DNA from: Rhodanobacter humi
GTDB taxonomy: Bacteria > Pseudomonadota > Gammaproteobacteria > Xanthomonadales > Rhodanobacteraceae
Assembly: GCF_041107455.1 (NCBI RefSeq)
Contig: NZ_JBGBPY010000001.1
Span: 806,001-870,000 of the forward strand
DNA: 64,000 bases
Direction: 5' to 3'
Shown: positions 1-64,000 of the stretch, one piece after another
Layout of the letters: each line of letters starts with the position of its first letter
Numbering within the stretch: the first letter of the stretch is position 1
The notes under the pieces: generated by a model
Database searches by the model: none
Seen by the model: the letters and a program-made list of their open reading frames with translations, nothing else
Told to the model about the DNA's origin: nothing
Translations under genes and position numbers: made by a program

Positions 1-416
1 GCGTGCGGCTTGCTTCTACCGACGCGCGCAAGCCGCCGCTGATCGACCCGGCCTTCCTCAGCGACCCGCGCGACCTGGAGACGCTGGTCGCTGGCGTCGC
101 CTTGTCCCGCCGCATCCTTGCCGCGCCTGCCTTCGCGGCTTACACGGGCCCGGCCTACCACGACGCCGAGACCACGGACGAAGCGCGCCTGCGCGAGATC
201 ATCCGCCAGCACGCCGACACCATCTACCACCCGATCGGCACCTGCCGCATGGGCAGCGACGCCACGTCCGTGGTCGATCCTGAACTGCGCGTGCGCGGCA
301 TCGGCGGCTTGCGCGTGGCCGACGCCTCGATCATGCCCACCCTGATCTCGGGCAACACCCAGGCACCCTGCGCGATGATCGGCGAGCGGGCGGCGGAATT
401 CCTCGCCCGCGCTTGA
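1..416 (+). CDS. GMC-family flavin oxidoreductase, C-terminal part (cut by window start)
   Basis: Only the last ~137 codons are in the window; the reading frame is open to the left edge, so the 5' end lies outside. The piece matches the C-terminal substrate and catalytic part of glucose-methanol-choline oxidoreductases such as choline dehydrogenase or alcohol dehydrogenases. HPIGTCRMG (His at about residue 76 of the fragment) carries the family's catalytic His, and SGNTQAPCAMIGERAA near the end holds the conserved Asn and closes the FAD domain. The family oxidises alcohol groups with FAD; the substrate cannot be told from this fragment. It converges with the proline iminopeptidase gene, 7 bp away. 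Confidence 0.85.
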   Translation, partial: VRLASTDARKPPLIDPAFLSDPRDLETLVAGVALSRRILAAPAFAAYTGPAYHDAETTDEARLREIIRQHADTIYHPIGTCRMGSDATSVVDPELRVRGIGGLRVADASIMPTLISGNTQAPCAMIGERAAEFLARA

Positions 417-423
417 GAACGAC

Positions 424-1383
424 TCAGCCCCGACCGAAGCGGTCGGTGGCCTCGATCAACTCATGGATGTTGCCCGGCTCGAACGCCGAGTGCCCCGCGT
501 CCTGCACGATGCGCAGGTCCGCTTCCGGCCAGGCGCGATGCAGATCCCAGGCGCTGCGGATCGGGCAGACCACGTCGTAGCGGCCTTGCACGATCACGGC
601 CGGGATCTTGCGGATGCGCTCCACGTTGCGCAGCAACTGGTCCTCGTGGGCGAAGAAGCCGCCGTTGACGAAGTAGTGGCATTCGATGCGCGCGAAGGCC
701 AGCGCGAATTCGTCCTCGTCGTGCGAGCCGATGCTGGCCGAGTCCTGGTACAGGTAACTGGTGGAGCCCTCCCACACCGACCAGGCGCGCGCCGCGGCCA
801 CGCGCACCGCCGGGTCGTCGCTGGTGAGGCGGCGGTGGTAGGCGCTCATCAGGTCGCCGCGCTCCACTTCGGGGATCGCCGCGAGATAGGTTTCCCACGC
901 GTCCGGATACAGCGCGTCGCAGCCCTTCTGGTAGAACCACTCCAGTTCCCAGCGGCGCAACATGAAGATGCCGCGCAGCACCAGCTCGGTGACCTTGTCC
1001 GGGTGCGTCTGCGCGTAGGACAGCGCCAGCGTGGAGCCCCAGGAACCGCCGAACACCTGCCAGCGGGCGATGCCCAGGTGCTCGCGCACGCGCTCGATGT
1101 CAGCCACCAGGTCCCAGGTGGTGTTCTCGCGCAGTTCCGCGTGCGGCGTGGACTGGCCGCAACCGCGCTGGTCGAACAGCACGATGCGGTACACCGCCGG
1201 ATCGAAGAAACGCCGGCACTTCGGGTTGGTGCCGCCGCCCGGGCCGCCGTGCAGGAACACCACCGGCTTGCCGTCCGGGTTGCCGCACTGCTCGTAGTAC
1301 AGCGTGTGCAGCTCCGAGACCTTGAGCATGCCGCGGTCGTAGGGCTCGATCTCGGGGTACAGCATGCGGCGCGGCTCGGCCAT
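424..1383 (-). CDS. pip: proline iminopeptidase (alpha/beta hydrolase, peptidase family S33)
   Basis: This 319-residue cytoplasmic enzyme should remove N-terminal proline from peptides. The oxyanion-hole motif HGGPGG lies at about residues 45-50, the nucleophile elbow GGSWGS at 112-117 (Ser114), and the remaining triad members are probably Asp270 in GRYDVVCP and His298 in DAGHSAFEP. Length and the conserved N-terminal LYPEIEPYDRGMLKVS-type stretch fit bacterial Pip (about 310-320 aa). The ATG at 1383 is the first in frame. It is a single gene; the FAD-linked dehydrogenase upstream on the same strand is separated by a palindromic repeat, so co-transcription is unlikely. Confidence 0.93.
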   Translation of the reverse strand: MAEPRRMLYPEIEPYDRGMLKVSELHTLYYEQCGNPDGKPVVFLHGGPGGGTNPKCRRFFDPAVYRIVLFDQRGCGQSTPHAELRENTTWDLVADIERVREHLGIARWQVFGGSWGSTLALSYAQTHPDKVTELVLRGIFMLRRWELEWFYQKGCDALYPDAWETYLAAIPEVERGDLMSAYHRRLTSDDPAVRVAAARAWSVWEGSTSYLYQDSASIGSHDEDEFALAFARIECHYFVNGGFFAHEDQLLRNVERIRKIPAVIVQGRYDVVCPIRSAWDLHRAWPEADLRIVQDAGHSAFEPGNIHELIEATDRFGRG

Positions 1384-1465
1384 GGCGATTCTCGTTGGAT
1401 GGCGGGGAAGCGCAAGGCTAGGTGTTTGAGTGCCGGAAACGCAACCGACCGTGCCGCTCGGGCAT

Positions 1466-1483
1466 GTCGGGATGAATCCCGAC
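1466..1483. repeat. small palindrome between pip and the FAD oxidase gene
   Basis: GTCGGGAT at 1466-1473 and ATCCCGAC at 1476-1483 form a perfect 8-bp stem with a 2-nt spacer. It lies 13 bp beyond the stop codon of the FAD-linked dehydrogenase (minus strand) and could act as its terminator. There is no T-run, so it may equally be a copy of a dispersed extragenic palindrome. Confidence 0.5.
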
Positions 1484-1495
1484 CCACCATTGCGG

Positions 1496-2881
1496 TCAGT
1501 TCTCGAACAGCTTGCCCGGATTGAGGATGCCGTTCGGATCGAACACCTTGCGCACGCCGCGCATCAGCGCGATCTCCGCGGCGCTGCGGGTGCTGTCGAG
1601 GTAGGGCCGCTTGACCAGGCCGATGCCGTGCTCGGCCGAAATGCTGCCGCCGTGTTCCTTCAGCGTGACGGCGAGCAGTTTCGTCACGTGCTCGCACTGG
1701 GCGATGAAATCCGCGTCCGCCATGCCAGCGGGCTTCAGCACGTTGATGTGCAGGTTGCCGTCGCCGATGTGACCGAACCACACCACCTCGATGTGCGGGT
1801 ACTCGCGCGCCAGCAGCGCCTGCATCGCGTGCAGGAAGGCCGGCACCGCGCCAATGCGCACCGAGACGTCGTTCTTGTACGGCTTGTGCGGCGCCAGGCT
1901 CTCGGTGATGCCTTCGCGCAGCCGCCACAGCGCAGCGGCCTGCGCCTCGCTCTGCGCGATCGTGCCGTCGACGATCCAGCCCTGCTCCATGCCTTCGCCC
2001 AGCACCGCCAGCGCAGCGTCCTGCGCGGCCTCGTCCTGCGCGTCGAACTCGGTCACCACGTAGTACGGATGCTCGCCATCCAGCGCGCGCTGAGCACCGT
2101 GCGCCAGCACGTGCTTAAGCGCCACGTCGGTGAAGAATTCGAAGGCCTGCAGCGCGAGCTTCGCACGGAACAGGCCGAACACCGAAAGCACCGCGTCCAT
2201 GTCCGGCAGCGCCAGCAACATGGTTTGCGCGAGCGGCGGCGGATCGGTGAGCTTGAGCGTGGCTTCCACCACGACGCCCAGCGTGCCTTCCGAACCGATC
2301 ATCAGCTGGCGGAAGTCGTAGCCGCTGGAGTTCTTCACCAGCGCGCGGTTCAAATCCAACAGTTCGCCATTGCCGGCCACCACCTTGAGCCCGGCGATCC
2401 ATTCGCGGGTGTTGCCGTAGCGGATCACCCGGATGCCGCCGGCATTGGTGGCGATGTTGCCGCCGATCGAGCAGGAACCGCGCGCGGCGAAATCCACCGG
2501 ATAGATCAGCCCGTGTTCGCGTGCCGCAGCATGCACGGCTTCCAGCGGCATGCCGGGCTGCACGGTGAGCGTGCGGTCGGCCGCGTCGAAGCCGAGCACG
2601 CGGTTCATCCGCTCCAGGCTCAGCACCAGCTCGCCGTTCGCCGCCACCGCGCCGCCGGAAAGCCCGGTGCGGCCGCCCGAAGGCACGATGGCCACGCCAT
2701 GCTCGTTGGCCCAGCGCACGATGCCCTGCACTTCCTCCACCGTGGCCGGCAGCGCGATCGCCAGCGGTGCGGGCGTCCAGCGACGGGTCCAGTCGCGGCC
2801 GTAGTGTTCGAGGTCGCCGGCCGCAGTGAGCAGGCGCAAGTCGGGCAGTCGGCGGACGAGGTCGTCCAGGGGGGCGCTCAT
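1496..2881 (-). CDS. FAD-linked 2-hydroxyacid dehydrogenase, probably D-2-hydroxyglutarate dehydrogenase
   Basis: 461 residues with the FAD_binding_4 (PCMH-type) domain in the N-terminal half: GGRTGLSGGAV at about 69-79 and the flavin loop around GSCSIGGNIATNAGG at about 134-148. The C-terminal GlcD/D-lactate dehydrogenase-type domain has WFGHIGDGNLHINV and AEHGIG. The family oxidises D-lactate, glycolate or D-2-hydroxyglutarate. The choice of D-2-hydroxyglutarate is an inference from context: the gene is divergent from serA, whose product reduces 2-oxoglutarate to D-2-hydroxyglutarate as a side reaction, and this enzyme would recycle it. The start at 2881 is the first ATG after the shared intergenic region. 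Confidence 0.78.
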   Translation of the reverse strand: MSAPLDDLVRRLPDLRLLTAAGDLEHYGRDWTRRWTPAPLAIALPATVEEVQGIVRWANEHGVAIVPSGGRTGLSGGAVAANGELVLSLERMNRVLGFDAADRTLTVQPGMPLEAVHAAAREHGLIYPVDFAARGSCSIGGNIATNAGGIRVIRYGNTREWIAGLKVVAGNGELLDLNRALVKNSSGYDFRQLMIGSEGTLGVVVEATLKLTDPPPLAQTMLLALPDMDAVLSVFGLFRAKLALQAFEFFTDVALKHVLAHGAQRALDGEHPYYVVTEFDAQDEAAQDAALAVLGEGMEQGWIVDGTIAQSEAQAAALWRLREGITESLAPHKPYKNDVSVRIGAVPAFLHAMQALLAREYPHIEVVWFGHIGDGNLHINVLKPAGMADADFIAQCEHVTKLLAVTLKEHGGSISAEHGIGLVKRPYLDSTRSAAEIALMRGVRKVFDPNGILNPGKLFEN

Positions 2882-2914
2882 GTCGTCTCCAGCGGGCTTA
2901 TATCCATGGCGTCG

Positions 2915-2928
2915 TTTGGACGTCCAAA
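2915..2928. promoter_or_regulatory. 14-bp perfect palindrome in the serA divergent promoter region
   Basis: TTTGGACGTCCAAA is its own reverse complement. It sits in the 110-bp region between the divergent FAD-dehydrogenase gene (start 2881) and serA (start 2992), where a dimeric repressor could control both. Which regulator binds is not known from the sequence; the GACGTC core also occurs in MetJ-type boxes, but the flanks differ. Confidence 0.5.
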
Positions 2929-2991
2929 CATTATGTGCTGCAACGCCGCAATTCTGGCATAGTAGCAGCTCCTTTCCACCACGGAACCGCC

Positions 2992-4224
2992 ATGAAGACC
3001 TCGTTTCCCCGGCAAGACATCAAGGTGCTGCTGCTGGAGGGCGTGAGTCGCACCGCGGTGGAAGTGTTCGAGCGCGCCGGCTACACGAATATCGAATACC
3101 ACCAGAAGTCGCTGCCCGAGGCGACCCTGCTGGAACGCGTCGCCGACGCCCACATCGTGGGCCTGCGCTCGCGCACCCAGCTCACCGGCGAGGTGTTGCG
3201 CCATGCCCGCAAGCTGATCGCCGCCGGCTGCTTCTGCATCGGCACCAACCAGGTCGACCTGCCCGAGGCCGAGCGGCTGGGCATCCCGGTGTTCAACGCG
3301 CCCTACTCCAACACCCGCAGCGTGGCCGAGCTGGTGATCGCCGAGGCCATCATGCTGCTGCGCGGCATCCCGCAGCGGAACGCGCAGTGCCATCGCGGCG
3401 GCTGGAGCAAGTCCGCCACGGGCAGCTTCGAGGCGCGCGGCAAGGTGCTGGGCGTGATCGGCTACGGCCACATTGGCACCCAGGTGGGCGTGCTGGCCGA
3501 GGGCCTGGGCATGCAGGTGATCTTCCACGACGTGGAGACCAAGCTGTCGCTGGGCAACGCGCATGCCGCCGCCAGTCTGCACGACCTGCTGCAACGCGCC
3601 GACGTGGTGACCCTGCACGTGCCGGAAACCCCGGCCACCAAGCTGATGTTCGGCGCGAAGGAGATCGCCGCGATGCGCCAGGGCGCGGTGCTGATCAACG
3701 CCTCGCGCGGCAGCGTGGTCGACATCGAGGCGCTGGCTGCGGCGCTGCGCGAAGGCCATCTCGCCGGCGCCGCGGTGGACGTGTTCCCGGTCGAGCCCAA
3801 GGGCAACGACGACCCGTTCGTGTCGCCGCTGGTGGGCCTGGACAGCGTGATCCTCACCCCGCACATCGGCGGCAGCACGCTGGAGGCGCAGGACAACATC
3901 GGCATCGAGGTGGCCAGCAAACTGGTGCGCTACAGCGACAATGGTTCCACCCTGTCGGCGGTGAATTTCCCCGAGGTGTCGCTGCCCGGGCACCCGAAGA
4001 GCCGCCGCCTGCTGCACATCCACAAGAACGTGCCCGGCGTGCTGTCGCGCATCAACGAGCTGTTCTCCGCCGGCAACATCAACATCGACGCGCAGTTCCT
4101 GCAGACCGACGCAGAACTGGGCTACGTGGTGATCGACGTGGCCGCCGACGAGGCGCAGTCGAACGAACTCCGCGACAAGCTGGCGGCGATCCCCGGCACG
4201 CTGCGCAGCCGCGTGCTGTACTGA
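2992..4224 (+). CDS. serA: D-3-phosphoglycerate dehydrogenase
   Basis: 410 residues, the length of E. coli SerA. It catalyses the first step of serine synthesis, 3-phosphoglycerate to 3-phosphohydroxypyruvate with NAD, in the cytoplasm. The Rossmann motif GYGHIG is at about 157-162, INASRGSVVD carries the catalytic Arg region and TPHIGGST the catalytic His. A C-terminal ACT domain (from about residue 335, LLHIHKNVPGVLSRINELF) is the serine-binding regulatory unit. An ATG at 2992 gives the expected N-terminus; a longer frame to 2935 would add residues not found in the family. It converges with the gene ending at 4269 across a strong hairpin. Confidence 0.95.
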   Translation: MKTSFPRQDIKVLLLEGVSRTAVEVFERAGYTNIEYHQKSLPEATLLERVADAHIVGLRSRTQLTGEVLRHARKLIAAGCFCIGTNQVDLPEAERLGIPVFNAPYSNTRSVAELVIAEAIMLLRGIPQRNAQCHRGGWSKSATGSFEARGKVLGVIGYGHIGTQVGVLAEGLGMQVIFHDVETKLSLGNAHAAASLHDLLQRADVVTLHVPETPATKLMFGAKEIAAMRQGAVLINASRGSVVDIEALAAALREGHLAGAAVDVFPVEPKGNDDPFVSPLVGLDSVILTPHIGGSTLEAQDNIGIEVASKLVRYSDNGSTLSAVNFPEVSLPGHPKSRRLLHIHKNVPGVLSRINELFSAGNINIDAQFLQTDAELGYVVIDVAADEAQSNELRDKLAAIPGTLRSRVLY

Positions 4225-4230
4225 GCGATA

Positions 4231-4254
4231 GCGGCGCGCCGCATGGCGCGCCGC
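4231..4254. terminator. hairpin between convergent serA and the 4269-5000 gene
   Basis: GCGGCGCGCC (4231-4240) and GGCGCGCCGC (4245-4254) make a perfect 10-bp GC stem with a GCAT loop, 6 bp after the serA stop. No T-run follows on either strand, so the terminator role rests on position and stem strength. Confidence 0.5.
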
Positions 4255-4268
4255 AGTGCTTCCGCCGC

Positions 4269-5000
4269 TCAGCCCCGCGTGCGGCGTGGCGCCTTCGCGG
4301 CCGGTTTGCGCGCAGCCGTTTTCGCCGCCGGCTTCTTCGCGACGGCCTTCTTCGGCGCAGCCGCCGCACGCTTGCCCATGCCGGCGCCACGCGCGGCGCG
4401 GCGCCGCTCCACCTCATGTTCCTCGCGGAACGCGGCGGCGTAGGACTTCAGCTCGGCCTTGAGCTTCGCGCCCAGCCCGGGCGTCTGGTCGAGGTGTTGC
4501 TCCATCCGCTGCAGCAGGTCGTAATCGTGGTAGTCGCGGTAGGGCTTGAGGTCGAGGTCGGCCGGCACCTTCTGCAGGCGTTCGTCGCCCACGGACTTCA
4601 CGTACTTCTGCATGAAACGGTCGTAGGCCTTCCAGGTGACGCGCTGCGCGTTCACCGCAGCCTCCTCGGCGCGCGTGGCGATCTGGTGCGCGTGCAGGTA
4701 GTGCAGGTCGAGCTGGTCGATCAGGGTCTTCTCCACTTCCTCGTGCAGGATCAAGAAGCGGTCCACCTCGACCGTGCGACCACGGAAGCTGAAGCTCTTC
4801 GGCAGGTGGCGATCGATGTAGATGGTCTTGCCGTCCTGGCTGTAGCCGGCGAGGTAGGGAATGTCGTGCGCGCGATCGAGCTTCTTCACGCGGCGCAGAA
4901 TCGCATCCAGCGCGCGGTCCAGCATCAGCGCGGAGACGTACCAGTCGGGCGCCTTGAGTTTCTCGTGCGGCGCATTCGGGTGGCAGCTGTTCGACGACAT
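4269..5000 (-). CDS. unknown protein with a histone-H1-like Lys/Ala/Pro-rich tail
   Basis: 243 residues, not recognised. Residues 1 to about 195 form a globular, charged region: YSQDGKTIYIDRHLP, then FLILHEEVEKTLIDQLDLHYLHAHQIATRAEE, a His/Glu-rich stretch that loosely recalls a metal-binding helix pair but has HEEVE rather than a clean HExxH. The last ~45 residues are a low-complexity tail with repeated KKAVAKKP, AAK and RKPAAK units ending PRRTRG, like bacterial H1-type tails (AlgP, HctB) that bind DNA or RNA without sequence specificity. A nucleoid-associated role is inference only. The start at 5000 is the first ATG; tRNA-Pro lies upstream on the same strand. Confidence 0.72.
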   Translation of the reverse strand: MSSNSCHPNAPHEKLKAPDWYVSALMLDRALDAILRRVKKLDRAHDIPYLAGYSQDGKTIYIDRHLPKSFSFRGRTVEVDRFLILHEEVEKTLIDQLDLHYLHAHQIATRAEEAAVNAQRVTWKAYDRFMQKYVKSVGDERLQKVPADLDLKPYRDYHDYDLLQRMEQHLDQTPGLGAKLKAELKSYAAAFREEHEVERRRAARGAGMGKRAAAAPKKAVAKKPAAKTAARKPAAKAPRRTRG

Positions 5001-5092
5001 GCGGCATCTCCTGGCGTGGGCAAACCCGATGCGCGCAGCCTAGCGTTCCGGCGATGCAATTTCCTGCGCTCCCGCGAGGCGCACAAACGCAA

Positions 5093-5112
5093 ACGGCGCC
5101 CGCGGGCGCCGT
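5093..5112 (-). terminator. intrinsic terminator of tRNA-Pro
   Basis: On the minus strand ACGGCGCC-CGCG-GGCGCCGT forms an 8-bp GC stem, followed by TTGCGTTTG. It starts 17 bp downstream of the tRNA-Pro 3' end. Confidence 0.65.
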
Positions 5113-5129
5113 CGATGTTTCCAGTTTGA

Positions 5130-5206
5130 TGGTCGGGGCGGCCGGATTCGAACCGACGACCCTTTGCCCCCCAGGCAAATGCGCTACCAGGCTGCGCTAC
5201 GCCCCG
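5130..5206 (-). tRNA. tRNA-Pro, anticodon GGG
   Basis: A 77-nt cloverleaf on the minus strand. The acceptor arm CGGGGCG pairs with CGCCCCG, A is the discriminator, and CCA is encoded (5130-5132). The D arm has GCGC-AGCCTGGTA-GCGC. The anticodon stem TTTGC/GCAAA encloses the 7-nt loop CTGGGGG with anticodon GGG (reads CCC and CCU). The T arm has GTCGG-TTCGAAT-CCGGC. The discriminator and tail also match bacterial tRNA-Pro. Confidence 0.95.
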
Positions 5207-5294
5207 ACTTGGACTGGAAAGGCGGCAACGTGGCCGCCTTCTGCGCTTCGCGATCATGCGATCGTGAAGCGCAAACTATAACAGAGGAATGCGC

Positions 5295-5651
5295 TCAGCG
5301 GCGCAGCAGGGCGAGGACTTCCTCCAGCTCCAGCCGCACCTGGTGCACGATCTGGTGCGACATGCTCGCCTCCACTCGCGCCTGCGGGCCTTCCAGCCGC
5401 GCGCGGGCGCCGGTGATGGTGAAGCCCTCGTCGTACAGCAGCGCGCGGATCTGGCGGATCATCAGCACGTCGTGGCGCTGGTAGTAGCGCCGGTTGCCGC
5501 GGCGCTTCACCGGGTTCAGCGCGGGGAACTCCTGTTCCCAGTAACGCAGCACGTGCGGCTTCACCCCGCAAAGCTCGCCCACTTCACCGATGGTGAAGTA
5601 GCGCTTGGCCGGGATGGCGGGCAGTTCGGTGTTATTCCCTTGGTCCAGCAT
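5295..5651 (-). CDS. MerR-family transcriptional regulator downstream of ihfA
   Basis: 118 residues with an N-terminal MerR winged helix-turn-helix: [20 protein letters not shown] at about 18-37, followed by the W-E-Q-E-F-P and RRYY elements, and a coiled C-terminal helix (about 85-118). There is no Cys-rich effector loop, so it belongs to the short MerR group whose ligand is unknown. This gene is conserved downstream of ihfA in many gammaproteobacteria. The start at 5651 overlaps the end of ihfA by 20 bp, indicating translation from the same transcript as pheT-ihfA. Confidence 0.88.
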
Positions 5652-5931
5652 AGCCCTCGACTCGCACCTTGAGTTTCTGCCCTGGCCGGAACGTCACCAC
5701 CCGCCGCGCCGAGATCGGAATCTCCTCGCCGGTCTTGGGGTTGCGTCCTGGCCGCTGGTTCTTTTCGCGCAGGTCGAAATTGCCGAAACCCGACAACTTC
5801 ACCTGCTCCCCTCTTTCCAGTGCTTCGCGAACGACCTCGAAACAGGCGTCCACGAATTCCTTGGCTTCACGTTTGTTGAGGCCCACGTCCAAGAAAAGCC
5901 GCTCGGCCATATCCGCCTTGGTCAGCGCCAT
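5632..5931 (-). CDS. ihfA: integration host factor subunit alpha
   Basis: 99 residues, standard HU/IHF fold: [13 protein letters not shown] at the N-terminus, the central [12 protein letters not shown], and the DNA-intercalating arm [20 protein letters not shown], ending with [13 protein letters not shown]. It forms IHF with the beta subunit (not in this window), bends DNA by about 160 degrees and works in recombination and promoter architecture. The start at 5931 was chosen because MALTKADM is the family N-terminus; the frame remains open further upstream only inside pheT. It begins 1 bp after the pheT stop, so it is the third gene of the pheS-pheT-ihfA-merR unit. Confidence 0.96.
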
Positions 5932-5932
5932 C

Positions 5933-8311
5933 TCATCCTCGCAACTTAGCCTGGCATGTCTGTTCCAGTGCGGCGATGGCCTGCCGCACGCAACGGTCTG
6001 CGTCGTCGTCGACAAGGGTGCGGGAAGCATCCTGCAAAATCAAGCCCATAGCGAGACTTTTTCGGCCCGCTTCGACCCCCTTGCCGCTGTAGCGGTCGAA
6101 CAGCCGCAGCTCCTTCAGCACGCCGCCGAGCGTGCCGCGGACGACCTCGCCGATCCGTGACCAGGTGACGTCTTCCGGCACTTCGACGGCGATATCGCGG
6201 CGCACCGAGGGAAAGCGGGCCACCGGTTGTGCCTTGGGCAGGCGGCGCGCCAGCAGTGGATCCAGCGCCAACTCCAGCACGTGCACGTCCGGCCCCAGAT
6301 CCAGCGCCTTGGCCAGCTGCGGGTGCAGGGCGCCGAGATATCCTGCCGTCTCGCCGTCGCGCGAGATGCGCGCACCACGGCCCGGATGCAACCAGCCCGG
6401 CAGGCCGTCGGCATGCACCGCCCAGCGTTCCGGCTCGCCGCCCCAGGCCAGCAAGGCATCCAGGTCGCCCTTGAGATCGAAGAAATCCAGCGCACGGGAC
6501 GGCTCGCCCCACTGCTCGGCACGGGCAGTACCGCAGGCGGCAATGGCCAGGCTGGGGGTTTCGATCGGTGGATTACCCTCCGCAAACACGCGCGCCACTT
6601 CGAATAGCCGTACCCGCTCCTGCTGGCGCGCACGATTGTGGCGCAACGCCTCGACCAAGCCCGGCAGCAGCGAGGGGCGCATCACCGCGAGGTCGGCCGA
6701 CAACGGATTGGCCAACGGCACACCCTGCCCGGCCAGCCCCCATTGGGCCAGCAGCTCGTTGGCGACGAAGGAAAGGTTCACCGCCTCGAAGTAGCCCTGC
6801 GCGGCCAACTGCTCACGCAGGGCCAGTTCGCCGATACGCGCCTCGGGCTCGGCCGCCAGCGCCAGCGCGCCGGCGGGCGTGGCGGTGGGGATGTTGTCGT
6901 AGCCGAAGATACGGGCGACTTCCTCGATCAGATCTTCCTCGCGCTCGATGTCGAAACGGCTGCTGGGCGCGGTGATCCGCCAGCCATCGACCTGCGGCTC
7001 CACCTTCATGCCCAGCGCGGTGAAGATGCGCGCCACTTCGGCATCGGCCACGTCCACGCCCAGCACGCGCGCAAGGCGCGCGCGACGCAGCGTCACCGGC
7101 ACCGATTGCGGCAGGTCGGCGGGGTTTTCCGCCACCAGCAACGGGCCGGCCTGGCCGCCGGCGATGGCAAGCAGCAGCTCGGTGGCGCGCTCCAGCGCTC
7201 GGCGCGGCAGCTCGGGGTCGACGCCGCGCTCGAAGCGGTGCGAGGCGTCGGTGTGCAGGCCAAGCTTGCGTGCGCGACCCATGATCGCGGCTGGCGCGAA
7301 GTGCGCGGCCTCAAAGAAGATGTTGCGCGTGGCGTCGGTGACTCGCGAATCGAAGCCGCCCATCACGCCGGCCACCGCCAGCGCCTTCTTCTCGTCGGCG
7401 ATCAGCACGAAGCCGGTATCCAGCGTCGCCTCGCTGCCGTCCAGCAACTTGAGCGTCTCGCCTGCGTGTGCATGGCGCACCACGACATCGCCTTCGAGCT
7501 GGTCGTTGTCGAAGGCGTGCATGGGCTGGCCCAGTTCCAGCATCACGTAGTTGGTGACATCCACCACCGCGCTGATCGGGCGCAAGCCCGCGCGGCGCAG
7601 GCGCTCGGCCAGCCACAGCGGCGTACGCGCCGTAGCGTCGATGCCCTCGACGACGCGGCCGAGGTAGCGCGGCGCGTCCTTGCCGGCTTCGAGACGAATG
7701 CCGCGGCGGGCCTGACTCGTCACCGGCGCCGGCGCCTGCTCGCCGGTCTTCACGCGGCTGCCGAACAAGGCGGCCACGTCGTGCGCAAGCCCGTAGAGCC
7801 CGAGGCAATCCGGGCGGTTCGGCGTGAGCTTCAGCTCGATGCTGGCATCGGGCAGACCCAAGTAATCGGCCAGCGGCTTACCCACCGGCGCATCGGCCGG
7901 CAGCTCCAGCAAGCCCGAAGCGTCAGCGTCGATGCCGAGTTCCTTCGCCGAGCACAGCATGCCGAACGACTCCACACCGCGTAGTTTCGCCGCCTTGATC
8001 GCGATGCCGCCAGGCAGTGTCGCGCCCACCGTGGCCAGCGGCACCTTGATGCCCACGCGCGCATTCGGCGCGCCGCAGACGATCTGCAACGGCTCGCCCT
8101 GCCCTGCGTCGACCTTGCACACCTGCAGGCGGTCAGCTTCGGGATGCTTTTCGGCACCGACGATCTCGGCCACCACCACACCGCCCAGGCCTTCGCCCAG
8201 CGGCGTGAGTTCTTCCACTTCCAGCCCGGCCATGGTCAGCGCGTGGGCCAGCTGGGTGCGGTCGGCCTGCACGTCGACCAGCTCTCGCAGCCAGTTCTCG
8301 GAGAATTTCAT
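5933..8311 (-). CDS. pheT: phenylalanyl-tRNA synthetase beta subunit
   Basis: 792 residues, the usual bacterial length. [13 protein letters not shown] is the family N-terminus. A tRNA-binding EMAP-like domain (about 40-150) is followed by the B3/B4 editing domain, the B5 domain with [21 protein letters not shown], a catalytic-like core, and the C-terminal FDX-ACB anticodon-binding domain (about 698-791, [16 protein letters not shown]). With PheS it forms the alpha2-beta2 enzyme charging tRNA-Phe. It lies 18 bp after pheS and directly abuts ihfA. Confidence 0.97.
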
Positions 8312-8329
8312 CGTGTATTCCCTGCCGGT

Positions 8330-9493
<1,164 letters not shown>

Positions 9494-9524
9494 AGGCAAA
9501 CGCAAAAAGCGCGCTACCAAAACA

Positions 9525-9558
9525 AAGCGGGGAGAAGGCGTTGGCCTTCTCCCCGCTT
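9525..9558 (-). terminator. intrinsic terminator after rplT
   Basis: On the minus strand a perfect 15-bp stem (9544-9558 with 9525-9539), loop CAAC, is followed by GTTTTGG. It starts 31 bp after the rplT stop and ends the thrS-infC-rpmI-rplT transcription unit before pheS. Confidence 0.85.
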
Positions 9559-9588
9559 GATTCACATCATATCGTCAGTGAGCGACGA

Positions 9589-9948
9589 TCAAGCGGCCAG
9601 ACTGGCCTTCGCCTTTTCCGCGATGGCGCCAAACGCCTTGATGTCGTGCACGGCGATGTCCGCCAGCACCTTGCGGTCGACCGTGATGCCGGCCTTCGAC
9701 AGGCCGTTGATCAGGCGGCTGTAGGACAGGCCGAACTGACGGGCCGCGGCATTGATGCGCACGATCCACAGGGCGCGGAACTGGCGCTTCTTCTGCTTGC
9801 GGCCGATATAGGCGTACTGGCCAGCCTTGATGACGGCCTGGTTCGCTACGCGGAACACCTTGCGGCGGGCGTTGTAATAGCCCTTCGCGCGGCCGATGAT
9901 CTTCTTGTGACGACGACGGGCGGTAACGCCACGCTTTACACGAGCCAT
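9589..9948 (-). CDS. rplT: 50S ribosomal protein L20
   Basis: 119 residues, matching the family length, with the canonical N-terminus [17 protein letters not shown], the central [19 protein letters not shown], and the family C-terminal domain [18 protein letters not shown]. It is an early 23S rRNA-binding assembly protein. It lies 17 bp downstream of rpmI and ends just before a strong terminator. Confidence 0.98.
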
Positions 9949-9965
9949 GGTCTAGTCCTCCCGTC

Positions 9966-10163
9966 TCAGAGATACGGCAACATGCGAGCCACACCCTTGG
10001 TGTCGCACGCCTTGACGTGGTTGGTGGCGCGCAGGTTGCGCTTACGCTTGGTCGACTTCTTGGTCAGGATGTGCGACTTGAAGGCGTGACCGGCCTTGAA
10101 CTTGCCGGAAGCGGTCTTGCGAAAACGCTTCGCCGCCGCCCGGTTGGTCTTGATCTTGGGCAT
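9966..10163 (-). CDS. rpmI: 50S ribosomal protein L35
   Basis: 65 residues, the exact L35 length, beginning [17 protein letters not shown] and ending with [20 protein letters not shown]. It belongs to the large subunit and is very basic. The start at 10163 is set by the invariant MPKIKT; the frame extends upstream but into intergenic DNA. It shares a transcript with rplT. Confidence 0.98.
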
Positions 10164-10338
10164 GGTGATGCTCCTTGATGAGGCTGCGCTCTCTGCAAGA
10201 GCAGCCCGGTTTCTGACTGATTCGGCGGCGACCGCAAGGCCGCGCTTTCCATCCTGCCGACATCGGTGCACGACCCTTCCTGGCGGGTCGAACGGACGAT
10301 TATACGGGGGATGCGGGGCCGACGCCAGCCCGTGCCCA

Positions 10339-10365
10339 CTCCCTCTCCCCGGCGGGGTGAAGGAG
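10339..10365. repeat. decayed REP-like palindrome between infC and rpmI
   Basis: CTCCCTCTCCCC-GG-CGGGGTGAAGGAG is an imperfect palindrome of the same type as at 9346. The 267 bp between infC and rpmI hold this element and nothing else recognisable. It is unusual because infC and rpmI are closely spaced in most bacteria. Confidence 0.55.
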
Positions 10366-10430
10366 GCGGACGATGCCGGGCGGGTTCGATCCGCACGAGC
10401 GATACGGCAGCCGGAAGGCCACCGTTCGCT

Positions 10431-10958
10431 TCACTGCTTCTTCTTGGGGCCGATCATCATGACCATCTGGCGGCCTTCCAGGCGCGGGAAGGACTCGATC
10501 TGGCCGTTCTCGCCCACGTCTTCCTGGATGCGCTTGGCCAGGCTCTGGCCGAGATCCTGGTGCGACATCTCGCGGCCGCGGAAACGGATGGTGACCTTGA
10601 CCTTGTCGCCCTCTTCCAGGAAGCGAAGCATGTTGCGCAGCTTGATCTGGTAGTCGCCCACGTCCGTGACCGGACGAAACTTCACTTCCTTGATCTCGAC
10701 CTGCTTCTGCTTCTTCTTGGCGGCCTGCGCCTTCTTCTGGGCTTCGAACTTGAACTTGCCGTAGTCCATGATGCGGCAGACCGGCGGGTCGCCGTTCGGC
10801 TGGATCTCGACCAGGTCCATCCCCGCTTCCTGCGCCAGTGCCAGCGCCTCGTCGCGGGTGAGGATGCCCAGCTGCTCAGCATCGGCGCCGATCACGCGTA
10901 CGCGTGGAACGCGGATTTCCAGGTTGCGGCGATTACCCTTGTTGTCGGTGGTAGCGAT
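10431..10958 (-). CDS. infC: translation initiation factor IF-3 (ATC start codon)
   Basis: 175 residues when started at ATC (10958), matching IF-3 length. The N-domain begins [20 protein letters not shown], then [16 protein letters not shown] and DLVEIQP; the C-domain holds [18 protein letters not shown] and [14 protein letters not shown] Shine-Dalgarno GGAGG sits 8 nt before the ATC. No ATG or GTG upstream of 10895 is in frame, and the GTG at 10895 would delete the conserved [13 protein letters not shown] segment. Non-standard infC starts (AUU in E. coli) allow IF-3 to repress its own translation by discriminating against them. It lies 44 bp after thrS. Confidence 0.95.
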
Positions 10959-11002
10959 ACCACGATCCTCCAGAAGAAGTGATGAAAATGACCGTCCGGC
11001 AC

Positions 11003-12904
11003 TCAGCGCCGGGTTTCGGTCACCAGACGCTCGATGAAGTCGGCCAGCGGCATGCTGCCCAGATCCTCGCCCGAACGGGTACGCACGGAAACGGTCCCCG
11101 CTTCCTTCTCGCGGTCACCGACCACCAGAAGATAAGGGATTTTCTGCAACGTATGTTCACGGATTTTATAGCCGACCTTCTCGTTGCGCAAATCGGCCTC
11201 CACCCGGAAGCCTTTGCCGACAAGGGCTTGCGCCACCTCGCTGGCGTATCCGGCCTGGGCATCGGTAATGCTGAACACCACCGCCTGCACCGGCGCCAGC
11301 CAGGCCGGCAGCAGGCCGGCGTGGTGCTCGATCAGGATGCCGATGAAACGCTCCATCGAGCCCACGATGGCCCGATGCAGCATCACCGGATGCTGTTTCT
11401 GCGAGTTTTCGTCCACGTACTCGGCATCCAGGCGCTCGGGCATCATGAAATCCACCTGCATGGTGCCGACCTGCCAGGCGCGACCGATCGAGTCCTTGAG
11501 GTGATACTCGATCTTGGGCGCATAGAACGCGCCCTCGCCCGGCAATTCCTCCCATTCCACGTCAGCGGCACGCAAGGCACGACGCAGCATTTCCTCGGTG
11601 CGGTCCCAGAACTCGTCCGAACCGATGCGCTTGTCCGGCCGCAATGCGAGCTTGATCGCCAGATCGGTGAAACCGAAATCGGCGTAGACCTTCATCGCCT
11701 GCAGGTGGAATGCGGTGACCTCCGCCTCGACCTGGTCCGGCGTGCAGAAGATGTGGCCGTCGTCCTGGGTGAATGCGCGCACGCGCATGATGCCGTGCAG
11801 CGCGCCGGACGGCTCGTTGCGGTGGCAGCCGCCGAACTCGCCGTAGCGGATCGGCAGCTCGCGGTAGCTGTGCAGGCCGGTGTTGAACACCTGCACGTGG
11901 CCCGGGCAGTTCATCGGCTTCAGCGCGAAGGTGTGCTTCTCCGACTCGGTGAAGAACATGTTCTCCGCGTAGTTGTCCCAGTGGCCGGACTTCTTCCACA
12001 GCGACACGTCCAGCACCATCGGGCAGCGCACTTCCTGGTAGCCGCTGCGCTTGTACACGCCGCGCATGTACTGCTCCACCGCCTGCCAGATCGCCCAGCC
12101 GCGCGGGTGCCAGAACACCATGCCCGGGCTTTCCTCCTGCTGGTGGAACAGGTCCAGCGCCTTGCCGATCTTGCGATGGTCGCGCTTCTCGGCCTCTTCC
12201 AGCTGATGCAGCCAGGCCTTCAGATCCTTGTCGTTCAACCACGCCGTGCCGTAGATGCGGGTCAGCATCGCGTTGTTGCTGTCGCCGCGCCAATAGGCAC
12301 CGGCCACCTTCATCAGCTTGAACGCGCGCAGCTTGCCGGTGTTCGGCACATGCGGGCCACGGCACAGGTCGGTGAACTCGCCCTGCGTGTACAGCGACAG
12401 TTCCTCGTTGGCCGGGATGGATTCGATGATCTCGGCCTTGTAGCTCTCGCCGATGCCGCGGAAGAACGCCACCGCCTCGTCGCGCGACTTCACGCTGCGC
12501 GCGAGCGGCAACGCCTCCTTGACGATCTTCTCCATCTCCGCCTCGATCTTCGGCAGGTCCTCGGGCGTGAACGGGCGCTCGTAGGCGAAGTCGTAGTAGA
12601 AACCGTTGTCGATCACCGGGCCGATCGTGACCTGCGCGCCCGGATACAGCCGCTGCACCGCCTGCGCCAGCAAGTGCGCGGTGGAATGGCGCAGGATCTC
12701 CAGCGCCTCGGGGCTCTTCTCGGTGACGATCTCGAGGCGGGCGTCGTGTTCGATGGGGAAGCTGGCATCCACCAGCTTGCCGTCCACCTTGCCGGCGAGG
12801 GTGGCCTTGGCCAGGCCGGCGCCGATGGAGGCGGCCACGTCCTGCACGGACACCGGGTGGTCGAACGGGCGCTTGCTGCCGTCGGGTAGCGTGATCTCGA
12901 TCAT
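11003..12904 (-). CDS. thrS: threonyl-tRNA synthetase
   Basis: 633 residues. TGS domain at the N-terminus ([20 protein letters not shown]), editing domain with [20 protein letters not shown] (HxxxH zinc/editing motif), class II core with [31 protein letters not shown] and [18 protein letters not shown], and a C-terminal anticodon-binding domain (about 530-633). Two ATGs are close together, 12910 and 12904. AGGA lies 6 nt before 12904 but abuts 12910, so 12904 is preferred. It heads the thrS-infC-rpmI-rplT cluster and is preceded by a leader peptide and terminator. Confidence 0.97.
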
Positions 12905-12980
12905 GTTCATTCCTGCCGCGCCGTCGCGGTGGACGTCGCTATTTCTGAGAAGTCCGGCCATGGACGGCCGGTTTTGCCGT

Positions 12981-13001
12981 TGTCCGCCCGGATGGCGGAC
13001 A
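12981..13001. other. second leader hairpin between attenuator and thrS
   Basis: TGTCCGCC (12981-12988) and GGCGGACA (12994-13001) form a perfect 8-bp stem just downstream (minus direction) of the T-run of the attenuator. It may stabilise termination or shape the thrS ribosome-binding region. Confidence 0.45.
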
Positions 13002-13025
13002 AAAACAAAGGCGCTTGAGCGCCTT
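12999..13025 (-). terminator. candidate transcription attenuator in the thrS leader
   Basis: On the minus strand AAGGCGC-TCAA-GCGCCTT is followed by TGTTTTTGT, a typical intrinsic terminator 95 nt before thrS. The left arm AAGGC can pair instead with GCCTT of the upstream CCGCCTTGT (13034-13042), which would free the terminator's right arm. That CCGCCTTGT can in turn pair with ACAAGGTGG further upstream (about 13108-13116), giving the 1:2, 2:3, 3:4 alternatives of classical attenuation around a leader peptide. Confidence 0.7.
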
Positions 13026-13050
13026 CGTGGAGCACAAGGCGGAAGAGCCG

Positions 13051-13077
13051 TCAGCGGTGATTACGGGTAGTTGCCAT
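13051..13077 (-). CDS. putative thrS leader peptide MATTRNHR
   Basis: An 8-codon frame on the minus strand, ATG GCA ACT ACC CGT AAT CAC CGC TGA, with two adjacent Thr codons at positions 3-4. It ends 26 nt before the attenuator stem. Stalling at the Thr codons when charged tRNA-Thr is short would favour the antiterminator. The Shine-Dalgarno is poor (GAGCG 4 nt before ATG). Function is inferred from position, Thr content and the alternative RNA pairings. Confidence 0.5.
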
Positions 13078-13135
13078 GTCGCACGCTCGGCCGGCGCGTT
13101 GGCGCGGGCCACCTTGTCTCTGGAATGACGGCGAA

Positions 13136-13165
13136 ACGCTAGTTTAGCCCATCGCGTGCTGTCAA
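13136..13165 (-). promoter_or_regulatory. candidate sigma-70 promoter for the thrS leader
   Basis: A consensus -35 TTGACA (minus strand, 13165-13160) is followed after 18 bp by TAGCGT (13141-13136), a weak -10; TAAACT overlaps it but at too short a spacing. The position is right for a leader transcript containing the peptide and attenuator, in the gap divergent from the epimerase gene. Confidence 0.45.
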
Positions 13166-13220
13166 TTCAGCGCCCCGCCGTCGACAATAGGAAGGCCCCA
13201 TCGCCACCAAGGCCTTGCCC

Positions 13221-14231
13221 ATGCGCATCCTCGTCACCGGCACCGCCGGCTTCATCGGCGCCGCCCTGGCCGAACGCCTGCTGGCGCGCGGCGACGAAGT
13301 GCTGGGCATCGACAACCACAACAACTACTACGACCCGGCACTGAAAGAAGCCCGCCTCGCGCGTTTCGTCGGGCACCCCGGCTACATCCACGTGCGCGCC
13401 GACCTCGCCGACGCCCCGGCAGTAAACGCCGCCTTCGCGGATTTCAAGCCGCAGCGGGTGGCGAATCTGGCCGCGCAAGCCGGCGTGCGCTATTCGCTGA
13501 AGAATCCGCAGGCCTACGTGCAGAGCAACCTGGTGGGCTTCGGCAACATCCTCGAAGCCTGCCGCCACGGCGATGTCGAGCACCTGGTCTACGCCTCGTC
13601 CAGCTCGGTCTACGGCGCGAACCGCAAGCTGCCGTTCGCGGTGGAGGACGCGGTGGACCACCCGGTCAGCCTGTACGCCGCCACCAAGAAGGCCAACGAG
13701 CTGATGGCGCACAGCTACAGCCACCTGTACGGCCTGCCCACCACCGGGCTGCGCTTCTTCACCGTGTACGGGCCATGGGGACGGCCGGACATGTCGCCCA
13801 TGCTGTTCGCCGACCGCATCAGCCGCGGCGAGGCGATCGACGTGTTCAACCACGGCAACCACAGCCGCGACTTCACCTACGTCGACGACATCGTCGAGGG
13901 CGTGATCCGCACGCTCGACCATCCGGCCGCACCCGACCCGGCCTACGACGCGCAGTCGCCGAACCCCGGCAGCTCGAACGCGCCGTACCGCGTCTACAAC
14001 ATCGGCAACGACCAGCCGGTGCAGCTGCTGCGCTTCATCGAGCTGCTGGAGCAGCACCTGGGCCGCACGGTGGCAAAGAACCTGCTGCCCATGCAGCCCG
14101 GCGACGTGCCGGACACCTGGGCCGACGTGTCGGCGCTGCGCCGCGACGTGGGCTATGCGCCGAACACCCCGATCGAGGAGGGCGTGGCGCGTTTCGTGGC
14201 GTGGTATCGGGACTATTTCCGCCGATCGTAG
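13221..14231 (+). CDS. NAD-dependent epimerase, UDP-glucuronate 4-epimerase type
   Basis: 336 residues, extended short-chain dehydrogenase fold. GTAGFIG (7-13) binds NAD; SSSVYGANRKLPF and SLYAATKKANE carry the catalytic Ser/Thr and the YxxxK pair. NHNNYYDPALKEARLARF and the GVRYSLKNPQAYVQSNL stretch are typical of UDP-glucuronate/UDP-galacturonate 4-epimerases used for capsule or LPS sugars (CapI/LpsL group). ATG 13221 fits the family N-terminus MRILVTG. The gene stands alone, divergent from thrS, and ends in a REP palindrome that may serve as terminator. Confidence 0.88.
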   Translation: MRILVTGTAGFIGAALAERLLARGDEVLGIDNHNNYYDPALKEARLARFVGHPGYIHVRADLADAPAVNAAFADFKPQRVANLAAQAGVRYSLKNPQAYVQSNLVGFGNILEACRHGDVEHLVYASSSSVYGANRKLPFAVEDAVDHPVSLYAATKKANELMAHSYSHLYGLPTTGLRFFTVYGPWGRPDMSPMLFADRISRGEAIDVFNHGNHSRDFTYVDDIVEGVIRTLDHPAAPDPAYDAQSPNPGSSNAPYRVYNIGNDQPVQLLRFIELLEQHLGRTVAKNLLPMQPGDVPDTWADVSALRRDVGYAPNTPIEEGVARFVAWYRDYFRRS

Positions 14232-14281
14232 GAGCGGCTTCAGCCGCGATTCGCGCCGGTCGCGGCTGAAGCCGCTCCTAC
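14228..14281. repeat. REP-type palindrome between the epimerase and hemJ-like genes
   Basis: A 22-bp perfect inverted repeat: arm 14228-14249 begins GTAGGAGCGGCTTCAGCC and arm 14260-14281 is its complement, with a 10-nt loop. It overlaps the epimerase stop codon and ends 10 bp before the convergent gene's stop, so it may terminate both. The GTAGGAGCGGCTTCAGCCGCGA type is dispersed in pseudomonad and Xanthomonadales genomes. Confidence 0.85.
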
Positions 14282-14291
14282 GCACGACCCA

Positions 14292-14741
14292 TCAGAACGG
14301 CTTGGCCAGCACCAGGAAGATCACGCCCAGCAGCAGCGGCACCGGCAACTCGTTGAGCCAGCGCAGCGCCTTCGACGACGGCAGTACACCACCCCGCTCG
14401 CAACGCCTGATCATCCGTCCTGCCCACACGAAATACGCCAGCAGCAGAGCCACCAGGGTCAGCTTGGCGTCGATCCAGTGCATGCCCGCCGCCACGTTCG
14501 GCAGCTTTGACGGGAACAGTCGCCAGCCCTGCCACAGCACCAGGCCGAACAGGAAGGCGATGCCGAACATGTTGTGGCCGAACTTGTACAGCCGCCGCCC
14601 CATCAGCAGCAGCCGTGCCTTCACTGCCGGCTCATCGCCCGCCTCGGCGAGGTTCACGAGGATGCGCGGCAGGTAGAACACGGTGGCCATCCAGGCGATC
14701 ACGAACAGTACGTGGAAGCTCTTGACCCACAGATAGACCAT
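14292..14741 (-). CDS. hemJ: HemJ/CopD-like membrane protein (UPF0093), putative protoporphyrinogen oxidase
   Basis: 149 residues with about four membrane helices: VKSFHVLFVIAWMATVFYLP, FGHNMFGIAFLFGLVLWQGW, LTLVALLLAYFVWAGRMI and LPVPLLLGVIFLVLA. The His in KSFHVLFVIAW and the Arg in YLPRILVN match the HemJ family, whose members use heme b to oxidise protoporphyrinogen IX. The start at 14741 (MVYLWVKSFH) is chosen because the longer frame upstream runs through the tRNA-Val remnant. Single gene, convergent with the epimerase. Confidence 0.82.
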   Translation of the reverse strand: MVYLWVKSFHVLFVIAWMATVFYLPRILVNLAEAGDEPAVKARLLLMGRRLYKFGHNMFGIAFLFGLVLWQGWRLFPSKLPNVAAGMHWIDAKLTLVALLLAYFVWAGRMIRRCERGGVLPSSKALRWLNELPVPLLLGVIFLVLAKPF

Positions 14742-14803
14742 CGCGACGCTCCGCCCGGAAAAAGAAACGACACGAACCGGAGTTCGCGCCGTTGCATGGT
14801 ATC

Positions 14804-14849
14804 TGGTGGGCGGCACAAGGATCGAACTTGTGACCCCTACCATGTCAAA
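14804..14849 (-). pseudogene. 3' half of a tRNA-Val(GAC) gene, candidate attachment-site remnant
   Basis: On the minus strand the sequence runs from the anticodon loop (TTGACATGG, anticodon GAC) through GTCACAAG-TTCGATC-CTTGTG (intact T arm) to GCCGCCCACCA including CCA. The 5' half of the tRNA is missing: upstream is unrelated DNA. A 3'-terminal tRNA fragment of about 46 nt is what an integrative element leaves at one end when it inserts into a tRNA gene. Confidence 0.75.
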
Positions 14850-15076
14850 GTCGCGAAAGATCAAGGCAATCAAGACCCAACGCGATCACAAGAACTCATG
14901 CTCGACCGCATGGCATCGGACTTTGCGCGAGGTGTCGGGGTCAGTGTGGGGTCAGTCGGAAACCGGCCATCACGGCCACCTTCCTTCTACCCCCTGATAA
15001 CTTGGCCTGATCGCGACCATCTTCCTTCTCGCCCGCCGATGTCTACATCACTTGGAATCAAGATGATGGTGATGCG
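14850..15076. other. gap of ~230 bp with no intact gene, possible integrase 3' relic
   Basis: Between the tRNA-Val fragment and modC there is no supported gene. The minus strand holds a Pro/Thr-rich stretch (ACTGACCCCACACTGACCCC at 14937-14956) of the kind seen at the 3' ends of phage-type integrase genes that abut a tRNA, but no catalytic box is present. Base composition is lower in GC than the neighbours. Confidence 0.4.
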
Positions 15077-16057
15077 TCAGGCTGGCCAGCAGCGAATCGA
15101 CGACCATGGCAGGCTCAGTCGCACGATCTCGGCCGCATGGCAGGATGACAAGTCGGCCCACAGCCGCGCCTGTCCACAGCGCAGGCCGGCATATTGGCCG
15201 TATGCACTCCGTTGCGGCAGTTCGACACCGGCCATGATGGTACCGGCGGGCACGGTGCCCCCGTGCTGCAACCTGATCGCTCCCGGCGCAATGTGCCAAT
15301 CCACGGCCGTGCCGTCCGCAAGCGTCGTTTTCACGGGCAGCGATACTCCCGCCTCCGGCCATATCAAATGCTGCGAGCCTGCAGTACCCGTTAGCCGGCC
15401 ACGAAACACATTGCGCAGACCAAGCAGGCGTGCAACAGCACCACTGGCCGGGTGCGCGTGCACGTCCAGTGGCCTGCCCGTCTGCACGATGCGTCGGCCG
15501 TGCATCAGCACCAGCCGGTCGGCCATCGCGGCCAGTGCGGGATCATGGCTCACGGCCAACGTGGGGATCCCGACGGCGTGCACTTCGGCGACGAGTTCCG
15601 CCAGCACGTCGTCGCGAGTGGCGGGGTCGAGTGCGGAGGTGGGTTCATCCAACAGCAGCAGTTGCGGCCGGCGGGCCAGCGCGCGGGCCAGCGCCACGCG
15701 CTGCTGCTGACCACCGGAAAGCTGTGCGGGCCAGCGTTCGGCAAGATCTGCCAAGCCCACGCGCTGCAGCCACGCCATCGCCTCATCGCGGCGGTGCGGG
15801 CCGCTGAGCGCAAAGGCCACGTTCTGCCACGCGCGCAGATGCGGAAACAGCGTATGCCCCTGCGGCAGATAACCCACAGCGCGTCGCTGCGGTGGCAGGC
15901 CGCCGTAGGGCTCGCCCTGCGCAGGAAGCAACCCGGCGATGGCGCGCAACAGCAGCGACTTGCCCTCGCCGCTGGCGCCCAGCAGCACGGTGAAACCCTC
16001 CACCTCGAAACTCGCGGACAGCTCGATGGGCCGCGCGATGCGGTAGTCGATGCGCAT
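15077..16057 (-). CDS. modC: molybdate/tungstate-type ABC transporter, ATP-binding protein
   Basis: 326 residues. The ATPase domain has Walker A GASGEGKS (about 29-36), Q-loop YLPQGHTLFPHL, signature LSGGQQQRVALARAL, Walker B LLLLDEPTSALD and the H-loop AVSHDP. After residue about 220 comes a MOP-like regulatory domain (NVFRGRLTGT through IRLQHGGTVPAG). It energises import with the permease and binding protein upstream. The ATG at 16057 overlaps the permease stop by one base (TGATG). It is the last gene of the nitrate/molybdenum run. Confidence 0.88.
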   Translation of the reverse strand: MRIDYRIARPIELSASFEVEGFTVLLGASGEGKSLLLRAIAGLLPAQGEPYGGLPPQRRAVGYLPQGHTLFPHLRAWQNVAFALSGPHRRDEAMAWLQRVGLADLAERWPAQLSGGQQQRVALARALARRPQLLLLDEPTSALDPATRDDVLAELVAEVHAVGIPTLAVSHDPALAAMADRLVLMHGRRIVQTGRPLDVHAHPASGAVARLLGLRNVFRGRLTGTAGSQHLIWPEAGVSLPVKTTLADGTAVDWHIAPGAIRLQHGGTVPAGTIMAGVELPQRSAYGQYAGLRCGQARLWADLSSCHAAEIVRLSLPWSSIRCWPA

Positions 16058-16815
16058 CAGGCCAGCCTCCGGCGCACCGCCAGGCCCAGCGCGAGCGGCA
16101 ACGGCAGCGCCACCAGGAAGAACACCCACAACAACGGATACACGGCGGACAGGCCGATGTCCTGCAGGTTCGTCCACAACTTCACCGGGATGCCCTGCGG
16201 GTAATAGGCCACGATCAGCACCACGCCGAATTCGCCCAGCGCACGCACCCAGGCCAGCGCCACCGCGGCGGCCAGGCCCAATTTCGCCAGCGGCAGGCTG
16301 ACCCGGAAAAAACAGCGCGCGGGCGAGTGGCCCAGGGTCAGCGCGATCTGCTCCAGCTCGCGCGGCACGCTCTCGAAGGCGGCGCGCGCGGCCAGCACGT
16401 AGTACGGCAGCGCGGCGTAGAACTGCGCCATCACGAAGGCCGGCGCGGAGTTGGTGAGCACCAGCCCGGCGCGTTCCAACAGGCTGCCGGCGGGGCCGTA
16501 GGGGCCGTACATGGCGGCGAGCAAGAGGCCCATCGCCAGCGGCGGCGTGAGCAGGGCCAGCAGCAGCAGCGCGTCGACCAGCCACTGCCCGCGCACGCGA
16601 TGGCGCGCCAGCCACCAGGCCAGCGGCGTACCCAGCGCCACAATCAAGCCCAGTGCAACAAGGCTCAGCCCCAGCGACACCGCCACCGCGCCACCGTCGC
16701 CGTGGGCGAAGCCGAAGTGACGCCAGTCGGTGGCGAGCACCAGCCCCGCGAACGGCGCGGCGAGCAGCAGCAGGGCGAGTGCCGCCAAACCCGCCGCGAA
16801 TCGCGATCGACTCAC
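16057..16815 (-). CDS. modB: molybdate/tungstate-type ABC transporter, permease
   Basis: 252 residues with about six membrane helices and the cytoplasmic EAA-type loop ELEQIALTLGHSPARCFFRV, which docks on the ATPase. ALGEFGVVLIVAYYPQGIPV is typical of ModB/WtpB/CysT-like permeases. It starts with GTG at 16815, overlapping the binding-protein stop (GTGA). Whether molybdate or tungstate is carried cannot be told here; the location after eight molybdopterin genes and nasA argues for molybdate. Confidence 0.88.
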   Translation of the reverse strand: MSRSRFAAGLAALALLLLAAPFAGLVLATDWRHFGFAHGDGGAVAVSLGLSLVALGLIVALGTPLAWWLARHRVRGQWLVDALLLLALLTPPLAMGLLLAAMYGPYGPAGSLLERAGLVLTNSAPAFVMAQFYAALPYYVLAARAAFESVPRELEQIALTLGHSPARCFFRVSLPLAKLGLAAAVALAWVRALGEFGVVLIVAYYPQGIPVKLWTNLQDIGLSAVYPLLWVFFLVALPLPLALGLAVRRRLA

Positions 16816-17813
16816 AGCGTCTTGCCGTGCGGCGGGTCATAGCCGCGCTCACGCAGCGCCTGCCGCCCGGCTGCGCTCGTGAGCAGTTCCACGAAAGCGC
16901 GACCCAGCACTGGCTGTTCCGCGTTCGCCGGCACGGCCGCATAGAACACCAGCGGCTGCGCCTCCAGCTTCTTGCCGCTGAGCAGGGTGAAGCCGGCCTT
17001 GGCGTACCAGCTCGCCTGCAGCGCCGGTTGCGCGAGGTCGATCTCGGCGGGCAGGGCAATGGTGGGCAGGTGATGCGAGAACGCCGCGCTGGCGTAGCCG
17101 ATGGTGGCGTCGATTTGGCCTGCTTCCAGCCGCGACATCAGCGAGGCTTCGGCAAACATCTGCTGCGGGTTCTGCCATTCGCCCGCCACCTCTTGCAGCA
17201 GCTTGGGCTGGTGGTAGTAGCGCGCGGCGAGCTGCAGAGTGAGCAGCGCGTTCGCGCCCTGCGGATCGACCGCCGGATCGGTGCGGCCCAGGCGCAGGCC
17301 CGGTTCGCGCAACACGTCGTACCAGGCCTTCCTGCCGGCCGCCGCGGCCTGAAAATCCGCCGCGAAACGGCTCTTTGGGCTGTAGACCACCACCATGCGC
17401 GTGCTGGCCACCGGCACCGCGTGCACGACCAGGCCGACCTTTTTCAGCACTTCCATCGGCCCCGGCGTGATGCCGACGAAGGCATCGGCAATAAACTGCT
17501 TGCCGGCGATCAGCCGCGCCAGCACGTAGGAACCCTGGCCAATGCCCTGGTACTGCGCGCGATGCGCCTTGGCGAAGGCGGGGCCGAGATCCTGATCCAT
17601 CACCACGCCCATCGAGCCGGCATGGGCCACGCGCACGACAGGTGTTTCGGCGGCCTGCACGGCAAGGGCAAACAGCAGCGGGGCGAGGCCGACGAGCAGG
17701 CGCCAGCTCTCCCGAGTTCGGTAGGAGCGCACTCTGTGCGCGATGAGGTCTTTCGTGAAGAACGGCAATCGCGCACAGGGTGCGCTCCTACCGATAGACG
17801 GTGGCGCGCTCAT
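16812..17813 (-). CDS. molybdate/tungstate-type ABC transporter, substrate-binding protein with REP-encoded N-terminal extension
   Basis: 333 residues from ATG 17813, which has an excellent GGAGG 7 nt upstream and overlaps the preceding stop (ATGA). Mature sequence from about residue 57 (AETPVVRVAHAGSMGVVMD) resembles the WtpA/ModA group: HAGS anion-binding loop, GSYVLARLIAGKQFIADAFV, and TIGYASAAFSHHLP. The secretory segment SWRLLVGLAPLLFALAVQA is at about 38-56. The ~36 residues before it are largely encoded by a REP palindrome (17721-17791) lying in frame inside the gene. An alternative GTG start at 17732 would remove the extension but has no ribosome-binding site. Confidence 0.85.
   Translation of the reverse strand: MSAPPSIGRSAPCARLPFFTKDLIAHRVRSYRTRESWRLLVGLAPLLFALAVQAAETPVVRVAHAGSMGVVMDQDLGPAFAKAHRAQYQGIGQGSYVLARLIAGKQFIADAFVGITPGPMEVLKKVGLVVHAVPVASTRMVVVYSPKSRFAADFQAAAAGRKAWYDVLREPGLRLGRTDPAVDPQGANALLTLQLAARYYHQPKLLQEVAGEWQNPQQMFAEASLMSRLEAGQIDATIGYASAAFSHHLPTIALPAEIDLAQPALQASWYAKAGFTLLSGKKLEAQPLVFYAAVPANAEQPVLGRAFVELLTSAAGRQALRERGYDPPHGKTL
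17721..17791. repeat. REP-type palindrome inside the 5' end of the binding-protein gene
   Basis: Arms 17721-17744 (GTAGGAGCGCACTCTGTGCG...) and 17768-17791 (...GGGTGCGCTCCTAC) are inverted copies of 24 bp with one mismatch and a 23-nt loop. The same GTAGGAGCG head is seen in the palindrome at 14228. It keeps the reading frame open on the minus strand. Confidence 0.85.
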
Positions 17814-18136
17814 GCCCTGCCCTCCTTCATCCGGCGCGCGCTGTCGCGCACGTCGACGTCGAAGGCGACGTCCAGGCCGTCCAGCGCGAACGCGAGGCCA
17901 TCGCGGCTGGGCAGGCGCGCGGCCAGCGCACGCACCTCGGCTTGCGGCAGTTGCACCCGCCAACCATCGTCCGTTCGCAGCCAGCCGGCGGCTTCGGTCA
18001 GCGCCACGCGCTGCACTTCCACGCGGCCATCGGGCCAGCGCATGGCGTTTTCCACCGCCTCGCCGGCCAGCAGCCGCGCCAGTTCCGACTCGTCGATGCG
18101 CAGGCGCAGCGACTGTTGCCGTTGTTGCACTCTCAT
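17810..18136 (-). CDS. small unknown protein between mobA and the molybdate transporter genes
   Basis: 108 residues, not recognised. RVQQRQQSLRLRIDESELARLLAG, then a W-x-D-G-R-x-E-V-Q-type strand region and LPQAEVRALAARLPSRDGLAFAL suggest a small alpha/beta domain with no membrane segment, Cys motif or signal. It overlaps mobA by 4 bp (ATGA) and the binding-protein gene by 4 bp, so it is translated within the molybdenum operon and may help molybdate handling or cofactor insertion. The start at 18136 is fixed by the overlap. Confidence 0.72.
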   Translation of the reverse strand: MRVQQRQQSLRLRIDESELARLLAGEAVENAMRWPDGRVEVQRVALTEAAGWLRTDDGWRVQLPQAEVRALAARLPSRDGLAFALDGLDVAFDVDVRDSARRMKEGRA

Positions 18137-18714
18137 CGGCTCATCTCGTTCCAGAGTTCGGGGGTATTGCAGTCCACGAGTTGCGCCGCCTCGTCCTTCG
18201 ACAAGGCCAGCGCTTCGGTTTCCATCGCCGCCTGCAGCGCGCGCAGCGAACGCGCGCGCTTCTCCGCCGATTGCGCCAGCGTCTGCAGCAAGGCGCGGCT
18301 GGCGGCGTCCAGACGAAAGCGCCACGGCAGCACGTGTTCGGCAAACGCCACGCTGCGCGCCTGACGGCGCTCCGTGCGCAACCGCTGCAACAGCGCGCCG
18401 GACAAGCGCGGCATGTCCACCGGGATCACCAGCAGCTCGGCCTCAGCCGTCACGCTGGCTGCCACGCTCATGAGGCCACCGACCGGGCCGAGCTGCGGGG
18501 CGAGATCGGCCACGCCGCGATGCGCGGGGCGCTCTCCGCTCACGCGCAGTGCATCGACGCCCGCCGCGCGCAGCGTGGCCAGTTGATGCTCGATCAACGG
18601 CTGGCCGTGCCAGTCCAAAAGTGCCTTGTCGCACCCCATGCGGCTGGACTGGCCGCCGGCCAGCAGCACGCCGATGCAGGGGCGATCCTCAGCGATCGTG
18701 GCCATGCGCGGCAT
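18133..18714 (-). CDS. mobA: molybdenum cofactor guanylyltransferase
   Basis: 193 residues. The nucleotidyltransferase signature LLAGGQSSRMGCDKALLDW is at about 15-33, and VIPVDMPRL carries the metal-binding Asp. The enzyme joins GMP to molybdopterin to make the bis-MGD cofactor that nitrate reductase of the NasA type needs. It overlaps the end of moaE by 26 bp. A second ATG at 18705 is an equally possible start. Confidence 0.92.
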   Translation of the reverse strand: MPRMATIAEDRPCIGVLLAGGQSSRMGCDKALLDWHGQPLIEHQLATLRAAGVDALRVSGERPAHRGVADLAPQLGPVGGLMSVAASVTAEAELLVIPVDMPRLSGALLQRLRTERRQARSVAFAEHVLPWRFRLDAASRALLQTLAQSAEKRARSLRALQAAMETEALALSKDEAAQLVDCNTPELWNEMSR

Positions 18715-19189
18715 GCGAATGGGTGTGGGTGAACTGGCGCTCTTCCTCGCACAGCGAGCAGCCTTCGCTCCAGGCGCTGTCGCCGTCCACGTAGTGTTCC
18801 TGCTTCCAGATCGGTGACTCGCGTTTCACCGCCTCGATGGCCAGCCGGCAGGCGCGGAAGGCCTCGTCACGGTGCGGCGTACCGGCAGCCACCACCACGG
18901 CGAGATCGCCGATGGCGAGATCCCCTTTTGCATGCGCGATCCACAGCTTCAGCGGCGCGCCCACCTCGGCCAGCGCGCGCTCGGCGATGGCGCGAAACTG
19001 GTTCAACGCCAGCGGCACGAACAAGTCGTAGCTGATGCCGGTGACGACGCGCCCCACGTTGTGGTCGCGCACCCGGCCGATGAAGCTGGCGATGCCGCCG
19101 AAGCGCGGATCGGCCACGAAATCCAGCGCCGCGGCCACGTCCAGCGCGGCCACGCGGCGTTCCACCACGGCGACATGCAAGCCGTCCAT
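18689..19189 (-). CDS. moaE: molybdopterin synthase catalytic subunit
   Basis: 166 residues. FIGRVRDHNVGRVVTGISYD is the family core, KLWIAHAKGDLAIGD and TPHRDEAFRACRLAIEAVK precede the catalytic Lys region ESPIWKQEHYVDG. It takes sulfur from MoaD thiocarboxylate to convert cPMP into molybdopterin. The C-terminus carries a His-rich tail (HTHSHAAHGH) that is encoded in the overlap with mobA and might bind metal. It starts 1 bp after moaD. Confidence 0.94.
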   Translation of the reverse strand: MDGLHVAVVERRVAALDVAAALDFVADPRFGGIASFIGRVRDHNVGRVVTGISYDLFVPLALNQFRAIAERALAEVGAPLKLWIAHAKGDLAIGDLAVVVAAGTPHRDEAFRACRLAIEAVKRESPIWKQEHYVDGDSAWSEGCSLCEEERQFTHTHSHAAHGHDR

Positions 19190-19190
19190 T

Positions 19191-19451
19191 TCAGCCTCCA
19201 CTAACCGGCGGCAGCACGGCCAGCGCCACGCCGACCGGCACTTCGCGGTGGTTGTGCAGGATTTCCTCGTCGGTGGCGAAAGCGCAGCGCCGCACCAGGC
19301 CGGCGGACACCTGCGGCGCTTGCGCAGCCAGGTGCGCGACCAGCAATTCGCGCAGCTCGGCCATCGTGCTTCCGGCGGGTACGTCCAGCTCCACCGCGCC
19401 GCTGGCATCGGCCTCGCGCAGCGCGCCGAACAGGGCAATCGATGTCTTCAT
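19191..19451 (-). CDS. moaD: molybdopterin synthase sulfur carrier subunit
   Basis: 86 residues, ubiquitin-like beta-grasp fold, ending in the required Gly-Gly (VLPPVSGG) that is adenylated and thiocarboxylated. Partner of MoaE, encoded next. The ATG at 19451 overlaps the moeA stop by 4 bp. MKTSIALFGALREADASG matches the family N-terminus. Confidence 0.94.
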   Translation of the reverse strand: MKTSIALFGALREADASGAVELDVPAGSTMAELRELLVAHLAAQAPQVSAGLVRRCAFATDEEILHNHREVPVGVALAVLPPVSGG

Positions 19452-20701
19452 GCGTGGCTCCCGCCGAAATCAGGGCTGTGCAAATGGCTGGGGCCGTAGA
19501 CCTCGACCAGACTGCCGGCAGCCAACGTGTTCGCCTCCAGCGGAATCACCGCCCAGGCATTGGCCTCGGTCAGCGAGCGGATGCGGTAGGACTCCTGCCC
19601 TTCCAGCACCTGCGCGCTGAGACCGCCTTGCGCATCCATCGCCACGCGCGCCTTGAGGTGAAAGCGCAGGCGCGGCTTCTTCGCGTAGTCGGCGGTCAGC
19701 GACACGCGCCAGGGCACTTCGTGCGGCAGGCCAAGCATGGTGCGCAGTGCGGGCTCGACGAAGAAGCGCAGCCCCACCGCCACCGCGATGGGGTTGCCCG
19801 GCAGGCCGAAGAACAGCGTGCCGTCGGGCAGGCGCGCGAACAGCAGCGGCTTGCCGGGGCGGATCGCCAGCTTGTGGAAGATCGCGGTGGCGCCGAGTTG
19901 CTGCAATGCCTCGGGCACGAAGTCGTAACGGCCCATCGACACCGCGCCGGTGGAAATCACCACGCGCGCACCGGCATCGCGGGCGCGCGCGAAGGCGGCG
20001 AGGAAGGCCTCCACCTCGTCGCCCACGGTTTCGCGATGCACCAGCTCGGCGCCCGCGCGCGGCAAAGCCGCGGCGAGATGCGGGCCGTTGGAATTGCGGA
20101 TCTGCCCCGGCGCGAGCGCGGCGCCGGCCGCGTCCACCAGCTCGCGGCCGGTGCACAGCACGGCCAGGCGCGGACGCGTCGCCACCCGCACTCGCGCCAC
20201 GCCCAACGCGGCCAGCAGCATCAAGTGATTGGGCGCAAGCAAGATGCCGGCGGCGAGCACGGCCACGCCCTGCGCCACGTCGGAACCGGCGCGGCGCAGG
20301 TTGTCGCCCGCCGCCACGGCGGCTTTCAGGCGCACGCGCGGCGGCGCGTCCAGGCGTTCGGTCTGCTCCACCGCGATCACGCGGTCGAGGCCGTCGGGCA
20401 CGCGCGCGCCGGTCATGATTTCCCAGGCGCCATGCCGCGCACGGCTGGCGCCGTCGCCCGCGGCCTGCTCGCCTTCGATCAGCCACTCGCTGCCGGCCGG
20501 CAAGGGCTCGCTGCCGCCGGCGAGCGCGTAGCCGTCCATCGCCGAGTTGTCGAACGGCGGCAAGGCCTCGGGTGCGATCACCGCTTCGGCCAGCACGCGG
20601 CCCAGCGCGTCATCCAGCGCGCAGTTCTCGGCGGGCAATGCTGTGCATTCGGCGAGGATCAGCCGCAGCGCGGCTTCGGGAGCCAGCAGTTCGTGGCTCA
20701 T
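19448..20701 (-). CDS. moeA: molybdopterin molybdenumtransferase
   Basis: 417 residues from ATG 20701, near the E. coli length (411). PPFDNSAMDGYAL is the family signature near residue 50, IMTGARVPDGLDRVIAVEQ and the GRELVD and STGAVSMGRYDFVPEAL motifs of the MPT-binding domain follow, and FFGLPGNPIAVAVG is the conserved loop. It inserts molybdate into adenylated molybdopterin; MogA function is presumably covered by the MoaB half of the preceding gene or elsewhere. It overlaps moaCB by 4 bp. Confidence 0.95.
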   Translation of the reverse strand: MSHELLAPEAALRLILAECTALPAENCALDDALGRVLAEAVIAPEALPPFDNSAMDGYALAGGSEPLPAGSEWLIEGEQAAGDGASRARHGAWEIMTGARVPDGLDRVIAVEQTERLDAPPRVRLKAAVAAGDNLRRAGSDVAQGVAVLAAGILLAPNHLMLLAALGVARVRVATRPRLAVLCTGRELVDAAGAALAPGQIRNSNGPHLAAALPRAGAELVHRETVGDEVEAFLAAFARARDAGARVVISTGAVSMGRYDFVPEALQQLGATAIFHKLAIRPGKPLLFARLPDGTLFFGLPGNPIAVAVGLRFFVEPALRTMLGLPHEVPWRVSLTADYAKKPRLRFHLKARVAMDAQGGLSAQVLEGQESYRIRSLTEANAWAVIPLEANTLAAGSLVEVYGPSHLHSPDFGGSHA

Positions 20702-21708
20702 GCGTGGCCCTCGCCGGCGACCATCGCCAACGCATGCGCGAGGATGGGCGCGAGGATCTCCATGCCTTGCGCCGCCGCCTTGCTGCTGCCGGGCAACGCG
20801 ATCACCAGCATGGAACCCACCAGCACCGCTTCGGCGCGGCTCAGCCACGCCAGCGGAGTGTGCTGACTGCTTTCGCTGCGGAACATTTCCGCGATGCCGG
20901 GCACACGGCGCTCGCCCGCCAGTGCCAGTGCCTCGGGCGTGACATCGCGCGGCGAGAGGCCGGTGCCGCCGGTACACAGCGCGAGGCGGATGCCGGCAGC
21001 GGCCAGCTCGCGCAGGCGCGCAGCCAGCGGCGCGGCCACGTCGGCGCGTACTTCGGCCGGGCCAAGTTCGGCGCCCAGCGCGCGCAGGCGTTCCACCAGC
21101 AAGGGGCCGGAGACGTCCTCGTAATCGCCGCGGCTGGCGCGGTCGCTGAGCGTGATCACGGCGGCGGGTACGCCGTCCAGCTTCGGCAAGCCGCGCGGGC
21201 GGTAGTGCTCGCGCTCGGCATCCGTCATGCCCTCGGGGTGGAACCACAAGCCCTTCTTGCCGCCTTCCTTGAACAGCAGCCGCACGCCGACGATGGCGAG
21301 CGCGGGTTCGACCGGTTTGGTGAGGTCGTAGAGCGTGAGCAGGGCCGCGCTGGCGCCCGCGAGCGCTTCCATCTCCACGCCGGTGCGGGCGATGGCGGCG
21401 GCCTCGCAATAGATCCGGATCGCGCGCCGTTCGGGCACCGGTACGCAGCGCAGCTCGGCGTATTCCAGGGCCAGCGGATGGCACAGCGGCATCAGTTGCG
21501 CGGCGCTTTTCGCGCCTTGCAGGCCGGCCACCTCGGCCATGCCCATGGCGTCACCCTTGGGCAGGCGGCGTTCGACGATGGCCTCGAAGGCGCTGCCGGC
21601 GAGAAGTTCACCCACCGCCACGGCGCGCCGTGCGGTGATGCGCTTGTGGCGCACGTCGGCCATGTGGAACGCGGCCTGACGCTCGGGCGCGGTGGCGCGC
21701 TCGCTCAT
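20698..21708 (-). CDS. moaCB: MoaC-MoaB fusion, cyclic pyranopterin synthase plus MoaB/MogA-like domain
   Basis: 336 residues. Residues 1 to about 160 are MoaC: HMADVRHKRITARRAVA, KGDAMGMAEVAGLQGAK, LMPLCHPLAL and VEMEALAGASAALLTLYDL with the catalytic Lys of YDLTKP. From about 175 a MoaB/MogA domain follows: VITLSDRASRGDYEDVSGP, TGGTGLSPRDVTPEAL and ALPGSSKAA. MoaC makes cPMP with MoaA; the MoaB domain binds or adenylates molybdopterin. Such fusions are known in several bacteria. It overlaps moeA by 4 bp and follows moaA by 3 bp. Confidence 0.93.
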   Translation of the reverse strand: MSERATAPERQAAFHMADVRHKRITARRAVAVGELLAGSAFEAIVERRLPKGDAMGMAEVAGLQGAKSAAQLMPLCHPLALEYAELRCVPVPERRAIRIYCEAAAIARTGVEMEALAGASAALLTLYDLTKPVEPALAIVGVRLLFKEGGKKGLWFHPEGMTDAEREHYRPRGLPKLDGVPAAVITLSDRASRGDYEDVSGPLLVERLRALGAELGPAEVRADVAAPLAARLRELAAAGIRLALCTGGTGLSPRDVTPEALALAGERRVPGIAEMFRSESSQHTPLAWLSRAEAVLVGSMLVIALPGSSKAAAQGMEILAPILAHALAMVAGEGHA

Positions 21709-21711
21709 GGA

Positions 21712-22731
21712 TCAACCTCCGGTGGAAGCAAGATGGGGCGTGACGCCGGTGCGGCCTTCATGCAGAAAATGGCCCTGCTCCTTGCGGCCGATCTGGCCAC
21801 CGATGGCATGCACCAGGTCGTCGAGCTGGTCGTCGCGCTGCAGGTGCTGGCGCAGCGGTATGCCGAATTCGCCGAACAGGCACAGGCGCAGGTCGCCGCT
21901 GGCGGTGACGCGCAGGCGGTTGCAGCCGGCGCAGAAGTCCTTGGAGTACGGCGCGATGATGCCGATGCGGCCGGCGTAATCGGGATGGCGGTACTCGCGC
22001 GCGGGGCCCGCGTCGGCGGCGCGCGGCAGCGCCTGCCAGCCCGCCTCCTGCAGCTCGGTTTCCAGCAGCCCGGCGCGCACATGGTGGTCGCGGAAGAACG
22101 CGAGGTTGTCGCCGGTCTGCATCAACTCGATGAAGCGCAGGCCCACGGCGTGGTCGCGCAGGTAGTCCAGCCAGCGCGGCAGCTCGTCGTCGTTGACGCC
22201 GCGCAGCAGCACGGCGTTGAGCTTCATGGACAGGCCGCCGGCCAGTGCCATTTCCACGCCGCGAAGGATGTCGTCCAGCCGGTCGTGGCCGGTGATGCGC
22301 GCGAAGGCCGCGCGATCGAGGCTGTCCACGCTGACGTTGATGGCGTTGAGCCCGGCATCCATCCACTCGTGCAGGCGCCTGGAGAGCAGCGTGCCGTTGG
22401 TGGTCATCGCGAGCTTATTCACGCCCGGCACCGCGGCGGCAGCACGCAGCACGTCGGTGAGGTCGCGGCGCACGCTGGGCTCGCCGCCGGTGATGCGCAG
22501 CTTGTGCATGCCCAGCTCGGCGAAGCCGCGCAGCAGGCGGGTGATTTCTTCCAGCGACAGCGGCCCCGCTGCGCCCGTTTCGGCGTGGTAGCCGTGCGGC
22601 AGGCAGTAACTGCAACGGAAGTTGCACGCGGGAGTGACCGACAGCCGCACATACGGAAAGCGGCGACCGTAGCGATCGGCCAGCGGGGCCGTGCCCACGG
22701 AACCAGACCCAGGCTCAGGACGGCAACGCAT
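21712..22731 (-). CDS. moaA: GTP 3',8-cyclase
   Basis: 339 residues, radical SAM enzyme. CNFRCSYC (about 36-43) binds the SAM [4Fe-4S] cluster; a second cluster is held by CAGCNRLRVTASGDLRLC near the C-terminus. The GG at the C-terminus (ASTGG) is the catalytic tail conserved in MoaA. It starts cofactor synthesis from GTP. The start at 22731 overlaps the hemD-like gene by 17 bp; a slightly shorter start is possible. Confidence 0.95.
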   Translation of the reverse strand: MRCRPEPGSGSVGTAPLADRYGRRFPYVRLSVTPACNFRCSYCLPHGYHAETGAAGPLSLEEITRLLRGFAELGMHKLRITGGEPSVRRDLTDVLRAAAAVPGVNKLAMTTNGTLLSRRLHEWMDAGLNAINVSVDSLDRAAFARITGHDRLDDILRGVEMALAGGLSMKLNAVLLRGVNDDELPRWLDYLRDHAVGLRFIELMQTGDNLAFFRDHHVRAGLLETELQEAGWQALPRAADAGPAREYRHPDYAGRIGIIAPYSKDFCAGCNRLRVTASGDLRLCLFGEFGIPLRQHLQRDDQLDDLVHAIGGQIGRKEQGHFLHEGRTGVTPHLASTGG

Positions 22732-23554
22732 CGATCAACCCCTGCACGAGCGGCTTCAGGTGATAGCGAGCGGCCGGGACGACCGCGACCGCCACGCCGC
22801 GTTGCGCAAGCGCCTCGGCGACCACAGGCCCGACGGCGGCCACGACGGTTCGATGCAAGGCCTCATCCAGCGCCCGACCTTGGCCTTGGCCGTCCGCCAG
22901 GCGAAACAGACGCTCCACCTGTTGCACGCTGGTGAATGCGATCGCGTCGACTTCCCTTTGCCACATGCGTTGGATCAAGGCCAACACGTCGGCGTCGTCG
23001 GCCGCATCGGCATAACGGTAGGGAGCGACGGGCAAGGCCAGTGCGCCCGCTTCGGCGAGAAAATCCATCAGCGGCGCGTTGGACTCGCTGCCGTACAGCT
23101 GCACGCCGACGCGCCGGCCATGCAGCTCGAACTCGCGCAGGCAGGCGATCATGCCCGGCGTGGTGGCCGGTTCGGCGATGCGCTCGGGCCGCAGCCCCAG
23201 TTCGCGCAACACCCGCGCCGGTTTGGGGCCGCGCGCCACGATGCGCACCTGCGCCAGGCGCGCGACGAAGCCGGCACGCTCGGTGGGCGCATGCCGGTCG
23301 AGCGCGGCCAGCAGGCGATGCAATCCCTCGCCGGTGTACAGCAGCAGGTCGTCGCAGCCGCCTGCATTGAACTGGCGCAGCCAATCCAGCACGGGCGCTG
23401 GATCGGGCGCGTCGCGGATCTCCACCAGCGGGCAGCGCAGGACGCGGGCGCCACGTCGTTCGAGCAACGCCGCGAACACATCGAGCTCCCGCGACTCGGG
23501 GATCGCGACGCAGCGGCCCGCCAGCGGCTGTCCGGATTCGACGACTGCATTCAT
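22715..23554 (-). CDS. uroporphyrinogen-III synthase-like protein
   Basis: 279 residues from ATG 23554. The fold pattern is that of HemD: CVAIPESRELDVFAALLERRGARVLRCPLVEIRD at the N-terminus, RRVGVQLYGSES between the two domains, DAIAFTSVQQVERLF and VVAAVGPVVAEAL in the second. It would cyclise hydroxymethylbilane to uroporphyrinogen III, the branch point to siroheme used by NirB. A second hemD for heme synthesis is expected elsewhere in the genome. It sits between cysG and moaA, linking siroheme and molybdenum cofactor genes. Confidence 0.85.
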   Translation of the reverse strand: MNAVVESGQPLAGRCVAIPESRELDVFAALLERRGARVLRCPLVEIRDAPDPAPVLDWLRQFNAGGCDDLLLYTGEGLHRLLAALDRHAPTERAGFVARLAQVRIVARGPKPARVLRELGLRPERIAEPATTPGMIACLREFELHGRRVGVQLYGSESNAPLMDFLAEAGALALPVAPYRYADAADDADVLALIQRMWQREVDAIAFTSVQQVERLFRLADGQGQGRALDEALHRTVVAAVGPVVAEALAQRGVAVAVVPAARYHLKPLVQGLIDALPS

Positions 23555-23588
23555 CGCGGCGACTCCCGGCTGTCCGTCGGTGCGTCCA

Positions 23589-25031
23589 TCAGGCCGGCTC
23601 CATCTGCATCGTCCGCGCGGCCGGCGCAACCTCGGCATGCCCATCGACCAGTTCGCCAAACCAGGCATGCTCGCGCGCACAGGCCGCGACCTCGCCGACG
23701 ATCAGCAGCGCCGGCGAACCCACCGCATGCGTTTTGACGAGTGCCGGCAATTCGGCAAGCACGCCGACGATCACGCGCTGCTGCGGCAGGCTGCCGTTCT
23801 CGACGATGGCCACCGGCGTGTCGGCTGCTCGCCCATGGGCGAGCAATCGCGCCGTGAGCGCGTCGACCCGTTCGACGCCCATGTAGACGGCCAGGGTTTG
23901 TCCACGCTGGCCAAGCGCCTGCACGTCCAGCGCATCGCTGCCCGCCTTGCCATGCGCGGTCAGCAGGCAAACCGACTGCGCCTGGTCGCGATGGGTCAAC
24001 GGGATACCGGCAAAGGCGGCGCAGGCCGTGGCCGCGGTGACGCCCGGCACCACTTCGCAGGCGACGCCGTGGCGACGCAGGAAGGCCAGCTCCTCGCCGC
24101 CGCGGCCGAACACGAACGGATCGCCGCCCTTCAGGCGCACCACGCGCCGCCCCTCGCGCGCATGCGCCAGCATCAACCGATGGATCTGTTCCTGCGCCAT
24201 CTGGCGGCCGCCGCAACGCTTGCCCACGTCGATGCGCTCGGCATCGCGCCGAGCCATCGCGAGAATCTCCCCGCTCACCAACTGGTCGTGCAGCACCACG
24301 TCTGCCGTGTGCAGCGCGCGCAGCGCCTGCAGCGTGAGCAGGCCCGGGTGGCCCGGGCCGGCACCGACCAGCACCACCGAACCCTTGTATGGCGGCGGCT
24401 CGTCGCCGCACAGGGCGTCGAGCAGCAACTGTTCGGCCTCCTGTTCGCGCGCGGCGCGCAGCAACGGCAGCACCGGGCCGTCGTGCAGCCAGTCATAGAA
24501 GGCGCGGCGGCCGGCGAGGTTTTCGTGCCGGCGCACGATCTGCGCACGCTGGCGCTGCGCCAGCGTCACCAGCGCACCCAGGGCGTGATCCAGCACGCGT
24601 TCCAGCGTCTCGCGCACGCGTCGCGCCAGTGCGGGTGCCGCACCCGCGGTGGAGATGGCCACCATCAACGGCGAACGATCCACCACCGCAGGCACGTGGA
24701 AGCGCGAGCACGCGGCATCGTCCACCACGTTGGCGAAGATGCGCCGCTCGTCCGCGGCGGCGGCCACCGCGGCATTCAACGCGTGGTCGTCCGTGGCGGC
24801 GATCACCAGCCACATGCCATCGAGCCATCCGGGCGCGAACTCGCCGCGCTGCCAGTGGATCGTCCCCGCCACGGCCTGGGCGGCGAGTTCGTCGTCCAGC
24901 CGTGGCGCGCCCACCGTCACGCGCGCACCTGCATCGCAAAGTGCAGCAGCCTTGCGTCGGGCCACGCTGCCGCCACCTACCACCAGCACTGGCAGCCCAT
25001 GCATATCTGCGAAAAGTGGGTACAGCTTCAT
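23589..25031 (-). CDS. cysG: siroheme synthase (trifunctional)
   Basis: 480 residues. The N-terminal part (about 1-210) is precorrin-2 dehydrogenase/ferrochelatase: [20 protein letters not shown] with the NAD-binding GGGSVA. The C-terminal part is uroporphyrinogen-III C-methyltransferase: [51 protein letters not shown] and the PLTHRD region. It makes siroheme for nitrite reductase NirB. The start at 25031 is the family N-terminus; it lies 30 bp after nasA. Confidence 0.94.
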
Positions 25032-25061
25032 CGTCGGCCTCCGGTTCGCTGCCATGCGCGT

Positions 25062-27767
25062 TCATGCCTCGCTCTCGGCGTGCGCGTCGGCGATCAGGCG
25101 CTGCAGCTCGGGGATGCACGAGCCGCAATTGCCGCCCGCGCGCAGCACGGCGGTCACGCCCGCCGGCGTGTCGAGACTTTTCTCGCGGATCGCCGCGCAA
25201 ATCGTGTTGCGGCCCACGCCGAAGCACGCGCACACCACCGGACCGGGGTCGCCATCCGCGTCCGGCGCCTCGCCGGCAAGCAGGCAGGCGCGGTCGGCGT
25301 CCCCCAGCTGCGCCTGGCCGAACAAGCGGGCCAGCCATCGACGCGACGGCAAGTCGGGGCGCGCGGAGAGGAACACGCAGGCTTCGAGTCGCGCGTCACG
25401 CAACAACGCGGCGCGATAGATCCCGGTATCGGCATCTTCGTATTCCAGCCACTCTGCGTCGGCACCAGCCGCATCCAGCCAGGTTCTGGCCCAGGCGCCG
25501 CCATCCTTCGGCTGCTCGCGCTGCGCGATCTCGTAACGCCAGAACTGCTCGCCGCGAATCAGCGTCCAGTAGCTCAAGCCCGCCACCGGCAGCATGCGGC
25601 GCGCGAACGCGAAGCCGTACCAGCGCACCGGAAACGGCTCCACACGCACCGGCGTGTGCTTGAACTCCGGCTGGCCGGAAACCGGATCGACCACCGGATT
25701 CACCAGTGCGCCGACGCGCGCATCGGAGGCGAACTGTGCGTTCCAGTGGATCGGCACGAACACGTTGCCGGTCAGGATGCCGCCGCCGTGGCGCACCCGT
25801 GCCACCATCGCTCCCCAGTTCGAGACTACCCGCGCCAGTTCGCCTTCGCGCACGCCGCTGCGCAAGGCATCGTGCGGATGCATGTCGACGAAAGGCTCGC
25901 CGAGATGGCCAGCGAGCCGTGGCGATTTGCCGGTGCGCGTCATCGTGTGCCACTGGTCGCGCACACGGCCGGTGTTGAGCACCAGCGGGTACTCGCGATC
26001 CGGCGCATGGACGGGCGGACGTCCGCAAGCGGCGACGAAGCGTGCGCGGCCATCGGCATGCGCATAACGACCATCCTCGAACAGCCGCGCCGTGCCGCTG
26101 CCGTCGTCGCGCACCGGCCACTGCACCGGCGCCAGCGCGTCATAAGCCGGCTCATCGAGCGCGGCCAGGCCGCCGAGATGCAGTTGCCGCCACGCCGCCG
26201 GCAGGCCGTCGTTTGCAGTTTCGTGGTTGCGGAAGGCGGTGAGTCGCGCGTGCTCGACGAAGATGGCGTGCGGCCCGGCGTAGTCGAAGGCTTCGGCAAA
26301 GCCCAACCGCTTCGCCACGTCGCAGACGATGCGCCAGTCGGCCCGCGCCTCGCCCGGTGCAGGCAGGAACGGTCGCTGCCGCGAGATGCGCCGCTCCGAA
26401 CTCGTCACCGTGCCGCTCTTCTCGCCCCAGCCCAGCGCCGGCAGGCGCACATGCGCATGTGCGCTGGTGTCGGTGCACTCGACGATGTCGGAGCACACCA
26501 CCAGATCGCAGGCCAGCAGCGCCTGTCGCACGCGGTCGGCGTCGGGCAGGCTGACCACCGGGTTGGTGCCCATGATCCACAACGCCTTGACCCGCCCTTC
26601 CAATACCGCATCGAACAACGCCACCGCTTTCAGCCCGGGTTCGGCCGCGATGCGCGGCGACGACCAGAACGCCTGCACGATCTGCCGATGCACCGGATCG
26701 TGCAGATCCATGTGCGCCGCCAACATGTTGGCCAGGCCGCCGACTTCGCGCCCGCCCATCGCGTTCGGTTGCCCGGTGATCGAGAACGGCCCCGCGCCCG
26801 GCTTGCCGATGCGCCCGGACAGCAGGTGGCAGTTGATCAGGCTGTTGGCCTTGTCGGTGCCGCTGGTGGACTGGTTCACGCCTTGCGAGAACAGGCTGAC
26901 CACGCGCTCGTGACGCGCGAACAGGCGATAGAACGCCAGCAGGTCGGCCAGTTGCACGCCGCAGATGCACGCCACGACGGCCGGATCGCCGGCCTCGGCG
27001 CTGGCCACCGCCAAGGCGGCATTCAGGCCATCGGTATGCGCATCGACGAAGCCGGCATCCATCACGCCATGCTGGAACAGGAAGCTGAGCAGGCCGTTGA
27101 ACAGCCAGACGTCCGTGCCCGGCTTGATCGGCAGATGCAGATCGGCCGACTCGCAGGTGGCGGTGAAGCGCGGATCGATCACCACGAGCTTCGCCCCGGC
27201 CTCCTTCGCGCGCGTGATGCGCTGGAACACCACCGGATGGCACCACGCCGTGTTGGAGCCCACCAGCACCACCAGCTCGGCCTGCGCCAGATCCTCGTAG
27301 CAGACCGGCACCAGGTCTTCGCCGAAGGCCCGCTTGTGCGCAGCGACCGCGGAGGACATGCACAGGCGCGAATTGGTGTCGATGTTCGCCGTGCCCAGGT
27401 AACCCTTGGCCAGCTTGTTGACGACGTAGTAGTCCTCGGTGAGCAGTTGGCCCGACACGTAGAACGCCACGGCATCGGGGCCATGCTGGTCGATCGTGCG
27501 GCGGAAACCGTCGGCCACGCGATCGAGCGCCTCGTCCCAGCCGACCCGACGATACGTGCCGTCCGGCTCGCGCACCTGCGGATGCAAGAGGCGACCGCGC
27601 AGGTCCGTCGTCTCGCCCAGCGCCGCGCCTTTCACGCACAGGCGCCCGAAGTTGGACGCATGCGCGGGATCGCCTTCGACGCTCACCGTACCCGTGGCAT
27701 CTGCCCGCGCCAACACGCCACAGCCGACACCGCAGTACGGGCAGGTGGTGGCCACCGCCTCTCTCAT
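25062..27767 (-). CDS. nasA: assimilatory nitrate reductase, catalytic subunit with C-terminal BFD-like domain
   Basis: 901 residues, cytoplasmic. An N-terminal [4Fe-4S] motif CPYCGVGCGV (about 9-18) and later GRLCVKG are followed by the molybdopterin oxidoreductase core and dinucleotide-binding domain (NTGRVRDQWHTMTRTGKSPRL). The last ~60 residues are a [2Fe-2S] BFD-like domain: CACFGVGRNTI and GGNCGSCIPEL, the usual electron entry of NasA. It reduces nitrate to nitrite for NirBD. No separate NasC-type reductase is encoded nearby, so a ferredoxin, flavodoxin or unlinked partner must feed it. ATG 27767 (MREAVATTCPYC) fits the family. Confidence 0.95.
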   Translation of the reverse strand: MREAVATTCPYCGVGCGVLARADATGTVSVEGDPAHASNFGRLCVKGAALGETTDLRGRLLHPQVREPDGTYRRVGWDEALDRVADGFRRTIDQHGPDAVAFYVSGQLLTEDYYVVNKLAKGYLGTANIDTNSRLCMSSAVAAHKRAFGEDLVPVCYEDLAQAELVVLVGSNTAWCHPVVFQRITRAKEAGAKLVVIDPRFTATCESADLHLPIKPGTDVWLFNGLLSFLFQHGVMDAGFVDAHTDGLNAALAVASAEAGDPAVVACICGVQLADLLAFYRLFARHERVVSLFSQGVNQSTSGTDKANSLINCHLLSGRIGKPGAGPFSITGQPNAMGGREVGGLANMLAAHMDLHDPVHRQIVQAFWSSPRIAAEPGLKAVALFDAVLEGRVKALWIMGTNPVVSLPDADRVRQALLACDLVVCSDIVECTDTSAHAHVRLPALGWGEKSGTVTSSERRISRQRPFLPAPGEARADWRIVCDVAKRLGFAEAFDYAGPHAIFVEHARLTAFRNHETANDGLPAAWRQLHLGGLAALDEPAYDALAPVQWPVRDDGSGTARLFEDGRYAHADGRARFVAACGRPPVHAPDREYPLVLNTGRVRDQWHTMTRTGKSPRLAGHLGEPFVDMHPHDALRSGVREGELARVVSNWGAMVARVRHGGGILTGNVFVPIHWNAQFASDARVGALVNPVVDPVSGQPEFKHTPVRVEPFPVRWYGFAFARRMLPVAGLSYWTLIRGEQFWRYEIAQREQPKDGGAWARTWLDAAGADAEWLEYEDADTGIYRAALLRDARLEACVFLSARPDLPSRRWLARLFGQAQLGDADRACLLAGEAPDADGDPGPVVCACFGVGRNTICAAIREKSLDTPAGVTAVLRAGGNCGSCIPELQRLIADAHAESEA

Positions 27768-27807
27768 GCGGCGACTCCATGCTTGGCCATGGCGGGTCGC
27801 GCGCGGC

Positions 27808-28158
27808 TCATCGTTCCCCGCGACGGACCAGCACGTGTTCGCCATCGCGGCGTATCTGCCACGCATGCACGTGCAGCGCCGCGTCCTCCAGGCACTCGCC
27901 GGTGCGCAGGTCGTAGTGCTGCTTGTGGATCGGCGAGGCCACCACCACGCGCTCGCCGAGGCTGCCCACCAGGCCGCGCGACAGCACCGCCGCGCCGGAC
28001 TCGGGATCGACGTTGCCGACCGCGTGCAGCGTGTCGTCGGCGAGGCGGAACACCGCCACCTGTTCGCCCGCCACCAGCGCGCACACGCCGGTATCGGGCA
28101 CGATCTCGCCGATCCGGCACACGCAGGTCCAGTCGCCCGTCGTAACGCTGCTGTTCAT
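27808..28158 (-). CDS. nirD: nitrite reductase (NADH) small subunit
   Basis: 116 residues, Rieske-like fold. WTCVCRIGEIVPDTGVCAL begins the domain, GNVDPESGAAVLSRGLVG and ASPIHKQHYDLRTGECLED occupy the places of the two cluster loops, but the Cys-x-His pairs are missing, as is normal for NirD. It is the partner of NirB. It starts 4 bp after the nirB stop. Confidence 0.94.
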   Translation of the reverse strand: MNSSVTTGDWTCVCRIGEIVPDTGVCALVAGEQVAVFRLADDTLHAVGNVDPESGAAVLSRGLVGSLGERVVVASPIHKQHYDLRTGECLEDAALHVHAWQIRRDGEHVLVRRGER

Positions 28159-28162
28159 CGGT

Positions 28163-30733
28163 TCACTCCGTCTCGACCACGACCGGGATGCGCTCCAGCC
28201 GGCTGCGTTTTTCTTCCCGCGTGGCGGGTCGGATCTGTCCGCGCTCGGGCACGAAGGCCACGTTGTCGTCGGCCGCCTCGCTGTTGACGAAGTGGCGGAA
28301 GCGACGGCGCACCTGCGGATCGCTCACGGCCTTCTTCCACTCGCACGCGTAGCTGTCGATCACCCGCTTCATCTCCGCCTCCAGCTCGGCGGCGATGCCC
28401 AGCGTGTCGTCGATGACGACCGCGCGCAGGTAATCCATGCCCCCTTCGAGGTTGTCGCGCCACACGCTGGTGCGCTGCAGGCGATCGGCAGTACGGATGT
28501 AGAACATCAGGAAGCGGTCGACGTAGCGGACCAGGGTTTCCGTGTCGAGGTCGCCGGCCAGCAGCTCGGCGTGCCGCGGCTTCATGCCGCCGTTGCCGCA
28601 CACGTAGAGGTTCCAGCCTTTTTCGGTGGCGATCACGCCGACGTCCTTGCTTTGCGCCTCGGCACATTCGCGGGTGCAACCGGAGACGGCGAACTTCAGC
28701 TTGTGCGGCGAGCGCAGGCCCTTGTAGCGGTGCTCAAGGTCGATCGCCTGGCGCACCGAATCCTGCACGCCGTAGCGGCACCAGGTGGAGCCCACGCAGG
28801 ACTTCACGGTGCGCACGGACTTGCCGTAGGCATGGCCGGATTCGAAGCCCGCCGCGATCAGCTCCTCCCAGATCGACGGCAACTGCTCCAGCCGCGCGCC
28901 GAACATGTCCACGCGCTGGCCGCCGGTGAGCTTGGTGTACAGGCCGTACTTGCGCGCGATCTGCCCGATCGCGATGAGCCCCTCCGGCGTCACCTCGCCG
29001 CCGGCCATGCGCGGCACCACCGAATAGCTGCCGTCCTTCTGGATGTTGGCGAGGAAGTAGTCATTGGAATCCTGCAGCGCGGCGTGCTCCTGCTGCAGCA
29101 CGAACTCGTTCCAGCACGAGGCCAGGATGCTGGCGGCCACGGGCTTGCAGATATCGCAACCCAACCCCCGGCCGTGCCGCGCCAGCAGCTCGTCGAAGCG
29201 GCGGATGCGCTCCACGCGAACCAGGTGATAAAGCTCCTGCCGCGTATGCGCGAAGTGCTCGCACAGGTGGTTGTTCACCGCCAATCCGGCGCGCGCCAGC
29301 TCCGCCTTCATGAGCTGCGTCACCAGCGGCACGCAGCCGCCGCAACTGGTACCGGCCCGCGTCGCCTGCTTCAACGCGTCGAGCGTGGTGGCGCCAGCCG
29401 CCACTGCCTCGCACAACTGCCCCTTGCTGACGTTGTTGCACGAGCACACCTGCGCCGATGCCGGCAACGCGTCCAGCGCCAGCCCCGGCTTGGCCTTGCC
29501 GTCGCCTGCAGGCAGGATCAGCGACTCGGGCGACTCCGGCAACTCCATGCCGTTGAGCATCATCTGCAGCAGCGAGCCGTACTCGGCCGCATCGCCCACC
29601 AGCACGCCGCCGAGCAGGCGCTTGCCGTCCTCCGACACGACCAGCTTCTTGTAGACCTGCCGGCGTTCGTCGCTGAACTGGTAGCTGAAGCTGCCCGGCG
29701 TGGCGCCGTGCGCGTCGCCGATGCTGGCCACGTCCACGCCCATCAGCTTGAGCTTGGTGGACATGTCCGCGCCGGCGAATTCCGGCAGGTCGGGCGCCGG
29801 CCGGCGAGCCTGCAGCGCGTAGATGTGCTTGGCCACCACCCGCGCCATGTCGTAGCCCGGTGCCACCAGGCCGAACACCTTGCCGCCCCACTGCGCGCAT
29901 TCGCCGATGGCGTAGACGTCGCGGTCGCGCGTGCGGCAGAAATTGTCCACCATGATGCCGCCGCGCTGGCCCACGCCCAACTCGCTCTGCCGGGCCAGCT
30001 CGTCGCGCGGGCGGATGCCGGCGGAGAACACGATGAGGTCGGTTTCCAGATGGCTGCCGTCGGCGAACTCCATGCGATGGCGCCGCGTTTCGCCATCGAC
30101 GATGCGCTGCGTGTTGCGGCCGGTATGCACCACCAGACCCAGATCCTCGATCGCCCTGCGCAGCATCTGTCCGCCGCTGTCGTCCACCTGCACCGCCATC
30201 AGGCGCGCGGCGAATTCCACCACGTGCGTTTCCAGCCCCATGTCGCGCAACGCCTTGGCGCACTCCAGGCCAAGCAGGCCACCGCCGACCACTACACCGT
30301 GCTTGGCTTGGCCGCCCCATGCCGACAGCGCATCCAGGTCGTCCAGCGTGCGGTAGGTCAGGCAACCCGGGCGATCGTTGCCCGGAATCGGCGGCACGAA
30401 CGGCGAGGAGCCGGTGGCGATCACCAGCTTGTCGTAAGGCAGCACGTCGCCGTCACTGGTCGTTATGCGCTTCATCGCGCGGTCGATGCCCGTCGCGCTC
30501 GTCGCCAGCTTCAGTCGTATGCCGGCCTGCTCGAAGAAGCCGGGCGCCACCAGCGACAATTCATCCATGGTCTTGCCGGAGAAAAACTCCGACAGGTGCA
30601 CGCGGTCGTAGGCCGGCCGCGTCTCCTCGCCGAGCACGGTGATCTCCAGATCCGGCGGCTGCAGGGCCGCGAGCTCCTCCAGCAGCTTGTGCCCCACCAT
30701 GCCGTTGCCCACCACGACAAGTCGCGTCGTCAT
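28163..30733 (-). CDS. nirB: nitrite reductase (NADH) large subunit
   Basis: 856 residues. FAD/NADH domain at the N-terminus (VVVGNGMVGHKLLEE), then a BFD-like [2Fe-2S] domain (CSCNNVSKGQLCEA and GTSCGGCVPL, about 425-470), then the nitrite/sulfite reductase repeats with the siroheme-[4Fe-4S] ligands in CVGSTWCRYGVQDS, CTRECAEAQ and CGNGG. It reduces nitrite to ammonium in the cytoplasm. ATG 30733 overlaps the narK stop (ATGA), showing coupled translation with the transporter. Confidence 0.96.
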   Translation of the reverse strand: MTTRLVVVGNGMVGHKLLEELAALQPPDLEITVLGEETRPAYDRVHLSEFFSGKTMDELSLVAPGFFEQAGIRLKLATSATGIDRAMKRITTSDGDVLPYDKLVIATGSSPFVPPIPGNDRPGCLTYRTLDDLDALSAWGGQAKHGVVVGGGLLGLECAKALRDMGLETHVVEFAARLMAVQVDDSGGQMLRRAIEDLGLVVHTGRNTQRIVDGETRRHRMEFADGSHLETDLIVFSAGIRPRDELARQSELGVGQRGGIMVDNFCRTRDRDVYAIGECAQWGGKVFGLVAPGYDMARVVAKHIYALQARRPAPDLPEFAGADMSTKLKLMGVDVASIGDAHGATPGSFSYQFSDERRQVYKKLVVSEDGKRLLGGVLVGDAAEYGSLLQMMLNGMELPESPESLILPAGDGKAKPGLALDALPASAQVCSCNNVSKGQLCEAVAAGATTLDALKQATRAGTSCGGCVPLVTQLMKAELARAGLAVNNHLCEHFAHTRQELYHLVRVERIRRFDELLARHGRGLGCDICKPVAASILASCWNEFVLQQEHAALQDSNDYFLANIQKDGSYSVVPRMAGGEVTPEGLIAIGQIARKYGLYTKLTGGQRVDMFGARLEQLPSIWEELIAAGFESGHAYGKSVRTVKSCVGSTWCRYGVQDSVRQAIDLEHRYKGLRSPHKLKFAVSGCTRECAEAQSKDVGVIATEKGWNLYVCGNGGMKPRHAELLAGDLDTETLVRYVDRFLMFYIRTADRLQRTSVWRDNLEGGMDYLRAVVIDDTLGIAAELEAEMKRVIDSYACEWKKAVSDPQVRRRFRHFVNSEAADDNVAFVPERGQIRPATREEKRSRLERIPVVVETE

Positions 30734-32097
30734 GTCGATGACCTCCCCGTGGAATCCGTCGATAGCTCTCGCGGTTGCAGCAGCCAGTTCTGCTGCAAGG
30801 CCTCCTGGTACCGGCGCTCCTCGCTGGCTACGTGTTCGCGGCTGAAGCGCACGGCGAGCGCGCACAGCGAACCGGCGATCACGAAGCCGCCAAGCACCGT
30901 GAAGGTGTGCTGCACCGAACCGATGTATTTCTGCAGGAACCCGGCCGCAACGGCGCCGACGTTGCCGCCGGCACCGATGATGCCCGCCACGCCACCCAGC
31001 GCCTTGCGATCAACAAAAGGTACGAGCGCATAGGTCGCCCCGCATGCCATGTGCAGGCACATGCCGAAAGCCAGCATCGCCGTCACCGCCATGGCCACGC
31101 CTTGCGCGCTTGAGAACCACAGCAGCCCGATGCCTTCACAGAACATCAGCGCACACAGGAGTCGCGCCCGGGACGCCAGGCCATGCCTGCGCGCCAGTCG
31201 ATCGGACGCCATGCCTCCCATCGCCCGCGCGAACAGGGCCAGCAAGCCAAACCCGCCGACGGCGAGGCCCGCGCCGCGCAGGTCCAATCCAAAACGATCG
31301 ACGTAATACGAGGCCGCCACGCCGTGCACGAAAAGCTCGATGCCGAAGCAGCCGGCATAGGTGACGAACAGCATCCACACCCGGTAGTTGCCGGCCGCCT
31401 GGCGGAGCGTTGCCCAGCCGCCCTGCTTGCCGCGGCCTGCAGCGAAGCTTTGCGCACCCTGTCCGTGGCGATCACCTTCCGGAGTGTCCTGGGCAAATTT
31501 CCAGTACAGGACGCCCACGATCACCATCAGCACCCCGGGCAGCAGCATGACGATGCGCCAGGCGAGATGGTGCCCAACGCCTAGCGCAAGCACGCCGGCC
31601 AGCAGCAGTGGTATCGCCGCCTGCGCCGCGCCGCCGCCTGCATTGCCCCAACCGGCCGCGGTTGCATTTGCGGTGCCCACCACGTTGGGCGCAAACATCA
31701 CCGACGTGTGGTACTGCGTGATCACGAAGCCTGCGCCGACCGCGCCGATCGCCAGACGTACGAGCAGGAACGATGCATAGCCCTGCACCAACATCATTCC
31801 GAACACTGGAACAGAGCCCAGCAGCAAGAGACCCGCATAGGTGCGCCGCGGACCCAGTCGGTCGCACAGCGGGCCGATCAGCAGGCGCCCGAAAATGGTC
31901 GCTGTCACGGCGGCGATGGTGATGTTGGCGACTTGGTCAGGACTGAGTCGGAACTCTTCCCGCACCAGCGGCATCAGCGGCGCCACCGCGAACCATGCGA
32001 AAAAGCACACGAAGAACGCCAGCCAACTCAGGTGGAACGCACGCATCTGGGGCGTGCGCCATTGGAACAGCTCGATCCGAGTCGCCTTGTCCGACAT
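30730..32097 (-). CDS. nitrate/nitrite transporter, NNP family of the major facilitator superfamily
   Basis: 455 residues with about 12 membrane helices. The nitrate signatures are visible: GWGNAGGGAAQ around residue 160 and GIIGAGGNVGAVAAGFL in the second half. LCDRLGPRRTYAG is the MFS loop 2-3 motif. ATG 32097 has GGAGA just upstream; the frame extends much further but into leader DNA. It is the first gene of the nitrate run and should supply nitrate to NasA (NarK/NasA-permease type). Confidence 0.92.
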   Translation of the reverse strand: MSDKATRIELFQWRTPQMRAFHLSWLAFFVCFFAWFAVAPLMPLVREEFRLSPDQVANITIAAVTATIFGRLLIGPLCDRLGPRRTYAGLLLLGSVPVFGMMLVQGYASFLLVRLAIGAVGAGFVITQYHTSVMFAPNVVGTANATAAGWGNAGGGAAQAAIPLLLAGVLALGVGHHLAWRIVMLLPGVLMVIVGVLYWKFAQDTPEGDRHGQGAQSFAAGRGKQGGWATLRQAAGNYRVWMLFVTYAGCFGIELFVHGVAASYYVDRFGLDLRGAGLAVGGFGLLALFARAMGGMASDRLARRHGLASRARLLCALMFCEGIGLLWFSSAQGVAMAVTAMLAFGMCLHMACGATYALVPFVDRKALGGVAGIIGAGGNVGAVAAGFLQKYIGSVQHTFTVLGGFVIAGSLCALAVRFSREHVASEERRYQEALQQNWLLQPRELSTDSTGRSST

Positions 32098-32651
32098 GGC
32101 ATCTCCGCCCGTAGATGACGAATCGCCTCCTGCACCTTGTCGCGCAGCACACATCCCTGTCCGCCTGGAATGTTGCGTAGCAACACGCATGCCAGCGCAA
32201 GCGCCACCATGAAAACGGGGGATTGGCAGATTTTTTGGAGCTGACCGGGCAGCGGAGTGCACCCGCTTTGGTGCGGCTTTCTTCGGCTTGCACCATTGCC
32301 GTGCAGCCGGCACCACGCGAGAAATCGGTTGGCGCCGCCCGTCTTCGTTGTCGAATCGCCAGGCAAGACCTCGGGTATTTCCCTGCGGCGTGGTGCGATC
32401 AGAGTCGGGCACGTGCGCGGGGAGGCTCTTCAGCCACTCGCGATGATGCTGACGCTGTTCCCGCCGGCCCGCCTGTGGGTGTGCAGCGAATGCCATCTCC
32501 CGTTGCAGGAGAGGCGCCCTGCAGTACTCAAAAGAGGTTTATTTCCAAACCACCGGCGTACTGGCCGTGCGACTTTGGGCGGTCTTCAACACGCCCATAG
32601 GGATGGCTGCTGCAGCTGAAATCAATCGGAACTAGGCTGATCCCAATGTCT
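32098..32651. other. 554-bp gap with the nitrate operon leader
   Basis: The gap between the sugar transporter stop (32652) and narK start holds the two-hairpin element at 32259-32308 and, further up, an imperfect palindrome GGTTTATTTCCAAACC (32536-32551). No protein gene is supported. A promoter for the nitrate run must lie here, but no convincing -35/-10 or -24/-12 pair was found. Confidence 0.5.
32259..32308 (-). promoter_or_regulatory. two-hairpin leader resembling ANTAR-protein target RNA
   Basis: On the minus strand hairpin 1 is GGCTGCAC-GGCAATG-GTGCAAGCC (32285-32308, one bulged A). After a 10-nt linker hairpin 2 is GCACC-AAAGCG-GGTGC (32259-32274), whose six-base loop has A at position 1 and G at position 4, as in RNAs bound by NasR/NasT ANTAR domains. 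It lies about 160 nt before narK. Hairpin 1 has a 7-nt loop and fits less well. The expected terminator with a T-run directly after hairpin 2 was not found. Confidence 0.45.
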
Positions 32652-34085
32652 TTACATCTGCTCCAGTTCCTTGCCCCGCGTTTCCTTGACATAGCAGAGC
32701 ACGAACACCGTCGATAGCGCCGCAGCCACTGCATAGATGCCGTAGGTGGGCGCGAGGCCGATGCCGACCAGCAGCAGCGGGAAGCTGATGGTGATGGCGA
32801 AGTTGGCGATCCACTGCGCGGCGCCGGATACCGCCAGGCTGGAACCGCGGATCTGGTTCGGAAACATCTCGCCCAGCATCACCCACATCACCGGGCCCCA
32901 CGACATGTTGAAGAACACCACGTAGACGTTGGCCGCGACCAGCGCCAGCGTGCCCATCGGCGGCGGCAGCCCGAGTTTGCCGGCGGCATCCATGTGCGCA
33001 TGCGCGAACGCCCAGGCGACCAGTGCCAGTGCCACCGCCATGCCCAGCGAACCGATCCACAGCAGCGGCTTGCGGCCGATCCGGTCCACCAGCGCCACGG
33101 TCACCAGGCAGGCGGCGATGCTCAGCGCACCGGAAACCACGTTGATCAGCAGCGCATCGCTCTCGGAAAAGCCCACCGCCTGCCAGAGCACGGCGCCGTA
33201 GTAGAACACCACGTTGATGCCCACCAGTTGCTGCAGCACCGCCAGCCCGATGCCCACCCACACGATCGGGCGAATGCGCTTCGTGGCCTTGTCCACCAGG
33301 TCGGACAGCCGGGGGCGATGGCGGTCCTGCGCCAGCGACGTGCCGATCTCGCCCAGCTTCGTGCGCGCGATCTCCTCGCCGTACAGGCGCACCAGCACGG
33401 CCTTCGCCTCCGTCTCGCGCTTGCGCATCACCAGGAAACGCGGGCTTTCCGGAATGAACAGCAGCGTGACCAGGAACAGCGCCGACGGCAGCACCTGCAT
33501 CCAGAACATCCAGCGCCATGCGCTCTGCCCCAACCACAGCGCCTCGGTGGACGCGCCCGCCGCCCTGGCCAGCAGGTAATTGCTGAGGAAGGCGCAGAAC
33601 AGGCCGCTGATGATGGCCACCTGCTGCATCGTGGCGAGGCGCCCGCGGTAGCGCGCCGGCGCCACCTCGGCGATGTAGGCCGGCGCGATCACACTGGCTG
33701 CACCGACTGCAAAACCGCCGGTGAGGCGCGCGAGGACGAAGAACACCACGTCGTGTGCGGCGCCGGCGCCCAGCGCCGAGAACAGGAACAGGATCGCCGC
33801 GGCGATCAACACCGTGCGCCGCCCCTGGTAGTCGGCCGCGCGTCCGGCGAAGAACGCGCCCACGGCGCAGCCCAGCAGCATCGAGGCCACCTCGAAGCCG
33901 ATCTCGGCGGCATTGGAGTGGAAGGCCAGCTTCAGGCCGTCCACCGTACCGTTGATCACGCCGCTGTCGAAGCCGAACAGGAATCCACCCAAGGTGGCCA
34001 CGCAGCTGATCTGCACGATCAGCCGCGTGTTTTCCGTCCGCTCCAGCGGTCCGGTGGCATCAAGCGTCGCACTGTACATGTCCAC
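32652..34085 (-). CDS. sugar porter, MFS (XylE/GlcP-like), probable xylose importer
   Basis: 477 residues, 12 membrane helices of the sugar porter family: GGFLFGFDSGVINGT in helix 1, RYRGRLATMQQ, the PESPRFLV motif, QQLVGINVVFYYG in helix 7 and DRIGRKPLLWIGS. It is the last gene of xylB-xylA-transporter, so D-xylose is the likely substrate by H+ symport. GTG 34085 has AGGGGAG 7 nt upstream; ATG 34079 is an alternative. Confidence 0.88.
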   Translation of the reverse strand: MDMYSATLDATGPLERTENTRLIVQISCVATLGGFLFGFDSGVINGTVDGLKLAFHSNAAEIGFEVASMLLGCAVGAFFAGRAADYQGRRTVLIAAAILFLFSALGAGAAHDVVFFVLARLTGGFAVGAASVIAPAYIAEVAPARYRGRLATMQQVAIISGLFCAFLSNYLLARAAGASTEALWLGQSAWRWMFWMQVLPSALFLVTLLFIPESPRFLVMRKRETEAKAVLVRLYGEEIARTKLGEIGTSLAQDRHRPRLSDLVDKATKRIRPIVWVGIGLAVLQQLVGINVVFYYGAVLWQAVGFSESDALLINVVSGALSIAACLVTVALVDRIGRKPLLWIGSLGMAVALALVAWAFAHAHMDAAGKLGLPPPMGTLALVAANVYVVFFNMSWGPVMWVMLGEMFPNQIRGSSLAVSGAAQWIANFAITISFPLLLVGIGLAPTYGIYAVAAALSTVFVLCYVKETRGKELEQM

Positions 34086-34163
34086 GAAAGGCTCCCCTCA
34101 TTAGTCTGCGCGCGGGGCCCCCAAGCCCCGCCCTCCCCGCCTCGCCGCCAGCGGCGCGCCCGA

Positions 34164-35504
34164 TTACGCGCGCAGCAGGAACTGGTTGACCAGATTCTCG
34201 TAGCGCTCCTGCTTGCCGCTGCGCTGGACGGGTTCGCCATGCGCGACCGCGTGGGCGCGCAAGTCTTCCATGCCCAGCCGGCCTTCGGCAAACGCGCGAC
34301 CGTCGCCCGTGTCGAAGCTGGCGTAGCGATCCGTGCGCCACTGTTCCAGCGGTGAACGGGTCAGCAGCGCATGCGCCACCTCGAGGCCGCGCGCGAAGGT
34401 GTCCATGCCGCCGATGTGGGCGATGAACAGGTCCTCGGCGTCGGTCGATTCGCGGCGCAGCTTGGCGTCGAAGTTCAGTCCACCGGGCGCCAGCCCGCCC
34501 TGGCGCAGCACCACCAGCATCGCGCCCACGGTGTCGTAGAGGTCGCTGGGGAACTGGTCGGTGTCCCAGCCGTTCTGGGCGTTGCCGCGGTTGGCGTCGA
34601 TGCTGCCGAGCAGGTCGTGATCCGACGCGACCTGCAGATCGTGCTCGAAGGTGTGGCCGGACAGCGTGGCGTGGTTCGCCTCGATGTTGAGCTTGAAATC
34701 CCGCTCCAGGCCATGGGCCTTGAGGAAACCCGCGACCGTCGACGAGTCGAAGTCGTACTGGTGCTTCATCGGCTCCATCGGCTTGGGCTCGATCAGGAAG
34801 TTGCCCTTGAAGCCGATGCTGCGGCCGTAGTCGCGCGCCATCGCGAGGAAGCGCGCGAAGTGTTCCAGCTCGCGCTTCATCTGCGTGTTGTGCAGCGAGG
34901 CATAGCCTTCGCGGCCGCCCCAGAACACGTAGTTGCTGCCGCCCAGTTCCACCGTCGCCTCCAGCGCGGCCTTGATCTGCACCGCCGCGCGCGCCACCAC
35001 CGCGAAGTCGGGGTTGGTGGCCGCGCCGTTCATGTAGCGCGGATGGCTGAACAGGTTGGCGGTACCCCACAGCAGCTTCATGCCGGTGGCCTGCTGGCGC
35101 TCCTTCGCCAGCGCCACCATGTGCCGCAGGTTCTGCTCGTACTGGGCCACGTCGTCGGCGTCGGGCGCCATGTCGATGTCGTGGAAGCAGTAGTACGGCG
35201 TGCCCAGCTTGGTGAAGAACTCGAAGGCGGCGTCCATGCGCGCCTCGGCGCGGGCCATCGGCGTATCGCCGGCATCCCAGGGATAGCGCCGCGTTCCCGG
35301 TCCGAACGGATCATGGCCGGCATTGCAGAAGCTGTGCCAGTAGCACACCGCAAAGCGCAGGTGTTCGGCCATGGTCTTGTCGCCGATCTTCCGGCTCGCG
35401 TCGTAGTGCTTGAACGCCAGCGGGTTGTCCGATTCGCGCCCCTCGTAGGGAATGCGGCCGATGCCGCGGAAATATTCGCGCTTGCCGACGAAGGGAGTGT
35501 TCAT
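34164..35504 (-). CDS. xylA: xylose isomerase
   Basis: 446 residues, very like Xanthomonas Xyl[11 protein letters not shown] carries the catalytic His-Asp pair, [55 protein letters not shown] and [19 protein letters not shown] supply the metal ligands. It converts D-xylose to D-xylulose in the cytoplasm. ATG 35504 is preferred (AGAGG 10 nt upstream and family N-terminus); an ATG at 35534 overlapping the xylB stop would add 10 residues. It is the second gene of the xyl operon. Confidence 0.95.
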
Positions 35505-35530
35505 GGAATGCGTTGCCTCTGCGGGTTGCG

Positions 35531-37057
35531 TCATGGGGAAAGTTCGGAAGGAGCGGCGCCGGCGAGCCGGCCATGGGCATGCTGCTCGGCCGCCAGCAAT
35601 GCAAGGAACTGCCGGTAGGGCTCCTGGTATGCGGCCACGTTCGCCGCCCGGGGTTGCGCCGCGCGCGTCGCGTCCAGCGCCACGTGTTCGCGCGCGAGCT
35701 CGGCGATGGAGCCCTGGTCGCCACCATCGCAGCGCCATGCCCACAACGCCTGCAAGGCAGCACCAAAGGCGGCGCCCTCGGTTTCCGCGGGTATCTCCAC
35801 CGGCAGTTCGAACACGTCGGCCAGCAGTTGCCGCCACGGCGCACTGTTCGCCCCGCCGCCGGTCAGACGGATCGTCCCGAAATCCAGGCCGGCGGTGCGC
35901 AAGGCGTCCAGGCCGTGGCGCAACGCGTAGGTCGCACCCTCCATCGCCGCGCGATAGGCATTCGCGCGGGTGAAGTTGCCCGGTGTCATGCCATGCAGGC
36001 TGGCGCGCGCGGTGGGCAGGTCGGGCGTGCGCTCGCCATTGAAGAACGGCAGCATCAGCAAACCGTCCGCGCCCGGCGACGTGCGCTCGACCAGTGCATC
36101 GCCCTCCCCGGCCTCGAAGCCGAAGGCGGTGGCGACACGCCCCGTGGCCACAGTGCAGTTCATCGTGCACACCAGCGGCAGCCAGCCGCCGGTGGACGAA
36201 CAGAACGCCGCCCAGAGCCCCTCCGCATCCACCACCGGGCGATCGGCGCTGGCGAACAGCGTGCCCGAGGTGCCCAGGCTCACGCTGAGCACGCCCGGCT
36301 GCACGTTGCCGGTGCCGATCGCCGCCATCATGTTGTCGCCGCCGCCGGCCGAAACGCGCACCGCGTGCGGCAGACCCAGTTCATCGGCGATGGCGGGTGC
36401 GATGGGCGCACTGAAATGCGCGTCGACCAGCGGCGGCAGGCAGCGCGACAGGTCGCGCTCCGCATCGGTGGCCGCGAGCATCGCCGGGGACCAGCAGCGC
36501 CTGCGCACGTCCAGCCAGCCGGTGCCCGAGGCGTCGCCGCATTCCATCCAGCGTTCGCCGGTGAGCCAGGCATTGATGTAGTCGTGCGGCAGCAGGATGC
36601 CCGCGAGCCGGCGATAGACGTCCGGACGATGCTTGCGCGTCCACGGCAGCTTGGAAGCCGTGTAGCCCGCCAGGACGGGATTGCCCGCCAGCGCGATGCA
36701 CTGCCGGTAACCGCCTGCCGCGGCCATGATCTCGTCGCACTCGCGCCAGCTGCTGGTGTCGCACCACAGCTTGGCCGGCGCCAGCACCTCGCCCGCCGCG
36801 TCCAGCGGGACGAAACCGTGCTGCTGGCCGGAAACCCCGATCGCCACGACGCGTGCACGCAGGGCGGCATCGAGATCCGCGAAACATTGCCGAACCGCCT
36901 CAAGCCACCATTGGGGATGCTGCTCGCGGCTGCCGTCGGGCCCTTCGACCAGTGCCAGCGGCTGGCCGCGAACCGCAAGCATGCGGCGACGATCGGCGTC
37001 GTAGGCGAGCAGCTTGACACTCTGGGTGCCGATGTCGAGGCCGACGACAACGGTCAT
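35531..37057 (-). CDS. xylB: xylulokinase
   Basis: 508 residues, FGGY carbohydrate kinase. The N-domain has [15 protein letters not shown] (phosphate-binding loop) and [11 protein letters not shown]; the C-domain has [17 protein letters not shown] and [20 protein letters not shown], with the catalytic Asp in [14 protein letters not shown]. It phosphorylates D-xylulose for the pentose phosphate pathway. First gene of the operon, starting at 37057 and divergent from xylR. Confidence 0.94.
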
Positions 37058-37411
37058 GCAGCTGCCCGCCTGCGGCCCTCTGCGGCGTCACTGCTGGCCG
37101 GTGCGGCATTCCTCGTCGAATCTTTCAAGACACCTACCCTTCTCAGGAATCCGGATACAGGCCAGTCGCCGTCGTGTCGCAGTCGGCGGCCACTCGTCGC
37201 ACGATCCGTGGCGGCGCGACAGGCGGCCGGGTCCGCGCCGATCGCGCTGCGCCTCGCTTGAGATGCTGCGTTCGGCGTTGCGGCGCCGCAATTGCGAAAT
37301 CCGTCATCGCGCAGGTCATTTTCCGTGCCGCAATGCCGCATGTACGCGGCCGCCCCAGCAGGTATCGTCGATCCAATCCGGTAGATGCCGTCGCAGCAGA
37401 TCGTGGTATCC
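37058..37411. promoter_or_regulatory. xylB/xylR divergent control region
   Basis: A ~350-bp gap between divergent xylB and xylR. It holds a perfect 14-bp palindrome TTGCGGCGCCGCAA (37278-37291) overlapped by CAATTGCGAAAT (37289-37300). The second motif recurs at 38919-38930 and 62991-63002 upstream of glycosidase genes. These are candidate XylR operators. Confidence 0.6.
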
Positions 37412-38638
37412 ATGCCATCACCTCACCGCATCGCCCTGCTCTTCAACGCGAACAAGGTCTATGACCGTCACGTCCTCACGGGCATCGGGCAATACCTGAC
37501 GTCCACGCGCGTCGAGTGGGACCTGTTCATGGAAGAGGATTTCCGCTGCCGCACCGTGGGCATCCACCACTGGCGCGGCGACGGCATCATCGCGGACTTC
37601 GACGATCCCATCGTCGGCGAGACGCTGTGCGGCCTGCCCTTGCCGGTGGTCGCGGTGGGCGGTTCCTACGCCGACCCGGCGAACTATCCGGAAGGCATTC
37701 CCTACGTGGCCACGGACAACGCCAAGCTCGTTCGCCTGGCCTACGACCACCTCATCGACCAGGGGCTGCAGCGCTTCGCCTTCTACGGCTTGCCGCCCAC
37801 GCCGGGCAACCGCTGGGCGATGGAACGCGAGCAGGCGTTCCTTGGCATGACCCGCGCGGACAGCCTCGAGGGCATGGTGTTCCGCGGCTCGCCCACCAGT
37901 GCGGGCGGTTGGGGCATCGCCCAGGAAGCGATCGTGGACTGGGTGCGTTCGCTGCCCAAGCCCATCGGCATCATCGCGGTCACCGACGCGCGCGCGCGCC
38001 ACCTGCTGCAGGCCTGCATCGTGGCCGACGTGCCCGTACCGGCCGAGATCGCGGTGGTGGGCATCGACAACGACCCCATCGCGCAACTGCTCAGCCGCAT
38101 TCCGCTGACGTCGGTGATCCAGGGCGCCGAGGAAATGGGCCATACCGCAGCCCGGCTGCTGCACCAGATGCTGCACGGCGGACGGCTCGCCGAGCAACGC
38201 ATCATCGTGCCGCCCAAGGGCATCAACGTGCAGGCAAGCAGCCGGCACGAACCGATGAGCAACCAGCACGTGATGCGGGCGCAGCACTACATCCGTCAAT
38301 ACGCCTGCCTCGGCATCAAGACCGACCAGGTCGCCGACTATGTCGGCGTGTCGCGCACCCTGCTGGAGGAGCACTTCAAGCGCGAACTCAAGCTGACCGT
38401 CCACCAGGCCATCCTGCGCCACAAGCTGCAGACCGCGCAGCGGATGCTGGTCGACACCACCGTACCGCTGGCCGACGTGGCCGTGCGCAGCGGCTTCACT
38501 TCGCTGCAGTACATGTATGCGGTGTTCCGCCGCGAGCTCGGCTGCACGCCGCGCCAGTACGCCGAAGGGCTGCAAGGTGGCGAAGGGGCTCCCCGCGATG
38601 CGGAGGGGCTGGCCGCGGTGGACGACACGGCACCGTAA
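37412..38638 (+). CDS. xylR: xylose operon regulator, LacI-type sensor fused to AraC-type DNA-binding domain
   Basis: 408 residues from ATG 37412 (an in-frame start at 37385 would add 9). The N-terminal ~280 residues are a periplasmic-binding-like sugar sensor (RIALLFNANKVYDRHVLTGI, AVVGIDNDPI, LTSVIQGAEEMGHTAARLL). The C-terminal ~110 residues have two AraC helix-turn-helices (IKTDQVADYVGVSRTLLEEH and VPLADVAVRSGFTSLQYMYA followed by FRRELGCTPRQY). This is the E. coli XylR architecture, an activator triggered by D-xylose. Divergent from xylBA. Confidence 0.92.
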   Translation: MPSPHRIALLFNANKVYDRHVLTGIGQYLTSTRVEWDLFMEEDFRCRTVGIHHWRGDGIIADFDDPIVGETLCGLPLPVVAVGGSYADPANYPEGIPYVATDNAKLVRLAYDHLIDQGLQRFAFYGLPPTPGNRWAMEREQAFLGMTRADSLEGMVFRGSPTSAGGWGIAQEAIVDWVRSLPKPIGIIAVTDARARHLLQACIVADVPVPAEIAVVGIDNDPIAQLLSRIPLTSVIQGAEEMGHTAARLLHQMLHGGRLAEQRIIVPPKGINVQASSRHEPMSNQHVMRAQHYIRQYACLGIKTDQVADYVGVSRTLLEEHFKRELKLTVHQAILRHKLQTAQRMLVDTTVPLADVAVRSGFTSLQYMYAVFRRELGCTPRQYAEGLQGGEGAPRDAEGLAAVDDTAP

Positions 38639-38743
38639 CAAGCACCAACCGGGTGCCTGGCGGCACGCCGTCGCACCTGCGGAGCATTCGCCTCCTGCAG
38701 CCGCTGGCATGCCGTGCCGCCACCTGGTTCGACGCGACCCGAT

Positions 38744-38789
38744 GAACAAAAAAAACATCGGCACGTGCGGGGGGACGCATGTGCCGATG
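38744..38789 (-). terminator. strong intrinsic terminator with no obvious gene upstream
   Basis: On the minus strand a 14-bp stem (CATCGGCACATGCG with CGCACGTGCCGATG, one G-T pair) with a 6-nt loop is followed directly by TTTTTTTTGTTC. On the plus strand no T-run follows, so it works only for minus-strand transcription, yet both flanking genes are on the plus strand. Confidence 0.8.
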
Positions 38790-38918
38790 GGAACCGGCGC
38801 GCGCGGGGACGACGCACAAACCGACGGAAACGCTGGCATGGCATGTCGAACCGATTGCAGCGGACTTCGTGGAAGCCCGCTTGCTTGAGCGGATCGTGAA
38901 ATGGCGTCGCCGAGGCGA

Positions 38919-38930
38919 CAATTGCGAAAT
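38919..38930 (+). promoter_or_regulatory. CAATTGCGAAAT motif upstream of the first GH29 gene
   Basis: Identical to the 12-mer at 37289 beside xylR and at 62991. It lies 102 bp before the GH29 start codon, a position suited to an AraC-family activator. Confidence 0.55.
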
Positions 38931-39031
38931 CAGCAGTCGACGCTAACGTTTCTTCGTATGCGTTCGCACATCCCGCCTCGCTGGCGTGTGCTTGCTGCTA
39001 GCGTTCGGTGGCCCCTTCGACAGGACATTCC

Positions 39032-40699
39032 ATGTCGTTCTTCCCGCATGCCAGGGTTCCACGCAGAGTGCATCCCTCCCTGCTTCGTGGATGTCTGCTT
39101 TCCGCATGCGTTATGGCCGGCTCGTCGGCATGGGCCGCACAGCCCGGCAGCCAATCCGATGCTCCCACTGCGCAGACACTCAGCCCGGCGCAGATGGATC
39201 AGGCCTGGCAGCGCGCCACGGCGCGCTACGCACCCGAGCGCAAGGCACTGTTGGCCGAAGTCGCACAAGGCGATGCCATCGGGCCGTTTCGTCCCGACTG
39301 GATCTCCCTCGCGCAATACCAGGCACCGGCCTGGTTCGGTGCCGCGAAGTTCGGCATCTTCATCCACTGGGGCGTCTACGCCGTGCCGGCGTTCGCGAAC
39401 GAGTGGTACCCGCGCAACATGTACGACGGCACGACGCGCGAGCACGCCCACCAGCTCGACACCCATGGCCCATTGACGCATCGCGGCTACAAGGACTTCA
39501 TCGCCGGCTTCAAGGCACGGCACTGGGATCCCGCGGCGTGGGCCCGATTGTTCAAGCAGGCCGGCGCGCGTTATGTGGTGCAGGTGGCCGAACATTCGGA
39601 CGGCTTCGCGATGTACGACTCGAAGCTGTCGCGCTGGACCGCCGCGCAGATGGGGCCGAAGCGCGACGTGGTGGCGGCGCTGGAACGAGCCGTGCGTGCC
39701 GAAGGCCTGCGCTTTGGCCTGTCCTCGCACCGCGCCGAGCACGACTGGTTCTTCGATCACGGCCGCGAGCTCGCCTCCGACGTGAACGATCCAGCCGATG
39801 CCGACTTCTACGGCCCCGCCGTGCCGCACTTCGTGCAGGATGGCGACCAGGACCTGCAGCAGGATTGGACCTACGTTTCGCCCACTTACGTGGACGACTG
39901 GCTGGCACGCACGGCCGAACTGGAAGCCTATTACCGACCCGACCTGATCTATCTCGACTGGTGGGTGGGCCACCCTGCATTCCGCGGCGCGCTGGCCGAG
40001 TTCCTCGCCTACTACTACAACCGCGGTGCGCAACGCGACGGCGTGGTACTCAACTACAAGTTGCATGCGCTGCCCGCCGGCAGTGCCGTCCTCGACGTGG
40101 AGCGCGGCCAGCTGGGCGATATCCGCCCCACGCCGTGGCAGACCGACACCACCATCAGCAACAGCTCCTGGGGCTACGTGGAGTCCGACAGCTACCGTTC
40201 GGCCACCTCGATCATCCAGCTGCTGGCCGACGTGGTGAGCAAGAACGGCAACCTGCTGCTGGATGTCGGCCCGCGGCCGGACGGAACCATCGTCCCGCAG
40301 GAACAGGCCGTGCTGCTGGAAATCGGCCGATGGCTGGCAACCAATGGGGCGGCGATCTACGACAGCCATCCGTGGCGCGTGTCCGGCGAAGGCCCCACCG
40401 CGCCGACCGCCGGCGCCTTCAAGGAACAACTGGCCAAGCCCTGGACCGCCGACGATTTCCGCTTCACCCGCAACAAGGACCTGCTGTACGCCATCGAATT
40501 CGGCTGGCCAGCCGACGGCACGGTGACCATCCGCAGCATCAAGCCGACCGATCGCGTGCAGGACGTGCGCCTGCTGGGTTCGTCCACGCCGGTGCGCTGG
40601 CAAAGCACCGGGCAAGGGTTGGTGCTCCATGTCGGTTCGCGTCCCGCCGGCCCTGCGGCCTTCGTCTACGCCATCCGTACCGCCACGGACACGCCATGA
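39032..40699 (+). CDS. secreted alpha-L-fucosidase-like glycoside hydrolase, family GH29
   Basis: 555 residues. A signal peptide (to about residue 35, LLSACVMAGSSAWAAQ) is followed by the GH29 barrel: WFGAAKFGIFIHWGVYAVPA, EHSDGFAMYDS, and PDLIYLDWWVG, whose Asp is the expected nucleophile. NLLLDVGPRPDGTI closes the barrel; a beta-sandwich domain follows. It should release alpha-fucose (or a close analogue) from xyloglucan or other glycans in the periplasm or outside. ATG 39032 has AGGA 6 nt upstream. It overlaps the GH43 gene by 4 bp. Confidence 0.9.
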   Translation: MSFFPHARVPRRVHPSLLRGCLLSACVMAGSSAWAAQPGSQSDAPTAQTLSPAQMDQAWQRATARYAPERKALLAEVAQGDAIGPFRPDWISLAQYQAPAWFGAAKFGIFIHWGVYAVPAFANEWYPRNMYDGTTREHAHQLDTHGPLTHRGYKDFIAGFKARHWDPAAWARLFKQAGARYVVQVAEHSDGFAMYDSKLSRWTAAQMGPKRDVVAALERAVRAEGLRFGLSSHRAEHDWFFDHGRELASDVNDPADADFYGPAVPHFVQDGDQDLQQDWTYVSPTYVDDWLARTAELEAYYRPDLIYLDWWVGHPAFRGALAEFLAYYYNRGAQRDGVVLNYKLHALPAGSAVLDVERGQLGDIRPTPWQTDTTISNSSWGYVESDSYRSATSIIQLLADVVSKNGNLLLDVGPRPDGTIVPQEQAVLLEIGRWLATNGAAIYDSHPWRVSGEGPTAPTAGAFKEQLAKPWTADDFRFTRNKDLLYAIEFGWPADGTVTIRSIKPTDRVQDVRLLGSSTPVRWQSTGQGLVLHVGSRPAGPAAFVYAIRTATDTP

Positions 40700-42390
40700 A
40701 GAAACCCACCGACCACCTCGACGCGGCAAGCGATGGCACGCTCCCGACCACCGCCGTCGCGCCGAACCTTGCGCGCAGAAATCTGTTCAAGGCCATGGCG
40801 ACGGGTGCGATCGCCGCACCACTGGCGCGGATGGCGAAAGCCGATCCCGGCCAGCGATGCGCCGACTCCGGTCTGCACTGGGACAAAGGCATCGAGGGCC
40901 AGCGCAAGGCCGATCTTGGCGACGGCAGTTACCGCAACCCCATCGTGTCCGGCGATCACCCCGATCCCGCCGTGCTCAAGGACGGCGACGACTACTACAT
41001 GACGTTCACGCCCTTCGCCGCTTCGCCGGGGCTGGCGATCTGGCACTCGACCGACCTGGTCGGCTGGACGCCGATCGCGACCGCCCTGCACAAGCCGATG
41101 GGCAACGTCTTCGCGGTCAATCTCTGCAAGCACGGCAACCGCTACTACATCTACCTGCCGGCGCAACGGTCCGGCGGCGACTGGTCGATCTTCGCGATCG
41201 CGGCGGAACGCATCACCGGCCCGTGGAGTGAGCCGGTCGACCTCGGCATCCCCGGCTGCATCGACCCCGCGCACGTGGTCGGCGAGGACGGCAGGCGCTA
41301 CCTGTTCGTCAACGGCATCCGCATGATCCGCCTGCGCGACGACGGCCTGGCCACCGACGGACAACTCGTGCATGCCTACACGCCATGGCAGTACCCGCAG
41401 GACTGGATCGTCGAGGACTTCGCGCCGGAAGGGCCGAAACTTCTGCGCCGCAACGACTGGTTCTACCTGGTCAGCGCCGTGGGCGGCACGGCCGGCCCGC
41501 CCACCAGCCACATGGTGATCGTGGCGCGCTCGCGCTCGGTGCATGGGCCGTGGGAGAACTGCCCGCACAACCCCATCGTGCGCACGCAGTCGGCCGCCGA
41601 ACCGTGGTGGTCGCGCGGCCACGCCACCTTCGTCGAAGGGCCGGCCGGCGACTGGTGGATGGTCTACCACGGCTACGAAAACGGCTTCCGCACGCTGGGC
41701 CGTCAGACCCTGCTGGAACCGATGGCGTGGACGGCGGACGGCTGGCCGGTGGCCACCGGGGGCGACCTGTCGCGACCGCTGCGCAAACCCTCGGGCGGCA
41801 AGGCAAGCCCGGTCGGCTTCGCGTTGTCGGACGACTTTTCCAGCGACAGGTTCGGCATCCAGTGGTCCTTCCACGATCCGCGCCCGGACGAAATGCGGCG
41901 GGTTCGCCGTGCCGACGGCAGCATGGAGCTGGCCGGTGCAGGCACGTCGCCGGTGGACAGTTCGCCGATGGTCTGCGGCGTGGGCGACCGTGCCTACGTG
42001 GCGGAGCTCACGCTGGAGCCGTCCGCCAATGCCGAGGCGGGACTGCTGCTGTTCTACAACCACAAGGCCTTCGTGGGTGTCGGCTTCACGCCGGACACGA
42101 TCAAGACGTTCGAATACGCGCAGGAGCTGGACTGGGCCCGCATCCGGCGGCCGAACCGCCGCGTGCGCGTGCGCCTCACCAACGACCACAACGTGGTGAC
42201 GTTCGAGTACTCGCACGACGACGGCCGCAGCTGGCAATTGCACACCTTGCGCATGGAAGTGTCCGGCATCCACCACAACGTGTTCGGCGATTTCCTGAGC
42301 CTGAAACTCGGCATCTACTGCGCCGGCAAGGGGACGGCACGACTGGGCGACTTCCGCTATCGCGCGATCGAGGGCAATCCGCTGGCGTGA
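40696..42390 (+). CDS. Tat-exported glycoside hydrolase family 43 enzyme, beta-xylosidase/arabinofuranosidase type
   Basis: 564 residues. An RR-signal ARRNLFKAMATGAIAAPLA (about 26-44) suggests export by Tat. The five-bladed propeller holds the GH43 triad: base Asp in DHPDPAVLKDGDDYY, Asp in GCIDPAHVVGEDG and acid Glu in VEDFAPEGPKLL. The C-terminal ~190 residues form a beta-sandwich (SDDFSSDRFGIQWSFHDPRP to GDFRYRAIEG), as in many xylosidases. ATG 40696 overlaps the fucosidase stop (ATGA), so both enzymes are made together. Specificity between xylose and arabinose is not readable. Confidence 0.9.
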   Translation: MKKPTDHLDAASDGTLPTTAVAPNLARRNLFKAMATGAIAAPLARMAKADPGQRCADSGLHWDKGIEGQRKADLGDGSYRNPIVSGDHPDPAVLKDGDDYYMTFTPFAASPGLAIWHSTDLVGWTPIATALHKPMGNVFAVNLCKHGNRYYIYLPAQRSGGDWSIFAIAAERITGPWSEPVDLGIPGCIDPAHVVGEDGRRYLFVNGIRMIRLRDDGLATDGQLVHAYTPWQYPQDWIVEDFAPEGPKLLRRNDWFYLVSAVGGTAGPPTSHMVIVARSRSVHGPWENCPHNPIVRTQSAAEPWWSRGHATFVEGPAGDWWMVYHGYENGFRTLGRQTLLEPMAWTADGWPVATGGDLSRPLRKPSGGKASPVGFALSDDFSSDRFGIQWSFHDPRPDEMRRVRRADGSMELAGAGTSPVDSSPMVCGVGDRAYVAELTLEPSANAEAGLLLFYNHKAFVGVGFTPDTIKTFEYAQELDWARIRRPNRRVRVRLTNDHNVVTFEYSHDDGRSWQLHTLRMEVSGIHHNVFGDFLSLKLGIYCAGKGTARLGDFRYRAIEGNPLA

Positions 42391-42463
42391 TGCCGCGGGG
42401 CGCGACGCGCGCACCACCGGTGAGCACGGGTGGCGCCGGCGTGCGGCGCACCGCCCGGTCCGC

Positions 42464-43173
42464 TCAGGCCGCTTCGGCCGTGCCCGCGTGGCGACCGGCG
42501 TCGCCGCGCCAGCCGGCCAGCATCTCCTGCATCGCCCGACGCGCCGCTTCCGGCTGGCGGCGGCGGATCGCGCCCAGCAGTTTCCGACGCGCGGCGGCGC
42601 AAACCGGACATCGCCAGCGGTGTACGCGGCGGATGCGTGGCAAGCGAGCAGCGCGTTCCCGATCACCGCGAACATGGAGATCCTCGGCTCGTTGCCGGTG
42701 GCGTGCAAACGCCTCGCGGAAGGCCAACTCCGTGCAGGCCCCGGGAGCAGGATCGGCTTCTGCAGTCATCGCATCGCATGCGGCCTCGATGCGTCCCAGC
42801 TGTTCGTCGTCGCGACGCCGCGCGGCGGTGACAGCGTTGGCGAGTCCTATGGCCTCGCACATCTCCAGCAGTTTCCCGACGAAATCCCCTGCGGGCAGCA
42901 AGGTACGGCGCCAAGCCAGCACATCGACGTCGAACTTGTCCCAGTGCCTGGCGTCACGTACGCAAGCACCAGTCCGCTCGGGCGATTCGGTCAGGCCCTC
43001 GGCGGCACCTTCATCGCCCCTTGCTGCAAGGTGCGGCGTACCTTCATGCGCCCGACCAGCACCTCCTCGCGCGGCAGTTGCCCGCCTGCGGCAATCCTGT
43101 CGCTGACGAGCAGGCACCCAAGCTCCCGCACCATCTGTTGGTGCAAGTTGCACACGACAATCGACCTGATCAT
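42464..43173 (-). pseudogene. frameshifted GntR/FadR-family regulator
   Basis: Pieces of one GntR regulator lie in order in different minus-strand frames. The N-terminal winged helix is at about 43000-43173 (HQQMVRELGCLLVSDRIAAG, QLPREEVLVGRMKV). A second frame to about 42715 holds VRDARHWDKFDVDVLAWR and the FCD-domain AARRRDDEQLGRIEAACDAM. A third at about 42620-42708 holds MFAVIGNALLA. The original frame returns at about 42464-42560 with GAIRRRQPEAARRAMQEM. At least two or three frameshifts make it non-functional. Intact relatives regulate sugar-acid use (DgoR/UxuR-like). Confidence 0.8.
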
Positions 43174-43195
43174 GGCGCCCCCCAGAGCTGGCGGA

Positions 43196-45732
43196 TCAGG
43201 GGTGGTGAGTGACAGGCGCGTCATCGGCTGCCCGCCCCATCAGGCAACGGTTGCAGCCGTGAGCTGGTCGGCCTTTGATCGGCCCACCTGCAAATCCGTC
43301 TGCGCGATCCATGTTCCCGCTGCCATTTATCACTGAAACGACCGCCGAATCCGGCCCACTCCAAGCCGGTGCTCCCTGATGTTTCAGTTGATGGGCGGCA
43401 TCATCCCAAGTCAGCCTGGTGAGCGAGTATTTGCCCTGCTCGTAGCCGTAGGACTTCCCGTCGTCCCGGAAGAGCGTAAAGCTGCCATCCGCGCCCGGAT
43501 ATACCTTTACCGACACGATCCGCTGCGTTTGCCCGGCGCTGCCGTCGTCCGGCCCCATCGGCACGATGCTTCCCGCCTTCACAAACAGCGGTAGCGTGTC
43601 GATGGGCGCATCCACCTCGACCGTCTGCCCGCCGTGCAAGCGCTGGTTCGTCCAGTAGTTGTACCAATCGCAACCCGCTGGCAGATACACGGCTCGATGG
43701 GTGGCGCCCTGCGTCGTGACCGGAGCCACCAGGAAGGCCGGCCCGTACATGTATTCATCAGGGATGTCCGCAACCTTCGGATCGTTCGGGAAATCCATGA
43801 ACAGCGCGCGCATGTACGGCGCGCCGGTCTGGTAGCTGCGGTAGGCCGCCGAATACGTGTACGGCAGCAACTGGTAGCGAAGCCTCAGGTATTTCGCCAG
43901 GATCGGTTCGGCTTGCTTGCCGTAGGACCATATTTCGTTGTGCTTCCGTTCCCCGTGGGCACGCATCACCGGCTGGAACACGCCCCATTCGAACCAGCGC
44001 ACGAACAGTTCGGGATAGTCCTCGTAGTTTCCGATCGTGTCGCGCGCATCGGAACCGTCGATCAGGGGCTTGTGTGCCGCATGGTAGTCGGCCGGGATGA
44101 GCGGCGAGAAAAAGCCCGCGATATCGGTATCCCAATAAGGCATGCCGGAGGCGGCAAAGTTGAGGCCTGCGGGAATGGATCGCTTGAGCATGTCCCAGGT
44201 CGCGAAAATATCGCTCGACCAGAAGACGGTGCCGTTGCGTTGCGCCCCGAGGTAGGCCGCGCGCGCCAGGATCATCAGCCGTCGGCTGGTCCCGAAATCG
44301 CGCCGGAATCCTTCGTATACCGAAGCGGTATGAAACAACGGATACACGTTGTAGTAGCGCGTGCCCGAGCCGATCCAGAACACGTCGTTCGCCGGATCGA
44401 TGTCCGGCTCCGTTTCGTCGAGCCACACATCGTCGAAGCCGTACCGCTTTATGTAGCGATCACGGATTTCCCGCCAGAACCAATTCGCCGCATCGGGATT
44501 CGTCGTGTCGATATTCGGTCCGATGACCGCCTTGAAGCCGCCCGGGTCCGGCACGCCGTTCCGCGTATGCACCAGCCAGCCTTTGCGGGCGAGCATGTCA
44601 TAGAACAGCGATCCCTTCGAAAAATGCGGCCACACGCTGAGCAGCGTGTCCACACCCATCGCATGCAAGCGGCGATTCATGGCGGCGGGATCCGGCCAGC
44701 GCTTTGGGTCCAGATCCAGGTTTCCCTGCCTGGTCATGTTGAGGAAATCGACCACCAGCACGCCCAGCGGCAGATTCTTCCGGCGGTACTCATCGGCTAC
44801 GGCAAGGATCTGCGCCTGCGTCGCGTAGATCGCCTTGCTCTGAATATATCCGTAGGTACTCCTGGGCAGCAGGTGGGTCACGCCCGTCAACAGGCGGTAG
44901 CCTTCGTAGATCTCGTCGGCGCTGTTTCCCGCGATGACGAAATAGGAGACGCGATTGCCCACCTGCGACGACCAGGCGTTCTGGCTGTTGAAGCCGAGTT
45001 GTACGGTTGTTTTCGATGGGTTGTCCCAAATCAGGCCGTAGCCCAAGCTCGACACCATGAAGGGAACGCAGACATTTTCGCCGCCCAGCGCGGAATAATC
45101 GTGCCAGCAACGAATCTCGTGGTCGCGCAGGTCCAGCCATCCCTTCTGCTGCTGTCCGAGCCCGTAGTAGTGTTCATTGGCGGGCGAATCGAATGTGGCG
45201 GCGACTCGAAAGCCCTTTGCGCCAGCTTCCGCCTGCGCGACCTCCGGCTGTTCGGGTGCCATGGTCCACGTGCGCATGCGCAACAGCGTCTTGCCCTCGG
45301 CGTTGGTGATCCGCAGCGCGTCGTTGAACGTAGTTCGGTCATTCCATCCCCCGAAGTACTTTTCGCGCAGTTGCTGGTTCAGCGCGTCCAGAGGCATGCG
45401 CTGCGGGAGTTCGTCAGGCGCAAGGTCCCCGGGCACCACTCGCACGATCATTTTCGCCGAACGAAAAACGTCGTCGCCTGCCGCATCGCGCGTATGCGTC
45501 CATCCCTTGGCCGAGGGTCTGGCAAGAAACCCGTATCCCGGCGGACTCACCGCGGCCGCCCGATCCACGCTCAGCGTTACCCGCAAGATGTTTGGCGCAT
45601 AGGGTTCGAGTGAAATGGTTCTTCCGTTCCTCTGAAGGACGAGAGGGGCATCCTGGGCCACCGCCGTACCCTTCAGCGACACGCCCAGGAGCAACGCGCA
45701 GAGTCCGACGGAGAACAGTTTCTTCATCATGC
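43196..45732 (-). CDS. secreted alpha-xylosidase/alpha-glucosidase-like enzyme, family GH31
   Basis: 845 residues from ATG 45732. A signal peptide MMKKLFSVGLCALLLGVSL is cut near AVAQ-DAP. The GH31 barrel has GVLVVDFLNMTRQGNLDLD, the nucleophile Asp in DDVWLDETEPD and the acid/base Asp in PYWDTDIAGFF; RGHGER-like VMRAHGERKHNEIW follows. C-terminal beta domains close with SIVPMGPD and FTLFRDDGKSYGYEQGKYS. The last ~35 residues (after SGNMDRADG) look unlike the family and may result from a lost stop codon. Alpha-xylosidase on xyloglucan oligosaccharides is the likely role by context. A longer frame to 45889 runs into a GH74 relic. Confidence 0.9.
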
Positions 45733-45787
45733 AATACCCTACCCCGAACATTCGACCGATGCCGTCTTGGAGATTCATCACGTCGTC

Positions 45788-45827
45788 CCATGCGTAGAAC
45801 AAGTTGCCGTTCATGCCGTCGGACAAC
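45788..45827 (-). pseudogene. 40-bp relic of a GH74 gene
   Basis: This stretch matches 59163-59202 inside the intact GH74 gene at 38 of 40 positions. On the minus strand it encodes LSDGMNGNLFYAW against LSDGINGNLFYAW in the GH74 enzyme, including the Asp expected to be catalytic. It lies 55 bp before the GH31 start, on the same strand and in the same orientation. Flanking sequence no longer aligns. Confidence 0.8.
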
Positions 45828-45949
45828 CCTCGTGACAGACCCTCAAACACGGATCCTTCCAATTCATCGTAATCAGGGTGTTCAACCATGCCTGCCGAGT
45901 TTTTGACCAGCAGGGCACGGTGATCACCGATCGCCCGTTGCCCAGCCGG

Positions 45950-47506
45950 CTATTTTTGATCGACGGCGACGACCGCGACCGACCTGGCCGGCAAATCGAA
46001 AGTCAACCTGCCACGCTCGCTGCGCCCCGAATAGGCGACCGGATGGATCGTGTTCGGCGCCGCGAACGTGTTGTGGCTGTCCATCTTCGGCCCGGTCAGG
46101 ATCCGGCCGCTGGCGGTGCCGCTCAGCCCGGTCTCGACATGCGCGGCGCGATCGGGATCGAGATTGACCAGGGCGAGATAGAGCTTGCCGTCGGTGCCGC
46201 GCGCGGCCGAGGCATCAACCATCGGCAAGTCGTATTTGCCCTCCACGTAATGGGGGCCGCTGACCGTTGCCGGATAAGGCGTGGCGCCCTGGAACGGCAC
46301 GTACATGTGGAAGACGTGGTAGGTGGGCGTCAGCAGCATCTTGTCGCCCTCGGTCAGCACCATCGCTTGCAGCACGTTGACCATCTGCGCGATCGCCGCG
46401 AGCTTCACCCGGTCGGTATGGCGGAAGAAAATGTCCAGTGTCAGCGCCGCCACTTCGGCGTCGCGCAGCGTGTTCTGCTGGTAGAGGAAGCCGGGATGGC
46501 TTCCAGGCTGCGGATCGTACCAGGTGCCCCATTCGTCGACGTAGAGCGCGACCTTCTTGTCGGGATCGTACTTGTCCATGATCGCCGAATGTCTGGCGAT
46601 CAGCGTGTTCATGTAGCGCGCCTTGCTGAGCGTCGCTGCCCATTCGTCCTTGCTGAAACCGGTCGCGGATCCTTTGTGCTCCCAGGAGGAGCCCGGGAGC
46701 GTGTAGTAGTGCAGGCTGATGGCGCCCAGCTGTTTGGCCGCATCGCGCATCAGCGTGTCGGTCCAGGCGTAGTCCGCGTCGCTGGGCCCCGAGGCGACCT
46801 TGACGAAGTCGGGAGCGCCCGGCGCCGGATTCACGAACGTGGCGTAGCGTTTGAACAGGTCGGCGGCATAGCCGGCGGTCATGTTGCCGCCGCAGCCCCA
46901 CAGTTCGTTGCCGTAGCCGACGTACTTCAGGTTGGTCCATGGCTTGTCGCGCCCGTTGGCGCGCCGCTCCTGCGCGAGCGCGGAATCGCCGCCGGCGGTC
47001 ATGTACTGCACCCACTGCCGTGCATCGTAAGCTGGCAGCGAGCCCAGGTTGATCGAGACATAGGCGGCCGCGCCCAAGGCTTCGGTGTAATCCATGAACT
47101 CATTGGTGCCGAAGCTGTTGTCGTCGGTGACGCCGCCCCAGTTGGTGTTGATTCCCTTGGGTCGCTTGGCGGCGGGGCCAATGCCGTCGCGCCAGTCGTA
47201 GGTGTCGGCGAAGCAGCCGCCGAGCCAGCGGATCACCGGCACATGGAGCGCTTTCAGCGCATCCATCACGTCGGTGCGATAGCCGTTCCGGTTGGGAACC
47301 GACGAATGAGGGCCGACCCAGATGCCGTCGTAGATGCCGCGGCCGAGGTTCTCGGCGAACTGTCCCTCGACCGCCGGTTCGATCACCGGGCCGGGGTGGG
47401 CCAGATCGACGGTCAGCCTGACGTGGGTCGGGGCCGGGGTGATCTGTGCGATCGCCGGTGTCGAAAGGACCATGGCTGCAACAGCGGCAACAAGCGTTCG
47501 TTTCAT
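45950..47506 (-). CDS. secreted alpha-L-arabinofuranosidase, family GH51
   Basis: 518 residues with a signal peptide MKRTLVAAVAAMVLSTPAIA. EGQFAENLGRGIYDGIWVG is the GH51 N-terminal strand; YVGYGNELWGCGG carries the acid/base Glu and ALYVDEWGTWY the nucleophile Glu. A C-terminal beta-sandwich ends in RLTFDLPARSVAVVAV. It releases L-arabinose from arabinoxylan or arabinan. CAGGA lies 9 nt before ATG 47506. It is upstream of GH31 on the same strand, 217 bp apart. Confidence 0.93.
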   Translation of the reverse strand: MKRTLVAAVAAMVLSTPAIAQITPAPTHVRLTVDLAHPGPVIEPAVEGQFAENLGRGIYDGIWVGPHSSVPNRNGYRTDVMDALKALHVPVIRWLGGCFADTYDWRDGIGPAAKRPKGINTNWGGVTDDNSFGTNEFMDYTEALGAAAYVSINLGSLPAYDARQWVQYMTAGGDSALAQERRANGRDKPWTNLKYVGYGNELWGCGGNMTAGYAADLFKRYATFVNPAPGAPDFVKVASGPSDADYAWTDTLMRDAAKQLGAISLHYYTLPGSSWEHKGSATGFSKDEWAATLSKARYMNTLIARHSAIMDKYDPDKKVALYVDEWGTWYDPQPGSHPGFLYQQNTLRDAEVAALTLDIFFRHTDRVKLAAIAQMVNVLQAMVLTEGDKMLLTPTYHVFHMYVPFQGATPYPATVSGPHYVEGKYDLPMVDASAARGTDGKLYLALVNLDPDRAAHVETGLSGTASGRILTGPKMDSHNTFAAPNTIHPVAYSGRSERGRLTFDLPARSVAVVAVDQK

Positions 47507-47804
47507 TCTTTGATTCCTGTCTCGAGTAGCGATAGCTGGGGCATGACATCCATCTACCGAATCGTTCCGACATCGATCGGCGACGTATACGAGCCTAAAT
47601 CGACGAGCGAAGCTGTCAGGCGTTTGGTGCCGTCTGGTTCTTTAGGTTTGCTGGCAAACTGATTTGGATTCTCTTGCGCGCCATGCGCGAATAGCCTGAA
47701 GCGCTGTCTGGTGGCTGAGTACTTGTTGCGCCAGCCTGCAGGCGTCACTGAACACCGATAGAGATCAACCGACGGAGGTGACGCACCTGTCCGTATGTCA
47801 CCAT
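47507..47804. other. 298-bp gap between GH51 and the aldose epimerase gene
   Basis: No gene or strong hairpin is supported. AT content is higher around 47630-47680, and a promoter for the GH51 gene is likely here, since the gap is much longer than those inside the epimerase-transporter-dehydrogenase run. Confidence 0.4.
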
Positions 47805-48959
47805 TCAGTGCTTCGCGCCGCCCTTGTCGGTGGAGAAGCGATAGACGATTCGGTTGTCGTAGACCTGCCCCGGACGCAACTCCGCTGAACCGAAGTTCGG
47901 ATGGTTGGGCGTGTCCGGGAAGATCTGCGGCTCGAGCACGAAGGCATCACCTTGGCGATAGGTGTGGCCCGACCGGCCCACGGTGGTGCCGTCGAGGAAG
48001 TTGCCCGAATAGAATTGCAAGCCCGGCTGGCGCGAATACAGGCGCAGGATGCGTCCACTGGCGGGGGACTCCACCTGCGCCACAAGACGCGGCTCGGCAC
48101 TCTTGGTGCGGCTGATCACCCAGTTCATGTCATAACCCTTGCCGATCAGCAATTGACTGGAACGGCCATCGCGGATGTCCTGGCCGATGGCTTTGGCATG
48201 GCGGAAATCGAATGGCGTCCCCGCTACCGATTGGAATGTTCCGGTCGGGATTTGCGTCTTGTCCACGGGGGTAATCTGGTCAGCCGGTATCAGCAGTCGC
48301 TGGTTCATTACCGTGCCCGAGCCCGCTCCATCGAGATTCCAATAGGTGTGGTTGGAGATATTGACGATGGTCGTCTTGTCGGTGGTGGCGCGGGCATCGA
48401 TGGTGAGCTGATTTTCTTCGCCCAGGGAGTACGTCACGGTGGCCGTCAGGCGCCCGGGATAGCCTTGGTCACCATCGGGGCTGACAAGACTCAGGGTGAC
48501 GCTGGCCGTCGGCCCCTGCTTGACTGAAGTGACCTGCCACAAGCGCGTGTCGAAACCCTCGGTTCCGCCGTGCAGGGAATTGGGGCCGTCGTTGATCGTG
48601 AGCTGATAATGCTTGCCATCGAGCGTGAACTGGCCCGTGGCGATGCGGTTGGCAAAGCGCCCCACGGTGGCACCGAAAAACTGGCGCTTGGACAAATACC
48701 CCGCCATCGTGTTGTAGCCGAGGGCCACGTCCGCCAGGTGACCGTTGCGGTCGGGAGTGACCAGGGACTGGACCCGCGCGCCGTACGCAATCACCGTGAC
48801 GCTCACACCATGATCGTTTTGCAGCTTGACGGCTTCGACCTTGCGCCCGTCCGGCATCGAGCCAAAGATGGAGCGTGTGGCCGACGTGGCCAGACTGACA
48901 CCGGGTATCAGCAGTGCGCAGACCAAGGTCGCCATCACACAGCGATGGAAATTCTTCAC
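47805..48959 (-). CDS. exported aldose 1-epimerase (mutarotase)
   Basis: 384 residues from GTG 48959, which has GAGGA 8 nt upstream; a GTG at 48974 is in frame but poorly placed. Signal peptide FHRCVMATLVCALLIPGVSLA. GATVGRFANRIATGQFTLDG and NDGPNSLHGGTEGFDTRLW carry the catalytic His region; SNHTYWNLDG the second catalytic His; LEPQIFPDTPNHPNF the catalytic Glu. It interconverts sugar anomers in the periplasm, useful for feeding the sugar dehydrogenase or transporter encoded nearby. Confidence 0.92.
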   Translation of the reverse strand: MKNFHRCVMATLVCALLIPGVSLATSATRSIFGSMPDGRKVEAVKLQNDHGVSVTVIAYGARVQSLVTPDRNGHLADVALGYNTMAGYLSKRQFFGATVGRFANRIATGQFTLDGKHYQLTINDGPNSLHGGTEGFDTRLWQVTSVKQGPTASVTLSLVSPDGDQGYPGRLTATVTYSLGEENQLTIDARATTDKTTIVNISNHTYWNLDGAGSGTVMNQRLLIPADQITPVDKTQIPTGTFQSVAGTPFDFRHAKAIGQDIRDGRSSQLLIGKGYDMNWVISRTKSAEPRLVAQVESPASGRILRLYSRQPGLQFYSGNFLDGTTVGRSGHTYRQGDAFVLEPQIFPDTPNHPNFGSAELRPGQVYDNRIVYRFSTDKGGAKH

Positions 48960-49035
48960 GAATACGTTCCTCACAAGTGGAATGGCATCGCATCTTGCGT
49001 ACGTCGCGAGCCGAACGGACGCGACTCGCGAGCGG

Positions 49036-50466
49036 TCAGACGCCGATGTTGCGCAAGCGCACGCCTGACATCAGTTTGCGTTCGATGTTCTCCAGAGTCA
49101 CACCCTTGGTCTCCGGCAACAGCAGAAAAACCAGGACGATGAACAGGAAGTTGAGCGCCGCATACACGCAGAACGTCAGCCCGGTGCCGAGCGTGGTCAG
49201 CAGGGAGAGGAACGTGGCGCCCACGATGAAATTGCTCACCCAGTTGGTCACGGTCGAGCAGGACACGCCGAAGTCGCGCCCGTTCAGCGGCTGAATCTCC
49301 GAGCACAGGATCCAGACCACCGGCGCGGCAGACATCGCATAACTGATCACGAACGCGATGAGCAGCGCGATGGCGATCCCGGCAGAGAATGACGTCCCCA
49401 GGCCCACGTTGAACAGCACGCCCATGCCAAGCATGCACGCGCCCATGACGGCGTAACCGATGTATAGCAGCGGCTTGCGACCAACACGATCGACCTGGCT
49501 CACGGCGATGAACGTGGCTAGCGCCATCAGCACCCCGATGGCGACCGTGCCCCACATCCGATTGGCCCCGGTCGCTATGCCGGCCAAGCCCAAAATCTTC
49601 GGCGCGTAGTACAAGATGACGTTGGCGCCGGTGAACTGCTGCATGAATTGCAACAGCATGCCCAGCAGGGTTGAGCGGCGAAAATTGCCGTTTTTCAGGA
49701 ACAACCTGAAACCGTTGCCCTCCACCTGCAGGCTCTGTCGGATGGCCGCCATTTCCGCCCGCGCGACACCGGCATCATTCTGCCTGAGCTTGAGCAGCAC
49801 ATGGAACGCTTCGTCGTCGCGCCGTTTGGACATCAGCCAACGCGGACTGGTTGGCAAAAAAAACATCGTCAACACGAGGATGCCGGCCAACGGCGCCATG
49901 GACCCAAGCATCAGGCGCCAGCTGCCGGAATAGCTGAGCCCTGCATCGATCAGGTAGGCAACCAGGATGCCCACCATGATCGCCAGCTGGTAGCCGGAAA
50001 TTAACGCCCCCCGACTACGCTCCGGCGAAATCTCCGATAGATAGATCGGCGCGATGTAGGAAGAAATACCCACGGCGATGCCGAGGATGGCCCGCATGCC
50101 GATAAGCATGTACGCCGAAACCGCCAGCGCGCAGCCGATCGCGCCCAGCACGAATACCACGCCACTGATGAGCAGGGTGATCCTGCGTCCGAAACGATGC
50201 GATAACCAACCGCCGGTGATCGCCCCCAGCGCCGCGCCCAGCATCATCGCGCTGACCACGAACTCCTGGATCACGTCCGAGGCACGGAACGCCTTGGCGA
50301 TCAAGGGCAACGCGCCCGAGATAATGCCGATATCCATACCAAACAGCAGTCCGGCAAGTGCAGCGATGGGACCGACAATGTAGATGATGGGCACCGCCTT
50401 CTGGCGCCGCCCCATGGACACTTCGTGAGGAGTCACGACGCGTGCCTCACCGCTGGACTGATACAT
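49036..50466 (-). CDS. sugar porter, MFS (AraE/GalP-like), probable arabinose/pentose importer
   Basis: 476 residues, 12 membrane helices. AGLLFGMDIGIISGAL in helix 1, WLSHRFGRRITLLISG loop, YLSEISPERSRGALISGYQL, PTSPRWLMSKRR, QQFTGANVILYYAPKI and DRVGRKPLLYIGY are family motifs; PETKGVTLENIERKL is the exit motif. ATG 50466 follows GAGGGGAA. It lies in the oxidative-pentose run between the semialdehyde dehydrogenase and the mutarotase, so L-arabinose or D-xylose is the likely cargo. Confidence 0.9.
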   Translation of the reverse strand: MYQSSGEARVVTPHEVSMGRRQKAVPIIYIVGPIAALAGLLFGMDIGIISGALPLIAKAFRASDVIQEFVVSAMMLGAALGAITGGWLSHRFGRRITLLISGVVFVLGAIGCALAVSAYMLIGMRAILGIAVGISSYIAPIYLSEISPERSRGALISGYQLAIMVGILVAYLIDAGLSYSGSWRLMLGSMAPLAGILVLTMFFLPTSPRWLMSKRRDDEAFHVLLKLRQNDAGVARAEMAAIRQSLQVEGNGFRLFLKNGNFRRSTLLGMLLQFMQQFTGANVILYYAPKILGLAGIATGANRMWGTVAIGVLMALATFIAVSQVDRVGRKPLLYIGYAVMGACMLGMGVLFNVGLGTSFSAGIAIALLIAFVISYAMSAAPVVWILCSEIQPLNGRDFGVSCSTVTNWVSNFIVGATFLSLLTTLGTGLTFCVYAALNFLFIVLVFLLLPETKGVTLENIERKLMSGVRLRNIGV

Positions 50467-50571
50467 GTACTTCCCCTCGTAACCGATTGTATGGAGCGGT
50501 TGTCGACACATGCGGCGTCTCGCCCTCCGCGGGATGCCGCGCACAAAATCCGGCGCTTCACAACCGAGGCA

Positions 50572-52008
50572 TCAGGCGGCCGTGTAGGCTGTTTTCACTG
50601 TCGTGTAGAACTCTGCGGCGTACCGTCCCTGTTCCCGTGCTCCGTAGCTCGATCCCTTGCGCCCACCAAATGCCACATGAGGATCGACGCCAGCGGTTGG
50701 CAGGTTGACCATCGCCATGCCTACCTGGGCGTGACGCTTGAAGTGGGTGGCGTGCTTCAGCGAGGTCGTGCAGATGCCGGCACACAACCCGAACTCCGTA
50801 TCATTGGCCAGCGCCAGCGCATGGTCGTAACCATCCGCCGGCATGACGCAAGCGACCGGTCCGAAAATTTCTTCGGTGGCTATACGGTGACCAGGCTCGG
50901 CCGCAAACAAGGCGGGCTGCAGGTAGTAGCCTCGAGGGCCGGGATCCAGCTGCTCGCCGCCCCACAGCAAGGTGGCGCCTTCGTCCTTGCCGATCTGGAT
51001 ATAGGCCAGATCCTGCTCGAACTGCTGTTGGCTGGCTACGGGGCCGATGTCGGTATCCTCCGCCAGCGCCGGTCCGACCTTTAACGACGCAAGTTTCTGT
51101 TGCAAGCGTTCGACGAACTCATCATGGACGGCCGACTCCACGATCAACCGACTGGAGGCCGTGCAGCGCTGCCCTGTCGAAAAGTACGCGCCGTTGACCG
51201 CACATTGCACTGCATTGTCCAGGTCGGCGTCAGCCAACACGATGAGCGGATTCTTGCCACCCATCTCGAGCTGGATCTTGAGTCCGCGCTGGGCAGCGGA
51301 ACGCAGCAATTGATTGCCGGTGGCCACCGAACCGGTGAAGCTCAGCGCATCGAGCCCCGGCGCATCGAGAATCGCCTGACCGACCGTTCGGCCACTGCCG
51401 ATCACCAGATTGAATGCGCCCTGAGGCAGGCCGGCCCGACTGATGATCTGCGCCAGTGCCCATGCGCACCCCGGCACGGTCTCGGCCGGTTTGAACACCA
51501 CCGTGTTGCCGTACGCCAGTGCCGGCGCAATCTTCCAGGCCGGGATGGCCAGCGGAAAATTCCAGGGCGCGATGATGCCGACCACGCCCACCGGTTCACG
51601 CGTGATCTCGATGCCGACGCCCGGGCGCGTGGAGGCCAGCCATTCACCGGGAATCCTGAGCGCCTCACCGGCGAAGAACTTGAAGATCTGTCCGGCACGT
51701 GCGGCCTCACCGATACTCTCGGACAGCGACTTGCCCTCTTCCATCGCCAGCAGCCGCCCGAGTTCCGCCTTGCGGGCCAGGATTTCGCTCCCGATGGCAT
51801 CCAGCACATCGGCACGCCGCTGCGGAGTCGTGGCTGCCCAAGTTGGCTGCGCCTTTTGCGCAGCGCCGACCGCATCAAGCGTGCGCTGGGCATCGACCAC
51901 CCCGAACTTGCCCACCGGGGAGTCGAGATCGGACGGATTTTCATCGATGGTGATGTTGGAGCCAACGACCCACTCGCCAGCGATGTAATTCTGGAATGTC
52001 TCGATCAC
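50572..52008 (-). CDS. aldehyde dehydrogenase, probable 2-oxoglutarate semialdehyde dehydrogenase
   Basis: 478 residues. IAPWNFPLAIPAWKIAPAL binds NAD(P), LEMGGKNPLIVL carries the general-base Glu, and STGQRCTASSRLIVE the catalytic Cys; EEIFGPVACV and GGRKGSSYGAREQG follow. The latter C-terminal motif is typical of 2,5-dioxovalerate dehydrogenases. It would oxidise 2-oxoglutarate semialdehyde, the last step of the non-phosphorylating pentose pathway, to 2-oxoglutarate. It begins 15 bp after the FAH-family gene. Confidence 0.9.
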   Translation of the reverse strand: MIETFQNYIAGEWVVGSNITIDENPSDLDSPVGKFGVVDAQRTLDAVGAAQKAQPTWAATTPQRRADVLDAIGSEILARKAELGRLLAMEEGKSLSESIGEAARAGQIFKFFAGEALRIPGEWLASTRPGVGIEITREPVGVVGIIAPWNFPLAIPAWKIAPALAYGNTVVFKPAETVPGCAWALAQIISRAGLPQGAFNLVIGSGRTVGQAILDAPGLDALSFTGSVATGNQLLRSAAQRGLKIQLEMGGKNPLIVLADADLDNAVQCAVNGAYFSTGQRCTASSRLIVESAVHDEFVERLQQKLASLKVGPALAEDTDIGPVASQQQFEQDLAYIQIGKDEGATLLWGGEQLDPGPRGYYLQPALFAAEPGHRIATEEIFGPVACVMPADGYDHALALANDTEFGLCAGICTTSLKHATHFKRHAQVGMAMVNLPTAGVDPHVAFGGRKGSSYGAREQGRYAAEFYTTVKTAYTAA

Positions 52009-52023
52009 GGATATTTCTGCCTC

Positions 52024-53034
52024 TTACAAGGATTGGACATCACCGATCGAAAAGCCGTCGTCGACCACCTGCAACGTGTTGCGCAGCGGTGCCCCCATGG
52101 CCGGCAGATCGATCTCGAACTCGTCGCCGGGTTCGACCCGAATGCCATCGGCGAAACTCAAGGTTGCCGTGCCCATGAAATGCAAATGGACATCACCGGG
52201 ATGGCGATGAGCCGCGTATTTGAAATGATGGTATTCAAGGTTATCCAGCGAGTGGCACATGTTTGCCTCGCCGGTAAGAAAGGGCTTTTCCCAGATGATC
52301 CTGCCTTGGCGGCGTAACCGGCTTGATCCGCGCAGATCATCCGGTAATGCGCCAATCCACAGCTCCGGCCCCACCGCACACTGTCGCAATTTCGAGTGCG
52401 CGAGATACAGATAGTTCTGTCGTTCGGTGACGTGGTCGGAAAACTCGTTGCCGATCGCGAAACCCAGGCGCCGTGGCGTGCCCGTCTCGTCGACCATGTA
52501 CAGGCCCACCAGCTCCGGCTCCTCACCGCCATCCAACGCGAACCCCGGTGACGACAAAGGGGCTCCGGGCGCCACCACCATATGGCCGTTGCCCTTGTAG
52601 AACCACTCCGGCTGCGCGCCAGGATGGCCATCTTCAGGCCGCCCGCCTTCCACGCCCCAGCGGAACATACGCATCGAATCGGTCAGTGCCTCTTCTTCAG
52701 CTTGGTGTTTCGCTTCGTGCTGATGCATGGCGTCACGCGTGGCCGCGCTACCGGTGTGCGTAAGGCCGGTACCGGTCACCAGACAATGCGCGGGATCAGG
52801 ATGTTGGAGTGGTGTCAGTACGCGCCCATCGGCAAGCAGCTGAGCGTAGTCGAATGTCGCATCGCGCGGGCTTTCACCGATCAGCGTGGCCAGTGCCAGG
52901 CCAGAGGCGAGAGCTTTCTGTGCCAAGGCGTAGATAGATTCGTCGCCACGCAGCGCTTCAACCGTCGCGCTACGGGCATCGACCTCACCCACCCGTGGCG
53001 TCCGGGTGTTGTCGATGAACTGGATCAATCGCAT
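52024..53034 (-). CDS. FAH-superfamily protein (AraD1/GguC-like), candidate 2-keto-3-deoxypentonate dehydratase
   Basis: 336 residues from ATG 53034. The C-terminal two thirds show the fumarylacetoacetase fold: GTGLTHTGSAATRDAM, VGLYMVDETGTPRRLGFAIG, GNEFSDHVTER (metal-ligand Glu region), and a C-terminal FADGIRVEPGDEFEIDLP. Relatives in pentose clusters (Caulobacter XylX-like and AraD1/GguC proteins) are placed at the dehydration of 2-keto-3-deoxypentonate to 2-oxoglutarate semialdehyde. That assignment is by family and neighbours. First gene of the minus-strand run, divergent from the LysR gene. Confidence 0.82.
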   Translation of the reverse strand: MRLIQFIDNTRTPRVGEVDARSATVEALRGDESIYALAQKALASGLALATLIGESPRDATFDYAQLLADGRVLTPLQHPDPAHCLVTGTGLTHTGSAATRDAMHQHEAKHQAEEEALTDSMRMFRWGVEGGRPEDGHPGAQPEWFYKGNGHMVVAPGAPLSSPGFALDGGEEPELVGLYMVDETGTPRRLGFAIGNEFSDHVTERQNYLYLAHSKLRQCAVGPELWIGALPDDLRGSSRLRRQGRIIWEKPFLTGEANMCHSLDNLEYHHFKYAAHRHPGDVHLHFMGTATLSFADGIRVEPGDEFEIDLPAMGAPLRNTLQVVDDGFSIGDVQSL

Positions 53035-53134
53035 GCATACCATCCCGGCATCTGAAAGTGCGCCCGGTAAGCCCGGGCCTAGTCAGGGGGAGGCATATCT
53101 ACCTCTCCGGTTATTGCCCATTCTGCCCGGGTCA

Positions 53135-53185
53135 TGTATACACAACAAATATAGTTTTATAGTCAATTGATACGAAAAAACGTAT
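53135..53185. promoter_or_regulatory. AT-rich operator region between the FAH-family and LysR genes
   Basis: The region contains TGTATACA (53135-53142, palindrome), ATTGATA (53166-53172) and the inverted repeat ATACG-AAAAAA-CGTAT (53170-53185). It is markedly AT-rich against the surroundings. The inverted repeat resembles a LysR-type box. ATTGATA recurs as the half-site of the palindrome at 55026-55047. Confidence 0.6.
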
Positions 53186-53212
53186 GACATTTTTTACACG
53201 GGAGCGGCCGTC

Positions 53213-54169
53213 TTGTCGTCAACAAATCCCTGGTTCTTGCGCGCGCGCCTGAAGACGCGACAGCTATTGCTGCTGGTCGCCATCGACAACGAGGGCAACA
53301 TTCACCGGGCGGCGGAAACACTCAACGTATCGCAGCCGGCTGCGTCGAAACTGCTCAAGGACCTCGAGGACATGATGAATGTCCAGCTGTTCGAACGCCT
53401 GCCCCGCGGCATGTGCGCCACGCTGTACGGCGAGGTGATGATTCGCCATGCGCGCATCGCCTTGGCCAGCCTGGGAGAAGCCGGCGCCGAGATCGACTCG
53501 CTCAAGGAAGGTCATGCCGGCAATGTGCGCGTGGGCGCGATCCAAGGGCCAGCCGTCACGCTGATTCCCGAGGCCATCAACCGCGCGATCCAGGAGCGTC
53601 CGCTGCTGCGCGTCTCTCTGCAGGTCGAGAGCAGTGATGTGCTGATGGAACGCCTGACACAGAGCAAACTGGATATTCTGGTCGCCCGGCTTTTCGCCCA
53701 GCACGACAAAAGCCGACTTCATTATCAGGCTCTTGCCGAGGAAAAGATTTGCGCCATCGTGCGTCCCGACCATCCGCTCCTCAGCCTCCGGCGGCCGTCA
53801 CTGGCCAATATGGCGCAGTGCGGATGGATCGTGCCTCCCACGGGCAGTGTGTTGCGACACCGTTTCGATCTCATGTTCCGCAACGCGGGCCTGGAGCTGC
53901 CGGTACGCCTGATCGAGTCGACCGCGCTGGTATTCGTGCTCAACATGCTGCGTCGCACTGACTACATCAGCGTGATCCCCACGGATGCTGCCGGTTACTA
54001 TGTCGAGCATGGCATCGTGTCGGTGGTGCCGACGGAGTTGGCGTGCAAGATGGACGACTTCGGCATCATCACGCGCAAGGACTGGCTGCTGTCACCGGCT
54101 GCAGAATGCATGTTGGCAGCGCTCAGGGACACTGCCTGTGACGTGTATGGGCTTCCACGCCTGGACTGA
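53213..54169 (+). CDS. LysR-family transcriptional regulator of the pentose oxidative genes
   Basis: 318 residues. N-terminal winged helix-turn-helix: LLLLVAIDNEGNIHRAAETL and VSQPAASKLLKDLEDMMNVQ (about 17-60); effector domain from about 90. It starts at TTG 53213 with GGAG 8 nt upstream; no ATG gives a complete helix-turn-helix. Similar proteins (GbpR/GalR group) respond to sugars or sugar acids. It is divergent from the FAH-ALDH-transporter genes and convergent with the SDR gene, so it probably controls both halves of the pathway. Confidence 0.92.
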   Translation: MSSTNPWFLRARLKTRQLLLLVAIDNEGNIHRAAETLNVSQPAASKLLKDLEDMMNVQLFERLPRGMCATLYGEVMIRHARIALASLGEAGAEIDSLKEGHAGNVRVGAIQGPAVTLIPEAINRAIQERPLLRVSLQVESSDVLMERLTQSKLDILVARLFAQHDKSRLHYQALAEEKICAIVRPDHPLLSLRRPSLANMAQCGWIVPPTGSVLRHRFDLMFRNAGLELPVRLIESTALVFVLNMLRRTDYISVIPTDAAGYYVEHGIVSVVPTELACKMDDFGIITRKDWLLSPAAECMLAALRDTACDVYGLPRLD

Positions 54170-54198
54170 CCAAACCTGGCGCTCGGCAGACACCGGGC

Positions 54199-55002
54199 TC
54201 AAGTCCAGCCCGCGTCGACAACGAACTCCTGTGCCGTACACGCCCGCGACGCATCAGACGCAAGGAACAGCGCCATCGACGCGATGTCTGCAGGCATGAT
54301 CTTGTCCGGAAGGCACTGATTCTCCATCAACTCCTTCTCGCTTTCGGCAGTCAACCAGAGCATTCGTTGCCGCTCTGTCATGACCCACCCGGGGCTGAGC
54401 ACGTTGATGCGGATCCGATGCTCGCCCAGCGACTTGGCCATCCCCCGCGTCATGCCGTTCATGGAAGACTTGGCCATCGCATAGCACGGGTAACCCGCGT
54501 TCTTGGTCTGCCAGCCGGTCGAACCCAGGTTGATGATGGAGCCACGTCCTTGGCGACGCATTCCCGGCACCACGGCTTGGATCGCGAAAAATGCGGCGCG
54601 CTGGTTGATGCCGATCCGCTGCTCCCAATAGACCGGTGTCACGTCCTCAAGCGCATGACGATCATCGCTCCCCACATTGTTCACCAGCACGTCCAACGCC
54701 CCCAGCGCTTGTGCCGCGTCGGTGATCGCCTGTTGCAGCGAATGTACGTCGGTCACGTCACACCGCCTCCACCACGGCGCGGGGCCGAGGTCTCGAATCC
54801 GGTCGACCAGTGCGTGGCTCACATCCGCATTGATGTCCACGAATGCCACGTGAGCGCCTTGGCGTACGAATGCCTCCACCAGTGCTGCGCCGATGCCGCT
54901 ACCGCCACCAGTGATGAACACCCGTCGCGCGCACAGGTCGGGATAGACCGCTTCTGACGTGGCCGCACTACGGCCATCGTGCCGAACTGATGATGCCAGC
55001 AT
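54199..55002 (-). CDS. short-chain dehydrogenase, probable pentose (L-arabinose/D-xylose) 1-dehydrogenase
   Basis: 267 residues, classical SDR. RRVFITGGGSGIGAALVEAF binds NAD(P), NNVGSDDRHALEDVT is the NNAG-type strand with Asn-Val in place of Asn-Ala, Ser in NLGSTGWQ and the YAMAK pair are catalytic. VDAGWT is the usual C-terminus of sugar dehydrogenases. The pathway partner genes suggest oxidation of an aldopentose to its lactone. GAGGAGA lies 9 nt before ATG 55002. Divergent from the dehydratase gene. Confidence 0.86.
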   Translation of the reverse strand: MLASSVRHDGRSAATSEAVYPDLCARRVFITGGGSGIGAALVEAFVRQGAHVAFVDINADVSHALVDRIRDLGPAPWWRRCDVTDVHSLQQAITDAAQALGALDVLVNNVGSDDRHALEDVTPVYWEQRIGINQRAAFFAIQAVVPGMRRQGRGSIINLGSTGWQTKNAGYPCYAMAKSSMNGMTRGMAKSLGEHRIRINVLSPGWVMTERQRMLWLTAESEKELMENQCLPDKIMPADIASMALFLASDASRACTAQEFVVDAGWT

Positions 55003-55025
55003 GGGTGCAGATCTCCTCTTGTTGA

Positions 55026-55047
55026 CATATCAATATGTGTATTGATA
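55026..55047. promoter_or_regulatory. perfect 9-bp inverted repeat between the SDR and dehydratase genes
   Basis: ATATCAATA (55026-55034), TGTG, TATTGATAT (55039-55047); an additional half-site TATCAATA lies at 55071-55078. The region is strongly AT-rich, between divergent starts 55002 and 55168. The half-site is shared with the LysR gene's upstream region. Confidence 0.65.
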
Positions 55048-55167
55048 TCACATAAATTGTTATTTTATTTGTATCAATATGCCTTGTAGGCTGCATCCTG
55101 TAAAGCCCGCTTGTTTACAAGCATTACTGAGGATTCACGGATCTTCAGCAAAGGACGTTGGACATCC

Positions 55168-56895
55168 ATGAGCTCTTCAAAAGACACGAAAAGTCGCAGC
55201 CAGTCCTGGTTCGGCCACTCCGGCAAAAGTGGCTTTCTGTATCGAAGTTGGCTGAAAAACCAGGGCTATCCCAACGATCTTTTCGACGGCCGGCCGGTGA
55301 TTGGCATCTGCAATACCTGGTCGGAATTGACGCCCTGCAACGGGCACTTCCGCGAGCTGGCCGAATACGTGAAACGGGGCGTCTACGAAGCCGGCGGATT
55401 CCCGCTCGAGTTTCCCGTCATGTCGCTGGGCGAGACGCAAATGCGCCCGACGGCAATGCTGTTTCGCAACCTGGTCAGCATGGACGTGGAAGAATCCATC
55501 CGCGCCAACCCGATCGACGGTGTCGTGCTGCTGATGGGCTGCGACAAGACCACCCCATCATTGATGATGGGGGCGGCCAGTTGCGACCTGCCCACCATCG
55601 GCGTGTCGGGTGGCCCCATGCTCAGCGGTCGCTGGCGCGGCCAGAAGATCGGTTCGGGCACCGGCGTGTGGAAAATGTCGGAGATGGTGCGGGCCGAAGA
55701 GATGAGTCAGGAGGATTTCGTCGAGGCTGAGTCATGCATGCATCGATCGAAAGGCGGTAGCTGCATGACCATGGGTACCGCCTCCACCATGGCCAACATG
55801 GTCGAGGCACTGGGCATGTCGTTGCCCGAGAACGCAGCCATACCTGCGGTGGACTCGCGCCGCTACCGACTCGCCCAACTCAGCGGACGACGGATCGTGC
55901 AAATGGTGCATGAAGACCTGCGCATGTCGAAGATCATGACGCGCAAGGCCTTCGAAAATGCCATTGTCGCCAATGCGGCCATCGGGGGATCAACCAATGC
56001 CGTCATACACCTGCTGGCCATGGCCGGACGCATCGGTGTGGAACTCAATCTAAAGGACTGGGATGAGCTTGGCTCGAAACTCCCGTGCCTTGTCAATCTG
56101 CAACCCTCCGGCGAACACCTGATGGAGGATTACTATTACGCTGGCGGCCTCCCTGCGGTGCTGCGTGAAATGGCTCCACACCTGCACCTCGATACCTTGA
56201 CCGCAAACGGCAAGACATTGGGAGAGAACATCGCGTCGGCACCCTGCTGGAACCGCGACGTTATCAAGAGCACCAGCGAACCCTTCAAGCCTGAGGCCGG
56301 CATCGCCGTGTTGCGCGGCAACCTGGCGCCGGACGGTGCGGTGATAAAGCCGTCGGCGGCATCGCCGCACCTGCTGCAGCATCGCGGGCGGGCCGTGGTC
56401 TTCGAGAACATCGAGGAGCTGCATGCGCGCATCGACGATGACTCGCTGGACATCGACGAGCACTGCGTCATGGTGCTCAAGAACTGCGGTCCGCGTGGCT
56501 ACCCCGGCATGGCCGAGGTGGGCAACATGCCGTTGCCGCCCAAGTTGCTCAAGCGAGGCATCACCGACATGGTGCGCATCTCCGACGGGCGCATGAGCGG
56601 TACCGCCTACGGAACCGTTGTCCTGCACACCTCACCCGAGGCAGCCGCGGGTGGCCCTCTGGCCCTGGTGCAGAATGGAGACCTGATCGAACTCGACGTG
56701 CCTGCACGGCGCATCCACCTGGACGTGACCGAAGAAGAACTCGCGCGCCGGCGTACGCTCTGGAAGGTCCCCGACGTTCCAAAGCGGGGTTGGTGCAAGC
56801 TCTATGTTGATCACGTGCAACAGGCTCATCTCGGTGCAGACCTCGACATCCTGGTCGGTAACAGCCGAAGCGATGTGCCTCGCGATTCGCACTGA
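55168..56895 (+). CDS. IlvD/Edd-family pentonate dehydratase (arabonate/xylonate type)
   Basis: 575 residues, the length of L-arabonate and D-xylonate dehydratases and shorter than Edd (about 600). Three Cys fit the [2Fe-2S] ligands: Cys57 (SELTPCNGHF), Cys125 (LMGCDKTTPS) and Cys199 (GGSCMTMGTASTMAN). GGSTNAVIHLLAMAGR and SDGRMSGTAYGTVVLH are family motifs. It removes water from a pentonate to give 2-keto-3-deoxypentonate. Start at ATG 55168; a longer frame to 55111 has no support. Divergent from the SDR gene. Confidence 0.92.
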   Translation: MSSSKDTKSRSQSWFGHSGKSGFLYRSWLKNQGYPNDLFDGRPVIGICNTWSELTPCNGHFRELAEYVKRGVYEAGGFPLEFPVMSLGETQMRPTAMLFRNLVSMDVEESIRANPIDGVVLLMGCDKTTPSLMMGAASCDLPTIGVSGGPMLSGRWRGQKIGSGTGVWKMSEMVRAEEMSQEDFVEAESCMHRSKGGSCMTMGTASTMANMVEALGMSLPENAAIPAVDSRRYRLAQLSGRRIVQMVHEDLRMSKIMTRKAFENAIVANAAIGGSTNAVIHLLAMAGRIGVELNLKDWDELGSKLPCLVNLQPSGEHLMEDYYYAGGLPAVLREMAPHLHLDTLTANGKTLGENIASAPCWNRDVIKSTSEPFKPEAGIAVLRGNLAPDGAVIKPSAASPHLLQHRGRAVVFENIEELHARIDDDSLDIDEHCVMVLKNCGPRGYPGMAEVGNMPLPPKLLKRGITDMVRISDGRMSGTAYGTVVLHTSPEAAAGGPLALVQNGDLIELDVPARRIHLDVTEEELARRRTLWKVPDVPKRGWCKLYVDHVQQAHLGADLDILVGNSRSDVPRDSH

Positions 56896-57235
56896 ATATG
56901 CTGATCGCCGGAATTCCGCGCGAATGATCAAGCCTCCGCCGCTACCGTCTGGGCACTTCCCCAAGGAGCACGGCTGACCCTGAGGCTTCCCCGTGTCTCT
57001 CACGCTGATACATCCAGTTTATTGACCAACGATCGGGCGACTGTTGCCGTCCGCCTGAAGTTGATCGGGGTGGCCAACCGCGCCTGTCGTTCCCGAACAC
57101 CCACCGCGTGACGGCGGAGATCCAGTTCACCGCGCTGCCGGGAGCGTCGGCCTGGGGAGGCCGGTGCCGAACGGATCGCGCGTGCACCGCGCGGTCGGCA
57201 GATGGCGCGTGCACGCACCAGCGCCTGGCGATGCC
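56896..57235. other. 340-bp gap between the dehydratase and GH27 genes
   Basis: The two flanking genes converge here. No clear terminator hairpin with T-run and no supported gene was seen; short frames on both strands lack ribosome-binding sites. Confidence 0.4.
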
Positions 57236-58612
57236 TCAACGTACCGGCCTCATGGACAGGAGCGCGCATCCATGTGCCGGCAGGTCGAGGGACAGACGCG
57301 TGGACGTCTTCCGCGGCTGGCCGCTCCAGAGGTCGCGAGCATCGTAGCTGCCGGAAGCCAGGCCGAGCTCACCCCATGGCGCATGCAGTGAGACGGGCTT
57401 GTCGTCCAGATTGAAGATCGCCAGGTAGCGCTCGCCATCGTGCCGGCCGGACGCCACCCAGACGCGCACGTGATCGAACCCTTTCGGCAGGCGGCTGACC
57501 GGATGATTGTCCCGGCTGTCCTGGTCGACGGCGATCACGTCCTTGTTGGTGATCAGTGCACGCGTGGCGTCGTCCAATCGGGTCAGGTTGGCACCGAGGA
57601 TAAGCGGCGAGCGCGCGATGGCTTGCAAGGTCAGCAGTGTGCGCTGCTCGTCCATGGTCAGGCGCGAACGGCGCGCCGGGCCGAAGCCGGGATGTGGTGC
57701 GAGCGTGCCGATCGGCAGCATGTCGGCATCCGGCCAATGGCCGTCGCGAGCCTGACCCGCCCATAGCGGCAGGCGTTCGAAGAGGTTGCTGATGCCCGAC
57801 GGGAAAGTATCGGTGGGGTGGTCATGCACAAACGACCAGCCGTCCCAGATATCGTTGGTAATCCGCCACATCTGACCGTACCGGCGAATCTCCGCGGCGT
57901 GCGACAACTGCGTCGGGCCAGGCGACAGGCTGAGCACGATCGGCCGACCGGTCTTGCGGATTGCGCTGGCAATCTGCCGGATCTCGCTGATCTTGTAGGG
58001 GTGGTCGGCGATGCAGTCGACCTTGAGGAAATCCACGCCCCAGCGCGCGTACTTGGCCAGCATGGCGTCGTAATAGGCCTGCCCGGCAGGCGTGTCGCGC
58101 ACGCCATAGTTGCTGTCGTCCCAAGGGCAGGTGTCTGCGACATCGGCGACATCTTCCGCATGGAAGGCGGAGCCGGCGATCGGCAGATTCGCCGCAACCG
58201 CCTGTTTGGGAATGCCGCGCACGATGTGGATGCCGAACTTCAATCCTTGCGCATGCACCCAATCGGCCAGCGGTTTGAAGCCTTGCCCATGGGCGGCGGA
58301 GGGAAAGCGGTCGAGCGCGGGAACCAGCAGGCCGTGTGCATCCATGGCGTAGTCGCGGGTCTGCAACTTGTCGCCGAACGGATTGCGCATGTACCAGCCC
58401 TGATCGATGACGACGTAAGTCCAGCCGTAGCCGCGCAATCCGGCCAGAACGCTGGCGTTCGCCTTGAAATCGGCCTCGTCGATGGTGAATCCGAACGAAT
58501 CCCAGCTGTTCCAGCCCATCGGTGGCGTGGGGCTGGTTTCCTTCGCCGCTGCCATGCCGGCCATCGCCAGCATGAGAATCAGCAGCAGCACGATTCGCGT
58601 GCGTTCGAGCAT
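57236..58612 (-). CDS. secreted alpha-galactosidase, family GH27
   Basis: 458 residues from ATG 58612 (GGAG 8 nt upstream). A signal peptide IVLLLILMLAMAGMAAA is followed by PPMGWNSWDSFGFTIDEADF, the GH27 signature. YVVIDQGWY precedes VDFLKVDCI, whose Asp is the nucleophile, and WRITNDIWDGW holds the acid/base Asp. A C-terminal beta-sandwich ends in LPAHGCALLSM. It removes galactosyl (or beta-L-arabinopyranosyl) residues; in this setting, galactose from xyloglucan side chains. Confidence 0.92.
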   Translation of the reverse strand: MLERTRIVLLLILMLAMAGMAAAKETSPTPPMGWNSWDSFGFTIDEADFKANASVLAGLRGYGWTYVVIDQGWYMRNPFGDKLQTRDYAMDAHGLLVPALDRFPSAAHGQGFKPLADWVHAQGLKFGIHIVRGIPKQAVAANLPIAGSAFHAEDVADVADTCPWDDSNYGVRDTPAGQAYYDAMLAKYARWGVDFLKVDCIADHPYKISEIRQIASAIRKTGRPIVLSLSPGPTQLSHAAEIRRYGQMWRITNDIWDGWSFVHDHPTDTFPSGISNLFERLPLWAGQARDGHWPDADMLPIGTLAPHPGFGPARRSRLTMDEQRTLLTLQAIARSPLILGANLTRLDDATRALITNKDVIAVDQDSRDNHPVSRLPKGFDHVRVWVASGRHDGERYLAIFNLDDKPVSLHAPWGELGLASGSYDARDLWSGQPRKTSTRLSLDLPAHGCALLSMRPVR

Positions 58613-58688
58613 CGGGTTTGCTCCAGTCAAGTGCCCGGCTCCTTCACGTGCGCAAGGGAGCCAGGCGTTGCGGTACGACGGCTTGGTG

Positions 58689-60938
58689 TCAGTCGACGGA
58701 CGTTCCGTAAATGACCCCGCGGCCGCTGTTCGTGCCCAGGTACACCGTGCCGAAGCTGCGTGGGTCGCCGACCACGCGCGACACGCCGCCCCACTGGTGC
58801 TGCGCGTCGTTGATCTGCACCCAGCTGGCGCCGACGTCGGTGGAGCGGAACAGGCCGGTCACGCCGTTCACCGTGCCGGCCAGGTAGATGGTCGGGTAAT
58901 ACTTGCCTACCGCTGCCTTGCCGAAACCGATCGAGCTGGCGGCACTTACCGTGGACGCGTCCACCGCGCTCCAGCTCCAGCCGGAGCTCTGGCTGCGATA
59001 CAGGCCGGATGGCGTGGCGAGCCATACATCACCTTGCACGCCGGTGACGGTGACGGCCTGGCTGGTTTCCCACGAGGGCACCTCGGGCAGGCCCGAGGTG
59101 GTCGACGCGTACCAGCTGACGCCCTTGTCGGAGCTGCTGAAGAAGGTGCCGGTCGCCGGACTCCATGCGTAGAACAGGTTGCCGTTGATGCCGTCGGACA
59201 ACACCTGGGCGCCAACCGGCAGGCTGGCCATGCCGCTGGCAGCAGGATAGGCAAGCGTGTGCCAGGTGTTGCCGTGGTCAGTGGAGGCCACCGGCGCCAC
59301 ATCCGATGGCGCCCATACCATGGTGCTGGCGTCGGCAGAGATCGCCACCGTGCCGCCGCCCTTGGCGGAGCCTGCCTGGTTGGCGAATGGCGTCCAGCTT
59401 TTGCCGCCATCGCTGGACACGGCTCCGAACACGTTGTTGCCGCCCGTGCCCACGCGCACGATCGTCGACGGCGCGCCCTTGGCGAAGTCCAGTCCTGTCC
59501 CGTTGCCGCAGACCGGGTTGGTGACCTTCGTGGCCGGCGCCACATCGAGGTCGGCATGCACGAAACCGCAGACGTCACCCAGCGCGCTGATCAGGTGCGC
59601 GCCCGCGGTAGGCGAAAGCAATCCCAACACTGCCGTTTCCTCGATGCCATTGGCGCCCACGCTCCAGTGGGTGGGCTTGCCGGCGTCTGCGGCGGTGAGG
59701 TCGTCGGTGGTCCAGATGCCGCCGCCCCAGCCGTACATCGCATGTCCTGAATCGAAGGGGTCGATGACCACCTCGCCCCAATTGCCGAACGGTGCCTGAG
59801 TCTGGCCCACCGACACCATCCAGGGCGACAGGCTGGAGTCGCGTACTGCCTTGCTGCCCACGTCCTCCCAAGTGGAGCCGCCATCGGTGCTGCGGTACAT
59901 CGTGTCGTCCGGCCACCAGTGATCCATGGTCATCACCACGAGGGTGCCGGGCCGGGCCGGATCCACCGCCAAGCCGCTGAAGCCGGAGGGGTAGTTGTAC
60001 GGATCCGACGGCGTGATGTTTTGCCAGGTGCCCAAGCCGATGCTGTACTTCCAGACCTGTCCCGCCGTCATGCCGTTGGGTCCGACCGCGTTGCCGTACG
60101 TGATGTACAGATTGCCGTCGGGACCGATCAATCCGCGCTGCGGCATGAGGCCGCTCGGGCCGCCGGCCACCGGAGCCCAGGTCGTACCGCCATCGGTGCT
60201 CTGGTAAAGCGTCGAGCTTGCCTGGCCGATGGATACGCCGGCAAAAAGGGTTCTGGTCGGCATGCCGGCGGTGCCGGACGGCTTGTAGAAGGCGATGAAG
60301 GCCACGCCCGCGCCGCTGCCATCGTTCGACAAGGCCGTGAATCCGCTCACCTTCGACCAGGTGCTGCCGCTGTCGGTGCTGGTCCACAAGCCATTGGTGC
60401 TGGCCTGGTTGGACTCATTGGAGGTGCCGTAGAACAGGATCGAACCCTTGTTCGGATCGACCTGCAAGCGCTCGCCCACGTTGCGCCCGTCCATGTTGCC
60501 GCCGATGCGGAAACCGAGCGGGTGCACGGTGAAGTGCGCCCCCTGGTCGGACGACACGAGCATCGCACCGGCAGGAGCCCACGATCCCGTATACAAACCG
60601 GTCGCCAGATAGAGCATGTTCGGGTTGGAGGGATCGATGGCGATGCTGTTGATGCCCATCCACTGCACATCCCCCGGCGGCGTGCCGTCGTTGAGAGGCA
60701 CCCAGGTGGCGGTCTGCGCATTGTAGCGATAGGCACCGCCGACGTCGGTCCGCGCGTAGAACAACCCTGGCTGCCTGGGGTGCGCAATGATGCCGTCGAC
60801 GTAGCCGCCGGCGACGATCCGCACGTTGCTCCAGCTGTAAGTCGGCACTGCCGACTGCGCGACCGCGGCCATCGACGGCAGCGCGAGCGCGCAGCAGGCA
60901 AGAGCACTGGTAAAGATTCGCAACATGAGTTTCTGCAT
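58689..60938 (-). CDS. secreted xyloglucanase, family GH74
   Basis: 749 residues. Signal peptide LRIFTSALACCALALPSMAAVAQS; two seven-bladed propellers with BNR/Asp-box-like repeats (SSDQGAHFT, STDSGSTWSK, STDGGTTWAPV, SSDGGKSWTPF, STDHGNTWHT, SSDKGVSWYA). The two catalytic Asp are expected in YARTDVGGAYR (about residue 65) and VLSDGINGNLFYAW (about 575). It cuts the beta-1,4-glucan backbone of xyloglucan. GGAGGGG lies 3-9 nt before ATG 60938. It lies between GH29 and GH27 genes on the same strand. Confidence 0.93.
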   Translation of the reverse strand: MQKLMLRIFTSALACCALALPSMAAVAQSAVPTYSWSNVRIVAGGYVDGIIAHPRQPGLFYARTDVGGAYRYNAQTATWVPLNDGTPPGDVQWMGINSIAIDPSNPNMLYLATGLYTGSWAPAGAMLVSSDQGAHFTVHPLGFRIGGNMDGRNVGERLQVDPNKGSILFYGTSNESNQASTNGLWTSTDSGSTWSKVSGFTALSNDGSGAGVAFIAFYKPSGTAGMPTRTLFAGVSIGQASSTLYQSTDGGTTWAPVAGGPSGLMPQRGLIGPDGNLYITYGNAVGPNGMTAGQVWKYSIGLGTWQNITPSDPYNYPSGFSGLAVDPARPGTLVVMTMDHWWPDDTMYRSTDGGSTWEDVGSKAVRDSSLSPWMVSVGQTQAPFGNWGEVVIDPFDSGHAMYGWGGGIWTTDDLTAADAGKPTHWSVGANGIEETAVLGLLSPTAGAHLISALGDVCGFVHADLDVAPATKVTNPVCGNGTGLDFAKGAPSTIVRVGTGGNNVFGAVSSDGGKSWTPFANQAGSAKGGGTVAISADASTMVWAPSDVAPVASTDHGNTWHTLAYPAASGMASLPVGAQVLSDGINGNLFYAWSPATGTFFSSSDKGVSWYASTTSGLPEVPSWETSQAVTVTGVQGDVWLATPSGLYRSQSSGWSWSAVDASTVSAASSIGFGKAAVGKYYPTIYLAGTVNGVTGLFRSTDVGASWVQINDAQHQWGGVSRVVGDPRSFGTVYLGTNSGRGVIYGTSVD

Positions 60939-61023
60939 GATCCCCTCCAGGTTGATGTCAGTCCGCCGAAACGTTCCGCCACTGGCCCACCAGATCGGGC
61001 GAATGCAGGCGAATCATTGCGCC

Positions 61024-61125
61024 GTGTTGAATGCAACGAAAGACGTTTCGCCGCATCCTTCGCGGAGGCGGAAAATTACGTCCGATCCCACTGCATTCCC
61101 CGCTCCGCCCGGTGACGAAGGAACG
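61024..61125. repeat. copy A of a duplicated ~100-bp upstream block
   Basis: Aligns over its length, with a few indels and roughly three quarters identical positions, to 62754-62853. Shared anchors include GTCCGATCCC, CTGCAT and GACGAAGGAACG. It lies about 90 bp upstream of the GH74 start. Confidence 0.7.
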
Positions 61126-61156
61126 AGAGACGCCCCAGTGTCAGCTCCCGTCCACT

Positions 61157-62575
61157 TCACGTTGTGGCCACGGGTTGAATCGAGGAGGCTGGTCGATCGA
61201 GGTCCAGCGCGATGATGGTATCCATGGTGTTGCTCCTGCTTCTTTGGATATGCAGATTCAGTGCGGCGGGGTCCTGCGAAACCCTGACGGGCTCGCCGGT
61301 CAAGCTGGCGGCCCCGATCACGTTGGCCTGGATCGCAGGCAGCGTTACGGTTTCCATCTTGCCCTCGAGCACGTGGACATAAATGCGTTGGTCGCGATGC
61401 GTGGACACGCCATATTTTCCGGGCATGAAGGGGCCGCCCCGAGTCTCGTAGATGCTCTCGCCGTATTTCCCCAGCCAGGTGCCGATTTCCTTCAGTCGTT
61501 GCACATGGCTGGGCTGGATCGTGCCGTCGGCACGCGGACCTACATTCAGCAGGAGATTGCCGTCCCGGCCGACGACGTTCGCCAACAGGTGAATGGCGTC
61601 TTTCAGTGACATCGGGTCCTTATCGCCGGAGTACCCCCAGTATCCGGCCAGGGGGAAAGCCGTTTCCCATGGCGTGGTGTTGTCGAAATCGCCTACGGCC
61701 CATTCGCGAACCTGATAATCCGGGGGGACATCGGCAGCACGGTTGTTGACGACGACCTGTGGCTGCAGGTCGCGGATGATCCGATTGACTTCCGCCCCCT
61801 GCCAGCTGAACTTGCCGTGGTAGTGCTCGCCGGGCTTGAGCTTGGGGAACGAGGGATCGCTCATGTCATGGCTGAAACTCAGCCAGTCGCTTTCGCCGCC
61901 GTCGAACCAGAGTGCATCTATCTCGCCGTAGTCAGACATCAACTGCTTGATCTGGCGGTGGTACTGCGCGCGCATTTGCTCGGCATTCTCCAACTGCAAG
62001 TTGGGGAAGAAGAATCCGGGAAATCTCCAGTCCAGTGGCGAGTAGTACAGGCCGACGCGGAGTCCGGCTTTGCGCACGGCGGCGGCATACACCGCGACGA
62101 TGTCCTGGCGAGCCGCCGTGCTCACGCTCGTGAAAGGATTGCCTGGATCGTCGAAGAGCGCGAACCCGTCATGGTGCCTGGCGGTAAGCACGGTATATTT
62201 CATGCCCGCTTCCTTGGCGATGTCGGCCCATTGCTCCACATGGGCCCTGACAGGATTGAACTGCCCGGCAAGCTTTGCGTATTCGTGAACGGGAATCTGC
62301 TCGCGCCACTGCACCCATTCGCCGCGTGCAGGGAGGGCATAGAGTCCGAAATGGATGAACATGCCGAAACGCGCACCGCGCCACCACTGCATATTCCCTC
62401 GGTCAACGACCGCAACCTTCTGGCCTGCGCTGGCTTGGTCAATGCCAGGGGCATCGGCGGGAGGTTGGTCCTGGGTCATTGGGCTCGTATTGGCGCGCAG
62501 TACAGAAGGGAGCATGGCGACACTCGACAGCGCTCCAAGGGCGAGACAGAATTCCCGGCGATCGATTCTTGGCAT
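61157..62575 (-). CDS. Tat-exported alpha-L-fucosidase, family GH29
   Basis: 472 residues from ATG 62575. The RR-signal RIDRREFCLALGALSSVAML points to Tat export. The barrel has RFGMFIHFGLYALPARGEW, VLTARHHDGFALFDD, LRVGLYYSPLDW and the nucleophile Asp in IDALWFDGGESDW; NLLLNVGPRADGTIQP is also conserved. It is closer to typical GH29 fucosidases than the enzyme at 39032, whose nucleophile segment is DLIYLDWWVG. It is the upstream gene of GH29-GH74-GH27 on the minus strand, with 218 bp before GH74. Confidence 0.92.
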   Translation of the reverse strand: MPRIDRREFCLALGALSSVAMLPSVLRANTSPMTQDQPPADAPGIDQASAGQKVAVVDRGNMQWWRGARFGMFIHFGLYALPARGEWVQWREQIPVHEYAKLAGQFNPVRAHVEQWADIAKEAGMKYTVLTARHHDGFALFDDPGNPFTSVSTAARQDIVAVYAAAVRKAGLRVGLYYSPLDWRFPGFFFPNLQLENAEQMRAQYHRQIKQLMSDYGEIDALWFDGGESDWLSFSHDMSDPSFPKLKPGEHYHGKFSWQGAEVNRIIRDLQPQVVVNNRAADVPPDYQVREWAVGDFDNTTPWETAFPLAGYWGYSGDKDPMSLKDAIHLLANVVGRDGNLLLNVGPRADGTIQPSHVQRLKEIGTWLGKYGESIYETRGGPFMPGKYGVSTHRDQRIYVHVLEGKMETVTLPAIQANVIGAASLTGEPVRVSQDPAALNLHIQRSRSNTMDTIIALDLDRPASSIQPVATT

Positions 62576-62753
62576 GCAGTGCCCCAGGTCCGTGATTTCG
62601 GTGCGTGAATCGTTTTCCCGGAAGCTGGCTGATGCATGGTCGGCGCGATGTCGGCCGATCAGGCAACGCAGCACCCTTGTCAGATGAAAGCGCCGTATTC
62701 GATGGCATTTCCCCCGGCTCCGGTGTGTTCAACCGAAGGCGAGCCCCTGGATC

Positions 62754-62853
62754 GTGTGCATGCCGCGAAAAAGGTGTCGCCGCGTGCTTCGCGAAAGCGG
62801 CAAGCCCGTCCGATCCCGCTGCATACCCCGATCCGCACGACGACGAAGGAACG
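62754..62853. repeat. copy B of the duplicated ~100-bp upstream block
   Basis: Counterpart of 61024-61125 in the same orientation, about 180 bp upstream of the second GH29 start. A shared upstream module or the remains of a duplicated gene segment are both possible. Confidence 0.7.
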
Positions 62854-62970
62854 GCATCGGGGAACATCGCGAGATACCTCTCGCAATACGCTTGCGCGAA
62901 GCTCACGCATGATGTCGAGCATCGAACGCCGTCCCTGGCACGACTCTACGCGCAACGCCCGATACGCGGC

Positions 62971-63002
62971 ATTGCGAAGAACGTCAGCTGCAATTGCGAA
63001 AT
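62971..63002 (+). promoter_or_regulatory. tandem ATTGCGAA sites including CAATTGCGAAAT
   Basis: ATTGCGAA at 62971-62978 and again at 62993-63000 (within CAATTGCGAAAT, 62991-63002) form a direct repeat spaced 22 bp, two helical turns, as AraC-family activators often need. It lies 396-427 bp upstream of the GH29 start on the minus strand. Confidence 0.55.
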
Positions 63003-63260
63003 TAGAAACTGCGCCGCGCAATCGCCAGGTGAATGACCAGTCTGTGATATCCGTCTCACGGTATGCGTGGCGGCGGTTCCCCCGGATCGCTCGTATCGGT
63101 CTTGCCGTCGCTGCACGACAGCGCGGCTCGCCCTGGCTTCGAAATCGCCTCATACCTCCTTTCGGGTCCGAAAAGAAGCCGGGCCAGCCGGCAAATCACC
63201 TGCTGTCCGTGTGTCCGGTGAGCGATTCGCGGGCTTTGGACAGTGCGCTCGCCAACTGGC

Positions 63261-64000
63261 TCAGCTTCCCCGGCCCTGGGTCGAGACCGCCGGCGGGGGC
63301 TGGACATACTTGAAGTCCATCAACCCCATGCCGGCCATCCATCGCGCCAGCAGCGCGGGCCAGATGCTGAGCAACCGATCGGCCTGACCAAGGCCGGTGC
63401 CATGGCCGCCTTCGCGAAAGACATGCAGTTCAGCCGGCACATGATGTCGATGCAACGCCAGGTAATAGTCGACGCTGTTTTCCGGTGACACGGTAGTGTC
63501 CGCATCGGTGGCGTAGATGAAGGCCGGCGGGGTCTGGTCAGTGACCTGCGTCTCGTTGGAGAGCAGTTCGACCATCGCCTGCGTCGGATGCTGGCCGAGC
63601 AGGTTTTCGCGTGACCCCAGGTGGGTGAAATCCTTCTTCATCGTCACCACCGGGTAGGCGAGAATGGTGAAGTCCGGTCGTGCCGAGACTTTCGCGATGG
63701 CATCGCCGCCAATCGCCGTAATCGGCGCAAAATGCGTCGACACGGTCGAGGCCACGTGGCCGCCCGCCGAAAAGCCCATGATGCCGATGTGGTTCCTGGC
63801 CAGATGGTAAGTATCGGCGTGGTCACGTACCCAGCGCATCGCGCGCCGTCCGTCGTCGATGGGCTGCGGATAGCCATGACCCGCACCATGCCGGTACTGC
63901 AGCACAAAGGCGGCCACGTGATGTCGATTGAACCATTGCGCGACCAGGGTACCTTCCCAGTCCACCGCGAGGTTTGCATAGCCGCCACCCGGGCAGATCA
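63261..64000 (-). CDS. alpha/beta hydrolase, probable carbohydrate esterase (5' end beyond window)
   Basis: At least 246 codons are visible and the frame is open to the right edge. ICPGGGYANLAVDWEG at the visible N-terminus and MGFSAGGHVASTVS (nucleophile Ser) are typical of the BD-FAE/acetylxylan-esterase-like group. ATDADTTVSPENS supplies the Asp region and GGHGTGL the His. It may remove acetyl or feruloyl groups from hemicellulose. A signal peptide, if any, lies outside. Confidence 0.85.
   Translation of the reverse strand, partial: ICPGGGYANLAVDWEGTLVAQWFNRHHVAAFVLQYRHGAGHGYPQPIDDGRRAMRWVRDHADTYHLARNHIGIMGFSAGGHVASTVSTHFAPITAIGGDAIAKVSARPDFTILAYPVVTMKKDFTHLGSRENLLGQHPTQAMVELLSNETQVTDQTPPAFIYATDADTTVSPENSVDYYLALHRHHVPAELHVFREGGHGTGLGQADRLLSIWPALLARWMAGMGLMDFKYVQPPPAVSTQGRGS

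Follow-up and report, generated by a model that had tools for sequence, protein, structure and literature searches.

The thrS gene in the 64,000-nt stretch of DNA analyzed here (the window, part of a 4.15-Mb genome) is very probably controlled by a ribosome-mediated transcription attenuator that couples its expression to charged tRNA-Thr. Judged from the leaders compared, such a switch probably raises production of threonyl-tRNA synthetase (ThrRS) under threonine shortage, in the window and in most of the relatives sampled from the same order (Xanthomonadales). The arrangement of a Thr leader and a terminator before thrS was confirmed as real, conserved and beyond chance: the segment 13135-12981 folds 3.8 sd below its dinucleotide shuffles (z = -3.8), and the same layout recurs across the order as sampled. 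By comparing sequences we could show a conserved ORF with Thr codons, a terminator, an antiterminator that appears to have co-evolved with it, a spacer geometry that would fit the ribosome footprint, and a covarying hairpin. The layout of ribosome-mediated attenuation, proposed in a preliminary description of this DNA, is thus supported: Thr codons, terminator and antiterminator are conserved, and the spacer co-varies.

Organization of the thrS Upstream Region

All features described here lie on the minus strand and are given in window coordinates. The thrS gene occupies 11003..12904; its start ATG at 12904 was fixed by comparing relatives (ATGATCGAGATCAC). Upstream of it lies an 8-codon leader ORF (13051..13077; ATG GCA ACT ACC CGT AAT CAC CGC TGA) encoding MATTRNHR, in which the Thr control codons ACT ACC are codons 3 and 4 (13066..13071). 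An intrinsic terminator follows at 12999..13028, with a stem-loop at 13028-13005 and a T-rich tract down to 12999; the stem reads ACGAAGGCGC-TCAA-GCGCCTTTGT, and a consensus scan detected the same terminator. As is expected of an attenuator, the short ORF carries codons for the amino acid of the downstream gene, and an intrinsic terminator stands between the leader ORF and the structural gene. The 8-codon ORF with adjacent Thr codons and the terminator had been noted in the preliminary description, and both were read at those positions, in an arrangement that is conserved.

The sequence CCGCCTTGT is located directly 3' of the leader stop. On the other side of the leader, segment 1 (ACAAGGTGG, 13109..13117) resembles a Shine-Dalgarno (SD) sequence and is complementary to the sequence 3' of the leader stop, and the minimum-energy fold of 13135-12981 contains the ACAAGGTGG:CCGCCTTGT helix together with the terminator. 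Two more hairpins, GTCCGCC..GGGCGGAC and CCGGCCGTCCATGGCCGG, were noticed between the terminator and thrS (13000-12954); similar post-terminator hairpin stretches are present in L004, L006, L008, and L015, and absent from L003 and L005.

A -10-like TAAACT is found at 13141..13146, where relatives have TAGACT or TAGAAT. Of 127 loci, 56 have a match to G[GCT]TA[AG]N[ACT]T between 40 and 100 nt 5' of the leader ATG, where shuffles would give 3.2, and we infer a transcription start upstream of the leader. The TTGACA named earlier as the -35 element is present at 13160..13165, but it is doubtful in that role because it stands just 13 nt from the conserved TAAACT and is therefore not a well-spaced -35. 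A strict promoter scan found no site at the locus.

Conservation of the Leader and Terminator

The arrangement was followed through 136 thrS upstream regions of the order (30 + 26 + 80 from three samplings), which were picked among the matches listed and not at random; 76 belong to the family of the window, 40 to a second family, and 20 to other families. The comparison set comprised 68 thrS loci outside the order, one of which (L263) has 271 nt upstream only. A leader was defined as an ATG ORF of 5-14 codons upstream of thrS, with Thr counted among residues 2-7. At least one Thr was found in 131 of the 136 order loci vs. 20/68 outside, and at least two in 124/136 vs. 6/68. When a terminator was required in addition to two Thr, 119/136 order loci qualified vs. 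4/68 outside, including 16 of the 20 from the families beyond the two main ones. The residue ranking next after Thr under the same rule with terminator was Arg, at 14/136 order loci. A stem with a T-rich tract was found by rule in 128 of the 136 order loci and in 35/68 outside.

Eight residues is the predominant leader length (104 of the 127 loci with leader and terminator). Peptides in other families include MRTTTMAIH, MNVSFRTTT, MCQQATTTTTP, and MRYTRTTSDAPS. The Thr ORF is also kept in loci without a nearby tRNA. Counting against the model, five of the 136 order loci have no short Thr ORF (L018, L025, L026, L076, and L123), and in four others the leader is present and the terminator absent by rule (L023, L075, L090, and L120). 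Among the former, L076 retains a -10-like GGGCTAAACT and L123 a terminator-like hairpin, so both may be recent losses of the Thr leader. In another leader frame, an in-frame likeness to the ThrS N-terminus was seen by eye; it is seemingly not kept in relatives and was set aside.

Threonine Codons in the Leaders

A search pattern built on the 5' motif without any Thr codon gave at least 120 matches in GTDB species genomes. Among 120 of these loci, Thr occupies codon 3 without exception and codon 4 in 108; 117 of the 120 are followed by thrS, and the other three sequences end within 200 nt. Genera among the matches listed are Rhodanobacter, Dyella, Luteibacter, Luteimonas, Lysobacter, Xanthomonas, Stenotrophomonas, Pseudoxanthomonas, Thermomonas, and Dokdonella. 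The alignment of relatives suggested in the preliminary description as a check on the Thr codons and stems thus came out in favor of conservation, with codon 3 invariably Thr among these 120 and with terminator and antiterminator co-varying.

Codon choice was examined in 195 leaders, a set that holds some genomes twice and consists of 115 chosen for an ORF of at least one Thr with ACATG plus 80 pattern matches not chosen in this way. Codon 3 is ACT in 188, ACG in 6, and ACA in 1. Of the 195 leaders, 170 have Thr at codon 4, and codon 2 is represented by 17 different codons. Six genes of the window use ACT for 1 of their 87 Thr codons, and 56 thrS loci use it for about 50 of 1408 (a count to which one short locus contributes a little flanking sequence). 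ACT, seldom used for Thr in these genes, is strongly over-used at leader codon 3. The tRNA-Thr anticodons of the genome are GGT, CGT, and TGT among the 30 of 49 tRNA loci read. Reasons why control codons differ between leaders are discussed in one earlier study (PMC1183508), and that discussion bears on the near-fixed ACU of this leader.

Antiterminator Pairing and the Proposed Switch

The 5' strand of the antiterminator (segment 2) was placed at 13036..13049 by duplex prediction and a swap test; its 3' strand (13010..13025) consists of the terminator left arm, the loop, and the first right-arm bases. The switch tests used the 127 loci with leader and terminator, in which the distance from the leader stop to the terminator is 25 +/- 3.4 nt. 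In the swap test the post-stop stretch was paired with the left arm, loop, and 5 nt of the right arm of its own locus or of other loci. The own duplex averaged -16.4 vs. -14.2 kcal/mol for swapped ones and was better in 96/127 loci (Wilcoxon 5e-10, with the 5-nt right-arm extension chosen post hoc after viewing the alignment); with left arm and loop only, p was 0.0096. By family, p was 0.019 in the first, 4e-6 in the second, and 8e-4 in the others; these and all other p-values given here are optimistic, that is, too small, because the loci are related by descent. Control pairings were not significant (SD with arm, p 0.17; spacer with right arm, p 0.12). By the swap test and these controls, the antiterminator and the terminator are mutually exclusive.

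The pairing of CCGCCTTGT with the left arm of the terminator, as first suggested, therefore stands by the swap test; the antiterminator is longer than CCGCCTTGT, however, and extends its pairing to the loop and the first part of the right arm. The alternative pairing with ACAAGGTGG fared less well: own SD:spacer pairs were better than swapped ones over the 127 loci (Wilcoxon 6e-5), but the signal was not significant within families (0.076, 0.107, and 0.74). In L010, L014, and L031, segment 2 contains GCCTGAGCTTGTCGAAGG after the leader stop, which is similar to a common interspersed repeat, so the antiterminator strand of these loci may have come from a repeat.

A ribosome at the stop codon, modeled with an assumed footprint, would weaken the antiterminator pairing by 6.9 kcal/mol, compared with 4.0 kcal/mol for shuffled spacers, and the cost is larger than with shuffled spacers in 101/127 loci. 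At the window locus such a ribosome would weaken the duplex from -15.7 to -11.7 kcal/mol, and the antiterminator fold and the terminator hairpin have -16.3 and -15.3 kcal/mol, respectively. In these calculations the spacer geometry would fit ribosome-mediated attenuation, with a ribosome at the stop covering part of segment 2. A partition-function test of the stalled and stop states gave an average effect close to 1 kcal/mol over the 127 loci (Wilcoxon 1e-6 for the stalled state and 0.004 for stall minus stop) and was weak per locus, with 15 of the 127 below 95% of shuffles; at the window locus it runs contrary to the model (stall -5.6, stop -8.8 kcal/mol).

The proposed switch would work as follows. 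Transcription would begin upstream of the leader, and a ribosome would load via the SD that is set apart from the AUG by a hairpin. When Thr-tRNA is ample, the ribosome would reach the stop codon, which precedes the terminator by about 25 nt, and lie over the first part of segment 2; with segment 2 covered in this way the antiterminator would be blocked, and RNA polymerase would stop. When Thr-tRNA is scarce, the ribosome would stall at ACU ACC (codons 3-4), and the free segment 2 would pair with the terminator from its left arm through the loop to the first right-arm bases, so that thrS would be transcribed. Leader translation, stalling, and read-through are predicted steps of this scheme.

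The leader might instead act mainly on thrS translation, by coupling, re-initiation, or SD release, and not on termination. In L003 some 20 nt separate the T-tract from the start of thrS, so the terminator fold could mask the ribosome binding site (RBS) there too. In the window, on the other hand, about 100 nt and two hairpins separate the terminator from the thrS ATG, and the stem with T-rich tract that recurs in 128/136 order loci speaks for termination. We therefore consider a mainly translational role unlikely and prefer transcription attenuation.

A Covarying Hairpin Between the SD and the Leader ATG

The layout first described was incomplete: it included the SD-like segment and missed two elements between it and the leader ATG, a covarying hairpin (13110-13089; GGCC-C-GCG..CGC-C-GGCC) and a near-invariant GAGYGTGYGAC directly 5' of the ATG (13078..13088). 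Both were seen in an alignment of 88 sequences, drawn from the 114 non-redundant of the 195 leaders, and RNAalifold recovered the hairpin unaided. Its 7 pairs are formed in 96.2% of cells, and 6 of the 7 have changed on both sides. None of 500 shuffles reaches its covariation score, a comparison in which related sequences can exceed such shuffles, and slid versions of the hairpin score far lower. The loop is variable in sequence and length.

A covariance model was built from the same 88 sequences and searched with strict filters. In the genome of the window it gave one confident match (E 1.2e-16), before thrS, and three others with E >8. Matches were obtained in 194 of 298 genomes of the order, many of which had supplied model sequences: 93/100 in the family of the window, 101/103 in the second family, and 0/95 elsewhere in the order; two order genomes carry a second match. 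Among 95 loci of the two families, 91 were matched, once each, the misses being L076, L082, L097, and L123. In the class, 4 of 232 genomes were matched, namely the genome of the window, two of the second family, and one with a weak 25-bit match. Eleven loci, 9 from other families, have a different hairpin in this position; it has 4 pairs, 2 of them compensatory over 10 distinct rows, and its support is modest, as 45 of 500 shuffles reach the same number of pairs. In L021, L108, and L109 the SD directly precedes the leader ATG.

It is conceivable, though doubtful, that the hairpin and GAGYGTGYGAC form a sensor that responds to ThrRS, a ribosomal protein, or a small ligand and adjusts how often the leader is translated. 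If so, the locus would be a two-input switch with control of leader initiation on top of codon-sensing attenuation, and the hairpin would be the rebuilt heir of a lost ThrRS operator. The split RBS of an 8-codon leader also makes ribosome recruitment by very short leaders testable. We also compared the 5' motif with tRNA-Thr, using 30 of the 49 tRNA loci, and found no support for tRNA mimicry, since 159 of 200 shuffles were as tRNA-Thr-like.

Comparison With the E. coli-Type ThrRS Operator

The E. coli thrS gene is the classic case of translational autoregulation by a tRNA synthetase. Its operator hairpin is recognized by ThrRS and splits the thrS RBS, as described in PMC3858243 and PMC3936740; in K-12 we find GTGATC-TTTCGTGTG-GGTCAC before the start. 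A search for operator-like hairpins with the 9-nt loop NNNCGTNNN within the last 110 nt before thrS detected 25 of the 68 loci outside the order, where 0.4 were expected, and no enrichment within it (3/136 order loci vs. 1.8 expected from shuffles). No CGU-loop hairpin of this type was found just before thrS at the window locus. Inspected by eye, the 25 operator loci (between L264 and L329) have a loop containing CGT and stems that change in step.

These counts bear on a ThrRS autoregulation of the E. coli kind, in which the enzyme would bind a tRNA-Thr-like leader hairpin and block translation or promote termination. Such control is described for E. coli thrS in the same two papers, and the conserved hairpin splits the leader RBS much as the E. 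coli hairpin splits that of thrS. Against this, operator hairpins are at the chance level in the order, the loop of the leader hairpin varies, the 5' motif is no more tRNA-Thr-like than shuffles, and the Thr codons would be left without a role, which makes autoregulation of this kind very unlikely compared with attenuation.

The contrast with E. coli drawn in the preliminary description holds, given an operator in K-12 and in 25/68 loci outside and the chance level in the order, and control of thrS seems to have been switched. In these comparisons the attenuator seems to take the place of the E. coli-type translational operator in the order. The order, which includes Xanthomonas, Stenotrophomonas, Lysobacter, and Rhodanobacter, seems to rely on codon-sensing attenuation and not on protein-RNA feedback. 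This makes thrS a testable example of an essential gene at which one regulatory logic would have given way to another.

A tRNA-Val(GAC) gene lies upstream of thrS in 46 of the 68 outside loci (for example L274, L275, L285, L287, L299, and L303) vs. 26/136 order loci, one of the 26 on the opposite strand. Eight outside loci read by eye have a terminator-like hairpin after tRNA-Val, and the Thr leader of some order loci (L021, for instance) sits between the tRNA and the terminator. The tRNA occurs before thrS inside and outside the order, so the terminator may be ancestral, and the position of the leader in L021 suggests that the attenuator may have arisen from the terminator region of the tRNA. 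That the terminator is an ordinary one, for instance that of the upstream tRNA-Val so often found there, with a chance ORF before it and thrS expressed from another promoter, is very improbable, because the Thr ORF is kept where no tRNA is near, codon 3 is always Thr among the 120 pattern loci, spacer and terminator co-vary, and the Thr ORF rule gives 4/68 outside the order.

Comparison With Known Leaders and Databases

Ribosome-mediated attenuation is well established for amino-acid operon leaders of the trp, his, thrLABC, leu, and pheST type. The thrS leader shares with them a short ORF with control codons, an intrinsic terminator, and an antiterminator 5' strand that a ribosome at the stop codon would cover. 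It differs in being mostly 8 codons long with one to few Thr, usually at codons 3-4, in its nearly fixed rare ACU, in the covarying hairpin that splits SD from AUG (in two families), and in the gene that it would control, that for the Thr-tRNA synthetase. Segment 1 of the thrS leader, unlike that of the trp and his leaders, precedes the leader ORF, out of reach of the predicted stalled ribosome, which counts against the model. The E. coli thrS operator concerns the same gene, and its hairpin likewise splits a ribosome binding site; it has a CGU loop that resembles the anticodon of tRNA-Thr, and it lies at the thrS RBS, whereas the hairpin of the order has a variable loop and lies at the leader RBS.

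For the hisS family of bacilli, PMC2965389 describes switched sensing systems, with His leader peptides and T-boxes exchanged. It is a precedent for a synthetase gene gaining a cognate leader peptide by a switch of sensing system. The hisS case concerns another gene in another phylum, whereas the thrS leader stands where relatives have a protein-binding operator.

Rfam searched over the whole window at the curated threshold returned tRNA only; around the leader there were eight sub-threshold matches, none a leader or T-box, and eight related loci gave tRNAs only. Rfam families include the Thr operon leader and the T-box. The operator hairpin had no Rfam match in the E. coli stretch (L332) or in L299, both of which carry it. 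No Rfam family matched the split RBS of the 8-codon leader in the loci searched. Full-text searches gave no Thr leader at thrS in this order among the matches listed; there is older comparative work on proteobacterial attenuators, and an earlier mention in it is possible.

Elsewhere in the window, no Phe-rich leader ORF was seen by eye before pheS (9300-9620). The interval between rplT and pheS has inverted repeats (9330-9560), and a terminator-like hairpin follows rplT.
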